DNA from: Bacteroidales bacterium | Lineage (GTDB): Bacteria > Bacteroidota > Bacteroidia > Bacteroidales > Paludibacteraceae | NCBI GenBank assembly: GCA_012837935.1 | Contig: DUQG01000038.1 | Span: 124,001 to 188,000 of the forward strand | DNA: 64,000 nucleotides | Direction of reading: 5' to 3' | Shown here: positions 1 to 64,000 of the stretch, in pieces | How the letters are laid out: every line of letters starts with the position of its first letter | Position numbering within the stretch: position 1 is the first letter of the stretch | Notes under the pieces: generated by a model | Databases searched by the model: none | The model's input: only the letters and a program-made list of their open reading frames with translations | Told to the model about the DNA's origin: nothing | Made by a program: the position numbers and the translations under genes

Positions 1-2
1 TG

Positions 3-1109
3 CTGAAAAATGGTGCTCACATAGAAACTTCGTCTGCTTTTGATATTAATATTATTGAAACATTGCACGAACAAGGTCTTTTAGATAAAGATACTTTTGT
101 GTTGTGTAACGGATTTAAGCGACCTATGTATGTTGAGAATATCCAACATTTAATTCGTAACGGCTTTACCAATGTGATACCAATATTGGATAATATATTC
201 GAGTTGGATTTGCTGATGGAAGACTTTACAGATAAGTTTAAAGTAGGCATTCGAATTGCATCTGAGGAAGAACCGAAGTTTGATTTCTACACTTCGAGGT
301 TGGGAGTTAGATATAATGATATTATTCCTTACTATGAGGAGAAGATTGCTAATAATCCTCAAGTAGAGTTAAAGATGTTACACTTCTTTATTAATACAGG
401 TGTAAAGGATACGCTTTACTATTGGAATGAGCTAAGTAAAGCGGTTAACTTATATTGTGAGCTGAAAAAAGTTTGTCCTACGTTGGATAGTTTGGATATT
501 GGTGGTGGCTTCCCAATACAAACTCACCTCGATTTTATGTACGATTATGAGTACATGGCAGAAGAAATTGTCAATCAGATTAAGTTGATTTGTAATCAAA
601 ACGGAGTACCCGAACCGGATATTTTTACTGAATTTGGGTCATACACAGTGGGTGAAAGTGGTGCTATGTTATATTCCATTGTAAATCAAAAGAAACAAAA
701 CGACCGTGAGCTTTGGAATATGATTGATAGTTCGTTTATGACTACGCTGCCGGATACTTGGGCTATCAACCAACGTTATGTGTTTTTGGCTATCAATAAC
801 TGGGATTCAGAGTACGAGCGTGTAAATCTAGGTGGACTAACCTGCGACAGTGAAGATTTTTACAATGCGGAAGTTCATTCCAATGCGGTTTTCTTGCCCA
901 AAATGGAACCGGGTAGGGAGCAGTATATCGGTTTTTTCCATATGGGTGCCTATCAAGAATCTTTAAGTGGATTTGGTGGAATACAGCACTGTCTGACTCC
1001 TGCGCCGAAGTTGGTAATTATTGATAGAGATGAGGATGGCGAGTATTTTACTAAGCTTTTCGCTAAAGAGCAAAGCTACAAATCGATGCTAAAGATTTTA
1101 GGATATTAA
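3..1109 (+). CDS. speA: Biosynthetic arginine decarboxylase-like PLP-dependent decarboxylase (5' end outside the window)
   Basis: Frame is open from nt 3 (LKNGAHIETSSAFDINIIE...) into the listed ORF 63-1109. Contains LDIGGGFPIQ and FTEFGSYTVGESG motifs typical of fold-III decarboxylases of the SpeA type. Confidence 0.85.
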   Translation: MKNGAHIETSSAFDINIIETLHEQGLLDKDTFVLCNGFKRPMYVENIQHLIRNGFTNVIPILDNIFELDLLMEDFTDKFKVGIRIASEEEPKFDFYTSRLGVRYNDIIPYYEEKIANNPQVELKMLHFFINTGVKDTLYYWNELSKAVNLYCELKKVCPTLDSLDIGGGFPIQTHLDFMYDYEYMAEEIVNQIKLICNQNGVPEPDIFTEFGSYTVGESGAMLYSIVNQKKQNDRELWNMIDSSFMTTLPDTWAINQRYVFLAINNWDSEYERVNLGGLTCDSEDFYNAEVHSNAVFLPKMEPGREQYIGFFHMGAYQESLSGFGGIQHCLTPAPKLVIIDRDEDGEYFTKLFAKEQSYKSMLKILGY

Positions 1110-1113
1110 ATTA

Positions 1114-1145
1114 CAGTAGAGACGGGACATGTCCCGTCTCTACTG
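1114..1145. terminator. Perfect 32-nt palindrome downstream of speA-like gene
   Basis: CAGTAGAGACGGGACA/TGTCCCGTCTCTACTG, 16-bp perfect arms; 5 nt after the stop codon; no clear T-tract. Confidence 0.5.
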
Positions 1146-1204
1146 ATAAAAAGGCAACTTTATCGCATATTTTTCCGATATTTGCATACAAAATTTACTA
1201 AACA

Positions 1205-1762
1205 ATGAATACATTCGATTTATTTATCTTTATTCCCATTGCTTTAGGGTTGATTTTTGGACTTTTCAAGGGGTTTGTGAAAGAGGTTGTATCGCTCTTG
1301 GCGGTGGTAGCAGCTATTCTTTTAGCAGAGCTACTTAGTGCCAAGTTTTCCCCTGTAATTGGCTCTTGGTTTAATCTTTCACCCAAAATGGCGACTACGG
1401 TTTCATATACTCTTATTTTTATTTTAACGGTATTATTGGCATTTTTGCTGTCTAATATAACGAGTAAGGTGTTGAGAAGCATTAGTTTAGGATGGTTGAA
1501 TAGTTTGCTCGGTGGCATTTTCGGTGCTTTGAAGTTTGCAATAGTTGTTAGTGTACTGATGAATGTATTTGACGCCTTGGATTCCAAATTTGAATTTGCC
1601 AAGCAAGAGAAAAAGGAAGCGTCGATTGGTTATTATCCAATCCTGAAACTAGCGCCATCGCTTTGGCAAGAGGCTAAAAAAACCTACGAGCAGAATAAGC
1701 TTAAACATCACGAAGAAGAAATTTCAACGGAAAATGAAGAAACACAATCCACATCCATTTAA
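1205..1762 (+). CDS. CvpA family membrane protein
   Basis: Hydrophobic N-terminal helices with the IPIALGLIFGLFKGFVKEV pattern; overlaps rnhB by 29 bp. Confidence 0.8.
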   Translation: MNTFDLFIFIPIALGLIFGLFKGFVKEVVSLLAVVAAILLAELLSAKFSPVIGSWFNLSPKMATTVSYTLIFILTVLLAFLLSNITSKVLRSISLGWLNSLLGGIFGALKFAIVVSVLMNVFDALDSKFEFAKQEKKEASIGYYPILKLAPSLWQEAKKTYEQNKLKHHEEEISTENEETQSTSI

Positions 1763-2369
1763 TATCGGTTTACAAAGCAACTTTTCGGGAAAAAGCCTCG
1801 AATGCGGATGTGATGAAGCCGGGCGTGGCTGTTTGGCAGGACCCGTGGTGGCGGCAGCAGTTATTCTTCCACCGGATTTTCATTGTGAAAAATTAAACGA
1901 TTCGAAACAGCTTACTGAAAAATTAAGAAACGAAATTCGACCGATTATTGAAAAAGAAGCATTGGCGTGGTGTGTAGCAAGAGTAGATGCCGCTGAAATT
2001 GATGAAATAAATATTCTGAATGCTTCTATCTTAGCTATGCATAGAGCCATTGACGGGTTAAAGCTAAGACCGGAATTTATTATTGTAGATGGAAATAAAT
2101 TTAAACCCTACCAAAATATTCTTCACCAAACCATTGTAAAAGGCGATGCCAAATTTCTTTCCATAGCAGCGGCGTCTGTTTTGGCAAAAACACATCGAGA
2201 CGAGATTATGGAAAATCTAGATAAAGAGTTTCCGCAATACGCATGGCGTAAAAATAAAGCTTACCCCACGCTCGAACATCGAAATGCTATTGCGAAATTT
2301 GGGGTAAGCCCTTATCATAGAATGTCTTATAAGTTGCTAAAAGAGCCGGAACTTCCTTTTGAGTTTTAA
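1734..2369 (+). CDS. rnhB: Ribonuclease HII
   Basis: GCDEAGRGCLAGPVVAAAVIL signature; SIAAASVLAKTHRD. Confidence 0.95.
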   Translation: MKKHNPHPFNIGLQSNFSGKSLECGCDEAGRGCLAGPVVAAAVILPPDFHCEKLNDSKQLTEKLRNEIRPIIEKEALAWCVARVDAAEIDEINILNASILAMHRAIDGLKLRPEFIIVDGNKFKPYQNILHQTIVKGDAKFLSIAAASVLAKTHRDEIMENLDKEFPQYAWRKNKAYPTLEHRNAIAKFGVSPYHRMSYKLLKEPELPFEF

Positions 2370-3880
2370 ATAAATCGGAAGGAAAATCCAACGCTGAGTA
2401 GTTCTTTAAACTGAATTCTCGATTTTTTACCTTCTTTCAGAATAATGGTATTATCAAATCGTGGATTTAGCTCTAAGCGAGTGGTAAGGAAGCGATTAAC
2501 TACAAAATTATTCACAATATTCCAATCTATTTCTACCTTTTTGTAGTTGGTGTAGAATGTTAAACGAGAATCGACATTCCAGTTATTCAATAACTTCAGA
2601 TTGGCATTTGCTCGTATGGAACTACCAAACTCTTTTAGCTGGTTTTGTCCTTTTTGTAATCCGAAAAGGTTGGGATTGACCGAATCCGTATCTTGAAGGT
2701 AAATATATTTGAAAGATAAAGGTGCAAACATTACAGACAACTTCTTCTTGTATTTGAAGTCCATACCCAGACCTAGATTTACTCGTACAGGCGTGAAAAT
2801 TCGAGCTTTGAGTTCTCTGGAATCAAAAGCTTTATAATTATCAAAAAGCTGTGTGATAGCTTCGCCTGAAACAGAATAATACCAGTTTCCACCGGCTTTT
2901 ATGCCCAATTTAGTATTAAAGCGAATCCTGTCGTCATTTATATTCAGATTTCTTAGTGCTTTTTCCGATTGGATTTTATTAAAGCCCATACGCCACTCCA
3001 GCTTGTTTTCCCAAATCGTATTTTTTTGATTATCATAATTTATTTCGCCTTGCACGATATATAAAAACGCTAAATTACTATTACCGCCTTGATGCCAATT
3101 TGCCGACACATGGTTTTGCGAAAACTGCAATATAGCATTAGCTTTTTTTATCCAATACATTTTATCAATATCATCAAGTTCAACTTTTGGCTTACCAATA
3201 TCCAATTTACTTTCGGGGACGTACAGTTCGCTAGCGGATTTTCCTCTTACTCTACGTGTCATAAACGAACTTAGCTTTGGCAGTTGGTCGAAGGTGGTTA
3301 CAAATAAATCAAGTGCTTGCGTGCTGATATTCGCCTTTATTTTTTCTCGCATTTCCAGCACGAGTTCTTCGCGGCTTTTATCCTCAAAATTAAGTACCTT
3401 TAAAGTATCTTCATATTTGCCGTACAGCATTTCCGAGAAATTCATTTCGCCACTCCATAATGGTTCATAAGTTCTTGGGTTATAAACTAATGGTAGAAAA
3501 AGCATATTGCTTGAATAAAGCGACTCTTCATAGCGAGATATAGGCAATGCCATCAGTGAATCTACGCGCAGCTTGAAGGTATCCGGAGAAACAAAGCTAA
3601 TAGTGTCTTCAAGCGAAATAGTGGGTTTGAGTAAGACATAGGTAAACGGAGATTTATATGGTCTTAGAGAGTCCAAGACTATTGAATCATTCAGAGCCAA
3701 AGAGTCAAGAGTCAGCGAGTCTATTTTCAAATAGTTAGCTTGTTCAAATACATGACTAATGCTGTCGTTTGAAGTGTTGTTTTGAGCTGTAATAGGCGAT
3801 ATGATAGCATTCAAAATAAAGAATGAAACCACGACTAATATATTCAATAATTTCTTCATTTGCTTTTTTAAATAATACAT
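2366..3880 (-). CDS. DUF3078-like outer-membrane-associated protein with signal peptide
   Basis: MKKLLNILVVVSFFILNAIISPITAQ signal; WHQGGNSNLAFLYIVQGEINYDN motif; aromatic C-terminal beta strands. Likely start at the internal MKKLL. Confidence 0.65.
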   Translation of the reverse strand: MYYLKKQMKKLLNILVVVSFFILNAIISPITAQNNTSNDSISHVFEQANYLKIDSLTLDSLALNDSIVLDSLRPYKSPFTYVLLKPTISLEDTISFVSPDTFKLRVDSLMALPISRYEESLYSSNMLFLPLVYNPRTYEPLWSGEMNFSEMLYGKYEDTLKVLNFEDKSREELVLEMREKIKANISTQALDLFVTTFDQLPKLSSFMTRRVRGKSASELYVPESKLDIGKPKVELDDIDKMYWIKKANAILQFSQNHVSANWHQGGNSNLAFLYIVQGEINYDNQKNTIWENKLEWRMGFNKIQSEKALRNLNINDDRIRFNTKLGIKAGGNWYYSVSGEAITQLFDNYKAFDSRELKARIFTPVRVNLGLGMDFKYKKKLSVMFAPLSFKYIYLQDTDSVNPNLFGLQKGQNQLKEFGSSIRANANLKLLNNWNVDSRLTFYTNYKKVEIDWNIVNNFVVNRFLTTRLELNPRFDNTIILKEGKKSRIQFKELLSVGFSFRFI

Positions 3881-3977
3881 GTACTTACAAAGATTAAAAA
3901 GATTATCTGTGTAGAAAAATCAAAAACTACGTAAAATATATGCAAATAGCGTGCAAAAGATAATGCTTAGTTTGTTT

Positions 3978-4190
3978 TTAGTCGAAAAGCGTAGGTGAGT
4001 CGTCTGCTTGGCGTTTAATAACTTCAAACATTAAAATATCACGAATCAGTTTCGATTTGTTTTTAATGTTATACTTTTTCATATAGCATTCCAGGGACGC
4101 ATATTCCTTATCATTAAGCATAAAAGTACATCTGTGCTTACGAGTGTAATCACGGTTGGTAGAGGGTTTCAATGTTTTCTTTTTTGCCAT
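3978..4190 (-). CDS. Small basic conserved-looking protein, possible ribbon-helix-helix fold
   Basis: 70 aa; RHRCTFMLNDKEYASLECYMKKYNIKNKSKLIRDILM resembles an RHH strand-helix-helix pattern. Confidence 0.5.
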   Translation of the reverse strand: MAKKKTLKPSTNRDYTRKHRCTFMLNDKEYASLECYMKKYNIKNKSKLIRDILMFEVIKRQADDSPTLFD

Positions 4191-4340
4191 AACGCAGAAA
4201 TTTTTACAAAAGTAACATTATCTGCTCAAACAAACCAGTTTTTTCGGAAAAAATAGGTAATTTTGTTAAATTCGACGACAAAACAGATGTTTTTAGTTGC
4301 ATAGAGCGTTTTATTATCAGGTTTTTTAAAATAGAGAAAC

Positions 4341-4706
4341 ATGGCAAAACATAACGAACTGGGGAATGAAGGGGAAAAGTTTGCACAAGCTTACTTGGCT
4401 CGAAATGGCTATAAAATTAGACACACTAATTGGTTTACCGGAAAACTGGAGCTGGATATAGTGGCTGAAAAAGACGATTGGTTGGTGGTGGTAGAAGTTA
4501 AAACTCGCTCAACAGATACTTGGGAGCATCCCGAAGAGGCTATTACCCCTAAAAAGATACGCAATATCGTACAAGCTACTCACAATTATATTTTGGAGTT
4601 TGATTGGCAAGGCGAAACCCGCTTTGATATTATCTCTGTTATGCCGGAAGGACAAAGTTTTAAGCTTGAACATGTGGAAGATGCATTTATGTCGCCACTT
4701 TGGTAA
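4341..4706 (+). CDS. YraN/UPF0102 family endonuclease-like protein
   Basis: GNEGEKFAQAYLARNGYKIRHTNW...ELDIVAEKDDWLVVVEVKTRS, PD-(D/E)XK-like motif of UPF0102. Confidence 0.9.
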   Translation: MAKHNELGNEGEKFAQAYLARNGYKIRHTNWFTGKLELDIVAEKDDWLVVVEVKTRSTDTWEHPEEAITPKKIRNIVQATHNYILEFDWQGETRFDIISVMPEGQSFKLEHVEDAFMSPLW

Positions 4707-4796
4707 AATCCATTTTAATAGTTTTATAATTGAATAAGTTTCTTTAATTTTGCACAATAAATAAAAAATCACATAGTTTTACTTAACTCTATAAAA

Positions 4797-5432
4797 ATGA
4801 AAGCGTTAGAAAAAACCGTAGCCGAAAGATTATTGAGTATTAAAGCCATTAAACTTCAACCCAATAACCCGTTTACTTGGGCTTCCGGATGGAAATCACC
4901 GATTTATTGCGACAATCGTAAAACTTTATCCTACCCATCCATTCGTACTTATATCAAAAATGCTTTGGTAAAAACCATTATGGAGCAGTATCCGGATGTG
5001 GAAGTAATAGCGGGAGTGGCAACGGGTGCTATTGCTCAAGGTGCTTTGGTGGCAGATGAACTTGGTTTGCCGTTTATTTATGTGCGTTCCAGTCCCAAAG
5101 GACACGGACTTGAAAACTTAATAGAAGGTGACTTGAAACCTAAACAAAAAGTGGTAGTAATCGAAGATCTAATTTCTACAGGGGGAAGTAGTCTGAAAGC
5201 TGTGGAAGCTATTCGCAAAGATGGCTCGGAAGTGCTGGGAATGGTGGCGATATTTACATATGGATTTTTGGAAGCCGAAGCAAAATTCAAAGCTGCGAAG
5301 GTAAAATTGACTACTTTGAGCAATTACGAAACTGTGTTGACTGAAGCACTTGCTACAAACTACATAAGTGATAAAGATGTGGATACTTTACGCGAATGGC
5401 GTCAAAACCCCGGTGAGTGGAAAAAAGATTAA
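4797..5432 (+). CDS. pyrE: Orotate phosphoribosyltransferase
   Basis: PRPP-binding VVVIEDLISTGGSSLKAVEA; WASGWKSPIYCDNR. Confidence 0.95.
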   Translation: MKALEKTVAERLLSIKAIKLQPNNPFTWASGWKSPIYCDNRKTLSYPSIRTYIKNALVKTIMEQYPDVEVIAGVATGAIAQGALVADELGLPFIYVRSSPKGHGLENLIEGDLKPKQKVVVIEDLISTGGSSLKAVEAIRKDGSEVLGMVAIFTYGFLEAEAKFKAAKVKLTTLSNYETVLTEALATNYISDKDVDTLREWRQNPGEWKKD

Positions 5433-5450
5433 TCACAAACAAATAAGCAC

Positions 5451-5897
5451 ATGACTACGTACGAAAGCGAAATAAAAGTCATTTCCCAACCACAAGAGAT
5501 GATTTTCAATACTTTGAGCAACTTGTCCAATTTTCAGAAAGTAAAAGAAATGAATCTGGAAGGACAGGATAAATTCAGTGAATATCTCAAAGATATGGAG
5601 TGTAGCGAAGATGCTGTGCTTGTTTCTGTTCCGACTTTTGGGAAGGTAGGTTTACGCATCATTGAGCGTGAACCTTTTAAAACTATCAAATTGCAAGCTG
5701 AAACTTCACCCGTTGCTGCTAATGCTTGGATACAGTTAGTAGCTATTTCTGAAAATGAAACCAAAATGCGAATTACTGTCAAAGCTGAACTTCCTATGAT
5801 GATAAAAATGATGGTGGACAGCAAACTGAAAAAAGGCGTTGATGCTTTGGCTGATGGCTTGGCAAAGGCATTAAATGCAGGAGATGGTAGTCGGTAG
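5451..5897 (+). CDS. SRPBCC/START-like family protein
   Basis: ESEIKVISQPQEMIFNTLSNLSNF N-terminus; amphipathic C-terminal helix. Confidence 0.6.
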   Translation: MTTYESEIKVISQPQEMIFNTLSNLSNFQKVKEMNLEGQDKFSEYLKDMECSEDAVLVSVPTFGKVGLRIIEREPFKTIKLQAETSPVAANAWIQLVAISENETKMRITVKAELPMMIKMMVDSKLKKGVDALADGLAKALNAGDGSR

Positions 5898-6032
5898 TTT
5901 TGATTTTTTGCAAACATCCAACACCCAACAAACATATAAACATCCAAACAACTAACGCTTAAACAAATAAACAACCGAACAATTAAACATCAAAACAAAC
6001 ATCATACATCTATCATCCTACATCAAACATCT

Positions 6033-7364
6033 ATGAAACTCTGGCAAAAAACAATTCAAGTAAACGATAAAATCGAAAAATTCACTGTGGGGCGTGACCG
6101 TGAAATGGATATTTACTTGGCAAAGTACGATGTGCTTGGCTCTATAGCTCATATCCGAATGCTTCAAGAAGTCGGTTTGTTGGAGAAAGAGGAGTTGGAA
6201 ATCTTGTTGGCAGAACTGAAAAACATCTACCAATTAGCGGATAAAGGTGATTTTGTAATAGAAGAAGGAGTGGAAGATGTACATTCGCAGGTGGAACTGA
6301 TGCTGACGCGTAAATTGGGCGATGTAGGTAAAAAAATCCACAGCGGACGTTCCCGCAATGACCAAGTCTTGGTGGATTTAAAGCTTTTCACACGAGCAGA
6401 AATTGAGAAAATTGTAGAAACTGTTTCCGAACTTTTCAACGTGCTAATCGAGCAAAGCAACAAATATAAAAACGTACTGATGCCGGGTTATACACATTTG
6501 CAAGTAGCTATGCCGTCATCGTTTGGACTTTGGTTTGGTGCTTATGCGGAAAGTTTGGCGGATGATTTGCAACTGCTGCTTTCAGCTTGGAAAATAACCA
6601 ATCGCAATCCGCTCGGTTCGGCAGCCGGATATGGTTCGTCTTTCCCGCTCAAACGACAAATGACTACTGATTTGCTCGGATTTGACACGATGAACTACAA
6701 CGTAGTTTACGCACAAATGGGACGCGGAAAGATGGAACGTGTTGTTGCAACGGCTTTGGCAAGCGTAGCTGCCACTATTTCTAAGTTGGCTTTTGACGCT
6801 TGCATGTTTACTTCGCAAAACTTTGGTTTTGTCAAGTTGCCGGATGAATTTACTACCGGTTCCAGCATTATGCCGCATAAGAAAAATCCCGATGTGTTTG
6901 AGTTGACTCGTTCAAAATGCAATAAAATACAATCCATCCCGCAGCAAATCACACTGATGACCAATAATTTGCCGTCAGGCTATTTTAGGGATTTACAATT
7001 GGTGAAAGAAGTATTTATTCCGGCATTTGAAGAACTGCGAGATTGTTTGGAAATGACGGCTATGATGATGGCGAGAATAGAAGTAAATACCGAGATTCTC
7101 AATGACCCGAAATACGATTATATTTTTAGTGTGGAAGAAGTCAACCGACTGGTTTTAAGTGGTGTGCCTTTTCGTGATGCGTACAAACAAGTAGGTTTAG
7201 CCATTGAAAACGGAGAATTTACACCCGATAAAAATATCCAACATACGCACGAAGGCAGTATCGGCAATCTTTGTAACGATGAGATAGTGGCGTACAAAGA
7301 GAATATTGAGAAAGAATTTGGATTTGAGGCTATTCGGGATGCTATTCGGAAATTGGTAGAGTAG
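6033..7364 (+). CDS. argH: Argininosuccinate lyase
   Basis: GSSIMPHKKNPDVFELTR signature; HSGRSRNDQV; GYTHLQVAMP. Confidence 0.95.
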   Translation: MKLWQKTIQVNDKIEKFTVGRDREMDIYLAKYDVLGSIAHIRMLQEVGLLEKEELEILLAELKNIYQLADKGDFVIEEGVEDVHSQVELMLTRKLGDVGKKIHSGRSRNDQVLVDLKLFTRAEIEKIVETVSELFNVLIEQSNKYKNVLMPGYTHLQVAMPSSFGLWFGAYAESLADDLQLLLSAWKITNRNPLGSAAGYGSSFPLKRQMTTDLLGFDTMNYNVVYAQMGRGKMERVVATALASVAATISKLAFDACMFTSQNFGFVKLPDEFTTGSSIMPHKKNPDVFELTRSKCNKIQSIPQQITLMTNNLPSGYFRDLQLVKEVFIPAFEELRDCLEMTAMMMARIEVNTEILNDPKYDYIFSVEEVNRLVLSGVPFRDAYKQVGLAIENGEFTPDKNIQHTHEGSIGNLCNDEIVAYKENIEKEFGFEAIRDAIRKLVE

Positions 7365-7369
7365 AAAAC

Positions 7370-8056
7370 TTAAATAGCCAATGCCAATGTAAATACACTC
7401 ACTTTTACGTTTTTGGCTTGTAGGATAGCATGTGTACAAGCTTCGAGAGTAGAGCCGGTAGTTAGCACATCATCCACCAATAAAATATGCTTCCCTTCCA
7501 ATTCTTTTGGATCTCTTAAACTGAAAATTCCTTGCATATTCTCAAACCGCTCAAAAACAGACTTTTTGGTCTGTGTGCTACGCTCTTGCATTCGGACAAG
7601 ATTTCTGCTAATCAAGGGCTTTTCCATAACTTCCGACAAACCTTTGCAAATCAGGTAACTTTGGTTGTAACCCCGTTTGGCTTCTTTGCTTTTGTGTAAC
7701 GGCACAGGTATTATGATATCTATCTTTTGGAAATTTTCTGCTCGCAATAAATCTATTCCGGCATATCTTCCTAAAATAACCCCCAACTCTTGATTGCCAC
7801 GGTATTTCAGCTCATGAATAAGTTTTTGAAATCCGGAACCTTTTTGGAAAAAGAAATACGAGCTGGCTGCTTCTATGGGAACTTTTCCCCAAAATCGTTT
7901 TTCCACCGGATTGTCCTTTTGCAGATGGAAGTTGGTTTTTGGAATATGATTAAAGCATTTCAAGCAGAGTTGTTGCTCGTCTTTTACCAAAGTTTCGCCA
8001 CAAATCAGACAAAGATTCGGGTAAAACAAATCGACTAAGTAGCTGAAAATGCTCAT
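7370..8056 (-). CDS. ComF family phosphoribosyltransferase-like protein
   Basis: N-terminal CLICGE...CLKC; PVPLHKSKEAKRGYNQS; ILLVDDVLTTGST. Confidence 0.9.
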   Translation of the reverse strand: MSIFSYLVDLFYPNLCLICGETLVKDEQQLCLKCFNHIPKTNFHLQKDNPVEKRFWGKVPIEAASSYFFFQKGSGFQKLIHELKYRGNQELGVILGRYAGIDLLRAENFQKIDIIIPVPLHKSKEAKRGYNQSYLICKGLSEVMEKPLISRNLVRMQERSTQTKKSVFERFENMQGIFSLRDPKELEGKHILLVDDVLTTGSTLEACTHAILQAKNVKVSVFTLALAI

Positions 8057-8103
8057 AACTCGTTGATGTCTTGATTAAAAGACTATTGTTTTTGCCTAAA
8101 ATT

Positions 8104-8233
8104 AATTGCCACGGCTTGAAAGCCGTGGGTTAATGAATTAAATTCATAAGGCTTTAGCCAAAATTTATTTACTTTTGGGCTTAAGCCCATTTGATATTTG
8201 TTAATCATCCACGCCATAAATGGCGTGGCAATT
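8104..8233. repeat. Transposase-less REP-like element (AATTGCCACG...CGTGGCAATT)
   Basis: Outer palindromes CCACGGCTTGAAAGCCGTGG (8109-8128) and CCACGCCATAAATGGCGTGG (8209-8228); inner GGCTTTAGCC (8150-8159) and GGGCTTAAGCCC (8177-8188); same architecture as the ends of the transposase-bearing elements at 44211 and 46168. Confidence 0.8.
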
Positions 8234-8257
8234 GACAATGGTGTTGAATAAAATATT

Positions 8258-8650
8258 TTAATATAAAAGACTTGCCAAAAATTTTATCAACTTCGGCAAA
8301 AAAACAATCACACCTACCACTACCGAAATTCCGGCACATATCAATACAGCACCTGCTGCAATATCTTTGGTTTTTCCGGCGAGTGGGTCTTTCTCAGGCG
8401 AAACTTTGTCCACCAAAGTTTCAAAGGCAGTATTAATCATCTCAGAGCAGATTACCAAACCAATGCAGAAAATAACAGCGAGCCATTCGCTTTGTGAAAT
8501 TTGCAGTAGAAATCCCATAACTACCACAAAAATCGCCACAGAAACATGAATTTTCATATTGCTTTCTGTTCTAAAAACAGATTTTATGCCTTTCCATGCA
8601 AAACCAAAACTTCGGAACAGTCGTTTCATTTTTTGAGAATTTATATTCAT
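8258..8650 (-). CDS. dgkA: Diacylglycerol kinase family protein
   Basis: AVIFCIGLVICSEMINTAFETLVDKVSPEKDPLAGKTKDIAAGAVLI matches the DgkA motif. Confidence 0.9.
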   Translation of the reverse strand: MNINSQKMKRLFRSFGFAWKGIKSVFRTESNMKIHVSVAIFVVVMGFLLQISQSEWLAVIFCIGLVICSEMINTAFETLVDKVSPEKDPLAGKTKDIAAGAVLICAGISVVVGVIVFLPKLIKFLASLLY

Positions 8651-8722
8651 TGCAAATTTAATTATTTCTACACAAGTTTCAAATTTGTAAATGAATTTGT
8701 AATTTTGTACTTATGTTAAACT

Positions 8723-8749
8723 CAGCGACTGGCTTTGAGCCAATCGCTG
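8723..8749. repeat. Second-family palindrome (CAGCGAcTGGCT..AGCCAaTCGCTG)
   Basis: CAGCGACTGGCTTTGAGCCAATCGCTG; resembles palindromes at 31008 and 38675. Confidence 0.6.
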
Positions 8750-8794
8750 GGTGGTTATGAATATGAAAAATAGAAAGTTTAACAAAAATTTAAT

Positions 8795-9310
8795 ATGCAA
8801 TACATGAAAAATATCAGTTTACTTCCGCTTTTAATCATTTTGTTGTTTGGCTGTAGCAATAGCATTGCGAGAGCTAATGAACCGAGAGCAGAGCGTTTTG
8901 CGCAAGAAAAAATTTACTACGAAATTTATAAATTTGTGGATGGTGATACTTTTTGGATTACTGATGGAAAGGGTAGAAAAGAAAAAATCCGCTTTATTGG
9001 TATTGATGCGCCGGAACCTAGAAGTGTAGGAAAAAAGAAAAAGCAACCTTATGGTGAAGAGGCATCCGCCTTTGTCAAAAAATACTTAAAAGGGAAAAAA
9101 GTTCGTTTGGAATTTGATGTTCAGAAATACGACCGCTATCAACGGACATTAGCGTACATTTGGCTTGAGGACGGTACTTTGCTGAATGATTATATTGTCA
9201 GAAATGGCTATGCAGTGGTTTCCACTTTTCCACCGAATGTAAAATATCAGCAACGATTTCTGAAAAGCGAACGATATGCGCGAGAGAAAAAACTGGGAAT
9301 GTGGAAATAG
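8795..9310 (+). CDS. Thermonuclease (SNase) family protein with lipoprotein-like signal
   Basis: VDGDTFWI...IRFIGIDAPEP...YGEEASAFVKKYLKGKKVRLEFD...DRYQRTLAYIW. Confidence 0.9.
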   Translation: MQYMKNISLLPLLIILLFGCSNSIARANEPRAERFAQEKIYYEIYKFVDGDTFWITDGKGRKEKIRFIGIDAPEPRSVGKKKKQPYGEEASAFVKKYLKGKKVRLEFDVQKYDRYQRTLAYIWLEDGTLLNDYIVRNGYAVVSTFPPNVKYQQRFLKSERYAREKKLGMWK

Positions 9311-9379
9311 CCTAAGTGGCAGTATTAATATTGTACGCTTGTTAAAAAAACTTTATCTTTTATAAGCTACTCATTCTCG

Positions 9380-9410
9380 TTGAGTGGCTTAATTTATTTT
9401 ATTATCTTTG
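9380..9410 (+). promoter_or_regulatory. Candidate Bacteroidota-type promoter for parA
   Basis: TTG (9380-9382), 20 nt, TATCTTTG (9403-9410), matching the TAnnTTTG -7 consensus. Confidence 0.45.
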
Positions 9411-9489
9411 CAGAGTATAAAAATTATCTTAAAAGTTTCAATTAGGATGTTTTATATTCTATTATCTGACACTTAATAATGAAAATAAA

Positions 9490-10254
9490 ATGGGAAAAAT
9501 TATTTCTATAGCCAATCAAAAAGGTGGAGTGGGCAAAACAACTACTGCTATTAATTTAGCGGCTGCGCTCGCCGGTTTAGGTAAAAAAGTTTTAATCGTA
9601 GATGCTGACCCACAGGCAAATGCGTCATCGGGATTGGGTATTGATATTCGCAAATTGCAATTTACTGTTTATGAATGTTTGATTGATGGTGTGCCCATCA
9701 CGCAAGCTATCCACAAAACAGAAATCGGCAATCTTTCTATACTACCTTCGCATATTGATTTGGTAGGTGCTGAAATTGAACTTCTGAACTTGACAGATCG
9801 AGAATTTGTGATGAAAAGAATGCTTGATCCCGTGGTAAGCAATTACGATTTTATTCTTATTGACTGCTCGCCTTCATTGGGTTTGATTACGGTTAATGCG
9901 CTGACGGCTTCCGATTCGGTTATTATTCCTGTACAAAGTGAATACTTTGCTTTGGAAGGAATTAGTAAGTTGTTAAATACCATTAAAATAATCAAGGGTA
10001 GACTAAATGCTAGTTTGGAAATAGAAGGTTTCTTAATCACGATGTTTGATAATCGTTTGCGTTCGGCTAATCAAGTGCTGGCAGAGGTGAAAAAGCACTT
10101 TGCCGATTTGGTTTTCGAAACTACTATTTTTAGAAATGTGCGATTGAGCGAGGCGCCAAGTCACGGGAAACCCATTTCGCTGTTTGACCCGGATTCAAAA
10201 GGAGCGATGAACTACGAGGATTTGGCAAAAGAATTAGTTGAAAGACAACAATAA
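9490..10254 (+). CDS. parA: ParA family chromosome partitioning ATPase
   Basis: ISIANQKGGVGKTTTAINLAAALA; DADPQANASSGLG. Confidence 0.95.
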   Translation: MGKIISIANQKGGVGKTTTAINLAAALAGLGKKVLIVDADPQANASSGLGIDIRKLQFTVYECLIDGVPITQAIHKTEIGNLSILPSHIDLVGAEIELLNLTDREFVMKRMLDPVVSNYDFILIDCSPSLGLITVNALTASDSVIIPVQSEYFALEGISKLLNTIKIIKGRLNASLEIEGFLITMFDNRLRSANQVLAEVKKHFADLVFETTIFRNVRLSEAPSHGKPISLFDPDSKGAMNYEDLAKELVERQQ

Positions 10255-10268
10255 AAAACTTTAATACT

Positions 10269-11153
10269 ATGGCAAAAACAATAGGATTAGGCAGAGGGCT
10301 GGGAGCGTTGATGGATTTAGATACGACCAGTATAAGTGGACCATCTTCGATTAATGAGGTAGAACTGGACTTGATTATACCTAACCCCAATCAGCCGAGA
10401 ACATTTTTTGACGAGGAGGCTTTGGAAGAATTAGCCGCTTCCATTAAAGAACTAGGTGTTATTTCCCCGATTACATTGCGTAAAAACGAGGATAACACCT
10501 ATATGATTATTGCCGGAGAAAGGCGATATAGAGCTGCAAAATCCATTGGGTTGAGAACTATTCCGGCATATATAAGAACTGCTGCTGACGACCAAATGAT
10601 GGAGATGGCGCTGATTGAAAATATACAGCGCGAGGATTTGAATGCCATTGAGATTGCACTTACTTTTTACCGATTAATAAAAGATTACAACCTTACGCAA
10701 GAACGCTTAAGTGAACGAGTTGGTAAAAAACGTGCAACTATTTCAAACTATATCCGTTTGCTACAACTTCCGGCTGAAATTCAAATGGGATTGAAAGACC
10801 GCAAAATAGATATGGGACACGCACGAGCCATTCTAGGACTAGAGAATGCGGCAGATCAACTGAAAATTTACAATCTTATTCTCAAAAATGCTTATCCGGT
10901 TCGTACGGTGGAAGGAATGGTAAGAAATTTCTTGGAAACAGGCAACTTTCAACCCAAAGAGAAAGAGAAACCGAAAAAGAGCAACAAGCTGAACGAACTG
11001 AAAGAGATGGGAGAGTTGAAATCTCATTTAAGTAAGATTTTCAGTGTAAAAGTACAGCTTACTTGCGATGAAAAAGGAAAAGGTAGAATTACTATTCCTT
11101 TTGCTAACGATGAGGAGTTGATGAAAATCATGCAGTTGATGGATAAGATTTAG
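10269..11153 (+). CDS. parB: ParB/RepB/Spo0J family partition protein
   Basis: GLGRGLGALM; IIPNPNQPRTFFDEEALEELAASI; IAGERRYRAAKSIG. Confidence 0.95.
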   Translation: MAKTIGLGRGLGALMDLDTTSISGPSSINEVELDLIIPNPNQPRTFFDEEALEELAASIKELGVISPITLRKNEDNTYMIIAGERRYRAAKSIGLRTIPAYIRTAADDQMMEMALIENIQREDLNAIEIALTFYRLIKDYNLTQERLSERVGKKRATISNYIRLLQLPAEIQMGLKDRKIDMGHARAILGLENAADQLKIYNLILKNAYPVRTVEGMVRNFLETGNFQPKEKEKPKKSNKLNELKEMGELKSHLSKIFSVKVQLTCDEKGKGRITIPFANDEELMKIMQLMDKI

Positions 11154-11172
11154 CTTCCGACTCAAGCAAAAG

Positions 11173-11895
11173 TTGAAAAAAGGAATTATACTATATTTGT
11201 TTTTGTTTTGCTGTGTAGCAATCGCCACATCGCAGACACATAGTAGCGATACCACACAAGTTCTATCGCGCGACACACTTATTTCCAACATGGACGATAA
11301 GCTAATCTTGCAGCAAACGCAGCAAGTGGAGGTAGATACGCTAGAGATTGTGGTGGATACGTTGCAACAAAAAGAAAAATCTTCCCGTGCGAACTTCAAA
11401 CCGGACCCAACACGTGCAGTTTGGATGGGAGCACTTATTCCCGGGTTTGGGCAAATAGTAAATAAAAAATACTGGAAACTGCCTATTGTTTACGGTGGTT
11501 TTATGGGATTTGCGTATGCGCTAAGTTGGAATAATAATCGTTATGTGTCATACAAGAATGCTTATAGAGACATAATTGACGACGATCCAACAACAAATTA
11601 TCACGTAGAAATTCTACCGCGCGGATACACGTTGGAAAATTATCCCGGAGGGATATCAGTATATCGAGATAGGTTAAAAACCGGCATGGAACAGTTTAGA
11701 CGATACCGAGATATGACCATTTTGCTATCCATCGGATATTATGCTTTGGTTATGTTAGATGCCTTTGTTGACGCACAGTTGTACGATTTTGATATCACTC
11801 CCGACTTGGTGCTTAACGTGGCACCTGCGCGAATTCAATACAACGAACACAGCTCTAAGTCCGCTTTTGGACTGCATTGGAGCGTACGTTTCTAA
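11173..11895 (+). CDS. DUF5683-like membrane protein (TTG start)
   Basis: PDPTRAVWMGALIPGFGQIVNKKYWKLPIVYGGFMGFAYALSWNNNRY; follows parB. Confidence 0.75.
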   Translation: MKKGIILYLFLFCCVAIATSQTHSSDTTQVLSRDTLISNMDDKLILQQTQQVEVDTLEIVVDTLQQKEKSSRANFKPDPTRAVWMGALIPGFGQIVNKKYWKLPIVYGGFMGFAYALSWNNNRYVSYKNAYRDIIDDDPTTNYHVEILPRGYTLENYPGGISVYRDRLKTGMEQFRRYRDMTILLSIGYYALVMLDAFVDAQLYDFDITPDLVLNVAPARIQYNEHSSKSAFGLHWSVRF

Positions 11896-11948
11896 AATTT
11901 CATTTAAAAACAATATAATTATCCGTAATTATTCCTAATAATGTTTTC

Positions 11949-12076
11949 AGTTGCCACGACTTTTAAGTCGTGGATTTAATGAATCTAAAGAAAATGGCTT
12001 CAGCCAAAATTTACATAAGTTTGGGCTAAAGCCCGTATTTTACTTTCAAGCTACCCACGACTTAAAAGTCGTGGCT
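11949..12076. repeat. Transposase-less REP-like element
   Basis: CCACGACTTTTAAGTCGTGG (11954-11973), GGCTTCAGCC (11996-12005), GGGCTAAAGCCC (12023-12034), CCACGACTTAAAAGTCGTGG (12055-12074). Confidence 0.8.
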
Positions 12077-12128
12077 ATTTATTATAGGAAGCACTGCGAA
12101 TAACTATTAAAAAAATAAATCTCAATCA

Positions 12129-13487
12129 ATGATAAAATTTAATCACATCTTACTTTTTATTCTCTTTATGTTTTTCGGGTTTTCGGCTACGGCACAGAGT
12201 CCGCGTATCGTATCTGAGCGTAGTATAGCTGAATCCAATAAAGAGGTAAAAGCTAAGGTAAGTGATTTGACTGATGACTCGGATGAAACACCGATAGAAA
12301 ATGACGAAGAGGAAGGAGATGAAAATGAAATAGATACTGAGACCGTAATTCCGGATGATTTTACTAGCTCGTTGGATTATCTTCTACATAACTGGGCGGT
12401 GGATAAAAACGCTCCGGAAAACTGCAAATCGCGCCCCAATCCTTTGACAACAGAGGCTGATTATCGTGAAAGATTGAAGAAGTTGCCTCATTTAATCGAA
12501 ATGCCATACAATTCGATTGTAAAGGATTTTATAGAAATGTACACCCAGCAAAGGCGGAAACAGGTGGAGTACTTACTAGGCTTGAGCGATTATTACTTTC
12601 CGATTTTTGAGGCGGCTTTGGAGAAAGAAAAATTGCCGTTGGAGTTGAGATATCTTCCAATTATTGAGTCGGCATTAAATCCGAGAGCTGTATCCAGAGC
12701 GGGTGCTACGGGTATTTGGCAATTTATGATTGGTACGGGTAAAATGTATGGATTGGAAGTTACATCGCTGGTAGATGAGCGGATGGATCCGGCGAAATCG
12801 TCTTTGGCTGCAGCTAAGTTTTTGAAAGAACTTTATTCTATCTATTCCGATTGGCACTTGGCAATAGCAGCTTATAATTGTGGTCCGGGGAATGTGAATA
12901 AAGCCATCAGACGTGCTGACGGAAAACGTGATTTTTGGTCAATTTATCCTTATCTTCCTTCAGAAACACGCGCTTACGTACCCCTTTTTATCGCAGCTAA
13001 TTATGCGTTGACTTATGCACCGGAGCACCATCTTTGTCCGGCAAAAGTACGAATTCCCGTATTGACCGACACAATAATGCTAAATGAGCGTGTTCATTTG
13101 GAGCAAGTGTCTGCTGTGCTTAAAATGCCTCTTGATGAACTTCGCATTTTAAATCCGCAATACAGACGTGATATTGTTCCCGGCGATATAAAACCTTATC
13201 CGCTCTGTTTACCGCATAATTATGCGAATCTTTTTATTGACAATAGAGATAGTATTAGAGTATATAAAGCAGCTACATTAATTGAAAGGCGCGATGAAGT
13301 AGAAGTGTCTCAGGTAGCAAAAACCGATTCACGCTCAAAATATACCTATCATACGGTAAAAAAAGGTCAAAACTTAGGCTCTATTGCTAAAAGATACAGA
13401 ACTACGGTAAAGAAAATTCAGCGTGCGAATGGATTAAGATCAACGAAAATTAGAGCCGGACAACGGTTGAAAATTCCGAGAAGCTAA
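12129..13487 (+). CDS. Lytic transglycosylase with LysM domain (MltD-like)
   Basis: SLT motif ESALNPRAVSRAGATGIWQFM; AIAAYNCGPGNVNKAI; C-terminal LysM YHTVKKGQNLGSIAKRYRTTVKKIQRANGL. Confidence 0.9.
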   Translation: MIKFNHILLFILFMFFGFSATAQSPRIVSERSIAESNKEVKAKVSDLTDDSDETPIENDEEEGDENEIDTETVIPDDFTSSLDYLLHNWAVDKNAPENCKSRPNPLTTEADYRERLKKLPHLIEMPYNSIVKDFIEMYTQQRRKQVEYLLGLSDYYFPIFEAALEKEKLPLELRYLPIIESALNPRAVSRAGATGIWQFMIGTGKMYGLEVTSLVDERMDPAKSSLAAAKFLKELYSIYSDWHLAIAAYNCGPGNVNKAIRRADGKRDFWSIYPYLPSETRAYVPLFIAANYALTYAPEHHLCPAKVRIPVLTDTIMLNERVHLEQVSAVLKMPLDELRILNPQYRRDIVPGDIKPYPLCLPHNYANLFIDNRDSIRVYKAATLIERRDEVEVSQVAKTDSRSKYTYHTVKKGQNLGSIAKRYRTTVKKIQRANGLRSTKIRAGQRLKIPRS

Positions 13488-13589
13488 ATGTTGGGTGTTT
13501 GATGTAGGATGTTGTTTGGTTGTTATTACGCTTCGCTGTGATGTGTTCGTGGTTTTCTAGTTATTTTTACCTTAAACAAAAATACCATT

Positions 13590-14099
13590 ATGGCTAAAGA
13601 AAAACTTTATTATTCTATTCGTGAAGTGGCTGATATGTTTAATATCAATCAGTCCAATCTTCGTTTTTGGGAAAAAGAGTTTAAGCAACTAAAGCCTCGC
13701 AGAAACGACAAAGGTACCCGATTTTACACTAAAGAGAATATCCGGACGGTAAAGACAATAATTTATCTTATCGAAGAGCAGAAACTTACTTTGGAGGGAG
13801 TAAGAATGAGGCTTAATGAAAAGAAAAATGTGGTAGAGAAGCAGCAAGAAGTGGTCGAAAGATTAACAAAAGTTCGTGCAGAACTTAAGGTTATGATTTC
13901 TTCCTTAGGAAAACCGGACGGTATATCAGAACTTGATTTTATAGACGAGGCTGAGTATCTGGCTTATAATCCTAATCTGACTAAATCTGTAGAAGAGGAA
14001 ATTGAACCCGAAACCAAACCGCAAGAAAGTGTGCCTGATAAAGTTAAAAACACATCTGAAAGCACATCAGGTGCATCTCAGTTGGATTTATTTAGCTAA
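13590..14099 (+). CDS. MerR family transcriptional regulator
   Basis: YYSIREVADMFNINQSNLRFWEKEFKQLKPRRNDKGTRFYTKENI. Confidence 0.9.
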   Translation: MAKEKLYYSIREVADMFNINQSNLRFWEKEFKQLKPRRNDKGTRFYTKENIRTVKTIIYLIEEQKLTLEGVRMRLNEKKNVVEKQQEVVERLTKVRAELKVMISSLGKPDGISELDFIDEAEYLAYNPNLTKSVEEEIEPETKPQESVPDKVKNTSESTSGASQLDLFS

Positions 14100-14101
14100 T
14101 C

Positions 14102-14428
14102 ATGTCATCCATAGATTATGAGAAAGTTACCATTGAAAAAATGGTACAGCTCTATTGCCGCAACAAACATAAGGACAAATCCGAAAAACTATGTCCCGAC
14201 TGCCAAGAGGTGCTAATTTATGCGCAAGATAGACTGGATAAATGTCCGTTTGGTGATGATAAAGGTGCTTGTTCGGAATGTTCGATTCATTGCTACAAGA
14301 AAGAAATGAAGGAGAAAGTGAAAGTTATCATGCGTTTTTCCGGTCCTCGAATGTTATTGTATCATCCTTTTGATTTTCTGATTCATTACACCAAAGACAA
14401 ATTGATAAAACAAAAACGCCGACGTTAA
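14102..14428 (+). CDS. Nitrous oxide-stimulated promoter family protein (YgbA-like), Cys-rich
   Basis: MVQLYCRNKH...LCPDCQEVLIYAQDRLDKCPFG...CSECSIHCYKKEM...FSGPRMLLYHP. Confidence 0.85.
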   Translation: MSSIDYEKVTIEKMVQLYCRNKHKDKSEKLCPDCQEVLIYAQDRLDKCPFGDDKGACSECSIHCYKKEMKEKVKVIMRFSGPRMLLYHPFDFLIHYTKDKLIKQKRRR

Positions 14429-14446
14429 CGTCGGCGTTTTTGTTTT
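14407..14446. terminator. Perfect 40-nt palindrome; bidirectional terminator overlapping the upstream CDS end
   Basis: AAAACAAAAACGCCGACGTT/AACGTCGGCGTTTTTGTTTT between convergent genes; stop codon TAA (14426-14428) at the centre. Confidence 0.9.
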
Positions 14447-14460
14447 ATGTTGTTATTCAA

Positions 14461-15000
14461 TTATTTTGCAGGTGCTGGTGTAGCAGGTTTTTTGTCTGTA
14501 AGATTTAATTTCTTCTTTACTAATGGTGTAATGTCATTAGCAGCCGCACCTGTGTGAACAATTGTTTGAGAAGCCATATCGAAGATATAAGCATAATTGT
14601 TTTCAGTAGCTACATCGCTGATAGCTTTTGTAATCTTCTCACGTATTGGTGCTAAAAGCTCTTCTTGTTTTTTCATCACATCCAACTGTGCCTGCTGTCT
14701 GGTGTTGGCAATGCGTTGCTCACGGTCTTGTAGTTCAGCCATACGAGCTTGTTTGATACTTTCAGACATGGTTGCTTGTTTGTCTTGAAAATCTTTAATT
14801 TGTGCAGTAAGTTCTTGTTGCATTTTGTCCAAAATTTCTTCCCATTCAGTACCTATGTCGTTAAGCTGCTTTTGAATGGTTTCAACTTCAGGCATCAATG
14901 CGAATATTTCTTGAGAATTTACGTGACCAATTTTTTGGTTTTGAGCCATCAAACCCATCGGTAAAACGGCTAGCAATAATAAAGCAATTTTTTTAATCAT
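14461..15000 (-). CDS. OmpH/Skp family periplasmic chaperone, copy 1
   Basis: MIKKIALLLLAVLPMGLMAQNQKIGHVNSQEIFALMPEVETIQ; coiled-coil body. The ORF-track start (15081) is in the upstream repeat; signal peptide starts at 15000. Confidence 0.85.
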   Translation of the reverse strand: MIKKIALLLLAVLPMGLMAQNQKIGHVNSQEIFALMPEVETIQKQLNDIGTEWEEILDKMQQELTAQIKDFQDKQATMSESIKQARMAELQDREQRIANTRQQAQLDVMKKQEELLAPIREKITKAISDVATENNYAYIFDMASQTIVHTGAAANDITPLVKKKLNLTDKKPATPAPAK

Positions 15001-15028
15001 TTTTCTTTTTATTAAGTAAGTTGTTATT

Positions 15029-15208
15029 GAACTTGTCTCGACTTTTAAAACATAGAGAACAATAGTTAAATATATGAGCATTTTTTGTTGTTTTTCGAGA
15101 ACATAGTAAAAAAATCGAAGATTTTTTTCGCTATTGTTTCCGAAACCATGAGAATATGCTCGTTTTTTTCTATGTTTGCTACTGTTTTGAAAAAGTCAAG
15201 ATGACTTC
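15029..15208. repeat. 180-bp foldback element, copy 1
   Basis: Near full-length imperfect palindrome centred on AAAAAAATC-gaa-GATTTTTTT (15108-15128); ~94% identical to 15802-15981. Confidence 0.85.
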
Positions 15209-15251
15209 ATTTTCTAATTAGTTTTATTAATTGTGTGCAAAAATATATAAT

Positions 15252-15767
15252 TTATTTTGAATAATCCAATTTTTTTAGCACTTCGTCACTGATGTCAATT
15301 TTAGGCGATACGAATATAGCGCTCATAGCCGATGATTTATCAAAAACCAAGTCCAAGCCTTTGGCGGTGCTTATTTCTTGTATAGCATTATAAACTTCAT
15401 CTTGAATTGGCTTCATCAGGCTTTCTCTCTTTTTGAAAAGTTCGCCGTCCGGACCAAAGTATTTACGTTTCAGCTCTTGTGCTGCTTTTTCTTTAGCTAT
15501 AATTTCATCTTCACGCTTTACTTTCATCTCATCAGACATAAAAACAAGCTCGGTCTGATAATTTTTGTAAAGTTGTTGAACTTCTTTCATCAGTTCATCC
15601 ACTTCTGCTTGCCATTTTTTAGAAACTTGGTTAAGCTGTTCGTTAGCACTTTCAAATGCCGGAATATTTTTCATAATATATGCCATATCTATTGTGGCAA
15701 ACTTCTGAGCTTGTGCGGCAAATCCTAAGCCTGTTATAAGGCAGAGTGTTAAAAGTATTTTTTTCAT
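15252..15767 (-). CDS. OmpH/Skp family periplasmic chaperone, copy 2
   Basis: MKKILLTLCLITGLGFAAQAQKFATIDMAYIMKNIPAFESANEQLNQ; start at 15767 rather than 15854. Confidence 0.85.
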   Translation of the reverse strand: MKKILLTLCLITGLGFAAQAQKFATIDMAYIMKNIPAFESANEQLNQVSKKWQAEVDELMKEVQQLYKNYQTELVFMSDEMKVKREDEIIAKEKAAQELKRKYFGPDGELFKKRESLMKPIQDEVYNAIQEISTAKGLDLVFDKSSAMSAIFVSPKIDISDEVLKKLDYSK

Positions 15768-15801
15768 ATTCGAAATAAAATTAATGGTAAAACTATATTT
15801 T

Positions 15802-15981
15802 GAACTCGTCTCGACTTTTAAAACATAGAGAACAATAGTTAAATATATGAGCATTTTTTATTGTTTTCCGTGAACATAGTAAAAAAATCTTCGATTTTTT
15901 TCGCTATTGTTTCCGAAACCACGAAAATATGCACGTTTTTTTCTATGTTTGCTACTGTTTTGAAAAAGTCAAGATAACTTC
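15802..15981. repeat. 180-bp foldback element, copy 2
   Basis: Same length and ends (GAACT...ACTTC) as copy 1; central loop is ttc instead of gaa. Confidence 0.85.
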
Positions 15982-16158
15982 TTTTAAAGCAAAATTACGA
16001 TTATATAAATATCAAAATCTTTGCCAAAGTTTTTTTGAAAGTTTATAAAGCGTCTTTAATTATGAATTATGAATTATAAATGATGAAAGAATAAGGAATC
16101 CTTTGCGACTTAGTGTCTTAGCGTGAATTAGTTTACTCATTTTCACATTTCCACATTT

Positions 16159-18864
16159 TTAAAGTTCTTTTCCTATTACAAAGTGGAATTCACCGCCGTT
16201 TGCTTTGGTATCACCTACTTGCGGGTCAAATCCGTATCCCCAGTCAATACCCATAATACCAAACATTTGAAGATAAATTCGAGCACCAATTCCGGCAGCT
16301 CGTTTAAGTTTGAATGGGTTGTAGTCAGAAAGTTTGTTAAAGCTGTTTCCTGCTTCAAAGAAAGCCAACGCCCAAATAGTGGCACTTTGTTCTAACGTAA
16401 TTGGGTATCTCAGCTCAAAAGTAAATTTATTGTACAAATAAGCTGCTCTACGTCCATATTCGTCGTAAGGTGTAAGTGAGCCGGTTTCGTAACCACGCAT
16501 GGAAATATATTCGTTGGCATATCCGCCATATCCTGTCATTCCATCACCACCAAACATATACGTTCCGAAAGGTGTGCGAGCATTTTTATTGTAATGACCT
16601 ACGAATGCAAATTCAGCACGTGCCATCAGCACTGGAGTACGGTCAATAGGCAATAACGGCGTAAATGTTTTGGCGCTAAATTTCCATTTATGATACTCTA
16701 TCCATCTGTATCTTTCAGCATCCGTCATTTTTGGGTCGCTATAATTCTTATTGTTGAACATAGAGTAGGGTGGTGTAACTTCCAATCCAAAAGAGAATGT
16801 AGAACCTCTACGGGTAAATAGTGGGTTGTCAATAGAATTTCTGCTAAGTACCAGGTTTAAGCTCAAGTTGTTAAAGTTACCATTGGATACGTTTGTTTCA
16901 TACTGATACCAGTCTTTTATCATATAGCGCTGATAGCCCAGTTGTGCGTATATGGTAAAAAAGTTATCCGGCCAATTTAAGCGTTTTCCGTATCCGGCAG
17001 AAGCACCTAGTACGCGGAAATATTTATTTTTGTCAATCTCGCTTTCGAAGCTGTTTTGCATACCGTATCCGTAACCATAGTCACCATATCCACCATAACC
17101 GTATGGATTGTAGCCATATCCGTATCCGCCGTAACCACCGTATCCGTATGGATTGTAACCATATCCACCGTAATTATACATATTTCGGTACGACTCCAAG
17201 TAGCGCTTACTCATACCTTTAGTTGTTGAGTAATACAATGAGAGAGAAAGCGAATTAGGACGCTTTCCACCCAGCCATGGCTCTAAAAAAGAAAGACTGA
17301 ATGACGAATAGTAATTTCCGTTGGTACGTGCGTCTATGGTAAAGGTTTGTCCTTCGCCTTGTGGTACAATTCGGTAAGTCTCAGGCTTAAATAGGTTTTG
17401 AATGGCAAAGTTGGTAAATTTCAATCCAACACTTCCTACCAATCCGGCTGCACCCCATCCGGCAGAAAATTCAATTTGGTCGCTTGATTTTGTTTCTAAA
17501 TTATAAGTAATATCTACCGTCCCATTTTCTTCGTCAGACTCAATACCTACGTTTTTATACAACTTTTCATTATCGAAATGCGACATTTGGGCTAGGTATT
17601 GCAACGAATTGATGATATTACTTTGGCTGTATAGAGCGCCCGGTTTGGTGTACAATTCACGGCGAACCACGTTTTCATATACACGCGTGTTTCCTGATAT
17701 TTTTATATCGTTGATAGTAGCTTGTTTACCTTCATACACCCGCAGTTCAAAATTTATCGTATCATTCTCGATAGAGGTTTCTACAGGAATAATTCTGGAA
17801 AAAAGATATCCGTTGTCTTGATAATGTTTGTTGATAGCTTCATGCTGGTCATTTTGTAGGCGATCCATCAGAAGCTTGTAGTTATAAATATCCCCTTTTT
17901 TAATTCCCAATCGGCTACTGAGGTAGTCATGCGGATAAATAGTATTACCTATCCAACTAATATCTCCAAAGTAGTATTTATCACCCTCATGTACAGTCAG
18001 GTAAACATCTACCGTTTTGGCATCTACATCTACTACGCTATCCGAAACCACGTAAGCATCGCGGTATCCGTGTTCGTTGTATGCTTCTACAATAAGTTTT
18101 TTGTCTTCTTCGTATTTTTCGCGAATGAATTTTTTTGTACGGAAAATATTTCGAATTTTATTACTGTTCGTCTTTTTCATTGCTTTGTCAATCTGCCAAT
18201 CCGTCAGAGCAGAGTTGCCTTTCACATGAATACTCCGAACCTTTGTTTTTTCTTTCTTGTCCACCTCAATATCCACTTTTACGTAGTTTGGTTGCTCAGG
18301 GTCGTCTTTTTGGAATATTTGGATATCAGCATTAGCAAATCCTTTTTCGTCCAAGTATCTTTTTATTTCAAGCTTAGCACGGTCAGACATATTTGGACTT
18401 ATTTGTTTGTCTTTCTGAATGCCGATACGATTAGTTAACTCTTCTATTTCATTCTTTTTCAATCCTTTAAATTCAATTTCAGACACTCGAGGACGCATGG
18501 CAAGTTTAATGGTAATCCAAACTTTATCACCTTCTATTTTAGTCCAAAAAATATCTACATTGGAAAATAAAGATTGTTCCCAGAATTTTTTAACCGCTTG
18601 TGTGATTTCTACTCCCGGAGGTGCCGGCAATGTGATTTGCTGACCTACGGAAAGACCTGAAAAGCTAATAAGTAGGTAATCCTCGTAAGCATCGGCACCT
18701 TCTACCTGAATATCGGCAATGGTATAAACTTTAGGACGCATAAAGTCCATAATCGGCGCTTCTTGAGAATTGTCTGTGGTGTTATCTGTGTCAGTAGTTT
18801 GAGCAGATGTGTTCAAACCAAAAATCAGTAGAAAGCAAAATATAAGTAAACTTTTGTATTGCAT
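16159..18864 (-). CDS. bamA: Outer membrane protein assembly factor BamA
   Basis: POTRA repeats, C-terminal Omp85 barrel (MRGYETGSLTP; AGIGARIYLQMFGIMGIDWGYGF). Gly/Tyr-rich insertion in the barrel region. Confidence 0.93.
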   Translation of the reverse strand: MQYKSLLIFCFLLIFGLNTSAQTTDTDNTTDNSQEAPIMDFMRPKVYTIADIQVEGADAYEDYLLISFSGLSVGQQITLPAPPGVEITQAVKKFWEQSLFSNVDIFWTKIEGDKVWITIKLAMRPRVSEIEFKGLKKNEIEELTNRIGIQKDKQISPNMSDRAKLEIKRYLDEKGFANADIQIFQKDDPEQPNYVKVDIEVDKKEKTKVRSIHVKGNSALTDWQIDKAMKKTNSNKIRNIFRTKKFIREKYEEDKKLIVEAYNEHGYRDAYVVSDSVVDVDAKTVDVYLTVHEGDKYYFGDISWIGNTIYPHDYLSSRLGIKKGDIYNYKLLMDRLQNDQHEAINKHYQDNGYLFSRIIPVETSIENDTINFELRVYEGKQATINDIKISGNTRVYENVVRRELYTKPGALYSQSNIINSLQYLAQMSHFDNEKLYKNVGIESDEENGTVDITYNLETKSSDQIEFSAGWGAAGLVGSVGLKFTNFAIQNLFKPETYRIVPQGEGQTFTIDARTNGNYYSSFSLSFLEPWLGGKRPNSLSLSLYYSTTKGMSKRYLESYRNMYNYGGYGYNPYGYGGYGGYGYGYNPYGYGGYGDYGYGYGMQNSFESEIDKNKYFRVLGASAGYGKRLNWPDNFFTIYAQLGYQRYMIKDWYQYETNVSNGNFNNLSLNLVLSRNSIDNPLFTRRGSTFSFGLEVTPPYSMFNNKNYSDPKMTDAERYRWIEYHKWKFSAKTFTPLLPIDRTPVLMARAEFAFVGHYNKNARTPFGTYMFGGDGMTGYGGYANEYISMRGYETGSLTPYDEYGRRAAYLYNKFTFELRYPITLEQSATIWALAFFEAGNSFNKLSDYNPFKLKRAAGIGARIYLQMFGIMGIDWGYGFDPQVGDTKANGGEFHFVIGKEL

Positions 18865-18899
18865 TTTATATAGTAAAAATCTTCTTTTTTTGTAAATAA

Positions 18900-19622
18900 T
18901 TATTTTCCGAAACGTCTTTCACGCTTTTGAAATTCCACAAGTGCTTCGTAAAAGCTTTCTTTTCGGAAATCAGGCCAGTGTGTCTCGGTAAAGTAAAATT
19001 CCGAATAGGCTAATTGCCATAGCAGAAAATTACTGATACGCATTTCGCCACTGGTACGTATCATCAAGTCCGGGTCAGGGATGCCTTTGGTAGTCAGATA
19101 GTTTGAAACTGTTTCGTCTGTCAAATCAGCTGCGTTTAGTTTTCCATCGCTGACATCTTGTGCTATAAGTTTTAGTGCGTTTGTTATTTCCCAGCGAGAT
19201 GAGTAGCTAAGTGCCAAAACCAAGTTTAAACGAGTGTTTTTAGCAGTATCATCTATGCACTTGCTGAGTTTTTCTTTTGCGCCTTGAGGTAATCTATCCA
19301 AATCGCCTATTGCCATTAGGCGAACGTTGTTTTTATTCAACGTGGGTGTTTCTTTCACAATCGTTTCCACCAAAAGTTCCATCAAAGCATCCACTTCTTC
19401 TTTGGGTCTGTTCCAGTTTTCGGTGGAGAAAGCGTAGAGTGTCAGATATTCTACACCTATTTCAGCAGCAGCTTCGGTACATTCGCGAACAGAAACCACG
19501 CCATTCTGATGACCGTAAATACGTTCTTGTCCGCGTTCTTGCGCCCAACGCCCATTGCCATCCATGATTATAGCCACATGTTTTGGCAATCGCTCTCTAT
19601 CTACTTGATCTTTGAAAGACAT
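18900..19622 (-). CDS. uppS: Isoprenyl transferase (undecaprenyl diphosphate synthase)
   Basis: HVAIIMDGNGRWAQERG; LTLYAFSTENWNRP; DLMIRTSGEMRISNFLLWQLAYSEFYF. Confidence 0.95.
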   Translation of the reverse strand: MSFKDQVDRERLPKHVAIIMDGNGRWAQERGQERIYGHQNGVVSVRECTEAAAEIGVEYLTLYAFSTENWNRPKEEVDALMELLVETIVKETPTLNKNNVRLMAIGDLDRLPQGAKEKLSKCIDDTAKNTRLNLVLALSYSSRWEITNALKLIAQDVSDGKLNAADLTDETVSNYLTTKGIPDPDLMIRTSGEMRISNFLLWQLAYSEFYFTETHWPDFRKESFYEALVEFQKRERRFGK

Positions 19623-19627
19623 CTTTT

Positions 19628-20428
19628 TTATTGTTGCTTTTTATTTTTTCTTGTCTTTTTCTCCTTTTGTCTGACTTGCTTTTGTGCTTTTGGTTTTCGT
19701 CCGGCATCTGCCGATACACCGTGGCAGTCGCAGTCTCTCATCCAAAAATCATAGCTTATCCCGATGCTAAATCCTGAGATTAAATCATTATTCAGAGGGT
19801 TTGCTACTGTTCTTGGCACCGGATTGTCAAACTTTTCTTTTCCTTCTAAAAAGTCACCGAAAAACCATCGCTGCACATATTGTACGTTGAAGTTTAGTTT
19901 ATCAGCCATTTTCCACTTAAATCCTACTCCCACGGGTATGCTAAATAACGCTGAACCCGACGCTGGATTTTTGTATTTCGGGGTATAACCCATACCAACA
20001 CCCATAAATATATAGGGTGAGTATCGCTTGCTGAATCGCTTGTGCGGATTGTTTTCTAAGTCAAAGAAGTTAAATTCACCCCACAAATCAGCCATATGTA
20101 GCGGATTATTAAGCGATGCAGTAAAAGTCTCATTTGCATCTCTATACAAAAAATTACCTTTTACCTTTGTGTAATCATATCCCAGTCGCAGTGCCAGTCG
20201 TTTGTTAAATCTATATCGAAACATTAGTCCAAGGTCGGCATTCATGTTTTTCATGTTTTTGCCGTAAAGATTTAAGTCTGAGATAGAATTAACATCGCCG
20301 GAATACAAGCTCAATGCGGTTTGCACACCAATTTCAGCTCTATATGGGTCGTCTTGCCCCCACGCAGGGAGGTGTAAAACACATAAAATTAGGCTCAAAA
20401 ATACGGTTTTATGGATGTTTACAATCAT
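19628..20428 (-). CDS. DUF6089-like outer membrane beta-barrel protein
   Basis: Signal peptide; EIGVQTALSLYSGDVNS; position directly upstream of uppS-bamA is typical of Bacteroidales. Confidence 0.7.
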   Translation of the reverse strand: MIVNIHKTVFLSLILCVLHLPAWGQDDPYRAEIGVQTALSLYSGDVNSISDLNLYGKNMKNMNADLGLMFRYRFNKRLALRLGYDYTKVKGNFLYRDANETFTASLNNPLHMADLWGEFNFFDLENNPHKRFSKRYSPYIFMGVGMGYTPKYKNPASGSALFSIPVGVGFKWKMADKLNFNVQYVQRWFFGDFLEGKEKFDNPVPRTVANPLNNDLISGFSIGISYDFWMRDCDCHGVSADAGRKPKAQKQVRQKEKKTRKNKKQQ

Positions 20429-20913
20429 ATTATCGGTCTAAAAACAGGGTCAATATAATGTAAACGTGTTTTTGAACATTAAATTTTATATGATGAACCC
20501 AAATTGCCAATAAAAGTAGTGATAATCTTTGTAATAAAAGGTATTTTACCTTAAAAGAGGATAGGATTTTAACAATTAATCATAGAAATTTATACCATTT
20601 TAAATTAAACAAGTCGCACCCGAGTGTAGAGCTAAATAAATTTTGTGATTAATAAAATATCCGATATTCATAAAATATCAAAACTGCAAAGTACACAAAG
20701 AATAACGCCAAGCACGCAAAGTTGTTAAAAGAAGTAACAGACCCTTAGTGTTCTTTGCGTTCCCCTTTGGAGGTTAGGGGATTTTAGCGAACTTTGCGGT
20801 TAATAAAATGTGCTATTTGGGGCGTTACTGAAATAAAAACAAAATCAACGCTGTAAATTGTTAGTTTATCAACTGTTTTACTTACCTTTATCCCAGTAAA
20901 AAGTCAAGATAAT

Positions 20914-22365
20914 ATGAAAAAGCTGAGTTTTACTTTATTCTTCCTGTTAACCCTCTTTGTAAGTACATTTGGGCAAGAGGCGATTTTACAGTTTAATAAA
21001 AAAGGAACTTTCAAAATTGTGCAGTTTACCGATTTGCATTTCGATTTGCGAACCGAGAAACATTTGCAAACACTCGAAACAATGCGTGCGGTATTGAAAA
21101 AAGAACAACCCGACTTCGTTATTCTTACCGGAGATTTAATTTGGTCGGAACCTGCTAAAACTACGCTACTTGAGTTAACTAAACCCGTTGTAGAAGCGGA
21201 AGTTCCGTGGACAGTTGCTTTCGGAAATCACGATGTGGAGTTTGATATGACAAAAGAGGCGATTTGGAAACTTTTCAAAACTTTACCTCATTTTGTGGGC
21301 GAAGTGGGTAAAGTTTCAGGCGTAGGAAATAATGTCTTTCCCATTCTTGCGTCAGATGGAAAAGAATTGGTTTCTGCAATTTTTACTTTGGATAGCCAAG
21401 CTTACAGTAAAGACAAGGTTCTTTTCGGTAGTTACGACTGGATAAAATTCGACCAAATAACATGGTATCGTAATCAGTCGGATAAACTGGCGGAAAAAAA
21501 TAATGGCAAGCCAATTCCGTCCATCATGTTTTTTCATATTCCGATAACGGAATTTCATGCTGTGGCTGATAATGAAGGAGAATTAGTGGGCGAAAAATTA
21601 GAAGGAGTAGCTGATTCGCATATCAATAGCGGACTTTTTGCATCTATGATTGATAAAGAAAATATAATGGGTGTGTTCGTTGGGCACGACCACGACAATA
21701 ATTATGTAGGTTTACACAAAAATATCGCACTTGGATTTGGGCAGGTAACCGGAGCAGATGCATATGGCAGACTTGAACGTGGCGGTCGGGTGATTGAACT
21801 GTATGAGAATAAGCCAAATACATTCAAAACTTGGATTACAACACCAACCGTTCAAAAACATCCTTTTTATTTTCCATCCGGGCTAAGTGAACCGAATAAA
21901 GACATGGAAATTTTACCCGCACAGGATGTAAATCCAACAAAAAACGGAGTTCGATATGCTTATTATGAAAATATTGATAAAATAAAATCAACAACTCAAA
22001 TAGATAAATTTCCTATTACAAGTAAAGGTGTATTGCCTAACTTTTCGCTTTCCCCTGCAAAGGTAAAAGATCACTTTGCTTTCAAGTTTGAAACATGGAT
22101 AAAAATACCCAAAACCGGACTTTATAAGTTCTACACCTATTCCGATGATGGTTCTATGCTTTATATTGATGGAAAACTTGTGGTAGACAATGATGGCGGA
22201 CATAGTGCTCGCTATCGAAAAGCCACAGTGGGACTGGAAGAGGGTTTCCATAAGCTGGAAGTGCACTATTTCGAAGATTATATGGGTGAAATGCTACAAG
22301 TCGGCATGGTAGGCATTGACATTCCCGAAGGGAAAATTCAGGATGAGATGTTGTATGTAGAATAA
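20914..22365 (+). CDS. Secreted metallophosphoesterase with C-terminal PA14-like domain
   Basis: FTDLHFD, LTGDLIW, FGNHDVE, GHDHDNNY motifs; C-terminal YKFYTYSDDGSMLYIDGKLVVDNDGGHSARYRKATVGLEEGFHKLEVHYFE. Confidence 0.85.
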   Translation: MKKLSFTLFFLLTLFVSTFGQEAILQFNKKGTFKIVQFTDLHFDLRTEKHLQTLETMRAVLKKEQPDFVILTGDLIWSEPAKTTLLELTKPVVEAEVPWTVAFGNHDVEFDMTKEAIWKLFKTLPHFVGEVGKVSGVGNNVFPILASDGKELVSAIFTLDSQAYSKDKVLFGSYDWIKFDQITWYRNQSDKLAEKNNGKPIPSIMFFHIPITEFHAVADNEGELVGEKLEGVADSHINSGLFASMIDKENIMGVFVGHDHDNNYVGLHKNIALGFGQVTGADAYGRLERGGRVIELYENKPNTFKTWITTPTVQKHPFYFPSGLSEPNKDMEILPAQDVNPTKNGVRYAYYENIDKIKSTTQIDKFPITSKGVLPNFSLSPAKVKDHFAFKFETWIKIPKTGLYKFYTYSDDGSMLYIDGKLVVDNDGGHSARYRKATVGLEEGFHKLEVHYFEDYMGEMLQVGMVGIDIPEGKIQDEMLYVE

Positions 22366-22445
22366 AAATTTGTTCCCAAGTCAAAAAAATAATGTTTGGA
22401 TAGAAGCCGAACTACCCCACTGGAAAGGAACAGAGTAGTTGGGAC

Positions 22446-22511
22446 TTTCGGCATCCTGCCGAAAAACCTATAAGAAGCAGCTAACTCGGAATTAGCTGCT
22501 TCTTATAGGTT
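22446..22511. terminator. Two consecutive hairpins between convergent genes
   Basis: TTTCGGCA-tcc-TGCCGAAA (22446-22464), then 20-bp perfect stem AACCTATAAGAAGCAGCTAA/TTAGCTGCTTCTTATAGGTT (22465-22511) with a 7-nt loop. Confidence 0.6.
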
Positions 22512-22553
22512 CAAACTACTACCGACTACATTCTACGAGCTACACACTACTTC

Positions 22554-23627
22554 CTACTCAATTTGATCCTTTTTGTTGTTTTTTGTTTCAGTAATAGGCA
22601 GTGGATTGTCGTGCATTTCAGCAAATATTTTCCTATTCCGACTTACGTCTATGGCTAAATAAATGGCAGCAAGTAGAGAAAGCTCGGAAGCTTTGTTTTT
22701 ACCTGCAATATTATAAGCTGTGCCGTGGTCAGGCGATGTGCGAATTACCGGAAGTCCGGCTGTGTAGTTTACGCCACTATCCATCGCAATAGTTTTGAAT
22801 GGAATAAGACCTTGGTCGTGGTACATAGCTAATACAGCGTCAAACTCTTTGTATCTGCCTGCGCCAAAGAAACCATCTGCAGGATAAGGTCCAAAACATT
22901 GAATTTTTTCACTTTCAGCTTTTTTTATAGCCGGAATGATTATTTTTTCTTCTTCCTCGCCGATTACACCTTGGTCCCCTGCGTGTGGATTGAGTCCCAA
23001 TACGGCTATTCGCGGACGAACAATCATAAAATCTTGTTTTAGCGATTGGTTGAGAATTTGAAGTTTTTTCAAAATCAAATCTTCTGTAATCGTCTTTGCC
23101 ACTTGGTTCAAGGGTATATGACCTGTAACTACAGCAACACGCAGGTTATTGTCGGTTAGCATCATCAGTGCCGATTCGCTTTTTGCAAATTTACCTTCCA
23201 AATATTCCGTATGTCCGGGAAACTGAAATTTATCGGACTGGATATTGTGCTTGTTGATAGGTGCCGTAACGATGGCATGAATATGTCCTGCTTTCAGGTC
23301 TTCGGTAGCTCTTTCAAGAGAAGAAAAAGCTGCTTTGCCCGCTTCCTGCGTAGAAATACCTAATTCTACTTTTATTTCGTCATCCACGCAGTTTATCAGA
23401 TTTAACCTTCTGTGATTAACATCTTTAGCGGAATTTATCTGATTGTAGTTGACAGACTGAATGTCTAACTGTTTTTTGTAAAAACCAAAAACTTTGGACG
23501 AGCCGTAAATAATCGGTGTGCAGAGGTCCAAAATCACATTGTCTGAAAATGCTTTTAGAATAACTTCGTAGCCTATCCCATTGATATCGCCGTGTGTTAT
23601 CCCGATTATAATTTTTTCTGATTCCAT
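22554..23627 (-). CDS. pdxA: 4-hydroxythreonine-4-phosphate dehydrogenase
   Basis: IGITHGDINGIGYEVILKAF; VTAPINKHNIQ; GLNPHAGDQGVIG; AMYHDQGLIPFK. Confidence 0.95.
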   Translation of the reverse strand: MESEKIIIGITHGDINGIGYEVILKAFSDNVILDLCTPIIYGSSKVFGFYKKQLDIQSVNYNQINSAKDVNHRRLNLINCVDDEIKVELGISTQEAGKAAFSSLERATEDLKAGHIHAIVTAPINKHNIQSDKFQFPGHTEYLEGKFAKSESALMMLTDNNLRVAVVTGHIPLNQVAKTITEDLILKKLQILNQSLKQDFMIVRPRIAVLGLNPHAGDQGVIGEEEEKIIIPAIKKAESEKIQCFGPYPADGFFGAGRYKEFDAVLAMYHDQGLIPFKTIAMDSGVNYTAGLPVIRTSPDHGTAYNIAGKNKASELSLLAAIYLAIDVSRNRKIFAEMHDNPLPITETKNNKKDQIE

Positions 23628-23695
23628 TGTGTATGTTGTTAATTAGTTAATTAGTTTGTAATTTCGTCTTCTATCTACTGACTACCGACTGCCGA

Positions 23696-26600
23696 CTACT
23701 TTCCTTCCATAAAAAAGTGTAAAATGCTTTTCATCAGTTTTTCTCTTTCATCTTCTTCTTTGATGGTTTCAAATGGGAATCCCAAGGCACAGATGCCGTA
23801 TTTCCCTTTGTAAGCAATTCCAGCACTCATTCTACTTTCCGAATATTCGCCTATTTTATGAGCTTTGTTGCTAGCGGGGATGATTACATCCGGCGCTTCC
23901 ACAAAATAAGAGTCTTTATTCGGTTTGGCATGGAAAGTAAAATCCTGTTTATGGAAATGCTTTATAGGCGAAGAAATAATTTCAACTTTGGACAAATTAT
24001 TAATTTTATCCGCATGCCATTTTATTTTCAAGACATTCTCTATAAAATTCCGCTCAAAGTTAGTACTGTTGTTGGCTATTACCAAATCTGAAACGATATT
24101 TGCACCCGAAATAAACAAATTTCCACCCGATTTGGCAAAATTTTCGATTGATTTTCGTAAATCCGGTGTAAAAACTTTGAAATCACGCTTGGAAGAATCC
24201 AGCGGATTAATAATTTGTCGCTCTTTTCCAAGAATTAAATCCACAATGCGATAATCTGTTAGCTTGATTTTTCCTTGTTCTACACTGGCTCTGCTTGTTG
24301 AGACGAAGGAGTGTCCCGCAGCTTTGATGGCTTTTCCGTGCAAAAATGGATAGTCAAAGCTGTTTCCTGCTATTTCTTTGTCTTCAAAATCCGTATTACT
24401 GGCACCATGACCGGGATTGGCATCGCTTATGTAGGGTTTGCTGCGTCTGAATTCGTTTTGATTTCCTGTGAAACTTATATCATAGAGATAAGGAACTCCT
24501 GCATCGTAAGTGGTGTTAAACCCGGCTATATTACTGCCTTGCGTGAAAGCTTTCGGTCCTGAAATCCGATTAAATCCGTTGATTATCAGCACAGTGGGTT
24601 TATTGTTGTTCGCTTTGTAAATAGACAAAATTTCCGAAGGAAAACTTTTACCGCCACTATTTATAGCTTCTACCTTGAAACTGTAAATCTTTCCGGAAGT
24701 TATCGTTTTGGTAAATTTCGTGGTTTTTACCAATTCGCCGTTATCAAATCCGCCATCATCAATTCGAGTATAAACGATATACGAATCGGGTGTAGCTGTG
24801 GGTTCCAGCTTATCTTCTACTGCTTGCCAGCTAAGTTCTACAAGGCTATCTGAGACAAATCGGGTACTAAATGCTTCGACCGGAAGAGGCTGAACAACAT
24901 AATCTTGCTCATTTGCCAACGAAATATAACGTAGCATTCCTTTGTAAATGGCTCTGCTTACCGTAAACCTGAAACGCGGGTCTAAGCCGTATTTCATATC
25001 GGCAAAGTTCTGGTGCGACAGCATTTCCAGCAGCATGGTAGGTACTTCAGGTACACGCGATTCGCTGTAGCTTCTATTCCAAAGTCCTCGTCTGTTCCAG
25101 TCGGGGTTAAATGTTTTTCGCACATCATCTACAATCTGTGTTTGGATAATGTCCGTCATTTCTCTAGCGTTCCAGCGGGAGACGTTATTTTTGTAAAATT
25201 TCTTTTTATCCGAGTTGTCAACGGTATAAATTGCTAATGTACCGATGATGGAGTCGTTTTTTCTGATTCCTGCATCCGTGTGAAATGCAAAAGCCATATC
25301 AATAGGAATTCCAAGTCCTTTTTCACTTGGAAGTACCGAAGAACCGCCTGTGATATAATTTACCCAAAATCCGCGAGATTGAAAATCGTCGGAATAGTCG
25401 TTTTGAAAGTCGGTACGACTGTAAATCGTGTCCGGTGCACCCGCCCACTGAAGCCAGTAGCGTGCACCTTCTGTAATTCTTGGGTATTGACTTGTGGAAT
25501 AATTTGTATATTCTTTCACTCGGGTTACAGTTCGTCTTCTTCTGCCTTTTCCTACTTTGGTTTTTATGATTTGATTGGCACGCTTTCGGTTGATATTTCC
25601 CATACCGCCACCAATTTTTACAGCATCGGCAGTAACTATTTTATCTTTTTCCGAACTGAAATTCGACAAGCTTACTGCGCCTTTTTTCCCTTTTTCAAAA
25701 TAAAAATGTCCCAAATAAATCCAAGTACTACCACCCATATTTTGATTAACAGTGAAAGATGTTTCGCCTCCTGCATGTTTTATCGTATATCGAGCATCAC
25801 GTGTGCTGCTGGGTACTGTTTTATAAGAGACGTACACGGCATATTCGCCTGACTCGGGAATATTAGGAGTGTAGATGGTTTCAGACACTTTGGATTTATC
25901 GTTTGTGGTGTTTGCTTGTAGATAGCTACCCATCTCAAAAGGATTTTGTTTCTCGGTGTAAGTAAGTTGGAAGTGTCCAAATCCGTTTAAAATCCCTTTT
26001 TGCCAAATGGAATTATCTGTTTTAAAATCAGAAGAATGAGTGTTTTTGTCATTATCCACTATCACTTCATGTAGCTGTTTGTCCCGTTCACGAGGCAGCA
26101 TAACTACCGCACCCGCATTCTCAAGCATTGGAACTAAAAATGGCAGTACATACGATTGCGTGTGAAGGTCTTCCACGGTTTGAAAAAGCACAGGTCTTTG
26201 CCACATCCATTTTTCACCCGATTGATTGTAGTAGCGTCCGTGACTTTGCCATACAGCCAAATGCCTGTTTTGAAGTCCGTTGGTAACTTTATTGGGTTGC
26301 GATAGATTTCTTACCAAAGGGTACGAAGTAGGAGAGACACGAAATCTTCGGATAGGATTTTTGTTACCTTTTCTATAGATACCCGGAATCAGTTCCACCA
26401 ACTCTCTATCATCTGAAGCGATGGAAACCGTATAGTTAGGATATTGACTTTGGAGAATTTGCGTAACCAAACCGTAAATAGAATCAACGTTTTCCGGTCT
26501 GAGAGGCAGGTAGCTTAATGTCTCATTTGTAGTAAGTGCAACCTTCTTTAATTTATTGTATGGGGTTAGTTTTTTGATTCTCACTCTTCCTACACTGGCA

Positions 26601-26764
26601 TATTTTTGCACCATTGACGTTAGCGTGTCTTCCAATGTCTTTATTAAAAGTTGCTCTTGCTGAGCAGGTGTAAGCGGTGCTAACGAGTCCTGTGTGTTTT
26701 GTGCAAAGAGTGTAGTTGCAAAAGTAAAAAATAGTATGTAGATATATATTCTGTGTTTCAACAT
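23696..26764 (-). CDS. Large secreted golvesin/xanthan-lyase-like protein with amidase-like and Fn3-like regions
   Basis: Signal peptide; golvesin-like IPESGEYAVYVSYKTVPSSTRDARYTIKHAGGETSFTVNQNMGGSTWIYLGHFYFEKG; AVWQSHGRYYN; TMLLEMLSHQN; Fn3-like segment. Confidence 0.65.
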   Translation of the reverse strand: MLKHRIYIYILFFTFATTLFAQNTQDSLAPLTPAQQEQLLIKTLEDTLTSMVQKYASVGRVRIKKLTPYNKLKKVALTTNETLSYLPLRPENVDSIYGLVTQILQSQYPNYTVSIASDDRELVELIPGIYRKGNKNPIRRFRVSPTSYPLVRNLSQPNKVTNGLQNRHLAVWQSHGRYYNQSGEKWMWQRPVLFQTVEDLHTQSYVLPFLVPMLENAGAVVMLPRERDKQLHEVIVDNDKNTHSSDFKTDNSIWQKGILNGFGHFQLTYTEKQNPFEMGSYLQANTTNDKSKVSETIYTPNIPESGEYAVYVSYKTVPSSTRDARYTIKHAGGETSFTVNQNMGGSTWIYLGHFYFEKGKKGAVSLSNFSSEKDKIVTADAVKIGGGMGNINRKRANQIIKTKVGKGRRRRTVTRVKEYTNYSTSQYPRITEGARYWLQWAGAPDTIYSRTDFQNDYSDDFQSRGFWVNYITGGSSVLPSEKGLGIPIDMAFAFHTDAGIRKNDSIIGTLAIYTVDNSDKKKFYKNNVSRWNAREMTDIIQTQIVDDVRKTFNPDWNRRGLWNRSYSESRVPEVPTMLLEMLSHQNFADMKYGLDPRFRFTVSRAIYKGMLRYISLANEQDYVVQPLPVEAFSTRFVSDSLVELSWQAVEDKLEPTATPDSYIVYTRIDDGGFDNGELVKTTKFTKTITSGKIYSFKVEAINSGGKSFPSEILSIYKANNNKPTVLIINGFNRISGPKAFTQGSNIAGFNTTYDAGVPYLYDISFTGNQNEFRRSKPYISDANPGHGASNTDFEDKEIAGNSFDYPFLHGKAIKAAGHSFVSTSRASVEQGKIKLTDYRIVDLILGKERQIINPLDSSKRDFKVFTPDLRKSIENFAKSGGNLFISGANIVSDLVIANNSTNFERNFIENVLKIKWHADKINNLSKVEIISSPIKHFHKQDFTFHAKPNKDSYFVEAPDVIIPASNKAHKIGEYSESRMSAGIAYKGKYGICALGFPFETIKEEDEREKLMKSILHFFMEGK

Positions 26765-26961
26765 TATTTGTTTTAAGTAAAAAGTTTTGAAAATTCGCTT
26801 TGTTGTAATCGCGCCCTGAGTAAGTCAGCGCCTAAACGCAATCAATTTCATCATATTATTTGCTTTCATTTAACAACTAACTCGGGGTGCGACTAATAAT
26901 TGCGGGTAATCATCATTCATTAAAGTTCAACTGCCTGCAAATTTACTAATTTATGATGAAA

Positions 26962-26998
26962 CAAAAACGGAGCGAACTCAGTTCACTCCGTTTTTTTT
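26962..26998 (-). terminator. Rho-independent terminator downstream of the PPIase gene
   Basis: AAAACGGAGcGAACTcAGTTCaCTCCGTTTT with flanking A/T tracts. Confidence 0.8.
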
Positions 26999-27021
26999 AG
27001 TTATTTAGAATAAATTATTTA

Positions 27022-29133
27022 TTAATAGAAATTCGAGCGATTATCAACCACATTGTACTTTTCTCTTAGTTTTTGCATAATGATATATGGCAATGTTTGA
27101 GCTGTACGCATGTTCAATTGAGATGCTTCCATTTTGCTGTCGAATGGTGTTACGTCTGCTGTTTTTGCAAATGGCATAATTACATATACACCATTAAGAC
27201 CTTTAAGTGCAGCAGAAACTTTGTTTTCAACTGTAACAGATGCTTTTCCGATAATATATGGTTCCGGACCGGCATCGCCGAATTGGAATGAAGCGAAGTT
27301 AACAGCAGGTGCGGTTTTTACTTCTGTATTCAGTGCCAATGCTAAACCATCTAAAGTCGGGTTTTTAGCCAACAGGTCATTCATCTGTTTTTGAATAACT
27401 TCCGCTTTTTTATCTCTAATCAGTTCTGCTTTGATTTGTGGAGATACTTGTTCCAAACTAGCGTAACCTTTTTCGTTGACTTCTGTAACCAATGCCACCA
27501 CATAAGTATTTCTTTCGCAATCAAATACGTCCGAAATAGAACCTTGCTTGTTTTCGAAAGCCCAGCGTACAATTTGACGAGAGTGAGGAATCATATTTAC
27601 ATGCTCGCTGTTTTTATTTAATCCCATTGCAGGTCTTACTACGTAGCCTTTCTCTTTTGCAACTTCTTCAAATTTCTTAGCATCGGTGCTTGCTGCTGCA
27701 AATTGTTTTGCTTCGTTGAAGATTTGGCTGTAAGATTGGTTGCTTGGAGTAATTTTACGTTCCAAAATAGCCAATTTTACTTTTTGACGGGCAGGGGTTT
27801 TTTCCATGATTTGAAAAATCTGTGTGCCTTGTCCGGTACTCACTTTGAACAGTTCGTTTGTTCCTTTGGAGAATGCCGGGTCAGAAATATCTTTGCTTAC
27901 TGCTTCACGAGTAATCCATCCTACTTCGCCACCATTAGCAGCCATTTGAGGAGTATATTTTGCTACTAAGTCTGCAAAGTTAGCACCACCTTTTACTGCA
28001 TTTATAATGCTGTCGGCTTGTTTTTCATTTTCCGTAGGAAGCATGATAAGACGCAGTTTTACAGAGTCGGATTCCATAATTCCGGACTCCATTATGCGAG
28101 CCATAGTGTACGTGTTGTTTTGGAAAAGAGGACCAAAGTTTGCACCTGTGGAATTGCTGAATGCAAATTCTTTCAAGTGTGCAGGTACGCTCTGGCTAGT
28201 GTATTTCTGTCCTGTGTAGCTAATGTCGGACTCAGCGTTAACCAATCCGGCTACATCGTCAGTAGTTTTGAACTCTTCGCTTACACGATTAATCCACTCT
28301 TCAGCTTCTTTGAAGTCTTCTTCCAGCGGAGTTACATCAAATGCCACGTAGCTGATTGCGCGATTGGCTTCTTGTTTGAACATCTCTTTCATTTTGTCGT
28401 AGTGAGCTTTGATTTCTGCATCGCTTACGGTTACGCTAGAGTCAGAAACTGCTGTATAAGGCTGAACCACATAGTTTACGTCGCCTGTCATTTTACGAGC
28501 GTCGTAGTTGAATTTTGCTTCAATATTGTTTGCACCTACAGTTTTGCTAAGTAGTGCAATGTATTTTTCTTGCAAAATTGAGTTTTTAACTGTGTTTTCC
28601 CAGAACAACCAATAAGATTTTGCTTCGTTCAACTCCTCTTGATTTTGTTGTGAAGTATTGCTGTCAAACACAGTGCTGTAAAATTGCAATAAAGCTGGTT
28701 TGCTGAATTGTCCTGTTTGTGGATCAACGAAAACACCACGTTGCATAATAAGCGGGTGAATGTTGTTACCGATTAAGCGGTCTTTCAACTCTTCCGGACT
28801 TACGGTTAAACCCATTTTCTCAGCTTCTGCCTGTAATAATCTTTCGTTAATTAAGTTTTCCCAGATTTGAGCACGCATCTGAGCTTGTTCCGTTTCGTTG
28901 AAATCGGCTCTTCCAAACTCAATTTTGTAAACCGTATGCATCTGGTCAATTGCAGCTTGATATTCAGAGATGTGAATTTTTTCTCCTGCAACTTCAGCTA
29001 CTGTTTGTTTTGATTGATGAAATAAGGTGGAACCGGAGTTCAAAAAGTCGCCAATGATAAATGCCAATAGAGCTACCCCTACGACTATAGCAATTAAAAC
29101 ACCCTTGTTCCTAATGTTCTGTAATGTTGCCAT
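27022..29133 (-). CDS. PpiD/SurA-like peptidylprolyl isomerase
   Basis: N-terminal TM anchor GVLIAIVVGVALLAFIIGDFL; SurA_N-like domain; PPIC region DSIINAVKGGANFADLVAKYTPQMAANGGEVGWI. Confidence 0.88.
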   Translation of the reverse strand: MATLQNIRNKGVLIAIVVGVALLAFIIGDFLNSGSTLFHQSKQTVAEVAGEKIHISEYQAAIDQMHTVYKIEFGRADFNETEQAQMRAQIWENLINERLLQAEAEKMGLTVSPEELKDRLIGNNIHPLIMQRGVFVDPQTGQFSKPALLQFYSTVFDSNTSQQNQEELNEAKSYWLFWENTVKNSILQEKYIALLSKTVGANNIEAKFNYDARKMTGDVNYVVQPYTAVSDSSVTVSDAEIKAHYDKMKEMFKQEANRAISYVAFDVTPLEEDFKEAEEWINRVSEEFKTTDDVAGLVNAESDISYTGQKYTSQSVPAHLKEFAFSNSTGANFGPLFQNNTYTMARIMESGIMESDSVKLRLIMLPTENEKQADSIINAVKGGANFADLVAKYTPQMAANGGEVGWITREAVSKDISDPAFSKGTNELFKVSTGQGTQIFQIMEKTPARQKVKLAILERKITPSNQSYSQIFNEAKQFAAASTDAKKFEEVAKEKGYVVRPAMGLNKNSEHVNMIPHSRQIVRWAFENKQGSISDVFDCERNTYVVALVTEVNEKGYASLEQVSPQIKAELIRDKKAEVIQKQMNDLLAKNPTLDGLALALNTEVKTAPAVNFASFQFGDAGPEPYIIGKASVTVENKVSAALKGLNGVYVIMPFAKTADVTPFDSKMEASQLNMRTAQTLPYIIMQKLREKYNVVDNRSNFY

Positions 29134-29279
29134 TGTATTAAAATGTTGATAAAATATTTAGTTAAAAATGTATTTTTAATTTGAGGGCACGAATTTACGA
29201 AAAAAAACTGTAATACGTGCACAATTTATAGTGTTAAAATGATTTTTGATTGTTTTTTACGGATTTCTTGCCAAAAATG

Positions 29280-30530
29280 CTATGCGTTGACTTGCATTTT
29301 TACCAATTCTATTCGGTTGTTGGTTACTTTGAGAAATTTAAAGGTGAAGTTATCTATCTGAATAATTTCATTGAGTTTTGGGAAATGCTGATGCTCGTGC
29401 AAAATATATCCGGCAATGGTTGTGTAATCTTCTGAAACGGGAATGTTTAGGTTAAACAATTCATTGGCTTCTTCCACTTCCAATCTTCCGGACAGTAAAT
29501 ATTCGTTGTCGCTAATTTTTTCGGCGGTGTAATCTTTGATGTCATGTTCGTCTTCTATCTCTCCAAAAATTTCTTCCATAATATCTTCCAGCGTTACAAT
29601 TCCGGCTGTGCCACCAAACTCATCCACCACTACCGCGATACTTTTTTTCTCTTGCATAAAAGTTCTCATCAGTTTCTGAGCAGCCATATTTTCAGGCACT
29701 ATCGGGATGGTTTTTATCTGTTTCACCCAGTCTTTCTGATGCTTAAACATCTCGGAAGAGTGTATATAGCCAACTATATTATCAATATCTTCCTTGTAAA
29801 TCAAAATCTTGGAAAGTCCGGTTTCAATAAATGTCTGTTTAAGTGTATTGACATTTACATCGTATTCTAATGCCACTATTTCGGTACGTGGAACCAAACA
29901 ATCTCGCAGCTTTACATTGGAAAAATCGAGTACGTTCTGAAAAATCTTTACGTCGTTATTCAAATCCATCGCACCCTCACCCGATTCTGTGTTTTCCATT
30001 AGCAGGTAATTCAAGTCTATTCGGGAAAAAACATTTTCTTCCGTGGATGCCGGAAGGTCTGTTTTTGTGAGTTTGAATAATCGAAGTGAAAGCCAGGAAG
30101 TGAGGCGTGAAAAAGGATAAAGAATAATGTAAAACAAAAATAATAGCCACGAGAATAGACGAAGCCAAATATTGGGACGGACTTTAAAAATAGTTTTTGG
30201 AAGAAATTCGCCTACAATAATCAGTATCGTAGCTGCTACAATAATTTTTAAAATAAGACTGAGAACTTGACCTGCGGCAGCGAAATTATCTGCCAGCATA
30301 AGTGTAAAAAATAGTCCGAATGCAGCTATGCTAATATATTTTCCCACAAACATGGTAGAAATAAACTGCTGTGGGTTATTGTAGAAAATGGAAATGATGT
30401 AGGAATTAAGCGTTTTGTCTTTTTTGGCTAATTCCATACGCATGCGGTTAGATGCAATAAAAGCAGTTTCCATGCCTGCAAAAAAGAGGATGAAAACCAG
30501 CGATAAAAAGATATATCCGACGTAGTCCAA
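29280..30530 (-). CDS. Hemolysin/CNNM family protein (DUF21, CBS pair, CorC_HlyC)
   Basis: FILFFAGMETAFIASNRMRMELAKK; VVDEFGGTAGIVTLEDIMEEIFGEIEDEHD. Confidence 0.9.
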   Translation of the reverse strand: MDYVGYIFLSLVFILFFAGMETAFIASNRMRMELAKKDKTLNSYIISIFYNNPQQFISTMFVGKYISIAAFGLFFTLMLADNFAAAGQVLSLILKIIVAATILIIVGEFLPKTIFKVRPNIWLRLFSWLLFLFYIILYPFSRLTSWLSLRLFKLTKTDLPASTEENVFSRIDLNYLLMENTESGEGAMDLNNDVKIFQNVLDFSNVKLRDCLVPRTEIVALEYDVNVNTLKQTFIETGLSKILIYKEDIDNIVGYIHSSEMFKHQKDWVKQIKTIPIVPENMAAQKLMRTFMQEKKSIAVVVDEFGGTAGIVTLEDIMEEIFGEIEDEHDIKDYTAEKISDNEYLLSGRLEVEEANELFNLNIPVSEDYTTIAGYILHEHQHFPKLNEIIQIDNFTFKFLKVTNNRIELVKMQVNA

Positions 30531-30738
30531 AAGTTGTTGTTTTGTTTAGGTTTGCTCTGAATTATCAAAGTCTTAACGAATTAAAGTGCAAAGATACAAT
30601 ATTTTAGACTTATATTCACTTTTTGTTTCTAAAAATATAATATTGTGCTTGTTTTCAGAAAGCCTTGTTCTATCTTCTTGTTTACCAGTCTGATAGATGA
30701 AGACCGTCAAATAACTTTAGCAAAAATCGACTGTTTAA

Positions 30739-30769
30739 TTTGTACATTAAAAAAAAAGCAGTATCTTTG
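30739..30769 (+). promoter_or_regulatory. Bacteroidota-type promoter upstream of tRNA-Lys pair
   Basis: TTTG (30739-30742), 19 nt, TATCTTTG (30762-30769). Confidence 0.65.
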
Positions 30770-30789
30770 CAACCGCTTTTTGAAATTAT

Positions 30790-30862
30790 GATTCAGTAGC
30801 TCAGCAGGTAGAGCACATCCCTTTTAAGGATGGGGTCCTGGGTTCGAGCCCCAGCTGAATCA
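30790..30862 (+). tRNA. tRNA-Lys(TTT), copy 1
   Basis: 73-nt cloverleaf: GATTCAG/CTGAATC acceptor, anticodon stem CATCC-CTTTTAA-GGATG, T arm CTGGG-TTCGAGC-CCCAG. Confidence 0.95.
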
Positions 30863-30891
30863 CATATAAAAAAGCAAATAATAATTAAGGC

Positions 30892-30964
30892 GATTCAGTA
30901 GCTCAGCAGGTAGAGCACATCCCTTTTAAGGATGGGGTCCTGGGTTCGAGCCCCAGCTGAATCA
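30892..30964 (+). tRNA. tRNA-Lys(TTT), copy 2 (identical)
   Basis: Identical 73-nt sequence 29 bp downstream of copy 1. Confidence 0.95.
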
Positions 30965-30965
30965 C

Positions 30966-30997
30966 AAAAAACCAATCGAAATTTCGGTTGGTTTTTT
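30966..30997 (+). terminator. Rho-independent terminator after tRNA pair
   Basis: AAAAAACCAAtCGAAATTTCGgTTGGTTTTTT. Confidence 0.8.
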
Positions 30998-31007
30998 ATA
31001 TACCTAT

Positions 31008-31036
31008 CCAGGAACTGGCTCTAAGCCAGCTTCTGG
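31008..31036. repeat. Second-family palindrome
   Basis: CCAGGAACTGGCTCTAAGCCAGCTTCTGG. Confidence 0.55.
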
Positions 31037-31225
31037 ATTCGGTTCAAGTCAAAATTGTTGTGAGGAGTATTTCCGGTTCAAGCAAAAAAGTTGTGGGGAG
31101 GGGGAGATGGAAAACTTCCTAACTGAAAATGAACTTTGCTGTGGGGAGGTTCGGCTTCCAACTGAACATTAAAAAATTAACGGTATATATAATTGTCTTT
31201 CGACTGGAAGCCGAAAGTCCCAACA

Positions 31226-31258
31226 AAAAAAGGATGCCTTTTGTTAGACACCCTTTTT
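31226..31258 (-). terminator. Terminator-like hairpin downstream of the DUF349 gene
   Basis: On the minus strand AAAAAGGGTGTCTAACAAAAGGCATCCTTTTTTT. Confidence 0.55.
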
Positions 31259-31277
31259 CAACTAAATTCTTTTTGGA

Positions 31278-33305
31278 TTATATATTTTCATCAATCATAT
31301 TGATTTTTTGCTCCAATAATTTACACTCTTCTTTCAGCGCTTCTATTTTTCGCTCCATTTCTTGAAGCATACCGCCACCTTTCTTTGATGAAATGCTTAA
31401 GAACCCCATGTTGTTTTCATAGGTAAGGATTTCATTTTTTAGGTTTTCGTAGGCGCGTACCAGTTTTTCACGTTCGCGGTAAAGCTTGCTTTCGCCTTTT
31501 CCGCTCATATCTTTCAGGTTGCTACGGAAAGATTCAAGTCTGCGTTGCGATGCGTCAATGTTTAGTGCATCAAACTGTGCATCCAAGGCTGTGCGATATT
31601 CTTTGTAAATCTTGTCTTTGTCTCTGTAAGGCACGTGTCCAACGGCGTTCCACTCGGCAGCTAGTGTGCGAAGTGCAGCCAGCGTTTCGGAAGGGTTGTC
31701 AGTCTTAGTAAATGCTTTAATCTTTTCGATGATGGCTTTTTTCATCTCAAGATTTTTAAGTTCCTCGCCTCGTTTGCTGGAAACATTTTTGTTTCGCTGT
31801 TCAAAGAAGTAGTCGCAAGCCGTGATAAAGCGTTTCCAAACTTCATCTGAATATTTTTTCTGCACCGGACCTATTGTTTTCCACTCTTTTTGAATTTTGA
31901 TAAACTCATCAGTAGTAACTTTCCAATTGGTACTGTCTTTTAGTGCTTCTGCTTTTTCGCAAAGTGCTTTCTTCTTCTCTAAGTTTTCTGCCAGTGTGTT
32001 TTTTACTTCTTTATAGAATTCACCTTTAGCTGCAAAAAACTTATCGCAAGCCGCGCGGTAACGTTGATATACTTTTTGGTTGGCTTTGCGTGGTGCAAAT
32101 CCGATGGTTCGCCACTGTTCTTGTAATTCGAGAACCTCTTTTGTGGTATTTTCCCAATCTTTGAAAGTGGTTAGTTTGGCAGTATCTATAGCTTCCAGTT
32201 GTTCGCAAAGCTCGTTTTTCTTCTCTAGGTTTTTCTCTTCCATAGCACGTATCTCATCGAAATGAGCTTGGTGCTTTCTGTTAATTACAGTTGAAGCAGC
32301 TTTGAATTTTCCCCAAACTTCTTCACGTAAGTCACGTGCTACGGGACCTAGCTCGCGCCACTCTTCGTGTAGTTTTTGAAGTTGGCGGAAAGCAGAAACT
32401 ACATCTTGCTCTGCATCAAGTGTTTCTGCAGCTTCAATCAGTTTTGTTTTTGCCTCCAGATTTTTTCTGAAGTCGTACTCACGTAGTTCGTTGTTGATTT
32501 TTATTAAATCCCAAAATGCTTCTTGTTGCTGATTGTATGCTCTCCAAAGTTCATTTTCAGCGGATGGCGGCACCGCTCCGGTGTTTTTCCATTCTTGTTG
32601 TAACTGTCTGAAAGTGTTGATGTTGGCGGAAACGTCTTCTTTGCTTTCAACCAAAACCTTAATCTGTTCGATGATATGGTTTTTTCTTAACAAGTTGTTT
32701 TCACGTTGTTTTTCCAGTTCAGCAGCCAACTTAGCTTTTTTAGCTTTAAACTCACCTAATAACTCCTTGAATTCGGTTTCCAGCTCAGGTGTGTTTGGAA
32801 TAAAATCAATCTCTTCACCGCCATTTGCAATAAACTCAGCTTTCTGCTTTTCAGTTTCAATTTTACTTTTTTTGTAAAATTGCTGTTTGATGGTTTCTAC
32901 TTCATCTTTAACCTCTTCTACCTCTAAAGTGACCAACTCTTTAAGGCGTGCTACAAGTACCGACTTGGTCATTTCAGCTATTTCAACCACGTTGTCAATC
33001 TCTTCATCGAGCATTTCATCATCGTCATCTTCTTCCTCTACGGTTGCAACTAGCAAATCATCGTCAGGATCGGCAGCCTCAGTTTCCACGGTAGCTTTTT
33101 CTTCCGTTGGTGCGGTGCTTTCTTCCGTAGTTGTTGTTTCTTCAGAAGCAGCAATTTCTTCAGCAACCGTTTCGGTTACTTCTTCTTGTACTTCTGTGTT
33201 AGCAGTTGGCTGAATAGTAGTTTCCTGTACAGTTTCTTCCGGTTTAATCTGTTCTTGCAGATTGTCCTTGTCGATTAAAGAGTCTTGTGGGTTCATTGTC
33301 TTCAA
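31278..33305 (-). CDS. DUF349 domain-containing protein with acidic N-terminus
   Basis: Repeated FRQLQQEWKNTGAVPPSAENELWRAYN-type units (W-x2-G-x-VP/A); Glu/Asp-rich first ~110 aa. Confidence 0.85.
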   Translation of the reverse strand: MKTMNPQDSLIDKDNLQEQIKPEETVQETTIQPTANTEVQEEVTETVAEEIAASEETTTTEESTAPTEEKATVETEAADPDDDLLVATVEEEDDDDEMLDEEIDNVVEIAEMTKSVLVARLKELVTLEVEEVKDEVETIKQQFYKKSKIETEKQKAEFIANGGEEIDFIPNTPELETEFKELLGEFKAKKAKLAAELEKQRENNLLRKNHIIEQIKVLVESKEDVSANINTFRQLQQEWKNTGAVPPSAENELWRAYNQQQEAFWDLIKINNELREYDFRKNLEAKTKLIEAAETLDAEQDVVSAFRQLQKLHEEWRELGPVARDLREEVWGKFKAASTVINRKHQAHFDEIRAMEEKNLEKKNELCEQLEAIDTAKLTTFKDWENTTKEVLELQEQWRTIGFAPRKANQKVYQRYRAACDKFFAAKGEFYKEVKNTLAENLEKKKALCEKAEALKDSTNWKVTTDEFIKIQKEWKTIGPVQKKYSDEVWKRFITACDYFFEQRNKNVSSKRGEELKNLEMKKAIIEKIKAFTKTDNPSETLAALRTLAAEWNAVGHVPYRDKDKIYKEYRTALDAQFDALNIDASQRRLESFRSNLKDMSGKGESKLYREREKLVRAYENLKNEILTYENNMGFLSISSKKGGGMLQEMERKIEALKEECKLLEQKINMIDENI

Positions 33306-33469
33306 ATTTTTCTATTCGGATTTTTGTTCCGAAAATGAGTACCAAAATAAAAAGCAAAAGTAAGGATTTTTTTTTAATAATATAGTAAAATCATTCTAAA
33401 TTGTTGAATTTAGCTATCTTTCGCTAATAAATAGAATGAAAATTTAGATTGATAGTTTGTTTTTTAGTC

Positions 33470-34225
33470 TTACTTTCTATGTGAAATATAAGTGTTTGCT
33501 TGTTGTGTCGGATTGATTTGTATATCGTTTATCATTACATGTGGCGGACGAGTTACAATAAACTCCAGTGCGTCTGCAATGTCTTCTGCATGAAGTGGTT
33601 CAAGACCTTTGTAAACGTTTTTTGCTTTTTCTGCATCGCCGTGATATCTCACCAATGAAAACTCTGTTTCTGCCATTCCCGGTGAGATGGAACTTACACG
33701 AATCCCGTGTTTTACTAAATCAATACGCATCCCTTTGGTCAGCGCATTTACAGCGTGTTTTGTGGCGCAGTACACATGTCCGCCGGGATAAACCTCAATA
33801 CCGGCTATGGATGAGATGTTGACAATATGTCCGCTTTGATTTTTTATCATTCCGGGAATAATCAACTTAGAAATGTAAAGCAAACCTTTTACATTTGTAT
33901 CAATCATTCGCTCGAAGTCATCCAAATTACTTTCATTAAATGGTGATGCGCCTGCAGCTAATCCGGCATTATTAACTAGCAGGTCGATGTTTTGAAACTC
34001 ACTTGGAAGGGATTCAAGGTTTTCCTTACACTGTTGATTGTTGCGCACGTCAAAACATAACGACAAAACAGGAACGGAATATTTTTCTTTAATTTCTTTT
34101 TCAAGGCTTTCTAGTAACTCCTTTCTTCTGCCTGTAATAATAACCTGATAGCCTAATTTAGCTAAACGAAGTGCTATCTCTCTACCAAATCCGGAAGTGG
34201 TACCGGTAATTAATGCTGTTTTCAT
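33470..34225 (-). CDS. Short-chain dehydrogenase/reductase (YdfG-like)
   Basis: ALITGTTSGFGREIALRLAK; NNAGLAAG; YCATKHAVNALTKGMR. Confidence 0.85.
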   Translation of the reverse strand: MKTALITGTTSGFGREIALRLAKLGYQVIITGRRKELLESLEKEIKEKYSVPVLSLCFDVRNNQQCKENLESLPSEFQNIDLLVNNAGLAAGASPFNESNLDDFERMIDTNVKGLLYISKLIIPGMIKNQSGHIVNISSIAGIEVYPGGHVYCATKHAVNALTKGMRIDLVKHGIRVSSISPGMAETEFSLVRYHGDAEKAKNVYKGLEPLHAEDIADALEFIVTRPPHVMINDIQINPTQQANTYISHRK

Positions 34226-34312
34226 TTTTCTATTGTTGGGTGTTGGATGTGTGATGTATGATGTATGATATTTGATGTTGTAGGGTGCTTGCCGCTTACT
34301 GCTACAAACTGA

Positions 34313-35521
34313 CTACATACTACTAAGCTTGTGCCCCATTCGTTTTTTCTTGGTTTGCATATAAAATGCGTTGTGTCTGTTGGGTTTTATTTCTAAAGGA
34401 ACATTTTCCACAATTGAAAGTCCGTAGGATTCCAATCCAATTCGTTTTTTGGGATTATTTGTCATCAATCGAAGTTTGCAAGCACCTATTTCTCTAAGTA
34501 TCTGAGCACCCACGCCGTAGTCGCGTTCATCAGCGTTAAAGCCAAGGTGCAAATTAGCGTCAACCGTGTCAAGTCCTTCTTCTTGAAGTTTATAGGCTTT
34601 GATTTTATTCATTAATCCAATGCCACGACCTTCCTGATTCATATAAACAATCACCCCTTTTCCTTCTTTTTCAATAAGTTCCATCGCTTTATGAAGCTGT
34701 TCGCCACACTCACAGCGCAAAGAGCCAAAAATATCGCCTGTCATGCAGGATGAGTGGACTCTTGCCAAAATAGCTTCATCCGATTTCCATTCGCCTTTTA
34801 TTAGTGCAATATGCTCAAGTCCGTTAGATATTTGGCGGAAAGGAATTAGCTTGAAATGACCGTAAGCTGTAGGCATATCTACCTCATCGCCACGCTCTAT
34901 AAGGGATTCTGTGCGAATTCTGAATGCAATTAAATCGGCAATAGAGATGATTTTCATATCGTGTTTTTCCGCAATTTTCATCAAATCCGGAAGTCTAGCC
35001 ATACTTCCGTCGTCATTCATTATCTCTATAAGAGCGCCAGCGGGATTTAATCCGGCAAGTCGTGCCAAGTCAACCGCTGCTTCCGTATGTCCTGCACGAC
35101 GCAATACACCTTTGTTTCGTGCTCTTAGCGGGAAAATATGTCCCGGTCTGCCAAAAGTATCCGGCGTTGAATTTGGGTCTGCCAATGCTTGAAGAGTAGC
35201 GGCTCTATCATGGATGGAAACACCTGTGGTACAGCCTTCCAGCTTATCAACACTTACCGTAAATGGGGTAGAGTGGATGGACGTATTTACTTCCGATTGC
35301 ATTTCCAACTCCAATTCATCGCATCTGCTTTCGGTTAAGGTTGCGCAAAGTACACCGCGTCCGTGTTTGAGCATAAAGTTGACCATTTCCGGCGTAACTT
35401 TTTCTGCAGCACAAATAAAATCGCCTTCGTTTTCACGGTCTTCATCGTCCACTACAATTACAAATTTGCCGTTTTTAATGTCTTCAATTGCATCTTCTAT
35501 TTTATCCAATTTCATTTTCAT
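34313..35521 (-). CDS. ribBA: Bifunctional 3,4-DHBP synthase / GTP cyclohydrolase II
   Basis: [67 protein letters not shown]. The track ORF extends to 35587; [12 protein letters not shown] is the probable N-terminus. Confidence 0.93.
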
Positions 35522-35649
35522 ACGGTTATTTTTATTTTTTATGTTTCGGCGTGTGGAACCTTTGATGATTAAAATGACCATTCCCAAGGGTGTTTAATGA
35601 TTATTTTAATCATGTCGGTTTCATATGCTAAATGTGCTCTTCGCGTTTA

Positions 35650-37173
35650 TTATATCTGCTTTATTTCTAATGATTTTTCTTTTCTATTTTGCAATCCTCG
35701 TTTGTAATCGATTAGCTTTTTCTTTAGATTTTCAAACATCTTAATATAATTTTCTGTTCGGAAAATACTTGCATCGGTTACTGCCTTCCAAGTAAGGAAT
35801 AATCCGAGTGGAAATAGTACGGCGGAACTCAGCCACATACCTTGATAAACCTGCCAAAATCCTTCGCGTGCCATTTTATAGCCAGTCGTGTCAATTATAT
35901 AATAGATAACAAATAAAACTACGGAAATAACAATCGGGAAACCCAATCCGCCTTTCCGAATAATAGCACCAAGCGGCGCACCGATAAAGAAGAAGATAAG
36001 ACAAGCGAAAGAAAGCGTAAATTTCCGATGTCGCTCTATTTGATGTCGCCGCACAGTCATGGTAGGGTCGGTAAGCATGATTTTATTATACTCTATCTTA
36101 TCTTTCATGCCTGTGGCATTTTGTTTAGCAATGTTTGTCGCCTCTTGCATTTGTGTATAATCAAGAGCTAAAAAGAGCGAATCCGGATTTGCTCTTTTTT
36201 CTGTGGTAACTTGTTGGTTTAAGCTGTCTGTCGGCATTCCGGGGTAATCTCTGAAAGCTCTTCTTACCTCCGGAAATTGGGTGCTAATCATCTCAATTGC
36301 CTGACCTCTTTCACGACTTTTCACAATTTTTGAAACGGAATCTATCGTCTGGGTTAGTTGCACGATGTTTTTACTTACGTGCTGGTCTTTGAGAATATCT
36401 TCGTCGTAGCGATTAAACTCCGTGTCAAAGTCAATTAGAATTTCCTTTTTGTCAAAAATTTCTCTGCGGTAAGGAATATTGGCTGAATTGTAGTGTGAAC
36501 TTTGTTGTCTTAGGTTTTGAAAACTTTCGCCGCTAAAAAGCGTTAGTTTCAGGTACTTTTTATCTTCGCTGAATTGCAGTTTTCCCGAATCGGCAAGATT
36601 AATAGTAGCATTTTCAAATCCGTTTGAAAAGTCGTAAATCATCAAGTCTTTCAGCAGCCTTCTGTCCGGGTCTTTCTCTCGAACATAAAGATTGTAACCA
36701 CTGATCTCTTTGTAAAATTCTCCTACGGGAATTTCTATTTCCGGTGACTTGTGGCGAAGTGAAAATATCAGTGTCCAGAGCTTCTGTTGCGCCATTGGGG
36801 TTACGTTATTGGAAAAGAAAAATGCTCCGATAACTATTACTCCGATAAAAATAATCAAGCCACGCATAATTCTCCATAGCGACACTCCGGCAGATTTCAT
36901 GGCGGTAAGTTCAAAGTTTTCCCCTAAATTTCCGAAATTCATCAATGCAGCAAGCAGAATAGCCAGCGGTAGTGCCATGGGAACGGTACCGAGCGCAGCA
37001 TACCAGAAAAATTCCGCTAGTACGGGAATTTCTACACCTTTTCCAACCAAATTAGGCATCTCTTTCCATGCTACCTGCATAAGCAAAATAAGCACACTGA
37101 TAAAGAAAGTCATAAAGAAATAGGCTAGAAATGACTTGATAATATATATGTCTAATTTTTTAATTCCAAGCAT
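35650..37173 (-). CDS. LptF/LptG (YjgP/YjgQ) family permease
   Basis: LDIYIIKSFLAYFFMTFFISVLILLMQ; multiple TMs; LACLIFFFIGAPLGAIIRKGGLGFPIVISV. Confidence 0.85.
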   Translation of the reverse strand: MLGIKKLDIYIIKSFLAYFFMTFFISVLILLMQVAWKEMPNLVGKGVEIPVLAEFFWYAALGTVPMALPLAILLAALMNFGNLGENFELTAMKSAGVSLWRIMRGLIIFIGVIVIGAFFFSNNVTPMAQQKLWTLIFSLRHKSPEIEIPVGEFYKEISGYNLYVREKDPDRRLLKDLMIYDFSNGFENATINLADSGKLQFSEDKKYLKLTLFSGESFQNLRQQSSHYNSANIPYRREIFDKKEILIDFDTEFNRYDEDILKDQHVSKNIVQLTQTIDSVSKIVKSRERGQAIEMISTQFPEVRRAFRDYPGMPTDSLNQQVTTEKRANPDSLFLALDYTQMQEATNIAKQNATGMKDKIEYNKIMLTDPTMTVRRHQIERHRKFTLSFACLIFFFIGAPLGAIIRKGGLGFPIVISVVLFVIYYIIDTTGYKMAREGFWQVYQGMWLSSAVLFPLGLFLTWKAVTDASIFRTENYIKMFENLKKKLIDYKRGLQNRKEKSLEIKQI

Positions 37174-37282
37174 TGAAAATCGTAACTATTTTGGGCGAAC
37201 AAAATTACTAAATTTTTTATGACTTTTAGAAGATTAGTGCGATTAATGTCAAACCTAAGCATTCGTTCAAAACTTTATTTTC

Positions 37283-38659
37283 TTAATTCATCGCTAAATC
37301 GACCGGATTATTCTTCTTAAATCTTCGGATAAAGAAAAATAGCGTTGAGCTGGTAACCAGTACAGAAAGCATATCTGATGTAGGCATTGCACCCCAAACG
37401 CCATCCAAACCGAATATAGGCGGTAAAATATACAAACACGGAATTAAAAACAACACTTGTCGCGTCAGACTGAGAAACATTGAAATTTTTGCCTTACCAA
37501 TGGCTTGAAAGAAGTTCGTAAAAACGATTTGTGAACCAACCAACGGGAAGATTATCAATGAAATACGTATTGCTCTGGTTGCCAGGTTTTTTAATTCTTC
37601 GTCTTTTGTAAATAATCCGGCAAGCTGATAAGGGAAAAACATTCCCAATATAAATCCGACGCTTGCAACGACAGTGGCGGCTATGGCTGCATTTTTAAGT
37701 GTTGCAAACATTCTGTCATAGTTTTTTGCTCCATAGTTATAACCCAAAATAGGCTGTGCACCTTGGTTTAATCCGATAATAATCATCACAAATATAGTGG
37801 CAATCCCGTTTTGAATTCCCAATGCACCGATAGCAAGGTCGCCGCCGTAGGTAAGTAGTGCTTTGTTTGTAATCATTACGGTTACGCTTGCTGCCATCAT
37901 CATGCTGAAAGGTGACATACCGATATTTAGAATGGATCTTACAATTTGTTTGTCGAGTTTCAAGTTTTTCCGATGAATGCGGATATTCGTTTTTTTATCA
38001 AAAAAGTGTGCCATTACCCAGAACATTCCTACGAAAAATGCGATGTTGGTGGCGTGAGCTGCTCCGGCTATTCCCATTTTGAACACGAAAATAAAAATTG
38101 GTGCTAACGATATGTTGATTATAGCACTGATAATCATTGTTATCATCGCTTTTTTCGGGTGTCCGGAAGCACGCATAATGCTGTTAAAGTTAAAAAGCAA
38201 TGCAGATAGAATTGAGCCGGGGATAATAATGCTCATAAATTCTTTTGCGTAGATTAAAGTGTTTTCACTTCCGCCAAAAAGCCTAAGTATATCATCCAAG
38301 AACACCATGGAAAATGTAATAATAATAGCAGAAACAAGAAACGTGAGTGTCAATGTGTTGCCAAGAACTCGCTCTGCTCGGTTGATGTCATTTTCCCCTA
38401 AGCGGATAGAGATACGAGCCGAAGCACCCGCACCTACGAGCATACCGAAAGCCGACAGGAAGTTCATAAACGGAAAGGTAAGTGCCAAGCCTGAAATGGC
38501 TAGCGGTCCTACTCCTAACCCAATATACATCCGGTCAACGATATTATATAGCGACGAAAGCATGGTGCCTACAATGGCAGGAATGGAATATTGCCAGAGA
38601 AGTTTGCTGACTTTCTGAGTTCCAAGTTTGCTTTCGGCTGAGTTTATTTTTGGTATCAT
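37283..38659 (-). CDS. MATE family efflux transporter
   Basis: LLWQYSIPAIVGTMLSSLYNIVDRMYIGLGVG; NQGAQPILGYNYGAKNYDR. Confidence 0.88.
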   Translation of the reverse strand: MIPKINSAESKLGTQKVSKLLWQYSIPAIVGTMLSSLYNIVDRMYIGLGVGPLAISGLALTFPFMNFLSAFGMLVGAGASARISIRLGENDINRAERVLGNTLTLTFLVSAIIITFSMVFLDDILRLFGGSENTLIYAKEFMSIIIPGSILSALLFNFNSIMRASGHPKKAMITMIISAIINISLAPIFIFVFKMGIAGAAHATNIAFFVGMFWVMAHFFDKKTNIRIHRKNLKLDKQIVRSILNIGMSPFSMMMAASVTVMITNKALLTYGGDLAIGALGIQNGIATIFVMIIIGLNQGAQPILGYNYGAKNYDRMFATLKNAAIAATVVASVGFILGMFFPYQLAGLFTKDEELKNLATRAIRISLIIFPLVGSQIVFTNFFQAIGKAKISMFLSLTRQVLFLIPCLYILPPIFGLDGVWGAMPTSDMLSVLVTSSTLFFFIRRFKKNNPVDLAMN

Positions 38660-38674
38660 TTATATGTTTTTTAC

Positions 38675-38702
38675 CCGATGGCTGGCTTATGCCAGCCACC
38701 GG
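38675..38702. repeat. Second-family palindrome
   Basis: CCGaTGGCTGGC-ttat-GCCAGCCAcCGG. Confidence 0.6.
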
Positions 38703-38773
38703 ATTGTAGCTTTACTAAATAAAAATCGGTTTCACTTGGATGTAAAACCGACCTTTACTTTATGCTGTTAGGA

Positions 38774-39427
38774 TTAAAATTCGTATTCAAAAGCAACATA
38801 CCATCCTTGTGCTCTTTGAGGGCGATTTTTGTTTTTACTCAAATTGTTTAAACCCCAATCGTAACCACTTTTTACACGGTAGTTTTTCCATTGTAATCCA
38901 CCGCCTGCACCTAGTTGGATGTTTAGTCTGTTTAGATTAAATGGGTTGTTAGATGGATTAGTTAATGAGTTACTAGACGGATTTCCGACTTCGCTCATAT
39001 CATGCTTGTGTGCTATATTGATATTAAATGTAGGTCCTGCATAGGCAAACAGTTTCAATCCCCAAAATATAGGAAGCGTATAAGTGGCACGTGCAGGAAT
39101 ATCTAGATAATGTCCGGAGTATTTGTATTTTATACTGTCATTGTTAGAATATGCCTGAAAACCCTTTCCAAATCCCATAGAATATTTTAGTCCTGTTTCA
39201 ATTCCAAATCCCAGACTTAAAGGAAATTCTACATTCAAACCGCCTTTCAGTGTATGATAAGGAAAGGTAGGCGTAAAGTCTCCGTGTCTAAATACTTGTC
39301 CATAGCCTATTTCAGCTCTGTACTTAATGCTTTTTTCGTTAGTTGTTGTGTCTTTTTTTGCCGTTTGAGCTTGTGTAGCCGTAGTAAAGCTAAGTAATAT
39401 GGCAAGGATTGCTATGCTTAATCTCAT
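38774..39427 (-). CDS. Outer membrane beta-barrel protein
   Basis: Signal peptide ...TTATQAQ; alternating strands; terminal aromatic YVAFEYEF. Confidence 0.65.
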   Translation of the reverse strand: MRLSIAILAILLSFTTATQAQTAKKDTTTNEKSIKYRAEIGYGQVFRHGDFTPTFPYHTLKGGLNVEFPLSLGFGIETGLKYSMGFGKGFQAYSNNDSIKYKYSGHYLDIPARATYTLPIFWGLKLFAYAGPTFNINIAHKHDMSEVGNPSSNSLTNPSNNPFNLNRLNIQLGAGGGLQWKNYRVKSGYDWGLNNLSKNKNRPQRAQGWYVAFEYEF

Positions 39428-39613
39428 AGAGTAGTTCTTTTCTGTTATTGCTAATTAATTTCTGCAAAAGTAATCAAAATGTCCACATTTTAGCCATCTA
39501 AAAACGTTTATTAACATTATGGCAAGCCTAAGTCGGCGTTTGTGGAGCAAAGTTGAATTTTATGTATCAGTGTAAACTCGGAACATGAAACTTGAAACCC
39601 GAAACTCGCTAGT

Positions 39614-40297
39614 CTAAAAAGTATATCCTAGCGTAACTTTTAAGTCGTTGGAGCGTAGTGCTGTTTTTTCAATAATCGTACGGTTGAGCACACCCCAGTC
39701 ATAGCTACCTCTTATGGAAACACCCATCCATTGTACGCCAAGACCGGCACCAAGCTGAAGGTCAAAAGCATTGTAGTTGCTAGGCTTTTGATATATATTT
39801 TCACTTGATGTGCTGCTTAGAAGTTTTCTATTGCTATAATTTTCTAGTGTAACAACTTTGTTGACAGAATAATTTAAGTTTGGTCCTGCAAAAACAAAGA
39901 AATAAAAATCTTCTGCTAAAGCTGCAGAATACGTAGCTCTGAACGGAAGATCAAAAGCCATAAGTTTAGTTCTGTTTTGTTTCCAAGTACCTTCAGCTTT
40001 TTTTAAGTATTGCTGATATCTATCTATAGTTACAGTGCTAAAATAGTTAAAAAGCAAGCCTGTTTGAAATGAAAATTGTTCTTCCACATTTAATTTCAGA
40101 TGTGGACCCACATGGAAACCAGACAAGTTGTCGGTGTTGATATCGCTATTAATATTGTTCTCGGTTTTTACGCGAGGCATAGTGTAACCGTATCCGGCAG
40201 AAAATCCGAATTCTACTTTTTTGTCTTGTGCTTGCATTACTGAAAGAGCAAGTACGGCAAATAAAACCAGAAATATGTTTCTTTTTGTTGTTTTCAT
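39614..40297 (-). CDS. Outer membrane beta-barrel protein (related architecture to its neighbour)
   Basis: Signal peptide; VEFGFSAGYGYTMPR; FFVFAGPNLNYSVNK; terminal LKVTLGYTF. Confidence 0.65.
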   Translation of the reverse strand: MKTTKRNIFLVLFAVLALSVMQAQDKKVEFGFSAGYGYTMPRVKTENNINSDINTDNLSGFHVGPHLKLNVEEQFSFQTGLLFNYFSTVTIDRYQQYLKKAEGTWKQNRTKLMAFDLPFRATYSAALAEDFYFFVFAGPNLNYSVNKVVTLENYSNRKLLSSTSSENIYQKPSNYNAFDLQLGAGLGVQWMGVSIRGSYDWGVLNRTIIEKTALRSNDLKVTLGYTF

Positions 40298-40455
40298 TTT
40301 ATCTAATGTAAATAAAGTTTGTTTTTTCAGGGTGCAAAGATAATCAATTGATTTTAGTGAGAGAAATTAAACTTCGTTTAATAACGTTTTTTCAATGCTA
40401 TGAAAAAAATATTTAAAATCAGAAATAGTTAATAATATTTAAATCGAAAATATAA

Positions 40456-40498
40456 ACTATGAATATAGTAGATATTTAAAAACATTGAATTATATTTG
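40456..40498 (+). promoter_or_regulatory. Candidate promoter/operator of blaI-like gene
   Basis: Dyad ACTAT-gaat-ATAGT (40456-40469) and -7-like TATATTTG (40491-40498). Confidence 0.35.
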
Positions 40499-40526
40499 CA
40501 TCGTAAAGAAATAAAAAGAGAAGAAT

Positions 40527-40898
40527 ATGCAAGAAATTACAAAAGCTCAAGAAGAAATTTTACAAGCCCTTTGGGAAATAAATAAAGGTGCTGTAAGTGA
40601 TGTGTTAAGCGTGTTGGAAGAGCCGAAGCCGGCTTACAATACGGTAGCAACGGTTATTAAAGTGTTGGAAGCTAAAGGTTATGTGCAACATGTTACCTAC
40701 GGGAAAACGCACGTTTATTCACCTAAAATCACTAAAACGGAATATGCTCAGCACGTGCTTAAAGAGACGTTTCGCGGATTGTTTGACGGTTCTACGAAAC
40801 AGCTTTTTTCTTGTTTTCTGAAAAGTGAAGATGTCAGTTTGAAAGAGCTTGATGAATTAAAACAGCTTATTGAAAGCAAAATAGAAAAAGCAAAATGA
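40527..40898 (+). CDS. BlaI/MecI/CopY family transcriptional regulator
   Basis: ITKAQEEILQALWEINKGAVSDVLSVL...YNTVATVIKVLEAKGYVQHV. Confidence 0.92.
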   Translation: MQEITKAQEEILQALWEINKGAVSDVLSVLEEPKPAYNTVATVIKVLEAKGYVQHVTYGKTHVYSPKITKTEYAQHVLKETFRGLFDGSTKQLFSCFLKSEDVSLKELDELKQLIESKIEKAK

Positions 40899-42337
40899 AT
40901 ACATCGTTTATCTTATATTACGTGCTGATTTTCACGGCTATGACTACTTTGCTTTTTGTAGCTTATCGGCTGATATTCAGCAATGCAGAGAATTTCAAGT
41001 TGCAACGCATTATGCTTTTAAGCATTTTGGGTCTGTCGCTTTTGATGCCATTTAACCCGATAAAAATAACTATGCCTGCGATAAGTCTGAATATTGAAAA
41101 AACCTTTTTCAATTCTGTCAAGCAAGCGGTGGAATTGGAAACTGTAGCGGAAACTGAAACAACTGAAAATTTCACAGAACAAACCCATCCTATTCCTATA
41201 CAATCAACCGAAAAAGAAAATACACGAACTTGGTCTTTTGCTACGATTTTACTTTGGATTTACTTGTTGGTAAGTTTCCTTTTGATAGTTCGTCTGTTGC
41301 TAAATATTGCTCAATTGATTTATTGGTATTATGCTTTTCCAAAAACTCGGAAAGGAAAATACAGACTTGTACAACTTCCGGCGGATAAATCGACCTGCTC
41401 GTTTTTCAACTGCATTTTTATTAACGAAAACGGATTGGACGAGTTTGAAAAACAGCAAATCATAAAACACGAGAAAATTCACGCTTCACAATATCACTCT
41501 TTGGACATTCTACTGATTGAACTAATTGGCGCCGTAATGTGGTTCAATCCGTTTATTTGGATGATAAAGAGAGAGATACGATTGGTGCATGAATATTTAG
41601 CTGATGACGAAGTGCCAACTTCCGATAGCGAAAAAATCCACTATCAGGCACTTTTGCTAAACCAGGTAACGGGTGGAAAAATCATCAGTTTTTCATCCCA
41701 ATTTAAACAATCAATCATTAAAAAACGTATTATGATGATGGAAAAACAAAAATCAAGTAAAAAAATGGGGCGCAAACTACTTTGGTTTCTGCCCGTGGTA
41801 CTGTTGTTTGTCTTGGGCACGGCTTGGGTAAATGGACAAGCAAGTAATGAAAAGGTAAAACAAGAGCTGGTTTCTGCCGCCAATGAAAAGCTGATAGAAA
41901 CCGCTCTGACTAAACTCTTTGACTCGCAAGTGGTTGATAAAACCGCTGTAATTGATGTCAATATTACCAATAAAGCAAAACCTACTAGAATGAGTTTGGT
42001 AAGACAAAGTTGTAATTTGAGTGTAGCTTATATTTATAATGCAACGGATGAAAACGATGCGATTTCAAAAAGCGATGAATTTAAAGCTTATCCGGAAGAT
42101 AGTAAAAGAATAACAGAAATGCTCAATCAAAAGCTTTTAGATAAAAATTCATCGGATAAAATTTGGGCTAACTTTTATTACTATGAAAATAAACGTAACC
42201 CCGAGAAAGGTCTGATTTGTCTAAATATCGCAAGTACGACAAATAAAGTCAATAAAGAGTTTATGAATGTTATTAGCGAATTTTTCCAACTGAAAGAAAA
42301 AGGAATTAGCAGCGATGTAAATTATTGGGGAAAATAA
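40895..42337 (+). CDS. M56 family metallopeptidase (BlaR1-like)
   Basis: HEKIHASQYHSLDILLIELIGAVMWFNPFIW; 4-bp overlap with the BlaI-like gene. Confidence 0.88.
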   Translation: MNTSFILYYVLIFTAMTTLLFVAYRLIFSNAENFKLQRIMLLSILGLSLLMPFNPIKITMPAISLNIEKTFFNSVKQAVELETVAETETTENFTEQTHPIPIQSTEKENTRTWSFATILLWIYLLVSFLLIVRLLLNIAQLIYWYYAFPKTRKGKYRLVQLPADKSTCSFFNCIFINENGLDEFEKQQIIKHEKIHASQYHSLDILLIELIGAVMWFNPFIWMIKREIRLVHEYLADDEVPTSDSEKIHYQALLLNQVTGGKIISFSSQFKQSIIKKRIMMMEKQKSSKKMGRKLLWFLPVVLLFVLGTAWVNGQASNEKVKQELVSAANEKLIETALTKLFDSQVVDKTAVIDVNITNKAKPTRMSLVRQSCNLSVAYIYNATDENDAISKSDEFKAYPEDSKRITEMLNQKLLDKNSSDKIWANFYYYENKRNPEKGLICLNIASTTNKVNKEFMNVISEFFQLKEKGISSDVNYWGK

Positions 42338-42407
42338 ATGATTTTGCTTTTAATCAGAGAAAATGTTGCTTTCAGATATTTTAATATGCAAAATTGTTTG
42401 TTGACGA

Positions 42408-42438
42408 AAAAGGATATGCGTTTTGCGCATATCCTTTT
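42408..42438. terminator. Bidirectional terminator between convergent genes
   Basis: AAAAGGATATGCG-ttttg-CGCATATCCTTTT. Confidence 0.85.
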
Positions 42439-42462
42439 CTAATTCATCCTGTTATCTTGTTC

Positions 42463-44157
42463 TTACCCAAACTTCTCTTTCACAATTTCCACAATTTCCT
42501 TTTCCAGCAAATCAGCTTTTCGTTCCAGTTCCTCTGCTTTGGCAAGCATTTTAGCCACGAACTGCTTGTCATCCAATCCCGAGGCATTGATTTTTACGTT
42601 CATACTAGCACCTAATACAGCTGTACGCAATGCAAGTGCTCCCACGCCGGCATCGGATGCTGAATTTGGATTGCCGATTTCAGCTATTGTTTTTACCATT
42701 CCCATAGCTTCAAAAGCTGTTTCCATTACCTTGTAAGGTGTTTCCATGGCATATTTTATGGCGTTTTGAATACTTTCGGTACGGAATTGCTTTTCGGCAT
42801 CGGTGCTTCTCGGAAGTCCGTAGGCATTTACCACCATTTTATAGGCGTTTGTGTCTTCATCAATTAACTTTATCAGTTTTTCTTGCAAGGTTTTTCCTGT
42901 TTCCGCCAAATTGGAAAATTCTTCCCATCTATCATCCCAACCGCGTTTGTGAGCCGAAAGATTGGCGACCATCATTCCCAATGAAACACCCAATGCTCCT
43001 ATGCACGCGGAAACAGAACCACCACCCGGTGCAGGACTTTCCGATGCCGTTTCGTTGGCAAATTCGGTCAGTGTCATATCTACAAGACGTTTTTCGTCGT
43101 GGTTTTCCAATTGATATTCAATGATTTTCTTTTTTGGGTCAAAGGGTGCCAAATCATCCAGTCCCAAAGATTTTACGGCAATTTTGATTATTTCCTCATC
43201 CGAAACTCCGGTACTTCGGTGTTGTTTTTTCAAGAAATAACGACCCGTGTCAAGCATAATCTGCAACGGTGTCATTCCTACTAATTCAGAACCTGTTACC
43301 CGAATACCTCGTACTGCCGCCCGCTCGCACGCTGCTTCAAAAAGCTGATGAAGTGAAGTAACGGAAGTGTCGGTCAGGTTGAAGGAAAGTTGTGCAATGC
43401 CGTATTCCTCTATATACCAACCAATTCCTTTCACAGCTTTCAGCATTCCGGGTGTGTAAACCGTATTTCCGTCGGCATCTTTTACGATTTTTCCGGTCAA
43501 TAGATTACCTTCCCGTTTGATGCGTCCTTTCTCCCGAATATCAAAGGCAATGGCATTTGCCCAACGGGTGGAAGTGGTATTTAAATTGACGTTGTAAGCA
43601 ATTAGGAAATTCCGTGCACTTACGGCTATGGCACCTGCTTTTCGTGCTGTTTCGGTAAATTCCGCCGGACCGAAATCGGGTTTCCACGCAGGGTCAGTCA
43701 GTTTTTTTGGTAATCCTTCATATTCTCCGGCACGGCAAGCAGCCAAATTACGACGTTTTTCCTCCGTGCAAGCAAATTCATAAAAATAGCCCGGTATGCC
43801 GAGTTCATCGCCGATACGCTTACCTAATTTTCGTGCATAAACCACCACTTCGTCCATCGTGATATTTTTGATAGGAATAAGTGGTAGCACGTCCGTTGCA
43901 CCGAATCGCGGATGCTCGCCGTGATGCTTGCTCATATCTATCAGTTCTGATGCCTTTTTTACTGCTCGAAAGGCAGCCTCACACACAGGTTCCGGCTTGC
44001 CTACAAAAGTAAATACCGTTCGGTTTGTTGCTTTGCCCGGGTCAATGTCTAAAAGTTTAACACCTTCTACCGACTTTATTGCATCGGCAATCTGATTGAG
44101 TATCTGTTGGTTATTCCCTTCGCTAAAATTGGGAACACATTCTATTAGTTGATTCAT
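42463..44157 (-). CDS. ftcD: Fused glutamate formimidoyltransferase / formimidoyl-THF cyclodeaminase
   Basis: IECVPNFSEGNN; HHGEHPRFGATDVLPLIPI; C-terminal cyclodeaminase ESPAPGGGSVSACIGALGVSLGMMVANLS. Confidence 0.93.
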   Translation of the reverse strand: MNQLIECVPNFSEGNNQQILNQIADAIKSVEGVKLLDIDPGKATNRTVFTFVGKPEPVCEAAFRAVKKASELIDMSKHHGEHPRFGATDVLPLIPIKNITMDEVVVYARKLGKRIGDELGIPGYFYEFACTEEKRRNLAACRAGEYEGLPKKLTDPAWKPDFGPAEFTETARKAGAIAVSARNFLIAYNVNLNTTSTRWANAIAFDIREKGRIKREGNLLTGKIVKDADGNTVYTPGMLKAVKGIGWYIEEYGIAQLSFNLTDTSVTSLHQLFEAACERAAVRGIRVTGSELVGMTPLQIMLDTGRYFLKKQHRSTGVSDEEIIKIAVKSLGLDDLAPFDPKKKIIEYQLENHDEKRLVDMTLTEFANETASESPAPGGGSVSACIGALGVSLGMMVANLSAHKRGWDDRWEEFSNLAETGKTLQEKLIKLIDEDTNAYKMVVNAYGLPRSTDAEKQFRTESIQNAIKYAMETPYKVMETAFEAMGMVKTIAEIGNPNSASDAGVGALALRTAVLGASMNVKINASGLDDKQFVAKMLAKAEELERKADLLEKEIVEIVKEKFG

Positions 44158-44210
44158 ATGTAGTTAATTTGTTGATTAGTTAATTAGTTAATTGAGTTAT
44201 ATTTCGTATT

Positions 44211-44790
44211 AATTGCCACGCCTTTTAAGGCGTGGATTATGGTTGATAATAGGAATTGGCTTTAGCCGAAATTTACTTATCTTTCAGATTTTGAAAATTA
44301 TACTTTTGAATAAATTCATCGTACTCTTGTGCAAAAGTCTTTTTCTTATGATGATTTTCTTGATTGATAATATAGTTTCGAACTGTTTCTAACATTGATT
44401 CTGAAACTGAAACCGCAAAATACTCATCCTGCCATCCAAATTTATCATTAATCAAGTTATTTTGGTTAATCCAGTATGACGATTCGCCTTTTATCAACTG
44501 TACTACTTTTTCGATAGTTTGATTGGATGAAAGAGAAACCAAACAATGACAATGTTCCGCATGTCCGTTTACAACATCAATGTAAATGCCTTTCTTGTCT
44601 GCTTTTTCTTTAATATGCTTCCAAACTTTTACACGCAATTCGGGTGTGTACAGCAAAGGTAATCTATTATAAGTTGACCAAACTAAATGAATATGTACTT
44701 TTATATATGGCATAAAGTTAGTATTATAAATTTTGGCTAAAGCCCATTATATCTATTTTTTTGAACCACGACTTAAAAGTCGTGGTAATT
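44211..44790 (-). mobile_element. IS200/IS605-like REP-bounded element, copy A (580 bp)
   Basis: CCACGCCTTTTAAGGCGTGG (44216-44235) and GGCTTTAGCC (44258-44267) on one side; GGCTAAAGCC (44735-44744) and CCACGACTTAAAAGTCGTGG (44766-44785) on the other; Y1 transposase between. Confidence 0.85.
44273..44713 (-). CDS. IS200/IS605-like Y1 (HUH) transposase
   Basis: HIHLVWSTYNRLPLL; HUH-type EHCHCLV; YIINQENHHKKKTFAQEYDEF with putative catalytic Tyr. Confidence 0.92.
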   Translation of the reverse strand: MPYIKVHIHLVWSTYNRLPLLYTPELRVKVWKHIKEKADKKGIYIDVVNGHAEHCHCLVSLSSNQTIEKVVQLIKGESSYWINQNNLINDKFGWQDEYFAVSVSESMLETVRNYIINQENHHKKKTFAQEYDEFIQKYNFQNLKDK

Positions 44791-44903
44791 GACGCTTTGC
44801 TAACTATCATTTGTTTTCAATAATCAGTCCAGATGGCTATCGGGATTGTGCCATTTGTGTTCAATAATCTGTGAAAATATGCCTAATCCGTGTCATCTGT
44901 GTT

Positions 44904-46157
44904 CTACTTCACAGACGGCGATAAGCATCTATACAAAATCTCTCTAAAATCTCCTGTTTCAAAAACGATAAAATCGGCTTTATTTCCTTTTTTCAAAACA
45001 CCTATATCATCTCGCTTCAATGCTTTTGCAGCACGACAAGTCAAGGCAGCCCAAGTTTCAGCCATTGAGAGTTTTTCATATGCACCGAGAATGGCGGCTT
45101 GCACGAGCAGATTTCCCATGGGTGCACTGCCCGGATTCCAATCCGATGCGATAACCAATGAACAACCCGCATCCAACAGTTTTCGTGCAGGTGCAAATCG
45201 TTCGCCCAATCCCAACGATGCACCCGGAAGTGCCACAGGAATCACATAGCTTTTTGAAAGTATTTCAATCTCTTTCTTATCTGCATATTCGAGATGGTCA
45301 ATGGAAACCGCCTCAAATTCAGCAGCCAAAGATGCACAGTTATTGGAAAATTGGTCGCCGTGAATAACTACATCAAAGCCCATTTTTTTTGCTTCTGCAA
45401 GATAGTATTTGGAATCGTCAATAGAAAAAGCGCTTTTTTCCACAAAAATATCTACACGGTTTGCCAAGTTTTGTCGCTTTACTTCGGGAAGTAAATTTTC
45501 AACAATATGCTGTAAATATTCCAGCTCATTCCCGTCAAAGTCTTTCGGTTTCATATGTGCCGCTAAGCAAGTTGGGATAAGCTCCGCACGAGATTTTTCA
45601 TTTGCAAATCGGATGGCTTTCAGCATTTTCAGCTCTTGCTCAACCGAAAGTCCATATCCGCTTTTTACTTCAATAGTTGTAACACCTTGTTTGTAGAGCT
45701 TTTCAGCATGTTCAAAGGTCAGTTTCGCCAATTCCTCTACGCTTGCTTCACGGGTTTTCTGTACGGTATCCCAAATTCCACCACCAATTTCCGCAATTTC
45801 CAGATAGGTTTTCCCCGCTAAGCGCATCGCGTAATCCCTCGCTCGCGAGCCTGCCCAGCAAATATGCGTATGTACGTCAATCATTCCCGGCAGGCATACA
45901 TTTTCCCCTTCAAAAAACAGCACTTTCGCATCCGGATTTTCTTTCCGCAATTTTTCAAAATTTCTTACTTCCCAAATACGTCCGTCTTTATGTAAAATCC
46001 CTCCGTTTGGAATAATCGCCAATTGTTCATCAGAAATTTTTCCTCGAAGAGGAAGATTATCCATGGTCAGAAGTTGGGTGAATGGACCTGAGAGAGTTGC
46101 TCCCCCTAAAGGGGAAGTTTGGCTAAGGTTGATTGGTTGATTGGTTGATTGGTTCAT
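44904..46157 (-). CDS. hutI: Imidazolonepropionase
   Basis: CLPGMIDVHTHICWAGSRARDYAMRLAGKTYLEIAEIGGGIWDTVQKTR; IASDWNPGSAPMGNL. First ~24 aa are encoded by repeat DNA. Confidence 0.92.
   Translation of the reverse strand: MNQSTNQPINLSQTSPLGGATLSGPFTQLLTMDNLPLRGKISDEQLAIIPNGGILHKDGRIWEVRNFEKLRKENPDAKVLFFEGENVCLPGMIDVHTHICWAGSRARDYAMRLAGKTYLEIAEIGGGIWDTVQKTREASVEELAKLTFEHAEKLYKQGVTTIEVKSGYGLSVEQELKMLKAIRFANEKSRAELIPTCLAAHMKPKDFDGNELEYLQHIVENLLPEVKRQNLANRVDIFVEKSAFSIDDSKYYLAEAKKMGFDVVIHGDQFSNNCASLAAEFEAVSIDHLEYADKKEIEILSKSYVIPVALPGASLGLGERFAPARKLLDAGCSLVIASDWNPGSAPMGNLLVQAAILGAYEKLSMAETWAALTCRAAKALKRDDIGVLKKGNKADFIVFETGDFREILYRCLSPSVK
46131..46154. repeat. Octamer tandem repeat (GATTGGTT)x3 abutting the hutI start codon
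   Basis: gattggtt gattggtt gattggtt then cat (start codon on the minus strand). Confidence 0.9.
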
Positions 46158-46167
46158 ATTTCGTTTT

Positions 46168-46747
46168 AATTGCCACGCCTTTTAAGGCGTGGATTATGTT
46201 TGATAATAGGAATTGGCTTTAGCCGAAATTTACTTATCTTTCAGATTTTGAAAATTATACTTTTGAATAAATTCATCGTACTCTTGTGTAAAAGTTTTTT
46301 TCTTATGATGATTTTCTTGATTGATAATATAGTTTCGGACTGTTTCTAACATTGATTCTGAAACCGAAACCGCAAAATACTCATCCTGCCATCCAAATTT
46401 GTCATTAATCAAGTTATTTTGATTTATCCAGTATGATGATTCACCTTTTATCAACTGTACTACTTTTTCGATAGTTTGGTCAGATGAAAGTGAAACCAAA
46501 CAATGACAATGTTCCGCATGACCGTTCACGACATCAATGTAAATGCCTTTCTTGTCTGCATTCTCTTTAATATGCTTCCAAACTTTTACACGCAATTCGG
46601 GTGTATGCAAGAGTGGTAATCTATTGTAAGTTGTCCAAACCAGATGAATATGTACTTTTATAAATGGCATAATGTCAATATTGTAAATTTTGGCTAAAGC
46701 CCGTTGTATCTATTAGTTTGAACCACGACTTAAAAGTCGTGGTAATT
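46168..46747 (-). mobile_element. IS200/IS605-like REP-bounded element, copy B (580 bp)
   Basis: CCACGCCTTTTAAGGCGTGG (46173-46192), GGCTTTAGCC (46215-46224), transposase, GGCTAAAGCC (46692-46701), CCACGACTTAAAAGTCGTGG (46723-46742). Confidence 0.85.
46230..46670 (-). CDS. IS200/IS605-like Y1 (HUH) transposase, second copy
   Basis: Differs from the 44273 copy at only about six of 146 residues. Confidence 0.92.
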   Translation of the reverse strand: MPFIKVHIHLVWTTYNRLPLLHTPELRVKVWKHIKENADKKGIYIDVVNGHAEHCHCLVSLSSDQTIEKVVQLIKGESSYWINQNNLINDKFGWQDEYFAVSVSESMLETVRNYIINQENHHKKKTFTQEYDEFIQKYNFQNLKDK

Positions 46748-46854
46748 GATAGCTTGCTAACTATCATTTGTGTTCGAGAATTAGTGATAATTTATCTCTT
46801 AATTTTGATAATGTATCATGCAAATAGCAAAATTTGACATTGACGCCGTTTTTC

Positions 46855-47028
46855 AGTTGCCACGCCTTTTAAGGCGTGGATTATGATAGAGAATAGGGAA
46901 TTGGCTTTAGCCGAAATTTACACCTCTTTGAATTTTTGAAAAACAAATGACAAAATTTATGCTATAAACTTTGGCTAAAGTACGTTGTAGCTGTTAGTTT
47001 GAACCACGACTTTTAAGTCGTGGTGATT
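46855..47028. repeat. Transposase-less derivative of the IS200-like element
   Basis: CCACGCCTTTTAAGGCGTGG (46860-46879), GGCTTTAGCC (46903-46912), degenerate internal segment, GGCTAAAGta (46973-46982), CCACGACTTTTAAGTCGTGG (47004-47023). Confidence 0.8.
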
Positions 47029-47039
47029 GAAGCTTTGTC

Positions 47040-48698
47040 CTATCTTAACGGCAAATGTTTCTTTGCTATTTCATACCCTGCATCTGCATGTCTGTAAATT
47101 CCCAAAGCAGGGTCATTAAACAGCACTCGTCGCAAGCATTTTTCGGCACGCTCTGTTCCGTCGGCTACCACTACCATTCCGGCATGTTGAGAATAGCCCA
47201 TACCTACGCCACCGCCGTGATGGAAAGAAACCCACGTGGCACCGCCGGCTGTATTCGACATCAAATTCAGCAATGCCCAGTCTGAAACGGCATCTGAACC
47301 GTCGAGCATACCTTCTGTTTCCCTGTTAGGTGATGCCACCGAACCGCAATCCAAATGGTCGCGACCAATTACAATCGGTGCTTTCACTTTTCCTGTGCGT
47401 ACCAGTTCGTTGAGTTTCAAGCCTGCTTTTTCTCGCTCACCAATGCCCAGCCAGCAAATTCTACACGGCAATCCTTGGAATGCAATTTTGTCTTTTGCTT
47501 CTGTTAACCAATGGATTAAATGTTTGTTTTCAGGAAATAATTCCATTAAAGCTCGGTCTGTGGTGTAAATATCTTCGGGGTCACCGGAAAGAGCTGCCCA
47601 GCGGAATGGACCTTTACCGTCACAGAAAAGCGGACGGATAAATTTCGGCACAAATCCCTGATAATCAAAGGCGTTTTTTTCGCCACCTTGACGAGCAAAT
47701 TCTCGTAAGTTATTTCCGTAGTCAAATGTTACGGAACCTCTTTTTTGCATTTCGAGCATAAAACCAACGTGGCGAGCCATGCTTTTTAGCGAAAGTTCAC
47801 GGTATTTTTCAGGATTTGATTTTCGTAGTTCCAATGCTTCTGCTAGTGAAATTCCATTCGGAACATAGCCGAAAAGCGGGTCATGCGCCGAAGTTTGATC
47901 GGTTAGCATATCGGGGATAAGATTGTCTTTCAGCAGTTTTTCCAGCATATCTCCGGCATCACTCACCAATCCGATGGAAACAGCTTCACCTTTTTCAATG
48001 GCATCACGGAGCCAAGTTACCGCCTCATCGTAGCTGTAGGTCATTTTGTCGATGTATTTCGTTTCCAGACGTTTTTTTATTCTTTCAGGGTCAATGTCAG
48101 CACCAAGAAATGCTGCTCCGCCGAGTGTTGCTGCAAGTGGTTGAGCACCACCCATTCCGCCTAATCCGGCAGAGCAAATCCAGCGATGTTTTAAGTTGCC
48201 GCCAAAATGTTGTCGTCCGGCTTCCGCAAAAGTTTCGTAAGTACCTTGCAAAATACCTTGCGAACCGATATAAATCCAGCTTCCGGCAGTCATTTGTCCG
48301 TACATCATCAGCCCGCGTGCTTTCAATTCCTCGAAATGTTCCCATGTAGCCCAAGCAGGAACAAGATTGCTGTTGGCAATCAACACTCGAGGTGCTTCAG
48401 CGTGCGTGCGCACGATGCCCACAGGTTTTCCTGATTGCACAAGCAGAGAATGATTTTCATCCAACTCCAATAATATTCGGATAATCTCGCGAAGTGCATC
48501 TACGTTTCGAGCAGCCTGTCCAGTTCCACCATAGACAATTAAATTCGCAGGGTCTTCCGCTACTTCACGGTCTAAGTTATTCAGTAACATGCGCAAAGGT
48601 GCTTCTGTTTGCCACGATTTCGCGTGTAGTGTGCTTCCGTGTGGCGACCGATAATTCGGGTGGGAAGCGTAAGTTTGTAAAAATTCTGTGTAGTTCAT
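47040..48698 (-). CDS. hutU: Urocanate hydratase
   Basis: [46 protein letters not shown]. Confidence 0.95.
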
Positions 48699-48794
48699 GT
48701 TATATTTTAGATTTACGATTTTAAATTTACGATTGTTGTTTGTTGTTTTCCATTATGATAAAAACCTCATAAAAATCCGTGAAAGTCAGATAGT

Positions 48795-50375
48795 TTATAT
48801 TCCCCACACCTCATCACTTTCATTCTTCAAATCAATCCGATGCTTTTTCGCTGTGGCGTTCAGGCGGTGGATGATTTCTTTGGATTGAAGTAGTTTAATC
48901 GCTTTGTCGATGTCGGTGTAGAAAACGCGGTCTGTATCGGCAAATGTAATGTGTTCACGGATAAGGTCGTGAGCTTCATCAAGTAAAATATTCGATTTCA
49001 GTGGTTTTCGGAAGTCAAAACCTTGTGCAGCCGTAAGCATTTCAATAGCCAGAATTTTTTCCAAATTTTCCACAATTTTTAAGCTTTTTCGTCCGGAAAT
49101 AGAGCCCATACTCACGTGGTCTTCCTGACCGAGCGAAGTAGGGATGCTGTCGGCACTTGCCGGGAAACAGAGCGATTTGTTTTCGCTAACCAAAGCTGCC
49201 GTGCTATACTGCAAAATCATAAATCCGGAATTTAAGCCCGTATGTTCCATCAATAGTTTTGGTAGTCCGGGCGTGCTTGCCATCATTGAAAGGTAAATTC
49301 GGCGGTCGGATATATTGCCTAATTCAGCGGCAGCCAATCCTGCATAATCCATCGGAAGAGCAATAGGCTGACCGTGGAAATGTCCACCACTGATTGTTTT
49401 TTCTTCGGAAAAAACAATCGGGTTATCAGTAACGGAATTTATTTCGGTCAAAATTGTCTCTTTCAGATGCAGCCACGCATTGCGTGAAGCGCCGTGTACT
49501 TGCGGAATGCAGCGGAGTGAATAAGGGTCTTGTACACGTCCACATTTTTCGTGAGATTCTACAATTTCAGAGTGCCAAAGCAGTTTCCGCATTCGCGAAG
49601 CTACGTACATTCCTCCCGAGTGCGGACGCAATTGGTGTAATTCTTCATCGAATGGTTTTACTGAACCCATCATTGCTTCTAAGTTCATTGCGGCAATGAT
49701 ATCAGCGTGGTCAAGGCAGTTTTGCATTTTTTCTAATAAAAGAACCCCATGTGCCGCCATAAACTGTGTACCGTTTATCAATGCCAAGCCTTCTTTTGGT
49801 CCTAGTTCTACAGGTTTTAAGTCGAATTTTTTAAGAATTGATTCAGTCGGAAAAACTTCATTCTCAAAAATCACTTTACCCATTCCAATTAAAGGCAAGA
49901 AAAGATGTGAAAGCGGTGCCAAATCGCCGGAAGCTCCCACTGAACCTTGTTCGGGTACGCAAGGAATCACGTCATTTTCGATGTGCCAAAGAATGCGTTC
50001 CGCCGTTTCTATCGCTATGCCTGAATATCCTTTGCAGAGAGCGTGTAGCTTCAAAATCAGCATCAGTTTGGCAATTTCTTTGTCGATAAAATTACCCACA
50101 CCTACGCTGTGGCTCATCAGCAGATTGTATTGTAGCTGCTTGGTTTCTTCTTGGTCAATAAGCGATGTGCAAAGCGGACCAAAACCGGTGTTAATGCCGT
50201 AAACTACTTTCTTTTTGCGGACAATGTTTTTTACGATTTCTTGGTTAGCTTTGACGCGTGAAATCGTTTCGGCAGTGAGAATGCCTTTGATTTCTCCTCG
50301 GGCTATTCCGAGTGCTATGGATATGGTAAGATAGTCCTCGCCGTAACGAAAAACGGTAGATTTTTGTGTTTTCAT
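48795..50375 (-). CDS. hutH: Histidine ammonia-lyase
   Basis: MIO-forming GSVGASGDLAPLSHL; YGINTGFGPL; DNPIVF. Confidence 0.94.
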   Translation of the reverse strand: MKTQKSTVFRYGEDYLTISIALGIARGEIKGILTAETISRVKANQEIVKNIVRKKKVVYGINTGFGPLCTSLIDQEETKQLQYNLLMSHSVGVGNFIDKEIAKLMLILKLHALCKGYSGIAIETAERILWHIENDVIPCVPEQGSVGASGDLAPLSHLFLPLIGMGKVIFENEVFPTESILKKFDLKPVELGPKEGLALINGTQFMAAHGVLLLEKMQNCLDHADIIAAMNLEAMMGSVKPFDEELHQLRPHSGGMYVASRMRKLLWHSEIVESHEKCGRVQDPYSLRCIPQVHGASRNAWLHLKETILTEINSVTDNPIVFSEEKTISGGHFHGQPIALPMDYAGLAAAELGNISDRRIYLSMMASTPGLPKLLMEHTGLNSGFMILQYSTAALVSENKSLCFPASADSIPTSLGQEDHVSMGSISGRKSLKIVENLEKILAIEMLTAAQGFDFRKPLKSNILLDEAHDLIREHITFADTDRVFYTDIDKAIKLLQSKEIIHRLNATAKKHRIDLKNESDEVWGI

Positions 50376-50522
50376 CTGTATTGTTAAGGAAAATGATTAG
50401 TAATTACTTTTTGTTACAAAAATAGGAAATAAATATCAATTCCATGAAATATTTGTTAGAAATAAACGTGAAATTGGTTAAGTGATTGACAAAAAGATAG
50501 TAAGTGAGAGTGATGTATAGAA

Positions 50523-50556
50523 AAACCTAATAGATTTTCAAAAATCTATTAGGTTT
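50523..50556 (-). terminator. Hairpin downstream of second MATE gene
   Basis: AAACCTAATAGATTTT-ca-AAAATCTATTAGGTTT, 16-bp perfect stem. Confidence 0.75.
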
Positions 50557-50617
50557 ACTTATTTTCTAACCATTATGTAATTAAGAACGTAGGTTGAGTT
50601 AGCGTAATTCATACAAT

Positions 50618-51940
50618 CTATATTTCCTTTTTCTGCCAATTTCCTTTTCGCAGACACCAATAGGACAAAATACCGAGAAGTCCCCAATAAACAAACTCGG
50701 AATACCAGACAATTTCTACGGAAGTTCCGAGTACAATTGCCGTATAGTAAGCGTATCCGGTGTAGAAAACCAGTACAATCAGCTCAAGCACAAACGCCGA
50801 GCGAGTATTTCCGGTCCCTGAAACGGCATTAAATAACACACCACTCACACCGCAAAACAGCATGGAAATGGAAATTACCCGAAGCGTAGGAACAGATGCT
50901 GCAATCAGTTCAAGGTTGTTGGTGTAAATTCGAGCCAAAAGTTCAGGAAATTGGTTGGTAAAGAGCATAATGGGCAAGAGCAAAAGCGCTGTTATCAACA
51001 TAGATTTGTGCACAAAAGAGACCACTTTCTCTTTGTGTCCTTCGCCTATCATATTGCTGACCAGTGTGTTGACCGTAGTGGAAAGTGCCGAACTGGGAAT
51101 GATTAGCAGGATGTACAGACTTCGTCCGATGTTGGTAATAGCCAGCGATCGTTCGCCTAATCTTTCGATAAAAACGAAAAATAGAAACCAAGTAGTAATG
51201 GAAATAAAATACTGAAACATAATGAAAATAGACAAATTCAGAATCTTTCCAATAGCTTGAAAATCAAATTTATCAAATTTGAAAAGATTAAAAACTTCTT
51301 TGTCTTTCATTTTTAATGTTACGAGTACCAGATAAATCAGCGAAGCCAGTTCGGCTAAGGTGGAAGCAATGGCAGCACCTGCAATTCCCCACTCAGGAAA
51401 GCCAAATTTTCCGAAAATCAATAAATAATCCAATATGATATTGGTAATCGCCGTAACAATCGCCGAAACAGTCAATACTCGCGTGCGCGTAATTCCTACG
51501 AAAAATGCACGAAAAATCACATTGAGAAAAGCAAAGAAAAGTCCGAAAAGTCGCCAGTTTAGAAACTCTACCGTTGCCTCATAAATTTTATCGGAATGAA
51601 CTAAACTGCGCATCAGGGCAGGCATGGTAAAATAGCAAGCTAGAAAAATCAGAGCAGCCAAAACGAAGTTGAAAAGTAACGCATTATTGAAAATAGGTCC
51701 GATAGCAGCGTAGTTTCGTTCGCCGTTTCGTCTGCCAATCATGATTTGAGCACCCTGACTAAATCCAAATCCAATATAAAAAATGGCAATGTAAAACACA
51801 CCGCCGATAGCCGAAGCCCCCAAAGCCACTTCGCTTACGCGACCGAGAAATGCCGTGTCCGTTACGTTGATAACGTTTTGCGCTATCAGCGTAAGAACAA
51901 TGGGGTAGGCAACTTGAAATATCTTTTTATTGGAATACAT
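50618..51940 (-). CDS. MATE family efflux transporter
   Basis: FQVAYPIVLTLIAQNVINVTDTAFLGRVSEVALGASAIGG; FSQGAQIMIGRRNGERNY. Confidence 0.88.
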   Translation of the reverse strand: MYSNKKIFQVAYPIVLTLIAQNVINVTDTAFLGRVSEVALGASAIGGVFYIAIFYIGFGFSQGAQIMIGRRNGERNYAAIGPIFNNALLFNFVLAALIFLACYFTMPALMRSLVHSDKIYEATVEFLNWRLFGLFFAFLNVIFRAFFVGITRTRVLTVSAIVTAITNIILDYLLIFGKFGFPEWGIAGAAIASTLAELASLIYLVLVTLKMKDKEVFNLFKFDKFDFQAIGKILNLSIFIMFQYFISITTWFLFFVFIERLGERSLAITNIGRSLYILLIIPSSALSTTVNTLVSNMIGEGHKEKVVSFVHKSMLITALLLLPIMLFTNQFPELLARIYTNNLELIAASVPTLRVISISMLFCGVSGVLFNAVSGTGNTRSAFVLELIVLVFYTGYAYYTAIVLGTSVEIVWYSEFVYWGLLGILSYWCLRKGNWQKKEI

Positions 51941-52223
51941 TTTTTGTTTAGTTCTGAATTTCGAGTTTTGAGTATGAGTAATAAAACTTTGATAAATCGA
52001 ACAGCAAAACTACAAAAATCATTTGTGAGAAATGCCTTGTTGTGTGATATTTCAAAAAAATTGCCACCCTCGAAAGTTTCGGGACGGCAGGATTTTTTTA
52101 AACAAAAAAGATGAAATATAAAATTTGGAAGATGGAAGACAGTAGTCGGGAGGTGGCAGCTTGATGCTACTTAATTTTTCGTTCCTTGTTTCTTCGTTAA
52201 CTTGTCTTCTCGTCAACTCCTCA

Positions 52224-54011
52224 CTAATCCAGTTTCAACACCGCTAAAAATGCTTTTTGTGGAACTTCCACTGAGCCAATCTGCTTCATACGTTTTTTAC
52301 CTTTTTTCTGTTTTTCAAGAAGCTTACGCTTACGGCTCACGTCACCACCGTAACATTTAGCAGTTACGTCTTTTCGTAGTGCCTTAATAGTTTCGCGAGC
52401 AATAATTTTTGAACCGATGGCAGCCTGAATGGCGATGTCAAACTGCTGACGCGGGATAAGTTCTTTAAGTTTCTCGCACATGCGACGACCAAGCGATACG
52501 GCATTATCAAAGTGAATCAGCGACGAAAGCGCATCCACCGATTCGCCGTTTAGTAAAATATCCAGTTTTACCAATTTGGACGGACGGAAACCGTTCATAT
52601 GATAGTCAAAGGATGCGTATCCTTTTGAAATACTTTTCAATCTGTCGTAGAAGTCAAATACAATCTCGCCCAACGGCATATCATAAATCAGCTCCACGCG
52701 ATTACCCGATACATAGTCTTGTTTTACCAGTTCACCTCGTTTTCCTAAGCAGAGTGTCATTATTTGCCCGATATAGTCGGTGGCGGTAATGATAGAAGCT
52801 CGGATATAAGGTTCTTCAATTACATCAATAGCCATTATATCCGGCAGTCCGGCAGGATTATGCACCTCCATCACTTCGCCTTTTTTGGTGTGAACGATAT
52901 AGGAAACGTTCGGTACGGTAGTGATTACGTTCATATCAAACTCACGGTCAAGTCGTTCTTGGATAATCTCCATATGTAGCATTCCCAAGAAACCGCAGCG
53001 GAAACCAAAACCCAGTGCAACGGACGATTCCGGTTCAAATGTCAACGATGCATCATTCAGTTGCAACTTTTCAAGCGAAGTACGTAAATCTTCAAAGTCT
53101 TCCGCATCAATCGGATATACTCCGGCAAAAACCATCGGTTTAACCTCTTCAAAACCGGAAATAGCTTTATCGCAGGGACGTTTTACGTGTGTAATGGTAT
53201 CGCCTACTTTTACCTCTTTGGAAGTTTTAATTCCGGAAATAATATAACCTACATTTCCGGCACTTAGCGTTTCTTGTGGCACCATGTCAAGCTGCAAAAC
53301 ACCAAGCTCATCGGCGTTGTATTCCTTTTCTGTAGCCACAAATTTTACTAAATCACCTTTATTTATTGTGCCGTTTACAATTTTGAAATAGGCAATAATA
53401 CCACGAAAAGAGTTAAATACCGAGTCAAAAATTAAGGCTTGTAGCGGAGCATTCGGATCACCTACAGGTGCAGGTACACGTTTTACAATAGCCTCAAGAA
53501 TTTCATTAATTCCCATACCCGTTTTTCCGCTGGCACGGATTATTTCTTCCGGCTTACAACCGAGCAACTCGACAATCTGATCTTCAACCTCTTCAGGCAT
53601 AGCGCTATCCACGTCCATTTTATTCATGATAGGGATAATTTCCAAATCATGTTCAATAGCCATATAAAGGTTGGAAATGGTCTGAGCCTGAATGCCTTGC
53701 GTAGCATCTACAATTAGCAGAGCCCCTTCGCAAGCGGCAATGGAACGGGAAACTTCGTAAGAGAAATCCACGTGTCCCGGAGTGTCAATCAAGTTTAGTA
53801 TATATTCTTCGCCCTCATACTTATAGTTCATCTGAATAGCGTGGCTTTTGATAGTAATACCACGTTCTCGTTCCAAGTCCATGCTATCAAGTACCTGAGC
53901 TTGCAAATCTTTTCCGGAGACTGTCTCGGTAAATTCAAGCAGACGGTCGGCAAGTGTACTTTTGCCATGGTCAATGTGAGCGATAATACAAAAATTTCGG
54001 ATTTTCTTCAT
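52224..54011 (-). CDS. lepA: Elongation factor 4 (LepA)
   Basis: [51 protein letters not shown]. Confidence 0.96.
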
Positions 54012-54404
54012 CTTACAAAATTAATACTTACAATAAGTCTGCAAAAATACAAAAAAAAATAGATTTATCGTAAAATGGGGCAGCCTCTCAATAAAAATCG
54101 GGATTAATCGGTTGAAAAAGGAAGGTCTAGCAATCTAAACAGCTAACTATTTAATAGTCAATAACTCAATAAAGACTGTTGTATGTGGCGTAAGTGGTTA
54201 CGATTAGTTTTTAATCCATTTGCTTAACATATAACCATCACTATTCAATAAAGTCCATACTAGTTTTATTTTATTTAATTTATTGTGTATTAACTGTTTG
54301 TTTTGTAGTATATATAAGTTTATGATAATTGTCAACCCAATATTATTAAAAAAAACTTTTGAAACTCTTTTTTTAATCCATAGTTTTGACAAAAAAAGAA
54401 TATT

Positions 54405-55589
54405 ATGGAAAAAGAAGTAGTAATTGTTTCAGCTGCAAGGACTCCGATAGGTAATTTAAGTGGAGCTTTATCCGGCTTTTCTGCCGTAGACTTGGGTGTA
54501 ATTGCCGCACAAGCAGCTATCCAACGGGCAGGAATTGACCCGAAAGAAATTGATGAAACCTTTGTTGGTAATATTTTATCGGCAGGACTTGGACAAAATG
54601 TTGCTCGTCAGATTGCCATAAAATCCGGTGCGCCGATTACAAGTTCAGCTATGACCATCAACATTGTTTGTGGTTCCGGTCTTCGTGCCGTTTCACTGGC
54701 TTCACAGATGATTCAACTCGGCGATTCGGATGTAGTGCTTGCGGGAGGAGCAGAAAGTATGACCAATGCACCTTACCTACTTGCCAAAGCACGTGGTGGT
54801 TATCGTATGGGACATGCAGAACTGATTGACAGTATGATTAAAGATGGTCTGACCGATGTTTTCAATGATTATCACATGGGATTAACGGCTGAAAATATCG
54901 CAGAACGCTGGAATATTAGCCGTGAAGAGCAGGATGAATTTGCCGTAACAAGTCAGAACAGATGTGAAGCGGCTCAAAAAGCAGGAAAATTCAAGGATGA
55001 GATTGTTCCTGTTTCTATTCCGCAACGTAAGGGTGACCCGATTATCTTTGATACCGATGAGTTTCCACGTCAAGGTTCCACCATCGAACAGTTGGCAAAA
55101 ATACGACCTGCATTTAAAAAAGACGGAACCGTAACAGCTGGAAATGCTTCAGGAATAAATGATGGAGCTGCGATGTTGGTGGTTATGTCTGCTGAAAAAG
55201 CCAAAGCGCTGGGAGTAAAACCATTAGTTCGAATTAAATCACATGCTACTGTGGCTCTGGAACCGGAAATTATGGGTTACGGTCCGGCACCTGCTATCAA
55301 AAAAGCTCTTGCTAATGCAGGAATGTCTATTTCAGATATTGAGCTGATAGAAGCGAATGAAGCATTTGCCTCACAATCCATTGCCATTATGCGTGATTTG
55401 AATTTAAATCCGGATATTGTCAACGTAAATGGTGGTGCAATCGCTCTCGGACACCCGATTGGTGCTTCCGGAGCGAGAATCCTCACCACGCTAATTTATG
55501 AAATGAAACGCAGAAATGCTGCAACCGGATTGGCTACACTTTGTATTGGAGGCGGACAAGGCACGGCGTTGATTGTAGAAAATATATAA
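54405..55589 (+). CDS. Acetyl-CoA C-acetyltransferase (thiolase)
   Basis: [46 protein letters not shown]. Confidence 0.93.
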
Positions 55590-55668
55590 TGGAAATCATT
55601 TATAAAATCAATTAAATATATAATTAATCTTCTGCCTTATAAAATAGGCAAGTCAATATTATTTTATC

Positions 55669-56409
55669 ATGAAACTTAAAGACAAAATTGCTATTGTAAC
55701 CGGCGGTGCTGATGGAATTGGAAAAGCGACTGCCATTCGTTTTGCGCAAGAAGGCGCAACAGTTGTAATCTGGGACCTAAATGAAGAAAAAGGGAACGAA
55801 ACTGTAAAACTTATTGAAGATGCAGGCGGTAAAGCGGCTTTTGCAAAAGTGAATACTGCTGTTTATGCAGAAGTAGAAGCAGCCACAAAACAGGTTGTTG
55901 ACCAATTCGGAAAATTGGATATTATTATCAACAATGCAGGAATTACCCGCGACAGTACCATTAAAAAAATGACTCCTGAAACATGGCAACAGGTAATTGA
56001 TGTGAACCTTACAGGTGTTTTCAATTGTTGTAAATGTGCGTCGGATGTAATGGTGGAAAAAGGTTGGGGAAGAATCATCAACGCCTCATCTGTGGTAGCT
56101 CTTTACGGAAACTTCGGACAAACAAACTATGTAGCAACCAAATCCGGATTGATAGGAATGACCAAAACTTTGGCTCGTGAACTTGGTCGTAAAGGAGTAA
56201 CCGTAAACGCGATTGCACCCGGATTTATCGCTACTGAAATGGTTAAAAAAATGCCAGCCGAAGTGTTGAAATCAATGGAAGATAAAGTACCTTTGAAGCG
56301 CTTAGGTCAGCCGGAAGAAATTGCGGCAGCCTATCTTTTCCTTGCAAGTGACGATGCAGCTTACATCAACGGAACTGTTTTGAGCGTTGACGGTGGTATA
56401 ACTATCTAA
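55669..56409 (+). CDS. SDR oxidoreductase, 3-oxoacyl-ACP/acetoacetyl-CoA reductase-like
   Basis: AIVTGGADGIGKATAIRFA; NNAGITRDSTIKKM; NYVATKSGLIGMTKTLARELGRKGVTVNAIAPGFI. Confidence 0.88.
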   Translation: MKLKDKIAIVTGGADGIGKATAIRFAQEGATVVIWDLNEEKGNETVKLIEDAGGKAAFAKVNTAVYAEVEAATKQVVDQFGKLDIIINNAGITRDSTIKKMTPETWQQVIDVNLTGVFNCCKCASDVMVEKGWGRIINASSVVALYGNFGQTNYVATKSGLIGMTKTLARELGRKGVTVNAIAPGFIATEMVKKMPAEVLKSMEDKVPLKRLGQPEEIAAAYLFLASDDAAYINGTVLSVDGGITI

Positions 56410-56420
56410 AACTAAAATCT

Positions 56421-57989
56421 ATGGCAACATCAGCTCAAGTTATTGGAGCATCCATACTCTTTGCGGTTTATGTGGTATTTGTGCTCTACTTTGTAATCAA
56501 AGGTGCGCGCGGTACGAAAAACATCAGTGACTACGCAGTAGGGAGTTTTACGTTTTCACCTGTTTACGTAGCGTTGTCGTTGGCTGCTGCCATGACAAGT
56601 GCCGCTACTTTTGTTATAAATCCCGGATTAATAGCTACTTACGGTATCAGTGCTTACATTTCGTACGGTTTAGTGTTTCCGATTGCATCACTAACTTCGT
56701 TGGTTATTCTGACCAAAAGTTTCAGAAAATATGGTCAATCGGTAAAAGCACTAACCTTATCGAGCTGGGTAGGAAACAAGTATAACAGCAAAGGATACGC
56801 ACTATTTATTGCTTTTCTTACGGTTCTGCTGTTGACATTTATTGTGTTGATTTTAGTTGCATTAGTAAAGGTAATTGCACAAGCACTAAATGCCAATCAG
56901 ATTGTAGTTCTTGCAGTTGTGGTTGCCTTTACATTTGGATATATGATGTTTGGCGGTGCTAACTCAATGGTTTATACCAATGTGATTCAAGCTTCGATGA
57001 TGATTCTGGTAGCACTTATTTTACTTGGTTCAGGACTCCAATTTTTCAAAGACGGATTTTTCGGTTTTTTTGAAAAGTTAAAGATAATTGACCCACAATT
57101 AGTAAAATTTCCGAACGAGCAAAGTCCGCTTTTCCGTGATTTCTTTGAAATAGTTATTGCACAATTAGTTGTAGGTGCAGCGGTAGTAGCTCAGCCACAC
57201 ATTATTACCAAATCTTTGTTACTGAAAAAAGAGAGCGATGTAAATAAATTCCTAACTGTTTCGGTTATTGTTCAATTTTTATTCTTTTCGGTGGTATTTG
57301 TAGGATTGTTTGCTCGTTTACTTTTCCCTGATTTAACATTGAATGGAGAGCATATCAATGTGGATAGTGTTATATCCAATTATGTAATTACTGTCTTCTC
57401 AGGTGGAGTGGGTTCGTTGTTGGTTGGACTTTTGGTAATTCTTGGTTTGATTAGTGCCGGTTTTTCAACTATCGAAGGCTTAATTCAATCATTAAGCACC
57501 ACAATAACCACAGATATTATCAAACCGCTTTTTGGAAAATCTATAAAAAACGAAAATAGCTATATTACTATAAATCGAGTAGTGATAATTGTAATGGCAG
57601 TTGTTGCGTTTCTAATGTCAAGAGAGCAAATTATTAATCCCAATGTGAGCGTAGCTATTTTTGCTCAAAACGGAACATATTCCTATTTCTCAATATTAAT
57701 TGTACCGCTGGTGTTTGGAATTTTCCTGAAAAACGCGAAGATGAAGTCAGCACTTTCAGGCTCAATAACTGCTCTTGTAGTCTATTTTGTTGTATATTAC
57801 CTGCTTCCTTATCTTTACAAGTCAGGTATAGCCAGTTTTGGTTTTGCTAATCGTTATTTCGGTGACCAAGTGCAAAATCCGGGCATTGCCGCTGCTGTTG
57901 CTATATTAACAGCATTTGCAGTGGGACTTAGTGTCCATTTTCTTAGCAGAAATAAAGATGAAGCGCGAAGAGTGAAGAGTGAAGAGTGA
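56421..57989 (+). CDS. Sodium:solute symporter family protein
   Basis: About 13 TM segments; ISDYAVGSFTFSPVYVALSLAAAMTSAATFVINPGLIATYGISAYISYG typical of SSS transporters. Confidence 0.85.
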   Translation: MATSAQVIGASILFAVYVVFVLYFVIKGARGTKNISDYAVGSFTFSPVYVALSLAAAMTSAATFVINPGLIATYGISAYISYGLVFPIASLTSLVILTKSFRKYGQSVKALTLSSWVGNKYNSKGYALFIAFLTVLLLTFIVLILVALVKVIAQALNANQIVVLAVVVAFTFGYMMFGGANSMVYTNVIQASMMILVALILLGSGLQFFKDGFFGFFEKLKIIDPQLVKFPNEQSPLFRDFFEIVIAQLVVGAAVVAQPHIITKSLLLKKESDVNKFLTVSVIVQFLFFSVVFVGLFARLLFPDLTLNGEHINVDSVISNYVITVFSGGVGSLLVGLLVILGLISAGFSTIEGLIQSLSTTITTDIIKPLFGKSIKNENSYITINRVVIIVMAVVAFLMSREQIINPNVSVAIFAQNGTYSYFSILIVPLVFGIFLKNAKMKSALSGSITALVVYFVVYYLLPYLYKSGIASFGFANRYFGDQVQNPGIAAAVAILTAFAVGLSVHFLSRNKDEARRVKSEE

Positions 57990-58000
57990 AGAGTGAAGAT
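57967..58000. repeat. Heptamer tandem repeat (GAAGAGT)x4 plus a partial unit
   Basis: Spans the symporter stop codon (57987-57989). Confidence 0.9.
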
Positions 58001-58050
58001 AAGCATATAAAAGAACATTGTGACTATCCAATCGTAAATCTAAAATTGTA

Positions 58051-58068
58051 TCCCGATATCTATCGGGA
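58051..58068. repeat. Short palindrome TCCCGATA-tc-TATCGGGA
   Basis: 8-bp perfect arms in the symporter/CoA-transferase spacer. Confidence 0.6.
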
Positions 58069-58086
58069 CTAAAATCTGAATATATT

Positions 58087-59397
58087 ATGTCGAAATTTAA
58101 AGAAATATATCAAAGTAAATTAATTCCATTGGAAAAAATGCCGGATTTGCTTCAAAGTGATACAGATGTGATTGTTGCGCAGTATGCATCTGAACCACAA
58201 GGCTGTATGTCGGTATTCCATTTGGCAAAAGAGCGTGTGAGAGACGTAAAAGTATTTTCTGTACTTACTTTGAAACCCTATGAATTCTATATGAAACCGG
58301 AAATGAAAGGGCATTTTGAGCTTTGTAGTTGGTTTCATGCACCCGGTTCGCGAAAAGCATTAAAGGAAAGAACGGGAACTGTTACTTATGTTCCGAATAT
58401 GCTTCATAATGCAGCATCCGATAGGATGAAAGTGCGTCGTCCGCATATGTTTGTGGGTACTTGCACGCCACCCGATGAGAAAGGGTTTGTTTCGCTTTCG
58501 CTGGGAATAACGTATGAGAAAGATATTCTGGAAGTAGCAGAAGTTACCGTGTTGGAAGTGAACGACAAACTGCCAAGAACATTTGGTGATACACAAGTAC
58601 ATGTTTCGCAAGTGGATTATTTTGTGGAATACTCACAAGATCCACCTGCGTTGCCCGAACCTGTACCGGATGAAGTAGCAATGAAAATAGGAAAACACAT
58701 CGCCGATTTGATTGAAGACGGCTCTACCATTCAATTGGGAATTGGTGAAATACCAAATGCTGCTGCACTGATGCTGAGAGACAAGAAAGACTTGGGCGTT
58801 CATACAGAAATGATGGTGGACAGCATGATGGAACTATATGATATGGGCGTTATCACTAATCAAAAAAAGAGCATACACAAGGGAAAATTTATCTGTACGT
58901 TTGCTATGGGAAGTGATAAACTTTATCAGTGGTTGGATAATAATCCGGCAGTAGAATTCTTACGTGGCTCTTATGTGAATGATCCGGCTTTGGTTCGTCA
59001 AAACTCGAAAATGGTTTCTATCAATACTTGTATGATGATTGATTTTACCGGTCAGGTAGCGAGTGAAGGCGTTGGTACACAGCAATATTCGGGAACCGGC
59101 GGACAGAGTGATACCGCTGTTGGAGCTATTGAAGGCTTGGATGGAAAAGGAAAATCCATTATCGCCTGTCGTTCAACAGCCAAAGGCGGAACAATCTCTA
59201 CAATTGTTTCTGTACTGCCCCCAGGAACGGGAGTAACGCTTCATCGTAGCAATACGGACTACATTGTAACCGAATACGGAAGTGTTAGACTAACCGGTCG
59301 TACCGTTCGTGAACGTACCGAACTGCTGATTTCCATTGCTCATCCGGATTTTAGGGAAGAACTAAGAAGGCAAGCAGAAGAGATTGGGTATTTGTAA
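58087..59397 (+). CDS. Acetyl-CoA hydrolase/transferase family (butyrate/4-hydroxybutyrate CoA-transferase-like)
   Basis: IQLGIGEIPNAAALML; EFLRGSYVNDPALVRQNSKMVSINTCMMIDFTGQVASEGVGTQQYSGTGGQSD. Confidence 0.85.
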   Translation: MSKFKEIYQSKLIPLEKMPDLLQSDTDVIVAQYASEPQGCMSVFHLAKERVRDVKVFSVLTLKPYEFYMKPEMKGHFELCSWFHAPGSRKALKERTGTVTYVPNMLHNAASDRMKVRRPHMFVGTCTPPDEKGFVSLSLGITYEKDILEVAEVTVLEVNDKLPRTFGDTQVHVSQVDYFVEYSQDPPALPEPVPDEVAMKIGKHIADLIEDGSTIQLGIGEIPNAAALMLRDKKDLGVHTEMMVDSMMELYDMGVITNQKKSIHKGKFICTFAMGSDKLYQWLDNNPAVEFLRGSYVNDPALVRQNSKMVSINTCMMIDFTGQVASEGVGTQQYSGTGGQSDTAVGAIEGLDGKGKSIIACRSTAKGGTISTIVSVLPPGTGVTLHRSNTDYIVTEYGSVRLTGRTVRERTELLISIAHPDFREELRRQAEEIGYL

Positions 59398-59543
59398 TGT
59401 TCGGATGTGTTTATATGTTTGGGCGTTTGGATGTTTGACTAACTTCTAATTTCAAAAAGTCTAACATCTAAATGTTCGTTAGTCAAACATCTGCTAATCT
59501 AACAGTCTAATGTCTAACAATCTAAAAAAATCGTAAATAAAAA

Positions 59544-60551
59544 ATGTTACCAATAAAAATAGTTGCTACCGGGCTGTATGCACCGGGTGAGCCAATAGAC
59601 AATGAAGAATTGAAGCAGTTGGCTGGAATTGAGTTTGATCACGAAAAAATTGAAGCAAAAATCGGAATCAAACAGCGCCACATTGCACATTTCAGAAACT
59701 TAAATGAAACTACGGCAGATTTTGTAACCAAATCAGCGGAAAAAGCCTTGAAAAATGCCGGATTATCAGCGGACGAAATCGGTCTGTTTATCGTGGCTAC
59801 AGATACTCCCGAATACGTTACTCCTGCAACAGCTATTATTCAGCAAGGTAGATTGCAGAAAGGTGAAAAATGGAGTATGTCATTTGATATTTCAGCATCA
59901 TGTGCAAGTTTCACAATGGCTTTTGATACGGCTTCGCGGATTCTTGCAAGTAATCCCAAAATAAAATATGCACTGATAACCGGAGTTTATAATATGCCTG
60001 CATTTATTCGTCCGGGCGATAAGTTTGCTTACCCGATTTTTGCCGATGGTGCCGGTTCGTTTATTCTCACAAAAGATGAAACCGGACAATCAGGCTATAT
60101 CGGTAATCAGATGTTGACCGACGGAACTCAGTTTGACTTTATCGGTATTTATGCAGGTGGTTCTAAAATGCCGGTAACCAAAGAAGTTTTAGATGAAGAG
60201 AAAAACGGTCTTTTAAGTCTAAAACCGATGCCGGGCGACCGTAATGTACGACTTTGGCCTATGGTAGTTGAAAAACTTCTTGGCGAATACAATGTTAAAG
60301 CCGACGAGATTGACCATTATATTTTTACACAAATCAATCGCTCGGTGATTATAAGGGTAATGGAAGCCATCAATCAGCCCGTAGAAAAAGCAATGATGAT
60401 AATGGATAAATACGGTTACACCGGATCCGGTTGTGTGCCAATGGCTTTACACGAAGGAGTTAAATCGGGTAAAATCAAACGTGGCGACAAAGTGCTTTTC
60501 ATGGCATCAGGTGCAGGTTTATCAGTAGGAAGTAATTTGTTAGTGTATTAG
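59544..60551 (+). CDS. KASIII (FabH)-like protein, copy 1, non-canonical catalytic positions
   Basis: MSFDISASCASFTMAFDTA (Cys retained); HQAN-equivalent is TQIN; YGNTS-equivalent is YGYTG. Confidence 0.85.
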   Translation: MLPIKIVATGLYAPGEPIDNEELKQLAGIEFDHEKIEAKIGIKQRHIAHFRNLNETTADFVTKSAEKALKNAGLSADEIGLFIVATDTPEYVTPATAIIQQGRLQKGEKWSMSFDISASCASFTMAFDTASRILASNPKIKYALITGVYNMPAFIRPGDKFAYPIFADGAGSFILTKDETGQSGYIGNQMLTDGTQFDFIGIYAGGSKMPVTKEVLDEEKNGLLSLKPMPGDRNVRLWPMVVEKLLGEYNVKADEIDHYIFTQINRSVIIRVMEAINQPVEKAMMIMDKYGYTGSGCVPMALHEGVKSGKIKRGDKVLFMASGAGLSVGSNLLVY

Positions 60552-60755
60552 TTGATGGATGACGGACGACGGACGACGGATGTCGGGTGTTGGGTGTAGG
60601 ATGCTGGGTGTAGGATGTTTGGATGTTCGGGTGTTTGGAAGTTGTATGTAGTGCATGCCTAATTCCTGATTTCCAATTTCAAAAAGTCAGATATCTAAAA
60701 GTCTAACGTCTAAAAGTCTGTTAGTCTAAAATAATCTAAAATCGTAAATCTAAAA

Positions 60756-61778
60756 TTGAAAGATATGGTAAACGTAGGAATAGTTGGAACCGGAATTTAT
60801 ATGCCGGAAACCAAGATGTCTGCTAAGCAGATTTCAGAAGCCACAAAAGGCGTATGGAGTGAAGCAGCGGTAATAGAAAAATTGGGAATTGTAGAAAAAA
60901 CTATTGCCGGTCCCGATGATGGCACGCAAGAAATGGGTGTACGTGCTGCTTTGGATTGTTTGAAAAACACGGGCATAGATCCGATGGAGATAGATTTGAT
61001 TCTCTGTATTGGTGAAGAATGGAAGGAATATCCACTCACCACATCGGGAATTTATATTCAAGAGAAAATCGGAGCCAATAATGCTTGGGCTATTGACATT
61101 CAGCAACGTTGCGGAACAACGGTGGCAGCTATGAAAATAGCCAAAGATATGATGATAGCCGACGAAGAACTGAAAACAATTATGATTGTAGGCGGTTATA
61201 GAAATGGGGATTTCATCGATTTTGAAGACAGTGCTGTTTCGTTTATGTTTAATCTGGGTGCCGGTGCCGGTGCGATGATATTGAAACGCAATTACGGAAA
61301 AAATTTAATTTTAGGCACACACATCGTTACAGATGGAACAATGGCGCGCGATGCAGGTGTGGTTTATGGCGGAACAGAAAACCCGATTACAGCAGAAAAT
61401 GCTCACTTAGCTTATAAATCGTTGAAAGTTTTTGACGAGAAACACATGAAAGACCGATTAAATGAAGTTTCAATGAAAAACTGGTTTCATTGCATTGATA
61501 AAGCATTCGAGAAATCGGGGATTCAGAAAAGCGAACTTGGTTTCCTTTGTTGTCTCCATTTTAAGCGCAGTATGTTTGGCTATATGCTGACTGAACTTGG
61601 ATTGACCTGGGAGCAGAGCATTTATCTTGAAAATTACGGACACATTGGTCAAATAGACCAAATTCTGTTACTTCACTTAGCGCAGGAGCGAAATTTATTG
61701 AAACCCGGAACGGTAGTTTCCATGATAGCAGCCGGAATTGGATATGCTTGGGGAGCTAATGTTATTCGATGGGGATAA
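60756..61778 (+). CDS. KASIII (FabH)-like protein, copy 2, non-canonical catalytic positions
   Basis: WAIDIQQRCGTTVAAMKIA (Cys retained); LHFKRSM in place of HQAN; YGHIG in place of YGNTS. Start may be MVNVGIVGTGIYMPE at 60765. Confidence 0.82.
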   Translation: MKDMVNVGIVGTGIYMPETKMSAKQISEATKGVWSEAAVIEKLGIVEKTIAGPDDGTQEMGVRAALDCLKNTGIDPMEIDLILCIGEEWKEYPLTTSGIYIQEKIGANNAWAIDIQQRCGTTVAAMKIAKDMMIADEELKTIMIVGGYRNGDFIDFEDSAVSFMFNLGAGAGAMILKRNYGKNLILGTHIVTDGTMARDAGVVYGGTENPITAENAHLAYKSLKVFDEKHMKDRLNEVSMKNWFHCIDKAFEKSGIQKSELGFLCCLHFKRSMFGYMLTELGLTWEQSIYLENYGHIGQIDQILLLHLAQERNLLKPGTVVSMIAAGIGYAWGANVIRWG

Positions 61779-61961
61779 AAATTTGGTCAAGTATATATGT
61801 GTTATCTTTAATTAGCTGTATGTTAGAATTATACATTAAAATAACAGGAAGATTATATAAAAGTCAACCCCATTATTTTTAATATGCTTTTTTTTTTCAA
61901 TTACTTATTATTCAAATTTGTATCTATAACAAAAAACATTAATTATTAAATTTTTGAAATT

Positions 61962-62462
61962 ATGAGAAAGTTATTTTTTATTTTAATTGCAGTAGCAACT
62001 CTATTTTCTGCTTGTAAAAAAAGTGAAGTAGAAGATGTTTACAATCCGGCAGAAGACGGAATTGTAGGGAATTGGGTGTCAAAAGGTGCTGACGTAGCGC
62101 CATTGTTGGCAACATATTTTAAGGTGGATAGTATTACAGCTGACTTTAAAAGCAATAACACGTATGCTGTAGTATCTTATTCCGGAGGTACACCAACAAA
62201 TTATGTAGGTACTTTCGTTCAGACAAAGTCCGGAACAGGAGCTATCTGGACAATCAAATTGAATCAATCTACTCCATCTGCTGTAACCAGCGAGGGTATT
62301 TTTGAAATTACCAAAGTTGGAGAAGGTTACACCATGAAGTATGAAGTTGTTCAAACAGAACCTGATATAGGTGCAACTCCTCCTACCGCAAGTGCAGGAT
62401 TCGGAAGTAGTAACGGTGGTGCTTTGGGACAGAATAACGTGCAGAAATTTGTAAAAAGATAA
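61962..62462 (+). CDS. Putative lipoprotein, lipocalin-like
   Basis: Lipobox LFSACKKS; IVGNWVSKGA...; beta-rich. Confidence 0.6.
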   Translation: MRKLFFILIAVATLFSACKKSEVEDVYNPAEDGIVGNWVSKGADVAPLLATYFKVDSITADFKSNNTYAVVSYSGGTPTNYVGTFVQTKSGTGAIWTIKLNQSTPSAVTSEGIFEITKVGEGYTMKYEVVQTEPDIGATPPTASAGFGSSNGGALGQNNVQKFVKR

Positions 62463-62479
62463 CACTGTGTTATTTATTC

Positions 62480-62518
62480 AAAAGGTCAGGAGAAATAAAG
62501 GTTTTACCTGACCTTTTT
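62480..62518 (+). terminator. Rho-independent terminator
   Basis: AAAAGGTCAGG ... CCTGACCTTTTT. Confidence 0.8.
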
Positions 62519-62584
62519 AATTTTTTTTAATAAGAAATAAGTTATCATTATTTCACATTTTTAAAATGATAAAAATTTAATAAA

Positions 62585-64000
62585 ATGAAGAAAATATCAT
62601 TGCTTCTTTTTTCAGTTCTTATTTCTTTTTCTGTTTTGGGGCAATTGCCAACCAATCAATATTTTACAAAAGAAATACCTGAAAAAGCAAATAAAGAATT
62701 CCAGTTTCTGGCATTTTTCATCAATCAGGCAGTTACATCCAATGTTTATCCAGAGAATGACTTCCTGAAAGGTCAGACGGTGGGACGTTTGTTTGGGGGA
62801 AATACGACTACTACGTCCAACGAGCACATGAGTGCTTATGTGGAGCAACGCATTATCCCGTTTTTCATTTACAAACCAAGTCTTTTCAACGGCAAAGCAA
62901 TATTGAGAGCGGCATTTGAAATTGACTGGACGTGGGGTGATGTGGCTTACGGTGTGGGCGGTAACTTCGGTGGAGGTTTCTCGGCTGACCAAGTCAACCT
63001 GCAAACCCAAAACCTCGAAGTGGAGCTTAATCCAGCAAAAGGTTATTATATCAACTTGGGTTTACAACGGATTTTTGATACGCCTTACAATCCTTATACT
63101 ACATTATTTGATAAGATGACGCAGACAGGTTATCGGTTAGCGTACTTTGGAACAGACGGAGTTGGGATTTCAGCTCGCAAAGACTGGGATTTTGCACGAA
63201 TAAAAGCAGGCTATTATAAATTGTATGAAAATTATGTTCATTTGAATGACGATGTAACATTGATGGAGCTGAACGGTGAAAAAGATATAAGTCGTGCTTG
63301 GAAAGTGGGCGGCTCAGCTTACTATTTGCGTGACCGTGGAAACGGTGCCGGCGGTGTTTCCATTCTCGGACAAGGGTTCAATAGCCTTCTGGCAAGCCAT
63401 AACGGAACGTTCCGTTTCAATTATGGTGCAGCGCCTTATCGTGCTGACGTGGTGTGGCTTGGAACGTTTTTTAGTAGAAATGCCGACACATGGCTCGACC
63501 CGTGGACTGTAAATGGGTTTGTAAATGTGAATCTGGGTAAAGCAGATACATTGCAATTGGCAACCGAAAAATATACTAAAGCGACAAGTATTTTCGGTTT
63601 TGCTGCGAACGGACGTGTTTCGTATCGCTATGGACAAACACCCAATGACAATGTATCATTGGACGTGCTTTATACATCCGGCGATGCCGATGCATTGAAA
63701 GATGGGAAATACAGTGGTGTAATCACAGGAAATCAATGGGGAGCACCGGGTGCAATTTTTGTTAGCTCAGGTTCTTATTTGCTGATGCCTCACGGCAATG
63801 TGGTAAACCGCTTTACACCTGCTATAATGGATATTTCCAATATGGGATATGGATTGACATATGCTAATTTAAGCGCATCAAAAGGTATTATCCCCAACAG
63901 ATTAAATGCAAAATTGGGTGTTTCTGCCGGAATGAGTAATGTTCAGCCTGCCGGTGGAGGAGCATTTGTCGGTGCGGAAGTGAATGGAAATATTCAGTAT
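62585..64000 (+). CDS. Putative outer membrane beta-barrel protein, 3' truncated by window
   Basis: Uninterrupted frame from ATG 62585 to the window edge (not in the ORF track because no stop is reached): MKKISLLLFSVLISFSVLGQLPTNQYFTKEIPEKANKEFQFLAFFINQ...; aromatic/Gly-rich alternating strands. Confidence 0.7.
   Translation, partial: MKKISLLLFSVLISFSVLGQLPTNQYFTKEIPEKANKEFQFLAFFINQAVTSNVYPENDFLKGQTVGRLFGGNTTTTSNEHMSAYVEQRIIPFFIYKPSLFNGKAILRAAFEIDWTWGDVAYGVGGNFGGGFSADQVNLQTQNLEVELNPAKGYYINLGLQRIFDTPYNPYTTLFDKMTQTGYRLAYFGTDGVGISARKDWDFARIKAGYYKLYENYVHLNDDVTLMELNGEKDISRAWKVGGSAYYLRDRGNGAGGVSILGQGFNSLLASHNGTFRFNYGAAPYRADVVWLGTFFSRNADTWLDPWTVNGFVNVNLGKADTLQLATEKYTKATSIFGFAANGRVSYRYGQTPNDNVSLDVLYTSGDADALKDGKYSGVITGNQWGAPGAIFVSSGSYLLMPHGNVVNRFTPAIMDISNMGYGLTYANLSASKGIIPNRLNAKLGVSAGMSNVQPAGGGAFVGAEVNGNIQY

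Follow-up and report, generated by a model that had tools for sequence, protein, structure and literature searches.

Two 180-bp blocks in front of the paralogous skp genes of a Paludibacteraceae-type bacterium are very probably independent insertions of an IS5-type MITE

The two 180-bp blocks at the bamA-skp-skp locus can be explained, with high confidence, as two independent insertions of the same non-autonomous MITE of 180 bp, most likely mobilised by an IS5-family transposase, which lie between promoter-like sequence and start codon at both skp genes. The comparison of sequences has established a repeat family with defined ends, 3-bp target duplications, empty sites in relatives, an independent origin of the two copies and a matching insertion sequence (IS) in related genomes. 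The relevant part of the window, i.e. the whole stretch of 64,000 nucleotides that was analysed, contains the following features.

14461-15000, minus strand: skp2 (OmpH/Skp, PF03938)
15029-15208, minus strand: copy B of the MITE (MITE B), 180 bp, in the skp1-skp2 gap
15252-15767, minus strand: skp1 (OmpH/Skp, PF03938)
15802-15981, minus strand: copy A of the MITE (MITE A), 180 bp, in the bamA-skp1 gap
16159-18864, minus strand: bamA (POTRA domains, PF07244)

Both blocks were found to be 180 bp long, as the original prediction had it, and the roughly 11 differences counted between them proved to be exactly 11 in a gap-free alignment, a match well beyond chance (blastn E 7e-77). They lie 773 bp apart and share one orientation, each before one of the paralogous skp genes. 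The start codons of these genes, at 15000 and 15767, follow 28 bp and 34 bp downstream, in agreement with the proposed distances; these starts are backed by signal peptides and agree with those of all congeners. The assignment of both adjacent genes to the OmpH/Skp family was confirmed (PF03938, E 2e-35 and 1e-37), as was the low similarity of their products (about 27% identity). Each block was also rightly described as imperfectly palindromic from end to end, with a match of about 72% to its own reverse complement, and the suggested folding of the two gave -44.8 kcal/mol (z -5.3) and -45.6 kcal/mol (z -5.6) against a background of dinucleotide shuffles. The G+C content of the MITE is 29% vs 39% in the window, and no transposase ORF is present inside its 180 bp. 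The central loop is flipped between the two copies (CGAAG vs CTTCG, window 15108-15128 and 15881-15901); other copies show this too, and it looks as though the foldback were inverting at its tip. An ATG within the MITE opens a frame, MLIYLTIVLYVLKVETSS, which runs in frame into each skp gene (14461-15081 and 15252-15854), and the same frame read in other MITE copies meets a stop within 18-52 codons. Automatic annotation may mistakenly extend the starts of genes in this way.

A search of the host genome with the block, a draft of 2.8 Mb in 85 contigs, returned 61 matches, which fall at about 40 separate sites, 29 of these with long matches, so that the block is a dispersed repeat. No longer ORF contains any of the 29 best copies, of which 21 are placed between tandem, 6 between divergent and 1 between convergent gene pairs, and at the tandem pairs the orientation is mixed (12 with transcription, 9 against). 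Full-length relatives with best conserved ends were found in three of the seven congeners searched (G001, G005 and G006), and a fourth, G004, gave only short matches to the MITE ends. The plasmid and phage collections searched gave no match, and an Rfam search of the window returned no RNA family for the blocks, only two tRNAs being matched. Longer elements, which single-end matches at the contig ends of one congener had suggested, were rejected, as assembly breaks at repeats explain them.

The ends of the MITE are GAAGTCATCTTGACTTTT and GAACTCGTCTCGACTTTT, which form 18-bp imperfect terminal inverted repeats on both sides, and in the window the ends and the flanking target duplications are placed as follows.

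15026-15028: target-site duplication ATT, left side of MITE B
15029-15046, plus strand: terminal inverted repeat GAACTTGTCTCGACTTTT of MITE B
15191-15208, minus strand: terminal inverted repeat GAAGTCATCTTGACTTTT of MITE B, matching the ends of the IS5-family IS of congeners base for base
15209-15211: target-site duplication ATT, right side of MITE B
15799-15801: target-site duplication TTT, left side of MITE A
15802-15819, plus strand: terminal inverted repeat GAACTCGTCTCGACTTTT of MITE A
15964-15981, minus strand: terminal inverted repeat GAAGTTATCTTGACTTTT of MITE A
15982-15984: target-site duplication TTT, right side of MITE A

Identical 3-bp flanks, the target-site duplications expected of a mobile element in the original prediction, were observed in 21 of the 23 copies from four species in which both ends are recognisable, and were missing in the other 2. 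Randomly re-paired flanks gave a mean of 2.35 identical pairs and a maximum of 8 in 10,000 trials.

The origin of the two neighbouring copies was then considered against two other explanations. The closest relative of MITE A is a copy on another contig (95.6%) and that of MITE B is a different copy elsewhere (96.1%), whereas A and B are only 93.9% alike. These closer relatives elsewhere, together with the different duplications (TTT and ATT), point to two insertions, exclude a local duplication and make conversion unnecessary. A single insertion, with the element and skp gene then duplicated locally or with conversion between neighbours, could be suspected from same-orientation copies 773 bp apart before paralogous genes; however, the repeat goes no further than the element ends, the 3-bp duplication differs between the copies, each of them has a closer relative elsewhere, and all congeners have both skp genes without the elements, which leaves this course of events very improbable. 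An artefact of assembly or collapse deserves still less credence: the genome is a draft and some congener copies lie at contig ends, but the two copies, each with unique flanks and a clean target duplication, are told apart by 11 positions and are located within a 228-kb contig. From about 40 copies in 2.8 Mb, an estimate not restricted to intergenic DNA, about 0.4 pairs as close as this one would be expected, and one such pair in the genome is not surprising.

The bamA-skp-skp order is common to all 8 genomes of the genus (the window genome and seven congeners), and the comparison of this locus with relatives, as had been recommended, has shown that both skp gaps are empty of the MITE in 7/7 congeners. 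The skp-skp gap measures 251 bp here vs 44-70 bp in congeners, and subtraction of 183 bp (the 180-bp MITE and the 3-bp duplication) gives 68 bp, which restores the spacing of the congeners. Of the two origins offered in the original prediction, a MITE-like element inserted twice is thus the one supported, by about 40 copies, duplications in 21/23 and seven empty congeners. All eight genomes share two sequences upstream of the insertions, TTTGGCAAAGNTTTTGATAT at skp1 and a TAnnTTTG box at skp2, with these positions in the window.

15238-15245, minus strand: TATTTTTG, a Bacteroidetes-type -7 box (TAnnTTTG) upstream of skp2 in 8/8 genomes, with MITE B between box and skp2
16009-16028, minus strand: TTTGGCAAAGATTTTGATAT, a block upstream of skp1 kept in 8/8 genus genomes, with MITE A between block and skp1

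As conserved sequences lie upstream of both insertions, the MITEs are situated between promoter-like sequence and start codon. TTTGGCAAAGATTTTGATAT/TTTGGCAAAGNTTTTGATAT and the TAnnTTTG box are putative promoters, as judged from the Bacteroidetes consensus and from conservation. TTTGGCAAAGATTTTGATAT (16009-16028) also resembles a sigma-54 -24/-12 site in which GA replaces GC. A sense promoter within the MITE was considered and rejected, as the only TAnnTTTG boxes in the copies face away from skp.

A search of the relatives with the end sequence has revealed a candidate partner. In congener G005, two perfect inverted copies of GAAGTCATCTTGACTTTT are found 944 bp apart; the ends of this IS are identical over 18/18 bp to one MITE end, it is flanked by an ATT duplication, and its transposase (DUF4096 + DDE_Tnp_1, IS5 family) has a reading frame broken by one stop. 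Congener G001 has the same IS over two contigs, with the same ends and an unbroken frame of 243 aa up to the contig end. The partner transposase scores over the cut-offs for DUF4096 (56.3 bits) and DDE_Tnp_1 (34.2 bits), and the NF033580 model gave 109.8 bits against a cut-off of 110 with a sequence cut by the contig end. A more distant genome of another family carries an IS5 relative of 913 bp with a 60% identical transposase and a GCT duplication, the ends of which, GAAGTCATCTCGACT, are almost those of the congener IS. Such ends and 3-bp duplications are hence those of an IS5-family clade. Only the outer ~18 bp are common to IS and MITE and the cores are unrelated; hence the MITE is not a simple internal deletion of the G005/G001 IS. 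No transposase homologue or DUF4096 domain was found in the 85-contig draft of the host genome, where the transposase may have been lost or may fall in a gap.

As the 18-bp ends of the MITE are those of a same-genus IS5-family IS, this IS is the likely source of the transposase, judging by sequence. An IS5-family transposase acting in trans would most likely have cut and joined the MITE, with 3 bp of the target duplicated at each insertion. At both skp1 and skp2 the element came to lie between the putative promoter and the start codon, so that the leaders of both transcripts probably contain a long, AU-rich hairpin. Two other elements with such ends were also observed: a further element of ~180 bp with the same ends and a different core is present in three copies in G005 (L218, L219 and L220), and a mini-element of 50 bp from a different family of the order (L222, G055:C102:123654-123703) has same-type ends nearly back to back, with AAT on both sides.

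MITEs with ends matching IS5-family ISs are already known from Porphyromonas gingivalis (BrickBuilt and others; PMC4596501). BrickBuilt, MITE239/700 and MITEPgRS/464 resemble the present family as Bacteroidales MITEs of intergenic location with short target duplications, in about 10-20 copies and with terminal repeats that match IS5-family ISs in the genome that carries them (PMC4596501). In contrast, BrickBuilt, compared by its published ends alone, has GAGACCTTTGCA ends, 4-bp duplications and 23-nt tandem repeats, so that the skp MITE family differs from the P. gingivalis MITEs in sequence, target length and internal structure. With the IS5 family (NCBIfam NF033580 transpos_IS5_3, DUF4096 + DDE_Tnp_1) the MITE shares an identical 18-bp end, GAAGTCATCTTGACTTTT, and 3-bp duplications, whereas it lacks a transposase gene, one of its ends (GAACTCGTCTCGACTTTT) has diverged and its palindromic core is unrelated. 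The Correia repeats of Neisseria (204 bp) are similar in size, in being intergenic foldbacks and in lying often directly upstream of genes, and they provide a model for effects via promoters or RNase III; they belong to another host, and the likeness is one of description. A small literature search found no description of the skp MITE family.

The other origin that had been proposed, a regulatory RNA leader of skp kept homogeneous by gene conversion, fails, as the block is absent at the skp genes of congeners and the two copies are not closest relatives. Such a cis-regulatory leader (e.g. for envelope stress) would agree with a stable foldback 28-34 nt upstream of both starts, in the same orientation and downstream of conserved promoter-like boxes. 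However, it is missing at skp in 7/7 congeners, ~40 copies stand next to unrelated genes, the orientation at tandem gene pairs is mixed (12 vs 9), and the target duplications differ, with the nearest relatives elsewhere. Moreover, the covariation term is a mere -0.35 kcal/mol; double changes were detected in 4/46 predicted pairs, mostly as one event between subfamilies, and with hardly any compensatory change a selected RNA is without support. We therefore attach practically no credence to a conserved leader. A MITE later co-opted to tune bamA-skp-skp expression, as an RNase III site or a translation-modulating leader in the manner of Correia repeats, is a possible though unlikely extension of the insertion reading. 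The placement downstream of conserved promoter-like boxes and ahead of the start codons, the folds of about -45 kcal/mol and the precedent of RNase III cleavage in Correia-bearing transcripts (PMC10969869) would be consistent with it; on the other hand, there is no orientation bias, covariation is absent and the precedent stems from other organisms. By this analogy the MITEs may possibly exert a secondary effect on skp expression, and it is by inference that we speak of their neutrality for Skp expression or of any effect on it.

The MITE copies themselves contain further palindromes. A unit of ~20 bp (TCCGCCnnnnTCGGACAAGT, or a form ending in ...ACAG) lies exactly between ACA and TAG (CTA and TGT) inside copies of the host genome (L010, L011, L012, L024 and L039) and of G005 (L080 and L096), in both orientations and at times in tandem; it is also found outside MITEs (L044:1501-1518, L049:1501-1518 and L063). 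About six ACA/TAG motifs are present per MITE. The MITE serving at these motifs as a landing pad for this second palindromic unit is a doubtful proposition, which we rate somewhat below co-option; if true, the TCCGCCnnnnTCGGACAAGT unit would be an extremely small site-specific mobile palindrome. At the MITE centre in L009, L031, L096 (about 590) and L217, an extra CCTGCCTGC.GCAGGCAGG palindrome replaces the short loop. A second family of intergenic palindromic repeats, GCCACGACTTTTAAGTCGTGG + GGCTAAAGCC, occurs in the window at 8100-8242, 11945-12088, 44207-44297, 46164-46254 and 46851-47037; its palindrome is found at dozens of places genome-wide and the reversed control gave none. The window also holds a direct repeat of 300 bp, 95% identical, at 44171-44470 and 46128-46427, 1957 bp apart.

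This study describes a MITE family and its likely source IS for a genus of Paludibacteraceae-type bacteria. The better conservation of the non-coding blocks than of the adjacent genes, which had drawn attention to them, reflects recent transposition and not selection, and the outcome warns against the annotation of a skp leader RNA. The MITE is an ordinary genomic parasite rather than a new switch of gene control. With two copies placed by nature between putative promoter and start codon of outer-membrane biogenesis genes, the locus offers a simple case for the tolerance of large leader hairpins.
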